The notes beneath the pieces are model-generated. The model saw nothing but the letters and a program-made list of their open reading frames with translations. It did no database searches and was not told where the DNA came from. A DNA stretch of 33,906 bases from Candidatus Fimimonas merdipullorum (GTDB lineage Bacteria > Bacillota > Clostridia > Christensenellales > CAG-314): contig DVOC01000018.1 of the NCBI GenBank assembly GCA_018713905.1, positions 1 through 33,906 on the forward strand, written 5' to 3'. Made by a program: the position numbers and the translations under genes. This document shows, in pieces, positions 1-33,906 of this stretch (positions are counted from its first letter, which is position 1; each line of letters opens with the position of its first letter).

Positions 1-277
1 TGCCCATCGGAAGCTTACGCTCCCTTTGCGGTACAGCCTAATTATCATACTACATTCCCCATTTTGTGTCAACGATTTTGCCTGATTTTTTTGAGAAAAT
101 TTCAAAAAAATCCCACAAAAAACAACTTTGCTCCCCGTCGCCAAAGCAAACCGCCCCGCTTTTTATCGGCACGTCGCCGCACACGCCTGTTTGCCTGCCG
201 ACGCACGCCTTCGCATTTGCTTTTGCCTCCGCTGCGCCTCTATAATACGGATATATTATATTACTCCTTTCTTCCTT

Positions 278-314
278 AAAAAGCGCAGCGTCCCCGCAAA
301 TGGGAACGCTGCGT
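278..314 (-). terminator. Rho-independent terminator of the 358..1710 gene
   Basis: Hairpin CGCAGCGTCCC...GGGAACGCTGCG (284-313), followed by a T-run on the minus strand (aaaaa at 278-282 on +). Confidence 0.75.
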
Positions 315-357
315 ATCGTACGTTTTGCCGTCGTTGCAAAAGCCGCAATGAGGAAGA

Positions 358-1710
358 TCAGAAGGTGGCCAGCAGGGTGAACTCTATACCCACCACGCCG
401 TAGTCGCGCTGTTTTTCCTTGGAATAGTATTTCAGCATGTCGTTGGATGAGGCGTGGAACATAGATTCCCCGAAGTAGCCGCACCGAGCCAGATCCATGC
501 TGCCGTACAGCTTGTCGAATGAATCGAAAATGTGCATTGCCGTCACCTTTACCACGGCTTTTCTGCCCGTAAGTCTGTCCGTAAAGGCAATAAGGTCGCC
601 CGCGTGCACGCGGCGGCGCTTTTCGTCGTTTAAGCGCAGTTCCACCGATTTTGTGCCTTCCGCCACCTTCAAAAACGATTCGTTTTCCAAGTTCATTTTG
701 TGCAGCGTCACCTTTAAGCCGTATTCCCTGCTTTGGAAGGTTTTGGAGCCGTCAAAGGTTGTGTAGGAGCCGTTCTTTTCAAAGCGGAAGCCGCATTTTT
801 CCGCCACCCTTTGCGAGCGGACGTTTTCCTTGGCGTGCGAAAGGTGAAAATCTTCCGCGCCGAATTTTTCCGCCGTGTAGGCGATGAGGGCGAGGCAGGC
901 TTCGGTGCAATAGCCGTGCTGCCAGAAGGTGCGGTTGAGGCTGTAACCCAATTCGTACCTGCCCTCCTCTGCGGGAGAGGCGTTGGCGCACCCCACCAAA
1001 GTGCCGTCCTTCAAAAAGATGCCGAACAGGTGCTCGTCCGCCCGTTTGGACTCTATCCACTTTTCCACGTCTTCCACTTTGTCGTACTTGTCGTAGCGCA
1101 GATACCGCACTACCTGACTGTCAGAAGTCCATTGGAACACCTGCGGCGCGTCTTCCTTTTGCATAGGCACCAGCGCAAGGCGGGCAGTGCTGATAAGCCT
1201 TGACTGTTTGGCGGCAGCCACAAGCCTTTGCACAAAGCTTTTGCTGCTGGTGCGCGTGGTGACAACTTGCGTAGTTTCGGGAAGCTCTTTGAGGCATTGC
1301 GTAACGAAGGGAGGAAAGGCGCTTCTGTCCTTCAAGTCCTCCGCCGACAGCAGGCAAAACGCCGCCTGCTGACCGTCGAAAAATTCTCTGTCCCAAAATT
1401 GCCGAGAAAGCTCCGTAAGAAAATAGAAGGTCAGCTGATGACAGGGCTTTTGATCCTCGCCGTCGCAAAAGCGCTGATGCACGAACAGGCAGCGCCCTAC
1501 CGTGGCGTTTGCCGTAAGCTGAATACGCAAGATGCGTTCCAGCGCGTCCTCTGCCGATTCGTTGAACTGCACGTTGCCGCGGGGCAACACAAAAATGCCG
1601 TCACGCTTTTTGACGAGCAGCTTGCCTTCGTGCAGTATTATTGCCGCAGCCTTTACGTTTAGCGTGCCTTGTTCCAACTGCAAGGACAATTCGTTTTTAG
1701 ACGTATCCAT
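358..1710 (-). CDS. Three-domain fusion: NUDIX-like domain, RimJ/RimL-type GNAT acetyltransferase, ASCH domain
   Basis: 450 aa. N-term VKAAAIILHEGKLLVKKRDGIFVLPRGNVQFNESAEDAL (NUDIX-like); middle RLISTARLALVPMQKEDA...ELGYSLNRTFWQHGYCTEACLALIAYTAEKFG...VRSQRVAEKCGFRFEKNG (GNAT); C-term GTKSVELRLNDEKRRRVHAGDLIAFTDR (ASCH signature). SD-like GGGGGG precedes the ATG. Confidence 0.8.
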   Translation of the reverse strand: MDTSKNELSLQLEQGTLNVKAAAIILHEGKLLVKKRDGIFVLPRGNVQFNESAEDALERILRIQLTANATVGRCLFVHQRFCDGEDQKPCHQLTFYFLTELSRQFWDREFFDGQQAAFCLLSAEDLKDRSAFPPFVTQCLKELPETTQVVTTRTSSKSFVQRLVAAAKQSRLISTARLALVPMQKEDAPQVFQWTSDSQVVRYLRYDKYDKVEDVEKWIESKRADEHLFGIFLKDGTLVGCANASPAEEGRYELGYSLNRTFWQHGYCTEACLALIAYTAEKFGAEDFHLSHAKENVRSQRVAEKCGFRFEKNGSYTTFDGSKTFQSREYGLKVTLHKMNLENESFLKVAEGTKSVELRLNDEKRRRVHAGDLIAFTDRLTGRKAVVKVTAMHIFDSFDKLYGSMDLARCGYFGESMFHASSNDMLKYYSKEKQRDYGVVGIEFTLLATF

Positions 1711-1722
1711 ACAACACCCCCC

Positions 1723-1756
1723 TAAAAACAGCAGGGCGACCGACGGACGCCCTGCA
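1723..1756 (-). terminator. Rho-independent terminator downstream of the EF-G-like gene
   Basis: GCAGGGCG...CGCCCTGC stem (1731-1755), then TGTTTTTAG on the minus strand. Confidence 0.7.
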
Positions 1757-1763
1757 AAACAGA

Positions 1764-3815
1764 TTATTCTTCTTCGTGAATCTTTTTGGCTTCCTCTACG
1801 ATTTTAGCCACGTTTTGAGCGGGCACTTCCTCGTAGCGGGCAAAACTCATTTCAAATTTACCTCTGCCCTGCGTCATGGAACGCAGATCCGTTGCGTACT
1901 TCAAAATTTCCGAAAGGGGCGCTTCGGCAGTTACCAGCTGCTTGCCGCCCACTACCTCCGTACCCATGATACGTCCGCGGCGCTTGTTCATGTCCCCCAT
2001 GACGTCGCCCAGATAGTTGTCGGGAACGGTGATTTTGAGTTCGTAAATAGGTTCGAGCAATACCGGACCTGCCTTTACGCAGCCGTCCTTGTAGGCAAGC
2101 TTTGCCGCCATCTGGAAGGCAATGTCCTTGCTGTCTACGGGGTGAGAGGAGCCGTCGAACAGCGTGCATTTGAGGTTTACCATCGGGTATCCTGCCAGAA
2201 CGCCCTTCTGAATGGCATCGCGCAAGCCCTTTTCCACAGAGGGTATGAACTGACGGGGAACGGTGCCGCCCACAACGGCGTCTACAAATTCGAACACGCC
2301 GTCCTCTGCGCCCGGTTCAAAACGCACCTTGCAGTGTCCGTACTGTCCCGCGCCGCCCGACTGCTTTTTGTGCTTGCCTTCCGCCTCGGCGGATTTGCGA
2401 ATGGTTTCGCGGTAGGGAATACGGGGATCGTTGAGCACCGCTTCCGACTTGAACTTGGATTTGAGCTTTTTGCATATTACGTCCAGCTGAGTTTCGCCCA
2501 GACCGGAAAGTATCATTTCGCCCGTTTCGGGATCCTTTGTGACGGTGAAGGAGATATCTTCGTCTTTAAGACGGGAAAGACCGCCGAACACCTTGTCTTC
2601 GTCCCCCTTGTTGGCGGCGTACACCGCGCGGGAATAGACGGGACGGGGCAGTTCCACGGCGGGAATGACGATATCCTTCGTTTCCGACAGAGTGTCGCCG
2701 GTGGAGGTTGCGGAAAGTTTGGTAAGGCAGGCGATGTCTCCTGCGCACGCGCAGTCGGCGGGTTCCTGCTTTTTGCCCTTTACAAAGTAGACGGTGCTTA
2801 CCTTTTCCGTCACGTCCTTGGTGGTGTTGTACAGCGTGACGCCGTTTTTCAGCGTGCCGGACACCACTCTGAACAGGCTGAGCCTGCCGAAGCTGTCGGC
2901 AATGGTTTTGAATACGCGCAGCACGACGGGAGCCTTTTCGTCCGCCGTAAGCACTACGTCTTCGCCGCCCTTTTTGGCATTAGTCTTGGTGTGAGAGGCG
3001 TCGGGAAGCATTTCCACTATTATGTCCATAAGCGCCTTTACGCCCTTGTTTGCCGTTGCGGAGCCTGCCACCACGGGCACAGCCGCACAACTGCCGACGC
3101 TGGCGGAAAATCCCTTGTACACTTCGTCCGCCGTAAGCGTTTCGCCGTCGAAAAATTTCATCATCAGTTCGTCGTCGCTTTCCGCCGCCACTTCCACTAT
3201 GCTGTCGTGCAAAGAGGAGACCTGCGCAGCCAGTTCGGCGGGCACATCGCCCGTCTTGTCGGTGACGAGATCGACGTATATGCCGCTGATAACGTTGGCG
3301 TAGCCCGTCATTTTGTGTCCTTCCAGCTTGGGAACGACTATGGGCGCTACCTTGCCGAACTTCGCCTTTATGGCGTCTACCGTGGCGGGATAGTTGGAAT
3401 TTTCCTTATCTGTGCCGTTGACAAATATAAGCGCGGGAATTTTGTGCTCGGAGCAGTACTCCAAAGCCTTTTCCGTCCCCACCGACATGGAACCAGTTGC
3501 ACCGGTGACAATTATCGCACTGTCGGCAACGGACAGCGCTTCCAGCATTTCGCACTCGAAGTCAAAATAACCCGGAACGTCGATAACGTTTATCTTGACG
3601 CCCTTGTAGGTGCAGTTCGCCACGGAAAGACTGATGGAAATTTTGCGCGCAATTTCTTCCGCGTCGAAGTCCATAGTGGAGTTTCCGTCGTCCACTTTAC
3701 CGAATCTGTCAAGTGCGCCGGCGTTGTACAATATCGCTTCCGCAAGGGAAGTTTTGCCTTCGCCGCTGTGCCCGATTAAAGCAATGTTTCTGATGTCTTT
3801 TGCCAATACTGCCAT
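1764..3815 (-). CDS. Elongation factor G-like protein (EF-G2/TetM-superfamily translational GTPase)
   Basis: 683 aa; GHSGEGKTS P-loop, DVPGYFDF G3, EF-G domain II-V architecture to the C-terminus (PVLLEPIYELKITVPDNYLGDVMGDMNKRRGRIMG). SD GGAG upstream of ATG. Confidence 0.93.
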   Translation of the reverse strand: MAVLAKDIRNIALIGHSGEGKTSLAEAILYNAGALDRFGKVDDGNSTMDFDAEEIARKISISLSVANCTYKGVKINVIDVPGYFDFECEMLEALSVADSAIIVTGATGSMSVGTEKALEYCSEHKIPALIFVNGTDKENSNYPATVDAIKAKFGKVAPIVVPKLEGHKMTGYANVISGIYVDLVTDKTGDVPAELAAQVSSLHDSIVEVAAESDDELMMKFFDGETLTADEVYKGFSASVGSCAAVPVVAGSATANKGVKALMDIIVEMLPDASHTKTNAKKGGEDVVLTADEKAPVVLRVFKTIADSFGRLSLFRVVSGTLKNGVTLYNTTKDVTEKVSTVYFVKGKKQEPADCACAGDIACLTKLSATSTGDTLSETKDIVIPAVELPRPVYSRAVYAANKGDEDKVFGGLSRLKDEDISFTVTKDPETGEMILSGLGETQLDVICKKLKSKFKSEAVLNDPRIPYRETIRKSAEAEGKHKKQSGGAGQYGHCKVRFEPGAEDGVFEFVDAVVGGTVPRQFIPSVEKGLRDAIQKGVLAGYPMVNLKCTLFDGSSHPVDSKDIAFQMAAKLAYKDGCVKAGPVLLEPIYELKITVPDNYLGDVMGDMNKRRGRIMGTEVVGGKQLVTAEAPLSEILKYATDLRSMTQGRGKFEMSFARYEEVPAQNVAKIVEEAKKIHEEE

Positions 3816-3911
3816 TGTTCGTACTCCTGAATGTTATTTTCGTATTGCATGCCGCACCGCTTGCGGTTTTGCAAACCACAACTGTAATTATATACTATCT
3901 CTCGCAATTTT

Positions 3912-4604
3912 TCAATAGGCATTTAATAATTCTTCCATAAAAAATCGATATTTTTGGCTGACGTCGGCTCCGCTTTGGGAAACTAATTGCACTGTACTCT
4001 CATCATTAACGCATTTTTTGTATTTTTTGCGTATTCTGCGCGTCACGCCGTCCAGACTGTCGAACACGTGCAGATTGGGAAATACGCTGCAAAAACAGCT
4101 TTTGTACAAGCTGAGGCTGCTGCCGGCAAGAGCAATGCAGTCGAAGGCTCCGCACAAAGGCTCGGCGCATTGCGAAACGTATCCGGCAACGTCGCTTCGG
4201 CTTGCACCCTGTTCGGCAAGCAGCGGAAAGCGAGGCATGGGCAGGGGAATCACTCCCGCAAACCTGCCTGCGGCGTTTACGGCGGCGGTTTCGCCGCATA
4301 CCAGCACCTTGGACGCCGTGTATGCCGAGGCGTGCACCACGGGAGGATCGCAACGGAAGACGTTTTCGCCCCCGCGCGAGCAGCAGGAAAGGGCGGCAGA
4401 GGACAGCACCACTCCCTCCGCGCCGAGGGAAAACGCCTTTTTGCAGCAGTCGGCGGCAATGGCGGACAGCTGCGAAGGAGATTTTTCGCCCAGAGGAAAC
4501 TGCTCGTCCAATATATACGCCGTATAATCTGCGGCAACAGAGTATTTAAGTTTGCACAGGGTAGCGAAGATGCCCACGCCGTCGTCGAATACGAATATTT
4601 TCAC
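3912..4604 (-). CDS. Glutamate racemase (MurI)-fold protein lacking both catalytic Cys motifs
   Basis: GTG start at 4604 with SD AGGGAGG just upstream; 230 aa KIFVFDDGVGIFATLCKL...FPLGEKSPSQL...VVLSSAALSCC...CIALAGSSLSLYK...VFDSLDGVTRRI, collinear with MurI motifs FDSGVGG / PYGxKS / CNTAS / GCTHYPL / DSG. The track ORF start at 4724 is upstream of this SD. Confidence 0.65.
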   Translation of the reverse strand: MKIFVFDDGVGIFATLCKLKYSVAADYTAYILDEQFPLGEKSPSQLSAIAADCCKKAFSLGAEGVVLSSAALSCCSRGGENVFRCDPPVVHASAYTASKVLVCGETAAVNAAGRFAGVIPLPMPRFPLLAEQGASRSDVAGYVSQCAEPLCGAFDCIALAGSSLSLYKSCFCSVFPNLHVFDSLDGVTRRIRKKYKKCVNDESTVQLVSQSGADVSQKYRFFMEELLNAY

Positions 4605-4937
4605 GGTATACCTCCCTTTTGCGTCTGAAAATATTTTACTTGCTTTTTGCCAAAAAAATACCCTCCCGTAACGCGCGGCACGGCGGAGCAGGACAAGAAG
4701 AGCGACAAAAAGCGGTATTGACACTCTGCGGGTTCAACATCCGGCATTCGTGCGCACGGCAAGGAGGTCGGGCGCGTTGCGGCGAACGTACACACTGCCG
4801 CAGAGGTCAGCCGTACGCAAAAAGACAACGCGCAGAGGTCGTCACGCATTTTTCAAAACTCGGGCAAAAACTTGTGACGGATTTGTCAGCAAAGCCGCGA
4901 TTTCGGAAAAACCGTAGCAAAGCGGAATACAAAGCGC

Positions 4938-4965
4938 TTGCATTTTGCAAAAAATGTGGTATAAT
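4938..4965 (+). promoter_or_regulatory. Promoter of ssrA
   Basis: TTGCAT (4938-4943), 16-bp spacer, TATAAT (4960-4965); 19 nt upstream of the mature tmRNA 5' end. Confidence 0.7.
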
Positions 4966-4983
4966 GTGCATACTATTCAACAT

Positions 4984-5363
4984 GGGGGTGTTTCAAGATT
5001 CGCCCGGCGTTGAGGGAGATTCGATAAGCGTGTCGCAGCGCCTACTGCGTACCAAGGCAAAACTAAATTAAACGCTAACAATAGCAACTACAGCCGTTCT
5101 TACAACAGAATGGCAATCGCTGCGTAACAATTAAACGCGCGCATCGTCCCGAGCCATTACACACGGCGCGGTGTTCGGTGTAAGACAGTGTGTATCGCGG
5201 TTTGTCCGCACGGCTTTGCGGCAAAACGTTAAATTCTTTTAGTCTTGGCGGTGTTTTTCCCGTTTGTCGGAAAGGCATCGCGACGGTTGAAGGCAAACTT
5301 TGCACGGAGAAAATCGAGTAGTCCTGCGTCGGTACACGGGTGCAATTCCCGTCACCTCCACCA
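4984..5363 (+). ncRNA. ssrA: Transfer-messenger RNA (tmRNA)
   Basis: 5' GGGGGTG pairs with 3' CACCTCC-A-CCA as a tRNA-like acceptor stem; encoded CCA (5361-5363); T-arm ACGGG-TGCAATT-CCCGT; internal tag ORF ending ...NRMAIAA-stop (TAA 5125-5127). Confidence 0.92.
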
Positions 5364-5380
5364 AACTCAACATATTGTAA

Positions 5381-5416
5381 CGCCGCAAAATACGCAAACG
5401 GTATTTTGAACGGCGG
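5381..5416 (+). other. Stem-loop downstream of tmRNA
   Basis: CGCCGCAAAATAC...GTATTTTGaaCGGCG inverted repeat. Confidence 0.45.
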
Positions 5417-5430
5417 AGAAAATCAGGTGC

Positions 5431-5459
5431 AAAAGGGACAGATTGACTGCCCCTTTTTT
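5431..5459 (+). terminator. Rho-independent terminator of ssrA
   Basis: AAAAGGGaCAG-attga-CTGcCCCTTTTTT. Confidence 0.7.
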
Positions 5460-5707
5460 GTTGCTTATTGAGCGGTTCGCCTGTCATTTTTTGCTGCTCA
5501 GACGAACGTTATTGCCTGTTTTTCATCGCTGACGTTTTGATTTCCGACGGGGCGCAGTAAAAGCTGCTTAAACCGCATGCGTTTACGGCGGGTGAATTTC
5601 GGTGGCATTGTTACACCCGACTTATGCACCACAGTCGCCGCTTACCGACGGCGGCACACGCCGTGCAGGTGCGTCAACGGACGTTATAAGCGCCGCGAGC
5701 ACAATGC

Positions 5708-5747
5708 AAAAGCGTCTGCCTCACGTTTTGAAACAGACGCTTTTTTA
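5708..5747 (+). terminator. Strong, probably bidirectional terminator
   Basis: AAAAGCGTCTG...CAGACGCTTTTTT, lying downstream of the minus-strand gene 5798..6451. Confidence 0.75.
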
Positions 5748-5797
5748 TTTGTGTACGCAAAAACCAATTACGTATCGTATTTTTTGTGACAAGTCGT

Positions 5798-6451
5798 TTA
5801 GTTCTTTGCCTTGGTTATCCTGTTGAGAATTGCCCTGTACAAAAAGGCTATGCCGGACACCAACGCCAGCATTACCAATATCCACCAGAAGGTGCCCATG
5901 AAGTATTCGCCGCCTCCGCCGAAGCCGAAAGCGCCGACGGGCGAGCCCCAGTTGAGGAAGAAATAGGGGTAATTTGCGCCGTAGCCGAAATCCCATTTAA
6001 GCACGTATCCGAGGGAAGCGAACCCCAGATAGTAGATAGGCGGAGCAAGCGACCACCACGCCGTTTTGGCGTCGGTGCGCCTTTTTGCCACAAACAAATC
6101 CGCGACGGAGCAAAGGGGCACCACTACGTGCGTAAGCACGTTGGCGGCGGAATTGAAGGCTCCCTTCATTGTGGGCGCCAGCACAGCGCAGAACACCAGC
6201 CCCGTAAGCGTTATGGAAACGGTGAAGACGAATTTTATGCTCCACAGCCACTGCGGTATTTCGCCGCCGCGGCGCAGCTGCACCGTCTGCCACACGGCAA
6301 ATACCAACAGTACCGCCGCCACCCACAGGTTGGACTGCACGGTAAAATACAAAAATCCGTTTACTCCCATCGCCGCCGTAAGCGCCACGCCCACTGCGGC
6401 GGACAGAGCCACGGCAAATTCTAAAATTACGGAAACTATTTTTCTTGTCAC
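5798..6451 (-). CDS. Pr6Pr family / FAR-17a-AIG1-like integral membrane protein
   Basis: 217 aa polytopic; FLYFTVQSNLWVAAVL, LTHVVVPLCSVADLF, NYPYFFLNW motifs. Confidence 0.75.
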   Translation of the reverse strand: MTRKIVSVILEFAVALSAAVGVALTAAMGVNGFLYFTVQSNLWVAAVLLVFAVWQTVQLRRGGEIPQWLWSIKFVFTVSITLTGLVFCAVLAPTMKGAFNSAANVLTHVVVPLCSVADLFVAKRRTDAKTAWWSLAPPIYYLGFASLGYVLKWDFGYGANYPYFFLNWGSPVGAFGFGGGGEYFMGTFWWILVMLALVSGIAFLYRAILNRITKAKN

Positions 6452-6750
6452 GTGTACCTTTTTGTTTTATAAATTTATTTGCGCAGTCTTTTGTTGGTAA
6501 AGAATGCCAAGCGCTCTTTTACTGCCCAAAGCGGCGTTTGGGAAATTTGCGCCGAGAAAGCGCCATGCAGGCAATGACTAACCCCCAAAAAAAGGGCGAG
6601 CAGTATTTTGCATAAGATTTGCTAACGTTACCCGCAGGCTTTGCCGAACTTCCTGCAAGACGGCTTCCATGCGACGTTTTTGTAAAACTCTTTAACGAGT
6701 GCACTCCGTTGACAAAGCAAAACCACGAAGACGGCTCGCCAGAAGTCCAT

Positions 6751-8634
6751 TTAACCGCCTTGCGCGGTGTTGGGACGAAATTGCAGCATATAAAGGTCGT
6801 AGTACCGTCCCTTGTGTTTGAGCAGTTGGTCGTGATTGCCCTGCTCCACTATTTCGCCGTGCGAAAGCACTATTATGTTGTCGGCGTGCTGTATGGTGGA
6901 AAGGCGGTGCGCCACTATTATCATAGTGCCCACGTTCATCATGCGGGAGAGGGAGTCCTGAATAAGCACTTCCGTTTCGGTGTCTATGTTGGCTGTCGCC
7001 TCGTCAAGTATCATTACCTCGGGGCGGTGAATTATGGTGCGGGCAAAGGAGAGCAGCTGCCGTTGCCCCGCCGAGAAGTTGTTGCCCTTTTCGCGCACTT
7101 CCTCGTCCAGCCCGTAGTTGAGTTTTTGTATGAACTTGTCGGCGTTGACGTATCTGCACGCTTGCATGACCTGTTCGTCGGTAAAGTCGTCGCGAAGCAC
7201 TATGTTGCTACGAATGGTGCCGGCAAACAGGAATACGTCTTGCAGCATCTGTCCGAAGTGTTTGCGCAGGCTGCTTATCTTCACGTTTCGGATATTTATG
7301 CCGTCCAGCAGAATTTCTCCCTTCTGAATGTCGTAGTTGCGGCACAGCAGGGAAAGTATGGTGGTCTTGCCGCTGCCCGTAGCACCCACGAAAGCCACCG
7401 TCTGTTTGGCGTCTATGTGGAAGCTGACGTCTTTAAGCACCCATTCGCCCTCGTTGTAGGCAAACCAGACGTGCTTGAACTCTATCTCGCCCCGCACGTT
7501 TTGCAGTTCTATGGCGTCGGGAGAGTCCACCACGTCGGGCTGAACGTCCATTATGGTGAATATCTTTTCCGCCGAGGCAAATGCCGACTGCAACCGGTGG
7601 AATTGCTCCGCCAGCGTCTGAATGGGGTTGAAAAAGCGGGAAATATACATATAGAACGCCACTATCACTTCGCTGGTGATGCTTTCGCCCATAAAGGTGA
7701 CGTTGTCAAGATACCCCTTGCTGCCCAAAAAGAACAGGCACAGCACGGAGCATATGTACAGCATGTACACCGCCGGACGGAAGATGGCAAACACGAATAT
7801 CTGCTGCTGCTTTGCCTTGGCAAGACGGCGGCTTTTTTCCGTGAACTCCGCCATTTTGCGATCCTCGCGGTTGAATATCTGAATAACCTTCATACCGGTG
7901 AGGTTTTCCGAAAGGAAGGTGTTTACGTCGGTGTAGCCGTCCTTTACCTTGCGGAACGCCATGCGGGAAAACTTGCGGAAGATGACGGTGAACAGCACCA
8001 CGAAGGGCACGAAGCACAGCACCATGAGCGTGAGCATGTAGTTGACGAACATCATTGCCACAAACACGCCCACAATGACGAAGCAGTTTTTCACGAGGTT
8101 TACCAGCAGATTGGTGAACATCATGGATATGGCGTTGGTGTCGTTGGTTACGCGCGTGACCAACGTGCCCACGGGAATTTGCGCCAGCTGCGCGTGAGAC
8201 AGACTCTCCACGTGCTTGAAGGCGTCCTCGCGCAGGGCGGAAATTATCTTCTGCCCCGTTTTTTGCAGTATTATGGATTGGCAATAGGTGCTTACGAGGG
8301 AAACGACGAGTATTCCCGCATACAAAGCCACCCGCCACGTCAGCTGCGGAATTTCAAAGGAGCCTTTGACCAGCCCTTCGATATCCGACACCAACAACGG
8401 CGCCGTTATGTCGTAGGCTATGGTCACAAGCATTATGAACCCCACCAGCAAAAAACTTTTCCAATAGGGACGGGCGTACACAAGCAGCCGTTTCAGCAGA
8501 TCGCCGTCCTTCATCTTTCTGTCGAAGCCTATGGCGCTCTTTTTGTCCTTTACGGTGGCATAGACAATTATCATGACGGTGGAGAATACTCCGAGAATTG
8601 CCCCCACTATCAGGAGCGGCAGATACTCTTTCAT
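6751..8634 (-). CDS. ABC exporter (permease-ATPase), heterodimer subunit with canonical Walker B Glu
   Basis: TM domain plus NBD: GATGSGKTT, FSAGQRQLLSFART, VMILDEATANID, AHRLST. Confidence 0.93.
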   Translation of the reverse strand: MKEYLPLLIVGAILGVFSTVMIIVYATVKDKKSAIGFDRKMKDGDLLKRLLVYARPYWKSFLLVGFIMLVTIAYDITAPLLVSDIEGLVKGSFEIPQLTWRVALYAGILVVSLVSTYCQSIILQKTGQKIISALREDAFKHVESLSHAQLAQIPVGTLVTRVTNDTNAISMMFTNLLVNLVKNCFVIVGVFVAMMFVNYMLTLMVLCFVPFVVLFTVIFRKFSRMAFRKVKDGYTDVNTFLSENLTGMKVIQIFNREDRKMAEFTEKSRRLAKAKQQQIFVFAIFRPAVYMLYICSVLCLFFLGSKGYLDNVTFMGESITSEVIVAFYMYISRFFNPIQTLAEQFHRLQSAFASAEKIFTIMDVQPDVVDSPDAIELQNVRGEIEFKHVWFAYNEGEWVLKDVSFHIDAKQTVAFVGATGSGKTTILSLLCRNYDIQKGEILLDGINIRNVKISSLRKHFGQMLQDVFLFAGTIRSNIVLRDDFTDEQVMQACRYVNADKFIQKLNYGLDEEVREKGNNFSAGQRQLLSFARTIIHRPEVMILDEATANIDTETEVLIQDSLSRMMNVGTMIIVAHRLSTIQHADNIIVLSHGEIVEQGNHDQLLKHKGRYYDLYMLQFRPNTAQGG

Positions 8635-10409
8635 TTTTGCCCCTCCTTTTCCTCTTCCAATTTTTGCAATTCCACCATATGCTTATAGTCGGGACAGGTC
8701 TGTTCCAGCTGCTCGTGCGTGCCGAAGCCCACCACCTTGCCGTTGTCCATATAAAGCACCTTGTCCATGTCCTTTACGGTGGAAACTCTGTGCGCAATGA
8801 GAATCGTGGTTTTGCCCTTGCGGTTTTCGCGCAGGTTACCCAAAATGACCTTTTCCGTATCGGTATCGACGGCGGAAACGGAGTCGTCCAGAATGAGAAT
8901 GGGCGCGTCTTTGAGCAGAGCGCGGGCGATGGAAATACGCTGCTTCTGTCCGCCGGAAACGGTTACGCCCTGTTCCCCCAAAAGGGTGTCGTAGCCCATG
9001 CTGAACCCCGAAATATTGTCGTCCACGTCGGCAAGCTGCGCCGAGCGTATTATGGAGGGCATATCGGCGTTGTCGGAGGCGAAGGCAATGTTGTTGGCTA
9101 TGGTGTCGCCGAAAAGGTAGTTGTCCTGCGGGACGTAGGCGCAGAACCTGCGCAGTCCCGAAATGGTGATATCGTTCACGTCCTTACCGTCCACGAACAG
9201 ACAGCCGCGCGGCACGTTGTAACAGCGCAGGATAAGATCCGCCACGGTGGTTTTGCCACACCCCGTTTTGCCTATCACGCCTATGCTTTCGCCTGCATTT
9301 ATTTTGAAGGAAACGTCGGACAGGGCGTCGTATTCCGCGTCGGGATGACGGAAGGTGAGGTGACGAAATTCCACGTCGCCCCTGACGGAGTCCACGTCCT
9401 TTGCCGTGGGAGAATCGGTAACTTCGTTTTCCGTGTCCAGCAGCTGCGAAACGCGCATAACAGAGGCTTTGCCGCGGGAGGTCATGTCGATAAGGTCGGT
9501 AATAGCCATTATCGGCCACACTATGGCGTTGAAGTATCCGATAAACTCCATAAGCTCGGAGGCGTCGAACGCCTTGACGTACACCAAGTAGCCGCCGTAC
9601 CCCAAAATTACGCATATGACGGATTCCACAAACAGCGTCACGCACACGTTGAGCAGTACGCTGAGCCGAGTGTACTCTACGTTTGCCTTTTCGTTTTTCT
9701 TGTTGAGTTTGCGGAAAGCCAGCAGTTCCTTGAACTCCTTGACAAACGCCTTGATGACGGCTATGCCGGAAAAGCTTTCCTGCGCAAAGTCGGACAGCTC
9801 GGAAAAGGCTTCCTGACGCGCGTCCCACTTTTTGGTTATGTACTTGCCCACTATTATGCCCATTGCCAGCATAAGGGACATGGGTATCAGGGAAAACAGC
9901 GTCAGCTTCCAGTCCATTTCAAACATTTTGTACATGGACATGACGCCCAAAAACAAGGCGTCGCACAGTTCCATTACGCCCCAGCCGAAGCACTCCTGCA
10001 CCGTTTCCAGATCGTTGGTGTACAGCGACATCAGGTTGCCTACCTTGTTGCGCTGATAAAACTGCACGGGCAGCTTTTTGCAATGGTCGAACATGCGTTC
10101 GCGCAGGTCGCGCTCCACTTTTGCTCCGGGGATAAAAAAGCACACGCGCCAGCCGAACCGCCCGATGACGATGACCACAATCACCACCAGCAGCGGCGCG
10201 CACACGTTGTTCCACAGCGAATTGCCGTCAAACGCCACCTGAACGCCGTCCACCATTATGTATCCGTTGTTTATGCCGGAGATGACCCTGCCGTACAATT
10301 CCGGTATCAACAGCTGAAAATAGTCCACGGCAATAAGAGCGCACAAGCCCAACAGCAGCAATGGCGCATATTTGACGTAGTATCTGTTGATATGTTTGCC
10401 GAAAATCAT
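8631..10409 (-). CDS. ABC exporter (permease-ATPase), heterodimer subunit with degenerate Walker B (Glu to Asp)
   Basis: GKTGCGKTT, VSGGQKQRISIARA, ILILDDSVSAVD, AHRVST; ATGA overlap with the following gene. Confidence 0.93.
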   Translation of the reverse strand: MIFGKHINRYYVKYAPLLLLGLCALIAVDYFQLLIPELYGRVISGINNGYIMVDGVQVAFDGNSLWNNVCAPLLVVIVVIVIGRFGWRVCFFIPGAKVERDLRERMFDHCKKLPVQFYQRNKVGNLMSLYTNDLETVQECFGWGVMELCDALFLGVMSMYKMFEMDWKLTLFSLIPMSLMLAMGIIVGKYITKKWDARQEAFSELSDFAQESFSGIAVIKAFVKEFKELLAFRKLNKKNEKANVEYTRLSVLLNVCVTLFVESVICVILGYGGYLVYVKAFDASELMEFIGYFNAIVWPIMAITDLIDMTSRGKASVMRVSQLLDTENEVTDSPTAKDVDSVRGDVEFRHLTFRHPDAEYDALSDVSFKINAGESIGVIGKTGCGKTTVADLILRCYNVPRGCLFVDGKDVNDITISGLRRFCAYVPQDNYLFGDTIANNIAFASDNADMPSIIRSAQLADVDDNISGFSMGYDTLLGEQGVTVSGGQKQRISIARALLKDAPILILDDSVSAVDTDTEKVILGNLRENRKGKTTILIAHRVSTVKDMDKVLYMDNGKVVGFGTHEQLEQTCPDYKHMVELQKLEEEKEGQK

Positions 10410-10543
10410 ACTTTATACCTTAACACAAATATTACTACCTATTGTGCCACACTTCCCGTAATTTTGCAAACGATTTGTCGGCAGAAACAGGGAAAATTCC
10501 CGACGGAAAGGCACGTTCCGTCAAAAGCAACGCTCAAACGCTA

Positions 10544-10565
10544 CAAAAGACGGCAAGTTGCCGTC
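10544..10565 (-). terminator. Terminator-like hairpin following a structured intergenic RNA candidate
   Basis: Minus strand GACGGCAA-C-TTGCCGTC-TTTT. Confidence 0.55.
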
Positions 10566-10698
10566 GGGCAGGCTCCCTCTTCCATATGGCTGTTCGGGCG
10601 CACGTGAAAGCTCAGAGCGCAAAACGCTCGACGGCGTTCAGTCACCCTTACGCCGTGCAAGCTAAGCAGCAAGGTTCCTGCATGACGGAAGGGGAGCC
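10549..10698 (-). ncRNA. Candidate structured ncRNA of unknown class
   Basis: Minus-strand closing stem GGCTCCC-CTTCC / GGAAG-A-GGGAGCC (10571-10583 with 10687-10698) encloses ACGGCGT..ACGCCGT and GAGCG..CGCTC hairpins and is followed by a hairpin plus TTTT. No recognised family. Confidence 0.35.
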
Positions 10699-10757
10699 GA
10701 AAATACCGCAAACGCACCGCACACACACGTGAAAGAACCATGCGGATCTATGACAAT

Positions 10758-10779
10758 AAAAAAGTCTGCAAATGCAGAC
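10758..10779 (-). terminator. Rho-independent terminator (copy 2)
   Basis: Minus strand GTCTGCATTTGCAGAC-TTTTTT. Confidence 0.7.
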
Positions 10780-10924
10780 GTTGAACTTTGCTCCGCAACG
10801 CGCCTTAACAAAAACGCTACCCGCCTTTACAAACAACGGCAGGTTTGAGGCAACAAAAAGTATGCGAACACGAACCGCTGCTTGTGAAAACTCGCACCGC
10901 ACACGTTTGAAAGATTTATAAATT

Positions 10925-10946
10925 AAAAAAGTCTGCAAACGCAGAC
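10925..10946 (-). terminator. Rho-independent terminator of the recO operon (copy 1)
   Basis: Minus strand GTCTGCGTTTGCAGAC-TTTTTT, just after the recO stop. Confidence 0.8.
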
Positions 10947-10960
10947 CGTAATTTTTGCCG

Positions 10961-11686
10961 TCACACCACGTTGAGCAGCTCGGCAAGAGAATTGAGGGGA
11001 CGGAAGCTGTGGCTGAGGTAACGCAGACACAAGGTCAGCGCCTCTTTGAGCACCTGCTGCGGCAGGGAAAGATTTTTGAGCTTTTCGTAAGGCAGATTTT
11101 CCACCATCGTGCAGGCGGAAACTACCGCTGCCGAAAGAGCCACGGCGCCGCCGCTGCGACAGTTGCGGCACACCACGCCGCCCCTTTCCACGTCCAGAAA
11201 CATTTCCGACGTCTTTTCGCCGCAGTTGACGCAGCTGTCGAATGTAAGGGCAAAGCCCTCCAACCGCAAAAAGTCCAACAAAAATTTGAGCAGGACGCAC
11301 AGCGGCTGCACCTGCGCGCACAGCTGCTGAAAGCTTTTAAGCACGCACACGAACAGCGCACCGTCGCTTTGCCACTCTTCCGTGTAGTTGATGAGCGTTT
11401 CCGCCACCGCACAGGCGGCGTAATACCTTGCCACGTCCTCGCGCAGCTCGTAAAAGCTTTGCAGCTGATCGCAGTTTTTAAGGGTAAGCCTGTCGCCGTT
11501 CTGCACCAGCTCGTACTGACCGAAGCAAAACTGGTCGCAGGCGAATTTAAGCTTGGCAGTGCTTTTGCGCACGCCCCTTGCGTGTACGGAAATTTTGCCG
11601 TATTCCAAAGAATACAGCAAAACCATTTTATCGTTTTCCCGATAGTCCGATGCCCGAAGCGCCACTGCCTTGGTCGTTACGTCCAT
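10961..11686 (-). CDS. recO: DNA repair protein RecO
   Basis: 241 aa; KAVALRASDYRENDKMVLLYSLEYGKISVHARGVRKSTAKL N-terminal OB fold; CxxC...CxxC (CVNCG...CRNCRSGG); next to era. Confidence 0.93.
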   Translation of the reverse strand: MDVTTKAVALRASDYRENDKMVLLYSLEYGKISVHARGVRKSTAKLKFACDQFCFGQYELVQNGDRLTLKNCDQLQSFYELREDVARYYAACAVAETLINYTEEWQSDGALFVCVLKSFQQLCAQVQPLCVLLKFLLDFLRLEGFALTFDSCVNCGEKTSEMFLDVERGGVVCRNCRSGGAVALSAAVVSACTMVENLPYEKLKNLSLPQQVLKEALTLCLRYLSHSFRPLNSLAELLNVV

Positions 11687-11762
11687 TTTTTATTTTCCTG
11701 TACAAACTGTAATAGCCTACCTTTCCCGTCTGACGGAAAAGTTCCCAAAAGACGTCCTTCAC
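11628..11762 (-). CDS. yqzL: YqzL-like small protein, overlapping the recO start; not in the supplied ORF track
   Basis: GTG start at 11762 with SD GGGAGG upstream; translation MKDVFWELFRQTGKVGYYSLYRKIKNGRNDQGSGASGIGLSGKR*; resembles the YqzL pattern MKDxxWxLFxxTGxxxxYLLYK and sits between era and recO as in Bacillus. Confidence 0.75.
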   Translation of the reverse strand: MKDVFWELFRQTGKVGYYSLYRKIKNGRNDQGSGASGIGLSGKR

Positions 11763-11864
11763 GCTGCACCTCCCGCGGCAAAAGCCTTTTTTGCTTTTAG
11801 TGTGAGTGCGCCCGCCGCGCTTTATGCAACAGCGAAAAACATCGTCCTTTGTTTGCGCATAAAA

Positions 11865-12749
11865 CTATTTGTTGGAGTATCCCAGCTCGTTGAGTACGCT
11901 TTGATTGTTGCGCCAATCCTGCTTTACCTTTACCCACAAGGTAAGGTACACCCTTTCTTCCAGCAGCTTTTGTATGCTTTCTCTGGCGTGCATGCCTATG
12001 CCCTTTATTTTGCTGCCGTTTTTGCCCAGCACTATGGGCTTGTGAGAAGCCTTTTCCACCAGCACGGTAGCGTCGATATCCCACACGCCGTCTTCCCGCT
12101 GCATTTTGTTTATCGCCACGCCCACGCCGTGAGGAATTTCCTCGTCGCAGGCAAGCAGCACCTTTTCGCGTATTATCTCGCTTACCATATAGCGGCGGCT
12201 CCTGTCCGTGACGTCGTCCTCCTCGAAGTACATTACGTCGCCCGTAAGATACTTTTTAAGCGCTTCGCGAAGCTGCTCCACGCCCTTGTTTTTGCGGGCG
12301 GAAACGCAGTAGACTTCCTTTATTTCCGCTATGGAATTGAGTTTTGCCAGCTGCGGCATAAGCGCCTGCGGCTGCGTTATGTCTATTTTGGTGACTGCCA
12401 CCACTATGGGACTGCCCCGCTTTGCGTGACGGGTTATCTGCGAAATTTCTTTGTCGTCTATGCCGTCGTGCCCGTCTATTACCACCAGCACGCAGTCCAC
12501 GTCGGACACGGCGCTGTCTATGCTTTTGAGCATATAGTCGCCCAGCGCGTTTCTGCTTTTGAAAAATCCGGGGGTATCCACAAACACTATCTGACTGTCT
12601 TCGTCCGTCCATATGCCCAGAATGCTGTCCCGAGTGGTTTGCGGCTTGGGGGAAACTATGGAAACCTTTTGCTGCACAAGTGCGTTCATCAGGGTAGATT
12701 TGCCTGCGTTGGCAAGCCCTACTATTGCCACGAAACCTGTTTTTCTCAT
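11865..12749 (-). CDS. era: GTPase Era
   Basis: Start at MRKTGFVAIVGLANAGKSTLMNAL; G2 TTRDSI, DTPGF, TKID, C-terminal KH domain (VLGKNGSKIKGIGMHARESI). The longer track ORF covers the ybeY 3' end. Confidence 0.96.
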   Translation of the reverse strand: MRKTGFVAIVGLANAGKSTLMNALVQQKVSIVSPKPQTTRDSILGIWTDEDSQIVFVDTPGFFKSRNALGDYMLKSIDSAVSDVDCVLVVIDGHDGIDDKEISQITRHAKRGSPIVVAVTKIDITQPQALMPQLAKLNSIAEIKEVYCVSARKNKGVEQLREALKKYLTGDVMYFEEDDVTDRSRRYMVSEIIREKVLLACDEEIPHGVGVAINKMQREDGVWDIDATVLVEKASHKPIVLGKNGSKIKGIGMHARESIQKLLEERVYLTLWVKVKQDWRNNQSVLNELGYSNK

Positions 12750-13219
12750 CGCGTTATACCCGCCTTTTGCAAAATTTCCCTTTGCAGCGCCGTCATCTGC
12801 TCCTCGTCCCGCGCATTTTCGTGATCGTAGCCCAAAAGATGCAGCAGTCCGTGCACCGCCAGAAAGCACATTTCCCTCTTTACTCCGTGCCCGAAGCTTT
12901 GCGCCTGCCTTTTTGCCTGCGCCAGACATATCACCACGTCCCCCACGTTGAGGCGTCCCGTGTCGTAGTTTATGTCGGAGGGAAATTTCCTTACGTCAAT
13001 GACCTGCCTGCCCGCCTCCACAGCGGGGAAGGACAGCACGTCCGTCACCCTGTCTACGCCGCGCGTTTGGGCGTTGAGCGTTTTTATCTGCTGCTCCGAC
13101 ACCACCGAAAGGGACATTTCCAATTTGTCCGACGGTTGCGCAAGGTATTGCAATGCGCACTGCAACGTTCTTTTTACGGCAAAACGCCATATGCCGGCGT
13201 TGGAAAAGTAAATTTTCAT
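12746..13219 (-). CDS. ybeY: Endoribonuclease YbeY
   Basis: VTDVLSFPA, GDVVICLAQAKRQA, HGLLHLLGYDHENARDEEQM metal motif; ATGA overlap with era. Confidence 0.95.
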   Translation of the reverse strand: MKIYFSNAGIWRFAVKRTLQCALQYLAQPSDKLEMSLSVVSEQQIKTLNAQTRGVDRVTDVLSFPAVEAGRQVIDVRKFPSDINYDTGRLNVGDVVICLAQAKRQAQSFGHGVKREMCFLAVHGLLHLLGYDHENARDEEQMTALQREILQKAGITR

Positions 13220-14658
13220 TTGTCCCCCGTAAGCTTTACGTCGGGATACTTCACTCTCTTGTGACGTATGCCCATGTAGGTGGTGATTATCGTGCTTTTT
13301 ATTATGTCTATCTCCTTCATGGTAATGTCGCAGTCGGAAAACTGCTCGAAGGCAAGACGCTCGCTGACTATGTCGTCTACGATCTTTTCCGCCTTGGACT
13401 TGTCGCCGCTGCTGCGCAGCGCCGCTTCCGAGGCGTCGCATATCATAAGAATTGCGGAAATTTTGGACGTAGGCTTGGGACCGTCATAGCAATAGCCGTC
13501 GTAAGGCAGGTCGCCGTCGGTGTACTTTTTGGCTTTGAGATAGAAGTACTTCAACGGCATTGTGCCGTGGTGCTCCATTATCGCCGCCTGCACCTCTTTG
13601 GGCAGGTCGTATTCCTTGGCGATGGCAAGCCCGTTGACGGTGTGCAGCTTTATCATGTTGACGCTCGCCTCCGGCGTCATGGAGTCGTGAGGATTTACTC
13701 CTCCCAACTGATTTTCCGAAAAGTAGGAGGGATTTTTCATTTTGCCCACGTCGTGATAGTACGCCGCCGCCCTTGCCGTCACGGCGCTTTGCCCTATCGC
13801 CATGGCGCACGCCTCGACGTAGGTTGCCACTGTAAGACTGTGGTTGTAGGTGCCGGGCGCCTTTTCGAACAGCTTGCGCATAAGCTCGTTGTCGCTGGTG
13901 GCTATTTCCGAAAAACGGAATACCGAAGTCACCTTGAAAAGCTTTTCAAACAACGGCACCAGCACGAACATAAGCATTACGCCTATCATGCCGCTGGCAA
14001 AGGCGCACGCCGCCTTTATGCCCAGCACCGCCCAATTCCATTGGTCGTTGAACATTATGAAGCTTATGCCGGTGCACAGAGCCGCTATTATTCCGAGGCA
14101 CAAGCCCACCACCACGTAACGCAGGTGACGGTAGTCCTTGCCCAGAATGTAGGAGGCGAACACCATCTGCACCACGCCGCCGAACATAATGTAGAAGTAG
14201 TTTTCCGTGCCCACCGTGGCGTTCATCTGCCAGTTTATGCTTTGCATAAAGTACAGCATCACCAGCACGAAGTTGGCGAAAAATCCGCTTTTGCCGGAAA
14301 CTATCAGCGACATTATCAAAGAGGTGAGCGCAAAGGGAGCAAGATACACCCCGTAGGTGTCCCAAAACGCCAAAAGGTATATCATGACGTAGTTTACCAG
14401 CATGGTGACGAACATCGCCACCGTGTTGCGCAGCGCCTCCATGGTTTTTCTGTCGGCGAAGTAGCAATACAGCGCCAGCGACACCAGCAGCAGCGCCGTG
14501 GCAGCCAGCTGTACGCCTATGCGCACGCCGCTGTCCTCCTGCGCCGCCTGCCAGTTGGCGCCTATGGCTATGGCGGAAAAGACAAAGAACGCCATGACGT
14601 AGCAGGCGACTATCTCTTTCCACTTTATATTGGTTATCTGATTGAGTTTTTTAGCCAT
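13216..14658 (-). CDS. pgpH: PgpH/YqfF-type 7TM HD-domain phosphohydrolase (c-di-AMP phosphodiesterase family), short form
   Basis: Multiple TM segments then HD domain YNHSLTVATYVEACAMAIG...AAAYYHDVGKMKNPSYFSENQ...IMEHHGT; 480 aa; ATGA overlap with ybeY. Confidence 0.88.
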   Translation of the reverse strand: MAKKLNQITNIKWKEIVACYVMAFFVFSAIAIGANWQAAQEDSGVRIGVQLAATALLLVSLALYCYFADRKTMEALRNTVAMFVTMLVNYVMIYLLAFWDTYGVYLAPFALTSLIMSLIVSGKSGFFANFVLVMLYFMQSINWQMNATVGTENYFYIMFGGVVQMVFASYILGKDYRHLRYVVVGLCLGIIAALCTGISFIMFNDQWNWAVLGIKAACAFASGMIGVMLMFVLVPLFEKLFKVTSVFRFSEIATSDNELMRKLFEKAPGTYNHSLTVATYVEACAMAIGQSAVTARAAAYYHDVGKMKNPSYFSENQLGGVNPHDSMTPEASVNMIKLHTVNGLAIAKEYDLPKEVQAAIMEHHGTMPLKYFYLKAKKYTDGDLPYDGYCYDGPKPTSKISAILMICDASEAALRSSGDKSKAEKIVDDIVSERLAFEQFSDCDITMKEIDIIKSTIITTYMGIRHKRVKYPDVKLTGDK

Positions 14659-15620
14659 TATTTTTCCTCGTAAGTTTCGTAGGCTTTTACTATCTGTTGT
14701 ACCAGCGGGTGACGCACCACGTCCTTTTCCGACAGGCGTATTATGCCTATGTCGGGAATATCGCGCAGTATCCTTACGGCGTGTTTAAGCCCCGATACCT
14801 GCCCCTTGGGCAAATCTATCTGCGTAAGGTCGCCCGTTATGACCATTTTACTGTTTTCCCCCAGCCTTGTCAAAAACATTTTTATCTGTTCCTTGGAGGT
14901 GTTTTGCGCTTCGTCTAAAATTACGTAGGCGTTGGACAGCGTTCTGCCCCTCATATACGCCAGCGGAGCAATTTCTATGGTGCCGCGCTCCATCATTTTG
15001 GAAAAGGATTCCGCCCCCAGCATTTCCTGCAACGCGTCGTAAAGAGGGCGCAGATAGGGGTTTACCTTTTCCTGCAGGTCGCCGGGCAGAAAGCCTAACT
15101 TTTCTCCCGCTTCCACGGCGGGGCGGGTGAGGATTATCCTTTCCACGCGCTTTTCCTTGTAGGCGTTTACGGCAATTGCCACGGCGAGGTAGGTTTTGCC
15201 CGTGCCGGCGGGGCCTATGCCGAAGGTGATGGTTTTCTTTTTCAGCAAGTCTACGTACTTTTTCTGTCCGACGGTTTTGCTTTTTATGGGCTTTCCCTTG
15301 TTGGTGATTGCCACCACGTCCCCCAAAAGAGAGTCCACCTCGTCCAGCAGCCCTTCCTTGGCGCAGTCGCAGATGTAGTTCACCCTGCCCACGTCCACGC
15401 TTTCGCCGCCGTAAATGAAGCCGCGCAGCTTGTCCAACACGGCGAGGGCGCGTTCCACGCTTTCCTCCTCTCCCATAAGCTGGCTCTGCCCGTCCTGCAT
15501 GACGACTTTTACGTCAAACGCATCGCAGACGGCTTTTATGTTTTCGTCGAAAGGTCCGAACAACTTTATCAGTTCGTCCAACGAATCTACCCGTATCTTT
15601 TTGGTTACCGTAAAAAGCAC
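14658..15620 (-). CDS. phoH: PhoH family ATPase
   Basis: FGIGPAGTGKTYLAVAIAV Walker A, VILDEAQNTSKEQIKMFLTRLG Walker B. True start uncertain; see finding on ACG at 15611. Confidence 0.94.
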   Translation of the reverse strand: MLFTVTKKIRVDSLDELIKLFGPFDENIKAVCDAFDVKVVMQDGQSQLMGEEESVERALAVLDKLRGFIYGGESVDVGRVNYICDCAKEGLLDEVDSLLGDVVAITNKGKPIKSKTVGQKKYVDLLKKKTITFGIGPAGTGKTYLAVAIAVNAYKEKRVERIILTRPAVEAGEKLGFLPGDLQEKVNPYLRPLYDALQEMLGAESFSKMMERGTIEIAPLAYMRGRTLSNAYVILDEAQNTSKEQIKMFLTRLGENSKMVITGDLTQIDLPKGQVSGLKHAVRILRDIPDIGIIRLSEKDVVRHPLVQQIVKAYETYEEK

Positions 15621-15624
15621 CTCC

Positions 15625-16701
15625 TCAGTTTTTGACTTCGCCGCTGACTACGCAGGTCACGCCCTTTTCCGTCACCTCGTACCGCGTGTCGGAAATGGGG
15701 AAAAACGCCTTTTTCGTCGCTGCGTCCAGCGCCTCGACGCACAGCTTTTCCCTGACGGCGTCTATGCTTGCGGGCACGCGCTCGACAAGCTGTTCGTAAA
15801 AGGTGACGGTATGCACTTTTACGTTGAACGCCAGCGTATTAGTTGTTACCGTGTACCTGAATTTTTCAAACGGTGGCTGTTTTCCGTAACGTTTTCCAAA
15901 CAGCTCCACGAAATTGCAGGTAAACGTCCTGCCGCTGTCCACAGCCTTTTCCACACTGCCGTAAAAGGGTACGAAGGCGGAAACGGACAGCCGCATGGTC
16001 ACTTCGGCAACGGCGTACACCTGCTCGACAGAGCCGTCGGAAAAGGTGCGCAACCCGTAAACCAGCACGTCGCCTTTTTTTACCCTATCCCCCGCCGACA
16101 CCGCCGCCGTGCCCTGCTGACACACTATGCGGGTGACAATGCCGTCGAAGTTTGCCGTCACGTCCCTGCGGACGTGCATATCAACGGGTGGCTGCGCATT
16201 CTGCCTGCGGTATGCCGAAACGTACAACACGCTGCCTCGTCGCTGCACCGACACGTACGCCGCGTCCAGCGTGTTTGCAACGTAGTTTTCCGCCTTGTCG
16301 GAGGAAAAGCCGTACAGCAGTCTGCCCTCGCCGAGAGCGCAGCCGTCAAGAGCGCTTTTTACCTCCCGAGCGGAATAGTCGCCGTACACTTCCACTTTGA
16401 AACACACGTTGGACAAAAGCAGCACAGCCGCCGCAGTCACAGCCAGAAACACCGGCAACAAAAAATGTCTGCGCATAAATATGCCCAGCGCATAGGCGCC
16501 GCACGGTGATGTTTCCACCACATTATAGCACCTTTTGCGTAGAAAATCAACAGCCTGCTCGAAACAGCGCGACGGCAGCATGACGCTGCACCGCCCGCCC
16601 TGCTTGCGCACGCCGTAAAGGGGACACATCGCCGAAAGAGCGTTTATTGCACCGTTGAGATGGGCGCCCTCGAACACTATACGTACGTTGCGCTTAAACA
16701 T
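15625..16701 (-). CDS. yqfD: Sporulation protein YqfD
   Basis: 358 aa; conserved ALGIFMRRHFLLPV..., YDGIVT-like NFDGIVTRIVCQQGTAAVSAGDRVKKGDVLVYG; adjacent to yqfC-like and phoH. Confidence 0.88.
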   Translation of the reverse strand: MFKRNVRIVFEGAHLNGAINALSAMCPLYGVRKQGGRCSVMLPSRCFEQAVDFLRKRCYNVVETSPCGAYALGIFMRRHFLLPVFLAVTAAAVLLLSNVCFKVEVYGDYSAREVKSALDGCALGEGRLLYGFSSDKAENYVANTLDAAYVSVQRRGSVLYVSAYRRQNAQPPVDMHVRRDVTANFDGIVTRIVCQQGTAAVSAGDRVKKGDVLVYGLRTFSDGSVEQVYAVAEVTMRLSVSAFVPFYGSVEKAVDSGRTFTCNFVELFGKRYGKQPPFEKFRYTVTTNTLAFNVKVHTVTFYEQLVERVPASIDAVREKLCVEALDAATKKAFFPISDTRYEVTEKGVTCVVSGEVKN

Positions 16702-16957
16702 CGCAGATCTCCACGCTCTTTATTTTGCCCGTCACTACGGCGCATTTGCCGTCTATGCATTTCAGGCACAGTCCGCTGCCCCGTATTTCCAGCACGCCCC
16801 TGCCCCAGCACAGGCGCACGCTGCTTTGCGTGTAGCCCACTACGCCGCCGTGACCTTCCGCCACAGCCGTTTTTTCGTCGAACACGCCGTATTTGCGGCC
16901 GGAAGACAGTTCCATGCCGCAGAGGGCGGATATACATTGCAAAAAGGAATCGTTCAT
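16694..16957 (-). CDS. yqfC: YqfC/YabP family sporulation protein
   Basis: MNDSFLQC...YTQSSVRLCWGRGVLEIRGSGLCLKCIDGKCAVVTGKIKSVEI; operon position upstream of yqfD. Start codon 16957 or 16963. Confidence 0.75.
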   Translation of the reverse strand: MNDSFLQCISALCGMELSSGRKYGVFDEKTAVAEGHGGVVGYTQSSVRLCWGRGVLEIRGSGLCLKCIDGKCAVVTGKIKSVEICDV

Positions 16958-16994
16958 ACCCATATTATATGACGGTACGAACAATTCCCTGCAC

Positions 16995-17249
16995 TTAAAT
17001 AAGCTTGTCTATAAGGTCGTTTATCTCCTGCAGCTTTTCCTGCGATTCGCCCGTGGCTTTTGCCACGCAATGGAAAAGGTGGGCTTTGATGACGGCTTTA
17101 TTTGCCTTGTCCAAAATGGCGCGGCTTGCCAAAATCTGATTGGACACATCCATACAGTAGCGGTCTTCCTCCACCATTTTTATTATGCCGTCCAGCTGAC
17201 CTCTTGCCGTGCGCAGCATACGCACTATCTGCTTTTTGTCCCCCTGCAT
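16995..17249 (-). CDS. csoR: CsoR-type copper-sensing repressor
   Basis: 84 aa MQGDKKQIVRMLRTARGQLDGIIKMVEEDRYCMDVSNQILASRAILDKANKAVIKAHLFHC; C-(H-x3-C) copper-ligand pattern; start at 17249. Confidence 0.9.
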   Translation of the reverse strand: MQGDKKQIVRMLRTARGQLDGIIKMVEEDRYCMDVSNQILASRAILDKANKAVIKAHLFHCVAKATGESQEKLQEINDLIDKLI

Positions 17250-17251
17250 GG

Positions 17252-17464
17252 CTATTGCCTCGTCACCTTGGTAACCTTGTAGTCCTGCGCTTCCACGGCG
17301 GCGGCAAGAGCCTCGCCCAAGTCGCCATTGCAGCTTACCACGGCGTTTTTGTTTTCCAGACTTACCTCGACGGAGGTAACTCCCTCCACGCTTTTGAGCG
17401 CTTTTTCCACGCGGGCGGTGCAATGTCCGCACATCATTCCTTCGATGTCCAATGTTATTTTCAT
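17252..17464 (-). CDS. copZ: Possible internally initiated CopZ-like copper chaperone (in frame within copA)
   Basis: In-frame ATG at 17464 preceded by AAGGAGG-AAAAT; predicted 70-aa product MKITLDIEGMMCGHCTARVEKALKSVEGVTSVEVSLENKNAVVSCNGDLGEALAAAVEAQDYKVTKVTRQ. Confidence 0.5.
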   Translation of the reverse strand: MKITLDIEGMMCGHCTARVEKALKSVEGVTSVEVSLENKNAVVSCNGDLGEALAAAVEAQDYKVTKVTRQ

Positions 17465-19768
17465 ATTTTCCTCCTTAGGTTTTGTTTCGCATACGGCGGG
17501 ACAGGCACACGCCGCCTGCGGAGTTTTCAGCTTGAAAGGCTTGAACAGATTGAGCCGCAGCGCGTTTGTTACCACGAACAGGCTGGAAAGGCTCATTGCG
17601 GCGGCGGCTATCATGGGGTTGAGTTTCAGCGCAAGAGGCGTCAGATACAACACGCCGGCAGCCAAAGGTATTCCCAGCGAATTGTAGAAAAACGCCCAGA
17701 ACAGATTCTGCTTTATGTTGCGCAGCGTTTTTCTGCCCAGCATAAGGGCGGTGGGCACGTCGTTGAGATCGTTTTTGAGCAGTATCACGTCGGCGCTGTC
17801 CACCGCAATGTCCGAGCCTGCCGCCACGGCAAAGCCTACGTCGGCGCGCGTCAGGGCGGGTGCGTCGTTTATGCCGTCCCCCACCATGGCGGTGACCTGA
17901 CTTTGCATAAGCTGCGAAACTATCTGCTCCTTCTGCTCGGGCAGCACCTGCGCATAGTAGGTGTCTATGCCTACCTCGGCGCACACGGCACGGGCGGACA
18001 GTTCGTTGTCCCCCGTAAGCAGCACGGTTTTTACCCCCATTTCGTGCAGCCGTGCCACCGCCTGAGCGGAAGTGGGCTTTATTTCGTCCCCCACGCCCAC
18101 TATGCCCATAAAGCCGCCGTTTTCCGAAACTATGAGGCAGGTGTAAGCCTTGGAACAGTAGGCGTCGTACATATTTTTGTAAAGTTCGGCGCCGACGCCC
18201 TCCCTTTCCATAAGTTTTTCGTTGCCTATGCAGTAGGTTTTGTCCCCTATCTGCGCCGAAACGCCCAGCCCCGGCAAAGTGACGAAGCTGTCGGGCAGCT
18301 CTGTTTCTATCTGCATTTGCCGAGCATATTCCACCACCGCTTTGCCCAGAGGATGTTCGCTTTGCTTTTCTATGCCGGCAATTACCGCAAAGAAACGGCG
18401 CTCATCGACGGTTGTGAAAAATTCCTTCACCTGCGGATTGCCTGCGGTGACGGTGCCCGTTTTGTCCAGCACCACCTGCTTTACCGAAGCCAGCCTTTCC
18501 AGCACCTCGCCGCTTTTGACAAGTATGCCGTTTTCCGCTCCTTTGCCGGTAGCCACCATTATCGCCACGGGCGTGGCAAGCCCCAGCGCGCAGGGACAGG
18601 AAATGACCAGCACGGAAATGGCAAAGCCCAATGCGTCGGAAAAGCTGCCGGCAACCGCCCACCACGCTATTAGCGTCACGAGGGAAATTGCCAACACCAC
18701 AGGCACGAATATGCCGGATATTTTGTCGGCAAGGCGCTGAACGGGCGCTTTTGAGGAGCCTGCCTCCTCTACCAACGCTATTATCTGCGACAGCACGCTT
18801 TCGCCGCCCACGCCCGTTATTCTTACCTTGACGAAGCCGCCCTCGTTGACGGTGCCGCCCACCACCTTTTCTCCGACGGTTTTTTCCACGGGCAGACTTT
18901 CGCCGCTTATGGCGCTTTCGTTGGCAAAGCAGCTGCCGAAAATAATTTCACCGTCGGCGGGGAAAGACATACCGCTTTTTACGGCGACCACGTCACCCTT
19001 TACCAGCGTTTTGCTGTCCACTTCCCTTTCTTCGTCGCCCCGCAAAAGTATCGCCTTGTTGGGGACGAGTTTTTTAAGCTTGTTGAGCGCGTCTCCCGTT
19101 TTGAGCTTGGAACGTCCCTCGAAGTACTTGCCCAGATCCACCAGCGCAAGTATCATGGCGGAAGACTCGAAGTACAGTTCGTGGTGGAATTTTTCCACCG
19201 TAGCCACGTCGCCGCGCCCCAAGGCGGAGCTTACGATGAACATGGTGACTATGCCGTACAACGCTCCCGCAAAGGAGCCTACGGCAATGAGGCTGTCCAT
19301 GTTGGGCGCGCGTTGAAACAGACGCTTGAAGCCTACGATAAAATAACTGCGGTTGACGTACCACACGGGCAAACACAGCAAAAACTGCACGAGCGCAAAG
19401 GACAGCGCATTTTGCGTGCCGCTCAAAAAGGATGGGAGAGGCAGATTTATCATATGCCCCATAGCCACGTACATAAGCAGCACACACGTTATGAGGGAAA
19501 ACAGCAGACGGAACAGCGTCACCCCGTCCTGTTGCTTTTTGACGGCAGGCTTTGTTTCCCCCGCAACGGAAGCCCCGTAGCCGCTTTTTTCCACGGCGGC
19601 AATTATGCTTTGCGGAGAAAGAACCTTGTCGTCGTAGGACACCTTCATGCTGTTGGTAAGCAGACTGACCTCCGCCTTCTGCACGCCTTGCAGCTTTTGC
19701 ACCGCTTTTTCCACATGGGAAGAACATGCCGCGCACGTCATTCCCGTAACGTTGAATTTCTGAACCAT
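17252..19768 (-). CDS. copA: Cu(+)-exporting P1B-type ATPase with N-terminal HMA and C-terminal CopZ-like HMA domain
   Basis: GMTCAACSSHVE, SCPCALGL, DKTGTVTAG, SEHPLG, GDGINDAPAL; C-term IEGMMCGHCTARVEKAL. SD AAGGAG upstream of ATG 19768. Confidence 0.95.
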   Translation of the reverse strand: MVQKFNVTGMTCAACSSHVEKAVQKLQGVQKAEVSLLTNSMKVSYDDKVLSPQSIIAAVEKSGYGASVAGETKPAVKKQQDGVTLFRLLFSLITCVLLMYVAMGHMINLPLPSFLSGTQNALSFALVQFLLCLPVWYVNRSYFIVGFKRLFQRAPNMDSLIAVGSFAGALYGIVTMFIVSSALGRGDVATVEKFHHELYFESSAMILALVDLGKYFEGRSKLKTGDALNKLKKLVPNKAILLRGDEEREVDSKTLVKGDVVAVKSGMSFPADGEIIFGSCFANESAISGESLPVEKTVGEKVVGGTVNEGGFVKVRITGVGGESVLSQIIALVEEAGSSKAPVQRLADKISGIFVPVVLAISLVTLIAWWAVAGSFSDALGFAISVLVISCPCALGLATPVAIMVATGKGAENGILVKSGEVLERLASVKQVVLDKTGTVTAGNPQVKEFFTTVDERRFFAVIAGIEKQSEHPLGKAVVEYARQMQIETELPDSFVTLPGLGVSAQIGDKTYCIGNEKLMEREGVGAELYKNMYDAYCSKAYTCLIVSENGGFMGIVGVGDEIKPTSAQAVARLHEMGVKTVLLTGDNELSARAVCAEVGIDTYYAQVLPEQKEQIVSQLMQSQVTAMVGDGINDAPALTRADVGFAVAAGSDIAVDSADVILLKNDLNDVPTALMLGRKTLRNIKQNLFWAFFYNSLGIPLAAGVLYLTPLALKLNPMIAAAAMSLSSLFVVTNALRLNLFKPFKLKTPQAACACPAVCETKPKEENMKITLDIEGMMCGHCTARVEKALKSVEGVTSVEVSLENKNAVVSCNGDLGEALAAAVEAQDYKVTKVTRQ

Positions 19769-19781
19769 AAAACTCCTTGGC

Positions 19782-19798
19782 ACACCCCCTGGGGGTGT
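19782..19798. promoter_or_regulatory. CsoR operator
   Basis: Perfect inverted repeat ACACCCCC-T-GGGGGTGT between the -10 and the copA start; CsoR-family G/C-tract operator architecture. Confidence 0.85.
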
Positions 19799-19806
19799 CC
19801 GATACC

Positions 19807-19835
19807 ATTGTACTACCTAAAAGCGGCGTTGTCAA
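19807..19835 (-). promoter_or_regulatory. copA-csoR promoter
   Basis: Minus strand TTGACA-17 bp-TACAAT, with the CsoR-type operator immediately downstream. Confidence 0.85.
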
Positions 19836-19874
19836 CGCCTTTTTGCAAAAAACACGAAAAATATTTCATATTGG

Positions 19875-19985
19875 CTGCGTTGACGTTGTGCCGACAGCGG
19901 CAAAAGGGTGTCTGCACTAAATGCGTGAAAGACAAGACGTTGACTGCGCGTACGTTGCGCCGACAGCGACGCAGGGCAACTCTGC
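19875..19985. repeat. Imperfect direct repeat pair
   Basis: ACGTTGTGCCGACAGCG (19883-19899) and ACGTTGCGCCGACAGCG (19952-19968), 16/17 identical, with partial flanking similarity (CTGCG... and ...TCTGC). Confidence 0.6.
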
Positions 19986-20052
19986 CGAAGGGCGACAAGA
20001 GCGTTAAATCGCGCGCTCCGCATCAGGCATCGTCGCATACTCCTTACGGACA

Positions 20053-20129
20053 GCCGCCGCAAAAGGAGAAAGAAAGGAAGGAGCAATGCGTAACGGGTAA
20101 AAAAGCACGGTGCTTGCCGCCGCAAAAGG
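20053..20129. repeat. Direct repeat pair GCCGCCGCAAAAGG
   Basis: Identical 14-mers at 20053-20066 and 20116-20129, each followed by a purine-rich G/A tract. Confidence 0.6.
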
Positions 20130-20170
20130 GGAAGGGGGTACGATGGGCGAAACCCTTTCAAAAATGCATA

Positions 20171-20199
20171 TTGAAATTTGCTTTTTCCTTTGGTATAAT
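20171..20199 (+). promoter_or_regulatory. Promoter of the GDPD gene
   Basis: TTGAAA-17 bp-TATAAT; implies a leader of about 190 nt before ATG 20396. Confidence 0.75.
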
Positions 20200-20395
20200 A
20201 AATTTGCGAGATATTGCCCGTACTCTGCACAAAAGACGCTTTTTCGCCTTTTTGAAGGGGCGCTCCGATTGATGCCGTACGGGCTAAGGCTCAGAACGTC
20301 AAAGCACGTCGGACGGCAAGATTGAAAAATCACGACGGCGCACTTTGTCACAGCGCAGGACAAGCGCAAAGAAAACTAACCCGAGGAGAAACAAA

Positions 20396-21418
20396 ATGGG
20401 AAAGAGAAAATTTAATTGGAAGGTGTTTGTGATAGTTATCGCCTGTATTCTGGCGGTTTACCTGATAATTGCGCTGCTGCCACGCCCTCAAAGCAGAGAG
20501 GACAACCCCTTTGTCGTAGAGGGCAAGCCGCTGCTTATTGCGCACGGCGGAGGAAACAGGGAATTTCCCGACAACACCTTGGAGGCGTGCTACAACGCAT
20601 ACGGCGTAGACAGCCAAGTTATGCTGGAAATGGACGTATCCATAACCAAGGACGGCGTTGTGATAATGTCGCACGACACCACTTTGGACTACCGCACCAA
20701 TGCGAGCGGAGCCATTGCCGACTGGAACTACACCGATTTGTTAGAGCAAAGGGTGGATTTTTCCTATCTCAACAAAATAGAGAACGGCAAGGTAGTTCAG
20801 CAGATAAAATACACCGACTACCAAGGCAGGGAAGTAACTCCTTTGGACGTGCAGTATCCCGACGGGGTAACACCTCGGGACGACAGCGTGTTTTTGGTGA
20901 CGAGGCTGGAAGATGTGCTGCAGGCTTTCCCCGATAACACCGTAAACGTAGAGATAAAGCAGGAGGGGGAAACGGGCATAAAGGCGCTGCACGCCGTGGC
21001 GGAACTGATAGAAAAGTACGACGCCTACGACAGGGTGGTGCTTGCCTCCTTCCACAACGAAATATACAAGGAAATAAAAAAGCTGTACAAGCAGACTCCG
21101 CAGCTGATGTTCTCGCCGGAATACGTGGGGGTGGGCATGCTGTACCTGTCCGGCGCGCTGAAGCTGGACGCCTTGTACGGCCAGCCCGTCACGGTGCTGC
21201 AAATACCGGTAAGCCAGAAGGTGGGGCCGATAACTATAAATCTTGACAAAAAATGGTTTGTGGAAACGGCGCACAAGCATAATATCGCCGTACACTTCTG
21301 GACGATAGACGACGAAAACGAAATGCGTCGCCTTGCCGAGTTGGGCGCAGACGGCATAATGACCAATCTGCCCCACACGCTGAAAGCCGTGTACGACGAC
21401 ATGTATCCGCAAGGCTGA
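20396..21418 (+). CDS. Membrane-anchored glycerophosphodiester phosphodiesterase
   Basis: N-terminal TM helix, then LIAHGGGNREFPDNTLEAC...EMDVSITKDGVVIMSHDTTLDYRTN (GDPD); SD GAGGAGAAACAAA-ATG. Confidence 0.9.
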   Translation: MGKRKFNWKVFVIVIACILAVYLIIALLPRPQSREDNPFVVEGKPLLIAHGGGNREFPDNTLEACYNAYGVDSQVMLEMDVSITKDGVVIMSHDTTLDYRTNASGAIADWNYTDLLEQRVDFSYLNKIENGKVVQQIKYTDYQGREVTPLDVQYPDGVTPRDDSVFLVTRLEDVLQAFPDNTVNVEIKQEGETGIKALHAVAELIEKYDAYDRVVLASFHNEIYKEIKKLYKQTPQLMFSPEYVGVGMLYLSGALKLDALYGQPVTVLQIPVSQKVGPITINLDKKWFVETAHKHNIAVHFWTIDDENEMRRLAELGADGIMTNLPHTLKAVYDDMYPQG

Positions 21419-21429
21419 ACGTAACTGAC

Positions 21430-21458
21430 AAAAAAGGGCGGTTTTGCCGCCCTTTTTT
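21430..21458 (+). terminator. Rho-independent terminator of the GDPD gene
   Basis: AAAAAAGGGCGG-ttttg-CCGCCCTTTTTT. Confidence 0.9.
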
Positions 21459-21702
21459 GCGTGCATAAATAATGTAAAAGCCTGCTCCACCGCCAAAACG
21501 GCGGCATTGAAAGCGTCTTTTGCATTGCTGCGTTATTTACAAATATTGTCACCTAAAACGCTTACCGTTTGCAAAATAGCAGACAAAAACACCTCTTTTC
21601 CGTTGCGTTGAAAATTTGAAAAAATAACTGAAAAAACCGCTTTCAATCAGTTGCCATATTATAAAAAAAGGAATAAAATATGGAACGTTTGAGAAGTTGG
21701 TT

Positions 21703-22854
21703 ATGACTACGAAAGTAATTGCAAAAAAGCCTGCCGCCACATTGCGCGTAAATGCGGCGGGAAGATTTATAAAGGGGCATATAATGCCCGTGGCAGCGCT
21801 TTTGCTGGCGGCGGTGACGTGTGTTTTCGTACCGCCCGACGGCGAGTACGCCACGTATTTCGACGTAAAGACGCTTGCCACGCTGTTTTGTACGCTGGCG
21901 GTAGTTTCCGCCTACAAAAACATAAGGTTTTTCGAATGGGCGGCGAAAAGGATAGTTTCGGCGTTCGGCACTTTGCGCAGAGTGGTTTTTGCGCTGGTGC
22001 TTATCACGTACGTGGGCTCCATGATACTTGCCAACGACATGGCGCTCATCACCTTTCTGCCCCTCGGTTACGTGGCTTTGGACAGCTGCGGCAGACGGGA
22101 CAAGCTGCCCATAGTTTTCGTCATGCAAAACGTCGCCGCCAACCTCGGCGGCATGCTTACCCCCTTCGGAAATCCGCAGAACCTGTATCTGTACTCCTTT
22201 TACGGACTGCAAATGGCGGAGTTTATGCGGGTGATGGCGCTGCCCTTCGCCGTAGCGTTGGCATTGATCTTGGGGGTGTGCGCATTCGTGAAGGGGGACG
22301 CCGTTTCCCTTGTGGTGCCACGGGACGAAACGCCTTGTGCGTGGCGCTCCGCCCTGTATGCCGCGCTGTTCGTGCTGTCGCTGCTTATTGTGTTCAACGT
22401 GCTGCCGTGGTACGCGTGCACCGCTGTCGTCGTGATTGCGTTGCTGATTTTAGACGGCAAAAGCCTGCTTAAAGTGGATTACGGTCTGCTTATCACCTTT
22501 GCGGCGTTTTTCGTCTTCTCGGGCAACTTGGCAAGGATAGACGCCGTAAGCGCCGCCCTGCGCAGTCTGGTGGAAAAGTCGCCTTTATTGGTGGGCGTGG
22601 GGTGCTGTCAGATAATTTCCAACGTACCCACCGCCGTGCTGCTTTCCAGATTTACGACGGATTACGCCAATTTGCTGGCGGCGGTGAATATCGGCGGGCT
22701 GGGCACGCCCATTGCGTCGCTGGCAAGCCTTATCACCCTTAACGAATTCAAAAAACGCTGCCCCGAACGCTTCGGCAGATATATGGCTACCTTCTTTGCA
22801 GTAAACTTCGGCTTTCTGGCGGTGCTGGTGTGCGTGCAGCTGGCTGTGATGTGA
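21703..22854 (+). CDS. SLC13/ArsB-type anion permease (ion transporter superfamily)
   Basis: Polytopic; LANDMALITFLPLGY, MLTPFGNPQNLYLYSFY, IISNVPTAVLL...GGLGTPIASLASL repeat-hairpin motifs. Confidence 0.8.
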   Translation: MTTKVIAKKPAATLRVNAAGRFIKGHIMPVAALLLAAVTCVFVPPDGEYATYFDVKTLATLFCTLAVVSAYKNIRFFEWAAKRIVSAFGTLRRVVFALVLITYVGSMILANDMALITFLPLGYVALDSCGRRDKLPIVFVMQNVAANLGGMLTPFGNPQNLYLYSFYGLQMAEFMRVMALPFAVALALILGVCAFVKGDAVSLVVPRDETPCAWRSALYAALFVLSLLIVFNVLPWYACTAVVVIALLILDGKSLLKVDYGLLITFAAFFVFSGNLARIDAVSAALRSLVEKSPLLVGVGCCQIISNVPTAVLLSRFTTDYANLLAAVNIGGLGTPIASLASLITLNEFKKRCPERFGRYMATFFAVNFGFLAVLVCVQLAVM

Positions 22855-22973
22855 AAGCGTAACCGAATAAAGGCGCACGACGTTTGCGTTTTTCAAAAAT
22901 AAACGCTCCGCAAAAATGCGGGGCGTACCACAGGAATCGGACAAATATTTCTAATTAAGCTTTTGCTTGCCAC

Positions 22974-23012
22974 CGAGTTCGGCGCCGTGCCGGACTCGAT
23001 TATTTTAGTTTT
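22974..23012 (+). terminator. Rho-independent terminator of the permease gene
   Basis: CGAGTtCGGC-gccgt-GCCGgACTCG followed by ATTATTTTAGTTTT. Confidence 0.7.
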
Positions 23013-23100
23013 GCGGATATTTCTTCGCTGTTACGGCAGTCTTTGCACCGACGTGACCGTATAAACTCCGCTCTGTGTAAGCGTATTGCGCCCGTGCAAG

Positions 23101-23171
23101 AATACCGTGCAAAGGGCGGCTACTTGATAGGCGCGCAGAGAGTTGATTGCGCCGCCGTAGGGTGCGGTATT
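23101..23171 (+). other. Long structured hairpin in intergenic DNA (strand uncertain)
   Basis: AATACCGTGC (23101-23110) pairs with GTGCGGTATT (23162-23171), with inner GGCGGC/GCCGCC. Confidence 0.4.
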
Positions 23172-23294
23172 CGGCCTTTACGCCCAAAGACGCGCGGAAA
23201 AATGCGACTTGGCACATTTCACTTTCCGTTGACCTTTGCTGTCGTGCGCAGAGTGCGGAAGTATGCCGTTTAACCCGCCCGTCAAAAAGCGCGT

Positions 23295-23828
23295 TTACTT
23301 GTCGAAATAGTATTCGTAAAGGCAGAAGGTGGGGATATCGTCGAAGCTTCTGCCCAGATCGCGTTCCTCTACAAAGGCAAAGCCGTGCTTTTCGTAAAAG
23401 CGGCGGGCGGGATAATTTGTGGGCACCACGTCCAGCCGTATGCCCTTTGCACCGCTTTTTTTCGCCCTTTCCTTTGCCCATTGTAGCATAAACGCCGCCG
23501 TGTCGCCGTGCATAAAGTCGGGATGAACGGCAAAGGCGTGCAACACGGCATACTGCCCCTCGGGCAGGCGTCTGCTCCATTTGGCGGAGGCGTAGTCGCC
23601 CTGCGGATCGTCGTTAAGCACGAAGGCGCCCGTGATACGTCCGTTATCTACGCACAGATATTGCGTGCCTTTGTTGTACGCCTCCGATACGCTGCTTTCC
23701 GACGGATAGCTGCCCTGCCGCCACTTGGGGTAGTTTATCGTGCTGTCGAGGTACCGCGTCACCTCGTCGTAAAATTGTCCCGCGGCGGCAATATCCCGCT
23801 TGCGGCAAATCGTTATCCTTTTGGTCAT
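23295..23828 (-). CDS. GNAT family N-acetyltransferase
   Basis: VLHAFAVHPDFMHGDTAAFMLQWAKERAKKSGAKGIRLDVVPTNYPARRFYEKHGFAFVEE. Confidence 0.9.
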   Translation of the reverse strand: MTKRITICRKRDIAAAGQFYDEVTRYLDSTINYPKWRQGSYPSESSVSEAYNKGTQYLCVDNGRITGAFVLNDDPQGDYASAKWSRRLPEGQYAVLHAFAVHPDFMHGDTAAFMLQWAKERAKKSGAKGIRLDVVPTNYPARRFYEKHGFAFVEERDLGRSFDDIPTFCLYEYYFDK

Positions 23829-23892
23829 CTTGAAGACATTTTAGCACAAAACACAATAACAGGCAATTTTTTGAGCCCTTTCGTTTTGCCCA

Positions 23893-23921
23893 TTGACAGC
23901 GGACGGTTTGTCCGTTATAAT
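23893..23921 (+). promoter_or_regulatory. Consensus promoter P1 upstream of the PlsC-like gene
   Basis: TTGACA-17 bp-TATAAT, with inverted repeat CGGAC-ggttt-GTCCG inside the spacer. Confidence 0.85.
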
Positions 23922-23929
23922 TGAATATA

Positions 23930-25414
23930 ATGACAACGGCTGTTATAATGTGGATATTGACGCAGGCGGCGGTTTTCGCCTCGGCGTGCCTTGCTCTTTG
24001 CGGCTATTTTTGGGCGGCGCTTATTGCCGTGCTGCCTGTATTTTTGCTGTGCGCAAAAAAACGCCCCTCTCTGCCCGCCTGTCACAACACCTTTTCCCTG
24101 ACGGGCATTGCCGCAGCGGTTACCGTCGTTGCCTTTTTCGATAACGCCCGTTTTGCCGCACAATATTTTCAGGCGAAGGAAGGGATATTTTTTGTCTGCT
24201 ATTTCGCCCTTGCATTGCTGTGCAGCGCCGCGGTAGCCGCCGTTGCGCTTACGACGAAAAAATGCGGGGCAATGTATCTGCTGTACTGGGCGGCGACGGT
24301 GGCGCAATGCTGCCTTCCCCGCACCAGCTTTCCGGCGGCATTTTGCCTTTCGGTGCTTTCGGCGGGGTGTCTTGCCGCGGCGGTCATAATACAAAACGGC
24401 AGGATAAGGCGCGCCTGCATACTGCTGGAAAAAAGCAACGACGCGCCTCGGCTGTGGATGGCAATGTTGTCCGCCTCGGCTGCGGCGGGCGCATTGCTGG
24501 TCGTTGCGGCATACTGCAAGCCGCAGGTCACAAACGTCATGCTGCTGTGTGTAAAGATACTGTGCTGCGTTGTGTCCACCGTGGCGTTGCTGCTTACTCT
24601 GCGCCAGCCGCTTGACTTCGTTTCGCTGCACAAGCTGGACGTTGCGCATAACAAGGACGTGGACACGACTGCCGTCAAAAGACAGCTTGAACAGCGTCTT
24701 GCGACGCACAAAAACTATCCTCTTGCAATATTTCTGAAATATTTTTTGGCGTTTTTTGTGCCATGCAAAACCGTAGGGCTGGAAAAAGTTACCGAAAGCG
24801 CCGTTTGCTTTACGGCAAACCACTATGAGATTTACGGTCCCTTTATTACGGAAGTGAAATTCCCCGCTGTTTTCCGCCCGTGGACGGACAGTCTGATGAC
24901 GGACAAACACACTCTGACTCGTCAGCTACGCTCCGGCGTGGAGGTAAGCACCCGCAAGTGGCTGATAAAGCCGCTGCGCCGCAAGCTGCCTGCGCTGATT
25001 GCAGGGGTAGTATGGAAAATACTTGACTGCGCAAGGGCGTTGCCCGTCTACCGCTCCGATCCGAACAAAATTGCCGAGATGAAAAATCAGACGGCGGAGG
25101 CGCTTACCACGGGGGACAACGTTCTGGTTTTCCCCGAAAAGCCCCCCAAAGGCGAATTTTACAAAATAGGCGGGGTGGACAAATTCCAGACGGGATTTGT
25201 GGAAATGGCGGCAGACTACCGCCGCCGCACGGGCAGAGATTTGGCGTTTTACCCCTTGTACATAGACAAAAAGGGCAAAAAGATTATCGTGGGGGACAGA
25301 GTGACGCTGAACGCAGACGCACCTCTGCACGAAGAAAAACTGCGCGTAGCGGAGGAATTGTACCGTCAGACGGAAGAAATGAGCCGTCGCTGCGCGGCAA
25401 AGCGCAAAAGATAA
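23930..25414 (+). CDS. Polytopic membrane protein with C-terminal PlsC-like (LPLAT) acyltransferase domain
   Basis: About 230 aa hydrophobic N-terminal half, then AVCFTANHYEIYGPFITEVKFP...LPVYRSD...VLVFPEKPPKGEF...FQTGFVEMA...FYPLYIDKKGKKIIVGDRV. Start codon uncertain (TTG 23921 / ATG 23930 / later). Confidence 0.75.
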   Translation: MTTAVIMWILTQAAVFASACLALCGYFWAALIAVLPVFLLCAKKRPSLPACHNTFSLTGIAAAVTVVAFFDNARFAAQYFQAKEGIFFVCYFALALLCSAAVAAVALTTKKCGAMYLLYWAATVAQCCLPRTSFPAAFCLSVLSAGCLAAAVIIQNGRIRRACILLEKSNDAPRLWMAMLSASAAAGALLVVAAYCKPQVTNVMLLCVKILCCVVSTVALLLTLRQPLDFVSLHKLDVAHNKDVDTTAVKRQLEQRLATHKNYPLAIFLKYFLAFFVPCKTVGLEKVTESAVCFTANHYEIYGPFITEVKFPAVFRPWTDSLMTDKHTLTRQLRSGVEVSTRKWLIKPLRRKLPALIAGVVWKILDCARALPVYRSDPNKIAEMKNQTAEALTTGDNVLVFPEKPPKGEFYKIGGVDKFQTGFVEMAADYRRRTGRDLAFYPLYIDKKGKKIIVGDRVTLNADAPLHEEKLRVAEELYRQTEEMSRRCAAKRKR

Positions 25415-25643
25415 GGTTTGCCCCGCCGTGCGTCACAAAAAAACGAATACGGTCAGAATAAAATTGCACATTGAAAAAATCTATCTCGATTTTTGCAACA
25501 AAAAAGGGAGCGCACCGAAGCGTTACCTGTTTTGTTGCAATTATTTTGTGTGTGGCGCCAACGGCATTTTTTGACCTGTTGCCGCCCAAACGGCAGATAA
25601 CCCCAAAGTGCGTCAAAGGTGACAGCCTCACCGTAAAAGCAGT

Positions 25644-26615
25644 TCAGAAGGTTTCCACAAGCTGATCGGCAAGGGCGTACAGCTCTTTGTTGAAGCTTTT
25701 GCGTTCGGAAAGCGCTTCCACGATGTCTTCGTCAATTATGACGTTGTGTCTTACGCCCACCACGCGGTTGGTTTTGCCGTCCAGCAGGCACTGAACGGCG
25801 TGAGCCGCCATTCTTACGCCCAAAAGCCTGTCCTGAAAGCTGGCGTCGCCGCCCCTTTGCAGGTGCCCCACCGTCATAGAACGAATGTTTATGCCGGGAA
25901 TGGCTTTTTTGACCTCGGCGCGCAGGTCTTCCGCCTTGCCTGCGCCTTCGGCAAGTACTATGATATTGTCCATTTTGCCGTGGTCGAGGTTGTTTTTGAT
26001 CCTGTCCACCACCTGCTGCACGGTAAAGGGAATTTCCGGCACCAGTATCATTTCGGCGGCGCTGGTAATGCCTGCGTACAGCGCAATGTCGCCGCAGTTT
26101 CTGCCCATCACTTCCACAATGCAGGAGCGGTCGTTGCAGGACATGGTGTCGCGCAGCATTTTTATGGTGTTCATCACCACGTTTACCGCCGTGTCGAAGC
26201 CCAGCGTGAAGTCGGTGTAGGCAAGGTCGTTGTCGATGGTGCCGGGGATGCCCATCGTCTGCACTCCGAAGCCGGTGGAAAGCGCCTTTGCGCCGTTGAA
26301 GCTGCCGTCGCCGCCTATTACCACAAGCCCGTCGATGCCGTTATCTTTAAGAGTCTGTACGGCTTTGCGCTGCCCCTCCTGCGTTTTCATCTCGTCGCAG
26401 CGCGCAGTGCGCAGAATGGTGCCGCCGCGGTGTATCACGTCGTCCACGTCGGTGACGGAAAGCTTGCGCACCTTGCCCTCGATAAGACCTTTGTAGCCGA
26501 GGTCTATGCCGTACACTTCCAAGCCGTGGTCTACGGCATATCTTACCGTTGCATATACGGCAGCGTTCATGCCCTGCGAATCGCCGCCGCTCGTCAGAAC
26601 TCCGATTCTTTTCAT
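25644..26615 (-). CDS. pfkA: ATP-dependent 6-phosphofructokinase
   Basis: MKRIGVLTSGGDSQGMNAAVYATVR, VIGGDGSFNGA, GIPGTIDNDLAYTDFTLGFDTA, MGRNCGDIALYAG; SD GGGAGAAAATC-ATG. Confidence 0.95.
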   Translation of the reverse strand: MKRIGVLTSGGDSQGMNAAVYATVRYAVDHGLEVYGIDLGYKGLIEGKVRKLSVTDVDDVIHRGGTILRTARCDEMKTQEGQRKAVQTLKDNGIDGLVVIGGDGSFNGAKALSTGFGVQTMGIPGTIDNDLAYTDFTLGFDTAVNVVMNTIKMLRDTMSCNDRSCIVEVMGRNCGDIALYAGITSAAEMILVPEIPFTVQQVVDRIKNNLDHGKMDNIIVLAEGAGKAEDLRAEVKKAIPGINIRSMTVGHLQRGGDASFQDRLLGVRMAAHAVQCLLDGKTNRVVGVRHNVIIDEDIVEALSERKSFNKELYALADQLVETF

Positions 26616-26667
26616 GATTTTCTCCCAAAGTGTTTTTTGCCGAAAAAACATGTTTCGGTCAAGAGTT

Positions 26668-26696
26668 ATTCTACCACAAAACTGTTTTTAATACAA
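26668..26696 (-). promoter_or_regulatory. pfkA promoter
   Basis: Minus strand TTGTAT-17 bp-TAGAAT. Confidence 0.65.
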
Positions 26697-26758
26697 CTTT
26701 TTGAAAGTATTTTTGTTTTTTGTTGTTTATTTTGTACGGTTTGAGATTTTTACAAATG

Positions 26759-26791
26759 CACGGGCAAGCCGAAAGTTTCGGCTTGCCCGTG
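26759..26791. repeat. Perfect inverted repeat, 16-nt arms
   Basis: CACGGGCAAGCCGAAA-G-TTTCGGCTTGCCCGTG. Confidence 0.85.
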
Positions 26792-26827
26792 TGATTACAC
26801 GTAAATTTTTGCGCCGCTGTCACAAAG

Positions 26828-26858
26828 TCTTTTGTCCCGTTTCGGAACGGACAAAAGA
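26828..26858. terminator. Hairpin downstream of the pot operon (terminator-like, bidirectional)
   Basis: TCTTTTGTCC(C)GTT-tcgg-AACGGACAAAAGA. Confidence 0.55.
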
Positions 26859-26896
26859 ACAGCTTGTCGTTCTAAAATATTCTTTGATAAAACTCG

Positions 26897-28552
26897 CTAT
26901 TCGTCGGCGCGCTTGACGATTACGCGCATTTTACTGCGTCGCTGCAACCACACCACCAGCGCCGTGACGCCCACTATCACCGCCGCCGCAAGCACCGTCC
27001 AGCCCAGCAGCGCCCACGCCGTTATGCCGGTAGAACGCACGTCCTCCCACATTGTGGACACCTTGTAGTTGTTGGCGCCGAAGTCGCGCATTACGCCCAG
27101 CTCCTCTATGCCTCGGTTGTACTCGTTGCCCGCCATTATTTCAAACGGGTAGCGCCAGTTGCTGTCGTCGATGGGATCGAAGTTGTTGAAGAAGTAATCC
27201 TCGAACTCCTGCCAGCTTGCGTAGTCGCACTCTTCCTGCGAAAGCACGTTGCCGTCCTCGTCGGTGATTTCCCAATCTTCGCCGTACACGTAGTAGCCCT
27301 GCGCCAGAATTTCGCGGCACTCGGCGTCGTTTTTGACCTTTTCGCCGTCCACCGCCGACGTGTAGCCTATTTCCATCATATTGTTGGCGGCAACGTACAG
27401 CTCGTTCAGAAAGTTGATAAATATCTTTGCCGCCTGCAAGTGGCTGTCGGGACAGGTTTTGGGGATAACCCAGCCGTCAAACCAGATGTTGCCGCTGTCG
27501 TGAGGCACGTAGTAGCCCAGCGTGTAGCCGCCGCTTTCCCCCTCGTCGTATTCCAGCATGGGATCGATATAGTCGTCGTCCCAGCTTTCCTCCACGGCGT
27601 ACAGCGCGTCGCCGCTCCACGCCAGATCGACGTAGGCTATGCCCTGAATCAGTTCGTTTTTGCCGAAGTCCACTTCGTAGCCGTAAAGCTGATCCTTTTG
27701 CGTTTTGAGCACGTCGCCGCAAAGCTCGATAAGCTGATCGTCCACGGTGTTTATCATGTCCCCCATGGAGAGCTCGGTATAAAGCTTGCCGTAGTTGGCG
27801 CTGTTTTTATCGGTGACGGTAAGCCCGTCCAGCATGCCCCTTTCCAGCATATAAAACACCGTTGCGGCGTAGCTGTCGCGAATGCTGTCCTTCATATATA
27901 TTCTGCCCGTAAGCCCGTCGGAAAGCATATTGCCGCTGCCGTCGTCGTTGAACAGAATGCCCCAGTTGGCTTTGTTGAGCGTTTCCCTGTCGTAGATACC
28001 CAGTTCTTCAAAATACACCTTGTTGTACAGTATGCCCAGCGTGCCGTACATATAGGGCACGAAATAGTCGGACATTTTTACCGTCTTGGCGCCGTCTGCG
28101 CCGTTGACCTGCACGCTACCGAACACTTCGTCTATCTTCTGCACGAATTGGGCGTCCACGTTGCCGCTGTTGTGCACGTAGCCGTTGAGGGAGGATGTGT
28201 CGATATAGTCCTCCGCCTCGCCGAAATAGTTCATTTCCAGCAGCATGTCCTGTTCCAGCAGCTTTTGAATGGCGTATTCGCTGGGGCACATCACGTCCAC
28301 TATGCTGTCGCCGTTAAGAATTTTGGTGAGCATGGTTTCGTTGGTATCGAAGGTGACGTAGGTCACCTTGATGTCCCTGCCCGTAAGGTTTTTGTAGTAC
28401 GCCTTGAAGTCGTCTTCGTAGTCGTAGATATAGTCCGCCCAGTTGTACACCACCAATTCGTCCACGTTTTCCTGAATGGGCTCGCAGGCGGCGTACAGCG
28501 CAAGCACGCAAAGCAGCATTACAGCCACTATCACAACAAAACTTTTTTTCAC
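26897..28552 (-). CDS. potD: Spermidine/putrescine-type substrate-binding protein with C-terminal TM anchor
   Basis: ELVVYNWADYI...VTYVTFDTNETMLTKIL...DVMCPSEYAIQKLL (PotD family); C-term ITAWALLGWTVLAAAVIVGVTALVVWLQRRSKMRVIVKRADE. Confidence 0.88.
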   Translation of the reverse strand: MKKSFVVIVAVMLLCVLALYAACEPIQENVDELVVYNWADYIYDYEDDFKAYYKNLTGRDIKVTYVTFDTNETMLTKILNGDSIVDVMCPSEYAIQKLLEQDMLLEMNYFGEAEDYIDTSSLNGYVHNSGNVDAQFVQKIDEVFGSVQVNGADGAKTVKMSDYFVPYMYGTLGILYNKVYFEELGIYDRETLNKANWGILFNDDGSGNMLSDGLTGRIYMKDSIRDSYAATVFYMLERGMLDGLTVTDKNSANYGKLYTELSMGDMINTVDDQLIELCGDVLKTQKDQLYGYEVDFGKNELIQGIAYVDLAWSGDALYAVEESWDDDYIDPMLEYDEGESGGYTLGYYVPHDSGNIWFDGWVIPKTCPDSHLQAAKIFINFLNELYVAANNMMEIGYTSAVDGEKVKNDAECREILAQGYYVYGEDWEITDEDGNVLSQEECDYASWQEFEDYFFNNFDPIDDSNWRYPFEIMAGNEYNRGIEELGVMRDFGANNYKVSTMWEDVRSTGITAWALLGWTVLAAAVIVGVTALVVWLQRRSKMRVIVKRADE

Positions 28553-28553
28553 T

Positions 28554-29363
28554 TTACGCCTCCTTGCGCTGCTGGCGTTTGATATTTATAAGCAGCAAAA
28601 GCGCCAGCACCACCACGAAGAAAATAGAGAACACGGCAAACCAGAAGGGCTCGAGGTTTTTGAGGCGCGCGTCCTCGTAGATATAGGTGGAAAGGGTTTC
28701 TATGCCCGTTTCTCCCTTGTTGAGCTGCGTTATGATGAAGTCGTCCAGCGATATGGTGAACGCCATTGCAAAGCCGGAAACAATGCCGGGCGCAAGGTAG
28801 GGCACCACCACCCTGAACAGGGCGCTCATCGGGTTTGCGCCGAGATCCAGCGCCGCCTCGTACATGTTGGGATCCATTTTTTGCAGCCGCGGCAAAATGG
28901 ACAGCACCACGTAGGGGGTGCAGAAGGACACGTGCCCTATTATCAGCCTTGTCCACCCCTGCGGGAAGATGAAGCTGAAAGCGGAGAAAAACACCATCAG
29001 CGACACCGCCATGACAATTTCGCTGTTTATCATAGGCAATTGGTTTACGGTAAGAGTCACCTTTTGGGCGCGTTTTCCCAAATAGAATATGCCTATGGTG
29101 GAGAAGGTGCCCAAAATTGTGGATATGACGCTTGCCGACGCGGCAAGTATCAGGGTGTTTTCCAAGGCGGCAAGCAGCTTTGCCGATTTGGGACCGTTGA
29201 AAATGGACACGTAGGCGTCAAAGGAAAAGCCGTTGTCGAAGGTAAAGTTGCTGTTGTTGGCAAAGCTGAAAACAATTATCACCACTATGGGCAGATACAG
29301 CGCAGCCAGCACCACGGCAAGATAGCCGTTGGCAAAAAACTTTTTCCAGAAAGAATTTTTCAT
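28554..29363 (-). CDS. potC: Spermidine/putrescine ABC transporter permease PotC
   Basis: VIIVFSFANNSNFTFDNGFSFDAYVSIF; EAALDLGANPMSALFRVVVPYLAPGI EAA loop. Confidence 0.92.
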   Translation of the reverse strand: MKNSFWKKFFANGYLAVVLAALYLPIVVIIVFSFANNSNFTFDNGFSFDAYVSIFNGPKSAKLLAALENTLILAASASVISTILGTFSTIGIFYLGKRAQKVTLTVNQLPMINSEIVMAVSLMVFFSAFSFIFPQGWTRLIIGHVSFCTPYVVLSILPRLQKMDPNMYEAALDLGANPMSALFRVVVPYLAPGIVSGFAMAFTISLDDFIITQLNKGETGIETLSTYIYEDARLKNLEPFWFAVFSIFFVVVLALLLLINIKRQQRKEA

Positions 29364-30154
29364 AACGTGCTCCTTACGCTGTCCTCTTTGTTGACAACGT
29401 TTACCAAAACGTTAGCCACTATCACCAGCACAAGCATGACGAGGCTCATAACGCTGCCCACGCCGAAGTTTTGCGCCACGGTGAACTTGGTGTTGATACT
29501 GTCGCCGAAAAGGTATATCTGCCTGTTGGAAAGCAGCTCCGAAATGGCGAAAGTGGAAATTGCCGGAATGAAGGTCATGGTTACGCCGCTTATTATGCCG
29601 GGGACGGACAGGGGCAGCACCGTTTTGAGCAGCACGGTAAGCTTGTCCGCGCCCAAGTCCTCCGCCGCCTCGACGTAGCCGTGGTCGATGGAGAGCAGCG
29701 TGGTGTGCAGGGGAAGTATCATGTAGGGCAGATAGTTGTACACCATGCCGAACACCACCGTGCCCATCCCCAGAGGCACGTCCAGCGAAAGGAAAATGGA
29801 CTTTAACGACAGCGTGCGAATGAGGAAGTTTACCCACATGGGCAAAATGAACAGCAGCACGAATACCTTGTTGCCGGCATGGTACTTTGCCAATATGTAC
29901 GCCACGGGATAGCCTATGGCAAGACATATCACGGTGGTGACAAGCCCTATTATGAGGGAGTTGCCCAGCACCGTCAGACTGCCGCTGTCGGCAAAGAAAT
30001 CCACAAAGTTCTGGAACGTCAGCTTGCCGTCCGCCACAAAAGCGTTGATGAGTATCAGCACAAGGGGAGTTACCACAAACACCAGCAGAAACGCCATGTA
30101 GGGGTAGGCGAACACCTTGCGGGAAAAATGCATTTTAATTGTCTTGCTTTTCAT
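29360..30154 (-). CDS. potB: Spermidine/putrescine ABC transporter permease PotB
   Basis: EAAEDLGADKLTVLLKTVLPLSVPGI EAA loop; ATGA overlap with potC. Confidence 0.92.
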   Translation of the reverse strand: MKSKTIKMHFSRKVFAYPYMAFLLVFVVTPLVLILINAFVADGKLTFQNFVDFFADSGSLTVLGNSLIIGLVTTVICLAIGYPVAYILAKYHAGNKVFVLLFILPMWVNFLIRTLSLKSIFLSLDVPLGMGTVVFGMVYNYLPYMILPLHTTLLSIDHGYVEAAEDLGADKLTVLLKTVLPLSVPGIISGVTMTFIPAISTFAISELLSNRQIYLFGDSINTKFTVAQNFGVGSVMSLVMLVLVIVANVLVNVVNKEDSVRSTL

Positions 30155-31595
30155 CTGCCGCCTCCACTATCAGTTTGTCGGGGGCAACCTTTATGCCCAC
30201 TCTGTCGTTGGTAAGCCACTCGTATTCGGTGTCTACAAAGAAATCGTAGTAGTCGTCGGTGCGCACTATGTACTGCCAATAGCTGCCCTTGTAGATAGAG
30301 GAAATGACGGTGGCGCCGATAACGCCGTCTTCCTCGTCGTCGGTAAGCTCCACGTCGTCGAAGTCGATGGACACCTTAACGTTGGTGCCTTCGGGCAAAG
30401 TGCTGTTGCAGGGGAAACGTCCCTCGCAAAACTCCACCACGCCCTGCTCGTAGATGACGCCCTCGACGGTGTTAATCAAACGGGACTTGTGCATTATGTG
30501 GAAGTCGAAGGGCTTGACGTAAAGACCTATGGTATCGCCCGTTTCCACCTTGACGTTGTCGTGGATTATTATCTCGTTACGCTCTTCCTCGCCGTAGGTG
30601 AGCGCCGTCACCTGATAGTGATCTCCCTTGAACACGCAGGAGAGCACCTCGGCTTTCAGCAGACACTTTTTGTCCTCTACGTCCACTATTTTTATGTCCT
30701 CGGGACGTATTATCACGTCGATAGGCTCGTTGCGTTTGAAGCCCTTGTCCACGCATTGGAAGGTATTGCCGGAAATTTCCACGCAGCAGTCCTTGACCAT
30801 GGTGCCGGAGAATATGTTGCTTTCCCCGATGAAGTCGGCAACGAAGGCGTTTGCCGGCTCGTCGTACACCTTGGAGGGGGTGCCTATCTGCTGAATTACG
30901 CCGTCTTTCATAACCACGATGGTATCGGACATGGTAAGCGCCTCTTCCTGATCGTGGGTGACGTACACAAAGGTTATGCCCAGCTTTTTGTGCATGGACA
31001 TAAGCTCCAGCTGCATGTCCTTGCGCATTTTGAGATCCAACGCCCCCAAAGGCTCGTCCAACAACAGCACCTGCGGCTCGTTTACCAGCGCACGGGCAAT
31101 GGCTACGCGCTGCTGCTGTCCGCCGGAAAGAGAGTTGACGGAGCGGTGTCCGTAGTCCTCGAGGTCTACCATTTTAAGGGCGGAATTGACCTTGTCGGCA
31201 ATTTCCTTTTTGGTAAGACGGCGCATTTTTTGCACCTCGTTGCCCTTTTTGTCCACGTAGGGCGCCCCGTCGGGCACCACTTTGAGCTTCAGCCCGAAGG
31301 CGATGTTGCCGAAAACGGAAAGGTGAGGGAAAAGCGCATACTTTTGAAACACCGTGTTTATGTTGCGCTTGTGGGGAGGAAGATCGGTTATGTCCTGCCC
31401 GTTGAAAAATATCCTGCCCTCGGTGGGCTGCTCGAACCCCGCGATCATTCTGAGCGTCGTGGTCTTGCCGCAGCCGGAGGGGCCCAAAAGCGTTACGAAT
31501 TCTCCCCTGCGTATGGAAAGAGAAACGTTTTTTACCACCGGCTTGTCGTCGTAGGATTTGTACACGTTTTTGATTTCAATTATTTTGTCGTCCAT
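30135..31595 (-). CDS. potA: Spermidine/putrescine ABC transporter ATPase PotA, extended C-terminus
   Basis: GPSGCGKTTTLRMIAGFEQPTEG, LSGGQQQRVAIARAL, VLLLDEPLGALD; about 486 aa; 20-nt overlap with potB. Confidence 0.94.
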   Translation of the reverse strand: MDDKIIEIKNVYKSYDDKPVVKNVSLSIRRGEFVTLLGPSGCGKTTTLRMIAGFEQPTEGRIFFNGQDITDLPPHKRNINTVFQKYALFPHLSVFGNIAFGLKLKVVPDGAPYVDKKGNEVQKMRRLTKKEIADKVNSALKMVDLEDYGHRSVNSLSGGQQQRVAIARALVNEPQVLLLDEPLGALDLKMRKDMQLELMSMHKKLGITFVYVTHDQEEALTMSDTIVVMKDGVIQQIGTPSKVYDEPANAFVADFIGESNIFSGTMVKDCCVEISGNTFQCVDKGFKRNEPIDVIIRPEDIKIVDVEDKKCLLKAEVLSCVFKGDHYQVTALTYGEEERNEIIIHDNVKVETGDTIGLYVKPFDFHIMHKSRLINTVEGVIYEQGVVEFCEGRFPCNSTLPEGTNVKVSIDFDDVELTDDEEDGVIGATVISSIYKGSYWQYIVRTDDYYDFFVDTEYEWLTNDRVGIKVAPDKLIVEAADEKQDN

Positions 31596-31610
31596 TTTTG
31601 CCCGACCTCC

Positions 31611-32147
31611 CTAAAAATTTGACGGGGTTGTTACCCACAATATCTTACATTCGCCCTTGCCGGCGTTGCGTATGAAATGCTGCTTTTTGCCCTCTATGGA
31701 AAATGCGTCGCCGGCGTTTGCCGTAAACTTTTCGCGCAGGGTGACTATCTCCGCTTTGCCTTGCAGCACGTAGCCCACTTCCTCTCCCTCGAAGGGCAGC
31801 CGCTCCTCGCATTGCCCGCCCTGCGGCAGGGTGAGAATTATCGGCTCCATTTGCTTTACCTGCGAATTGGGAATGAGCCACGTGTTTGTGCCGTCGCCGT
31901 TTTTTGAAAGGAAAAAATCCTGCGGCGTAAACACCACCTGCTCGTGCTTGGGTTCGGAAAAAAATTCCTGCAAGGAAACGCCCAACACGTGCAGAATGTC
32001 TTCAAGCGTCGCTATAGAGGGGGAACACAGGTCGTTTTCCAACTGGGAAATGTATCCCTTGGTCAGTTCCGTGCGCTGCGCCAGCTCCTCCTGAGTCAGA
32101 TCCAGTTGTAATCGGTGCTGCTTTATTTTTTTGCCTATTTCCACCAT
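31611..32147 (-). CDS. XRE-family regulator with C-terminal cupin domain (PuuR-like)
   Basis: MVEIGKKIKQHRLQLDLTQEELAQRTELTKGYISQLENDLCSPSIATLEDIL HTH plus cupin; start at 32147; directly upstream of potA. Confidence 0.9.
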   Translation of the reverse strand: MVEIGKKIKQHRLQLDLTQEELAQRTELTKGYISQLENDLCSPSIATLEDILHVLGVSLQEFFSEPKHEQVVFTPQDFFLSKNGDGTNTWLIPNSQVKQMEPIILTLPQGGQCEERLPFEGEEVGYVLQGKAEIVTLREKFTANAGDAFSIEGKKQHFIRNAGKGECKILWVTTPSNF

Positions 32148-32285
32148 TTTTCGCCATTCCTCGCAATAAAAAACGCCCACCGACAAACAGGAAAATATTT
32201 TAACGTACTGCCGCATTTCACGACGGGCGCTCGACGGCGCTCATATACCTAAAATAAATTTGTTTGCCTTGGGCAACTTGGTTAC

Positions 32286-32314
32286 AGTATATAACGGCAA
32301 TTAAGCAATGTCAA
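32286..32314 (-). promoter_or_regulatory. Promoter of the XRE-cupin/pot operon
   Basis: Minus strand TTGACA-17 bp-TATACT; nearby dyad TTGCC-ttg-GGCAA. Confidence 0.8.
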
Positions 32315-32812
32315 ACGTTTTAGTTAATATTTCTAAACTTTTTTTAATTTTGCTAAACAAAAAGTCAAAAATAGCAAAACACCGCTGTTGAAAACGCGGC
32401 GAGCACAGGCAAAAAACATTGCAAAACGGACGAAAAGGCGACGGGAGAATTGCAGAAAGAGGAAGAAGAATATTGAAAAAAACAAGACGATGTTGCAGGG
32501 CAAATCGAAGGGCTTGACGAACCACATAAGGCAAATCGGTTTTGTGGGGACAACAATGCAAAGAGGGTGTTGAAAAGATTGTATTAAAAGTAATGAGGAA
32601 AATAGCGTCAAACAAAACGTTTGCCGCAGCACAAAGGGCAACGGGCGAAAGGCATTGCTCACGACCTAAATGGCAAAATTATGCAACGGTGTGAATGACA
32701 CAGCGGTTTCGCAAGCGGCGACAGCTACGAAAAAAACAAAAACCGCCGCGACACGGGCGGGCGAGGGCAAGCCACGTTGCAACAACGCAGCCGCCCCAAC
32801 AATGCGCACAGG

Positions 32813-32850
32813 CGCAAAAAAAACGCCTTGCGCAAGCTTGCAAGGCGTTT
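32813..32850 (-). terminator. Rho-independent terminator of rplI
   Basis: Minus strand AAACGCCTTGC...GCAAGGCGTTTTTTTT. Confidence 0.85.
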
Positions 32851-32855
32851 GACGG

Positions 32856-33293
32856 TCAGTCTACCACCACCGTGACGGAAACAGCCACTTCGGCATACAT
32901 TTTTACGTTGACGGGGTATCTGCCCGCCGTCTTGATGGGGGCTTTCAATACCACCTGTTTTTTGTCTACGGCAAAGCCCATTTTGCAAAGCTGCTCGGCA
33001 ATTTCCTTGTTGGTTATGCTGCCGAACATTTTGCCGTTTGCCCCCTTTGCCGCCGAAAGGTGCACTTCCTGCCCCTTGAGCTTTTTGGCGTCTTCCAGCG
33101 CCTGCTGTCTTTCCGCTTCCTTTTGTTTGGCGACAGCCTGTTTGTGAATGGCGACGCTGTTCAGCGTGTCTGCCGTGGCAACAGTTGCCAAGCCCTTTTT
33201 GAGCAGAAAATTGTTGGCGTAGCCGTCGGACACGTTTACTATATCGCCTTTTTTGCCCTGCCCCTTTACGTCCTGTAAAAGAAGAACCTTCAT
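32856..33293 (-). CDS. rplI: 50S ribosomal protein L9
   Basis: [36 protein letters not shown]; start at 33293. Confidence 0.97.
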
Positions 33294-33590
33294 TTTTTCC
33301 TCCAAGGCGAAACCGCCCTTTGTTTTGTTCGTAAAACATTATACAACAACGGGGAAAATAAGTCAATACCGAAAGGCAATGCAACGGGAACGGGGATACC
33401 TGCACGGGCAACTTTGCCCCGTTATTGGGACGACGTACGGCGGAAAACGCGAAGAGGGCGTTCGCTTGCGGCAGGCGAAAAGTCCTGTTCCCCGTCGCCA
33501 TGCGTCGCAGCTTGACGGCAAAGCAACGCGCCGACGTCAAGAGGTATCAAAAGGAAAAAAGCCGTCAACAATATGGGCAAGGAGGTAACG

Positions 33591-33740
33591 ATGAAAAACC
33601 AACAGACCATTATGTGCGACGTTTGCGCATGCAAACACCACAACAAAAGCAACGGCTGCTGCAAGCTTGCGCAGATAACGGTGACTCCCACCGACGACTG
33701 CGCCACCGCACACTATTGCAAGGACTACGAAAAGAAGTGA
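33591..33740 (+). CDS. DUF1540-like Cys-rich small protein; not in the supplied ORF track
   Basis: SD AAGGAGGTAACG-ATG; 49 aa MKNQQTIMCDVCACKHHNKSNGCCKLAQITVTPTDDCATAHYCKDYEKK*; DUF1540 Cys spacing. Confidence 0.8.
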   Translation: MKNQQTIMCDVCACKHHNKSNGCCKLAQITVTPTDDCATAHYCKDYEKK

Positions 33741-33782
33741 TCTTTGCAGCATTCAGCAGGGTTGGCGTTGCCCAAAAACGCA

Positions 33783-33812
33783 CAAAAAGGTCGGGGTTAC
33801 CCGACCTTTTTT
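33783..33812 (+). terminator. Rho-independent terminator of the DUF1540 gene
   Basis: AAAAAGGTCGGG-gtta-CCCGACCTTTTTT. Confidence 0.9.
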
Positions 33813-33906
33813 GTGCGTTTGTAAATTAATTCTATGTGTTACATATAAGCATAAATACACACATTTTGCATTGTCCCTTTATAATTACCGAATCGCGGCG
33901 AACTTG

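Follow-up and report, generated by a model that had tools for sequence, protein, structure and literature searches.

The window (the whole 33,906-nucleotide stretch of DNA analyzed here) carries a gene for a protein of the glutamate racemase (MurI) family in which both catalytic cysteines are missing. Taken as a full explanation of the data, it appears reasonably probable that this is the native murI of its Clostridia family, passed down vertically, which survives as a conserved pseudoenzyme in three genera: that of the window (g1) and the related g10 and g11. MurI, an essential enzyme of wall synthesis and a drug target, has also been reported to play a noncatalytic role by a mechanism that is unclear. 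A lineage that keeps a MurI unable to racemize by the known mechanism beside an active MurI, and that has Cys-intact relatives at the same locus, offers a direct way to test for a noncatalytic function of MurI in which the essential supply of D-glutamate is no confounder. The pseudoenzyme likely arose when an essential enzyme was replaced laterally, and its family is unrecognized by Pfam.

Family membership and loss of the catalytic residues

A single pseudo-MurI sequence is barely recognizable as a MurI and, taken alone, is a near-orphan. A Pfam search with the 230-residue protein gave no match, and the NCBIfam model TIGR00067 (glut_race) matched residues 3 to 47 only (E = 0.018). A profile of 25 orthologs matched the Aquifex MurI 1b73 over profile positions 2 to 194 (E = 1.9e-9), and the same profile with five sister-genus homologs matched it at E = 1.2e-25. 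At the level of the ortholog profile, the protein is thus a homolog of MurI over most of its length. The structure predicted by AlphaFold2 from the window protein and 24 orthologs (pLDDT, 94.8; pTM, 0.91) is that of the two-domain MurI fold. Its best 48 Foldseek matches in the PDB are all glutamate racemases (TMq, 0.70 to 0.86), and the matches after these are other members of the Asp/Glu racemase superfamily. An earlier, sequence-only reading of this DNA had proposed a MurI-like fold on the basis of motif order; the ortholog profile aligns in the register that it gave, and the unrelated fold that would have spoken against it did not appear. Chance resemblance to MurI is ruled out by profile, fold, and synteny.

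In the profile alignment, the MurI motif FDSGVGG corresponds to FDDGVGI, with the catalytic Asp kept as D7 and Ser8 replaced by D8. The first cysteine motif, C70-N-T, corresponds to S69-A70-A71, and the second, C178-T-H, corresponds to G161-S162-S163; Glu147 of the Aquifex enzyme is retained as E131. Ser8, Asn71, Thr72, Thr179, and His180 (Aquifex numbering), the substrate-binding residues of MurI structures, are D8, A70, A71, S162, and S163 here. The cysteines of (A)CNT and GCTH are absent at both aligned sites in all 28 Cys-less copies. Within the genus, position 161 is Asn in most orthologs and otherwise Asp, His, Ser, or Gly, never Cys, and S162 is invariant.

Two other cysteine placements were considered and rejected. 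A shifted register through ALSCC, which the sequence-only reading had named as a possible refutation, is not borne out by the alignment, where C74 and C75 lie outside any conserved Cys column. C156 (in FDCI), the only invariant Cys, might be a displaced catalytic Cys, yet intact enzymes have it as well, directly before GCTH. Because S69 and G161 occupy the catalytic sites and Ser8, Asn71, Thr72, and His180 have been lost, racemization by the known two-Cys mechanism is not expected, as had been anticipated. Judged by its clear homology to an enzyme family, the loss of essential catalytic residues, and the conservation of the gene, the protein is a pseudoenzyme. With its orthologs it is most suitably classed as a pseudoenzyme family derived from MurI, the members of which are MurI homologs failing the defining catalytic features.

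Features of the pseudo-murI locus (window coordinates)
Feature	Position	Strand	Remarks
Cys-less MurI-fold gene (pseudo-murI)	3912–4604	−	230 aa; GTG start at 4604, TGA stop to 3912
Shine-Dalgarno sequence GGGAGG of pseudo-murI	4611–4616	−	Read directly in the sequence
Codons D7 (catalytic Asp retained) and D8 (in place of substrate-binding Ser8)	4581–4586	−	
Codon S69, first catalytic Cys position (Aquifex Cys70)	4398–4400	−	Ser in 24/25 genus members
Codon E131 (Aquifex Glu147)	4212–4214	−	Kept in 23/25 genus members
Codons G161-S162-S163, second catalytic motif (Cys178-Thr-His)	4116–4124	−	
Basic C-terminal helix, residues 184–197	4014–4055	−	R189, K193, and K197 invariant in genus
EF-G-like translation GTPase gene, conserved downstream neighbor	1764–3815	−	Own promoter
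Promoter of EF-G-like gene, TTGAAA-N17-TATAAT	3887–3915	−	Window site matches 11/12
Promoter −10-like element, GTAAAATA	4632–4639	−	Upstream of pseudo-murI
tmRNA gene	4984–5363	+	RF00023, 105.9 bits
450-aa ORF	361–1710	−	Apparent fusion

Ancestral locus, descent, and a second murI

Intact Cys-less copies were present in all 25 sampled g1 genomes (window included), in two g11 genomes (G034 and G063, with motifs ADSN/GNSC and TDSN/GNSR), and in one g10 genome (G033, with motifs ASPT/DDCI). In the remaining eight genera of the family, (A)CNT is retained, as is GCTH wherever the copy is complete (the G061 and G036 copies are fragments). Among 248 genomes of the order, the A3 profile recovered no Cys-less copy outside the family, and its two matches there are both Cys-intact (ACNT and GCTH/GCSH). 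A search of genome contigs with the single protein gave no match, and a profile search of genome contigs gave 24 relatives, all of the window's genus. Two of the 24 (L063 and L085) belong to public MAGs labeled Corallococcus sp. (in NCBI, a myxobacterium of the Myxococcota), but they match contigs of g1 Clostridia, and these records probably bear the wrong name.

Neighbor clustering recovered a common arrangement in g1 and the sister genera, consisting of a divergent rpsT (bS20), murI or pseudo-murI, and the EF-G-like gene. Because this neighborhood is shared, the Cys-less gene occupies the ancestral locus of murI. The sister genera have a two-Cys murI at this place, and nothing else in their genomes matches MurI strongly. 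The sequence-only reading is thereby extended: the gene is apparently the native murI, demoted in its ancestral locus, and no random divergent paralog. In the window itself, rpsT is absent from its usual place, where a tmRNA gene divergent from pseudo-murI is found instead; this gene was unreported by ARAGORN, and its tag, read by eye, is ANNSNYSRSYNRMAIAA. The EF-G-like GTPase belongs to subfamily NF009381, scores below the cutoff of the canonical EF-G model TIGR00484, and is probably a second EF-G. Farther along the same strand, the 450-aa ORF apparently joins NUDIX, GNAT acetyltransferase, and C-terminal domains, the last of which is a separate gene of about 130 aa in relatives.

The Cys-less g1 copies form one clade (support, 100/100) that falls among the native MurIs, grouped with the g11 and g10 copies (93/87) and adjoining g7, with the g10 copy on a very long branch. 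A tree of rpoB and rpoC, which holds no g10 because neither gene is present there, places g1 and g11 together at 75/66 with the intact g6 very near, and an EF-G tree joins g11 to g6 instead. The simplest reading is that the cysteines were lost once across g1, g11, and g10. With support for the deep nodes this modest (93/87, and 75/66 for g1 with g11), parallel loss in the three genera could also account for the distribution.

The sequence-only reading had proposed looking for a genuine murI at another place in the genome, and one was found: in the window's genome, a second murI (G000:C17:2453-3040; E = 2.5e-40) carries both ACNTAS and GCTHFPL. Canonical second copies lie away from the locus in 24 of the 25 g1 genomes and in G063 (g11) and G033 (g10), such that the Cys-less copy and a second murI occur together in 26 of the 28 genomes of the three genera. 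No second murI was found in G004 (C10, L067) or G034 (C33, L092), whose assemblies are 93 to 94% complete. There the Cys-less MurI alone was detected, and the second gene is perhaps missing from the assembly. As another route to D-glutamate, D-amino-acid transaminase (TIGR01121) had no match in the 25 g1 genomes, a sample outside which the sister genera and G034 lie. The second copies form one clade (100/99), which groups at 100/99 with MurIs of the class's other orders, the class MurIs in the tree having been chosen as best matches to a second copy. The native copies and the same-order MurIs lie apart from this clade, which suggests that the second murI was gained laterally, in a pattern that fits one gain.

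The joint occurrence in 26 of 28 genomes might also mean that the Cys-less copy is a regulatory subunit that heterodimerizes with the acquired, active MurI. We find this improbable, as the two copies belong to widely separated branches, two genomes have no detected second copy, and co-occurrence is expected anyway if a dead copy needs a working one beside it.

Constraint, expression, and proposed role

The intact frame and good Shine-Dalgarno sequence remarked on earlier proved to be general, with ORFs of 220 to 233 aa across g1, all intact in the sample, at 38 to 54% identity in most members. In usable close g1 pairs, dN/dS was about 0.06 to 0.23 (NG86), with dS mostly 1.1 to 2.7 and so near saturation, and this substitution pattern indicates that pseudo-murI is under purifying selection within the genus. 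An 8-nt element, GTA[AC]AATA, precedes the start by 34 to 55 nt in 20 of 25 g1 orthologs, compared with 0.6% of shuffled upstream regions; this conserved −10-like element suggests that the gene is expressed. Loss of catalytic residues is what a decaying pseudogene without function would also show, but ORFs that are all intact, dN/dS well below 1, and a conserved Shine-Dalgarno sequence and upstream element leave that reading with hardly any credibility, and conservation together with dN/dS largely rules it out.

The constrained parts of the protein are the cleft (DDG, SSVALS, and NSSMN) and the C-terminal helix. Former pocket positions, a set chosen by homology, have a mean entropy of 0.78 in g1 against an average of 1.51 (permutation P = 0.005), and therefore the cleft has been remodeled under constraint and is not decaying. 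Such remodeling, with D7 and S162 invariant and E131 and S69 nearly so, would also suit a new enzyme that catalyzes a different, thiol-free reaction in the old cleft through D7 and E131 with the new, conserved S69, S162, and N165. We hold this to be unlikely. The second Cys position varies among five residues and the genus has no conserved second base, the first Cys position is Asp in g11, and both sites differ again in g10. Moreover, Cys-to-Ser changes at the two sites in the related OpaE left 4.8% and at most 0.3% of activity (PMC12661438).

The C-terminal helix (residues 184 to 198) has a mean charge of +5.8 in the Cys-less copies of g1, +5.0 in g11, and +4.0 in g10, compared with +2.6 in intact native copies, +0.8 in MurIs of the order, and −1.1 in g1 second copies, although few independent lineages lie behind this trend. 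Its invariant basic residues are spaced by four. The Cys-less copies have retained or reinforced a basic helix, which is compatible with the native MurI having been a moonlighting DNA gyrase inhibitor, for which modulation of gyrase would be the sole remaining role. MurI of Escherichia coli, Bacillus subtilis, Mycobacterium tuberculosis, and Mycobacterium smegmatis inhibits gyrase, and racemization and inhibition appear to be uncoupled (reviewed in PMC10886550). By this analogy, a gyrase modulator is conceivable, if rather a long shot.

Adjacency to a translation gene is weak evidence on function. The EF-G-like gene is served by a conserved promoter of its own, with a TTGAAA..TATAAT site in 22 of 22 orthologous gaps examined, and the two genes therefore need not form one operon. 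A translation role implied by a shared operon is weakened accordingly, the more so as the neighborhood is older than the Cys loss.

The best-supported reading of fold, Cys loss, and conservation is still a noncatalytic binding or regulatory protein, much as the sequence-only reading had suggested with its pseudoenzyme of possible regulatory or binding function. Probably a laterally acquired murI took over D-glutamate supply, the native copy was thereby freed from catalysis, and it was retained for a noncatalytic role, either old or newly gained. This role would be carried by the remodeled cleft and the basic C-terminal helix, which probably bind an anionic ligand or partner, and signaling may proceed via domain closure or direct contact. 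Candidates for what is bound include UDP-MurNAc-Ala or another wall precursor, nucleic acids, and acidic proteins. More tentatively, the ancestral MurI may have had two jobs, of which the lateral racemase took one and left the native copy as dedicated carrier of the other; we offer this as a possibility that deserves attention and would not yet bet on it. If it is true, these genera hold a natural separation of function, with the elusive moonlighting role of glutamate racemase isolated in the dead MurI.

Relation to known MurI proteins and the racemase superfamily

In the open-access literature searched, the terms "glutamate racemase" and "pseudoenzyme" did not occur together in any paper, and neither a Cys-less MurI nor a MurI pseudoenzyme emerged from related searches. 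The closest known system is glutamate racemase itself (TIGR00067; structures 1b73, 5w16, and 2jfq), with which the pseudo-MurI shares its fold, motif order, equivalents of D7 and E147, ancestral locus, and descent. It differs in that both catalytic Cys and the residues Ser8, Asn71, Thr72, and His180 are replaced and in that its C-terminal helix is basic.

Changed chemistry on the same superfamily fold has precedents in arylmalonate decarboxylase, hydantoin/allantoin racemase, and OpaE. Arylmalonate decarboxylase keeps at least one catalytic Cys. The same is true of OpaE and allantoin racemase (PMC12661438). In contrast to these superfamily members, the pseudo-MurI has neither. The gyrase-inhibiting MurIs (E. 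coli, B. subtilis YrpC, and those of mycobacteria; PMC10886550) provide a precedent for a role uncoupled from racemization. These proteins are active racemases, whereas the pseudo-MurI is predicted to have given up that activity while keeping the MurI fold.
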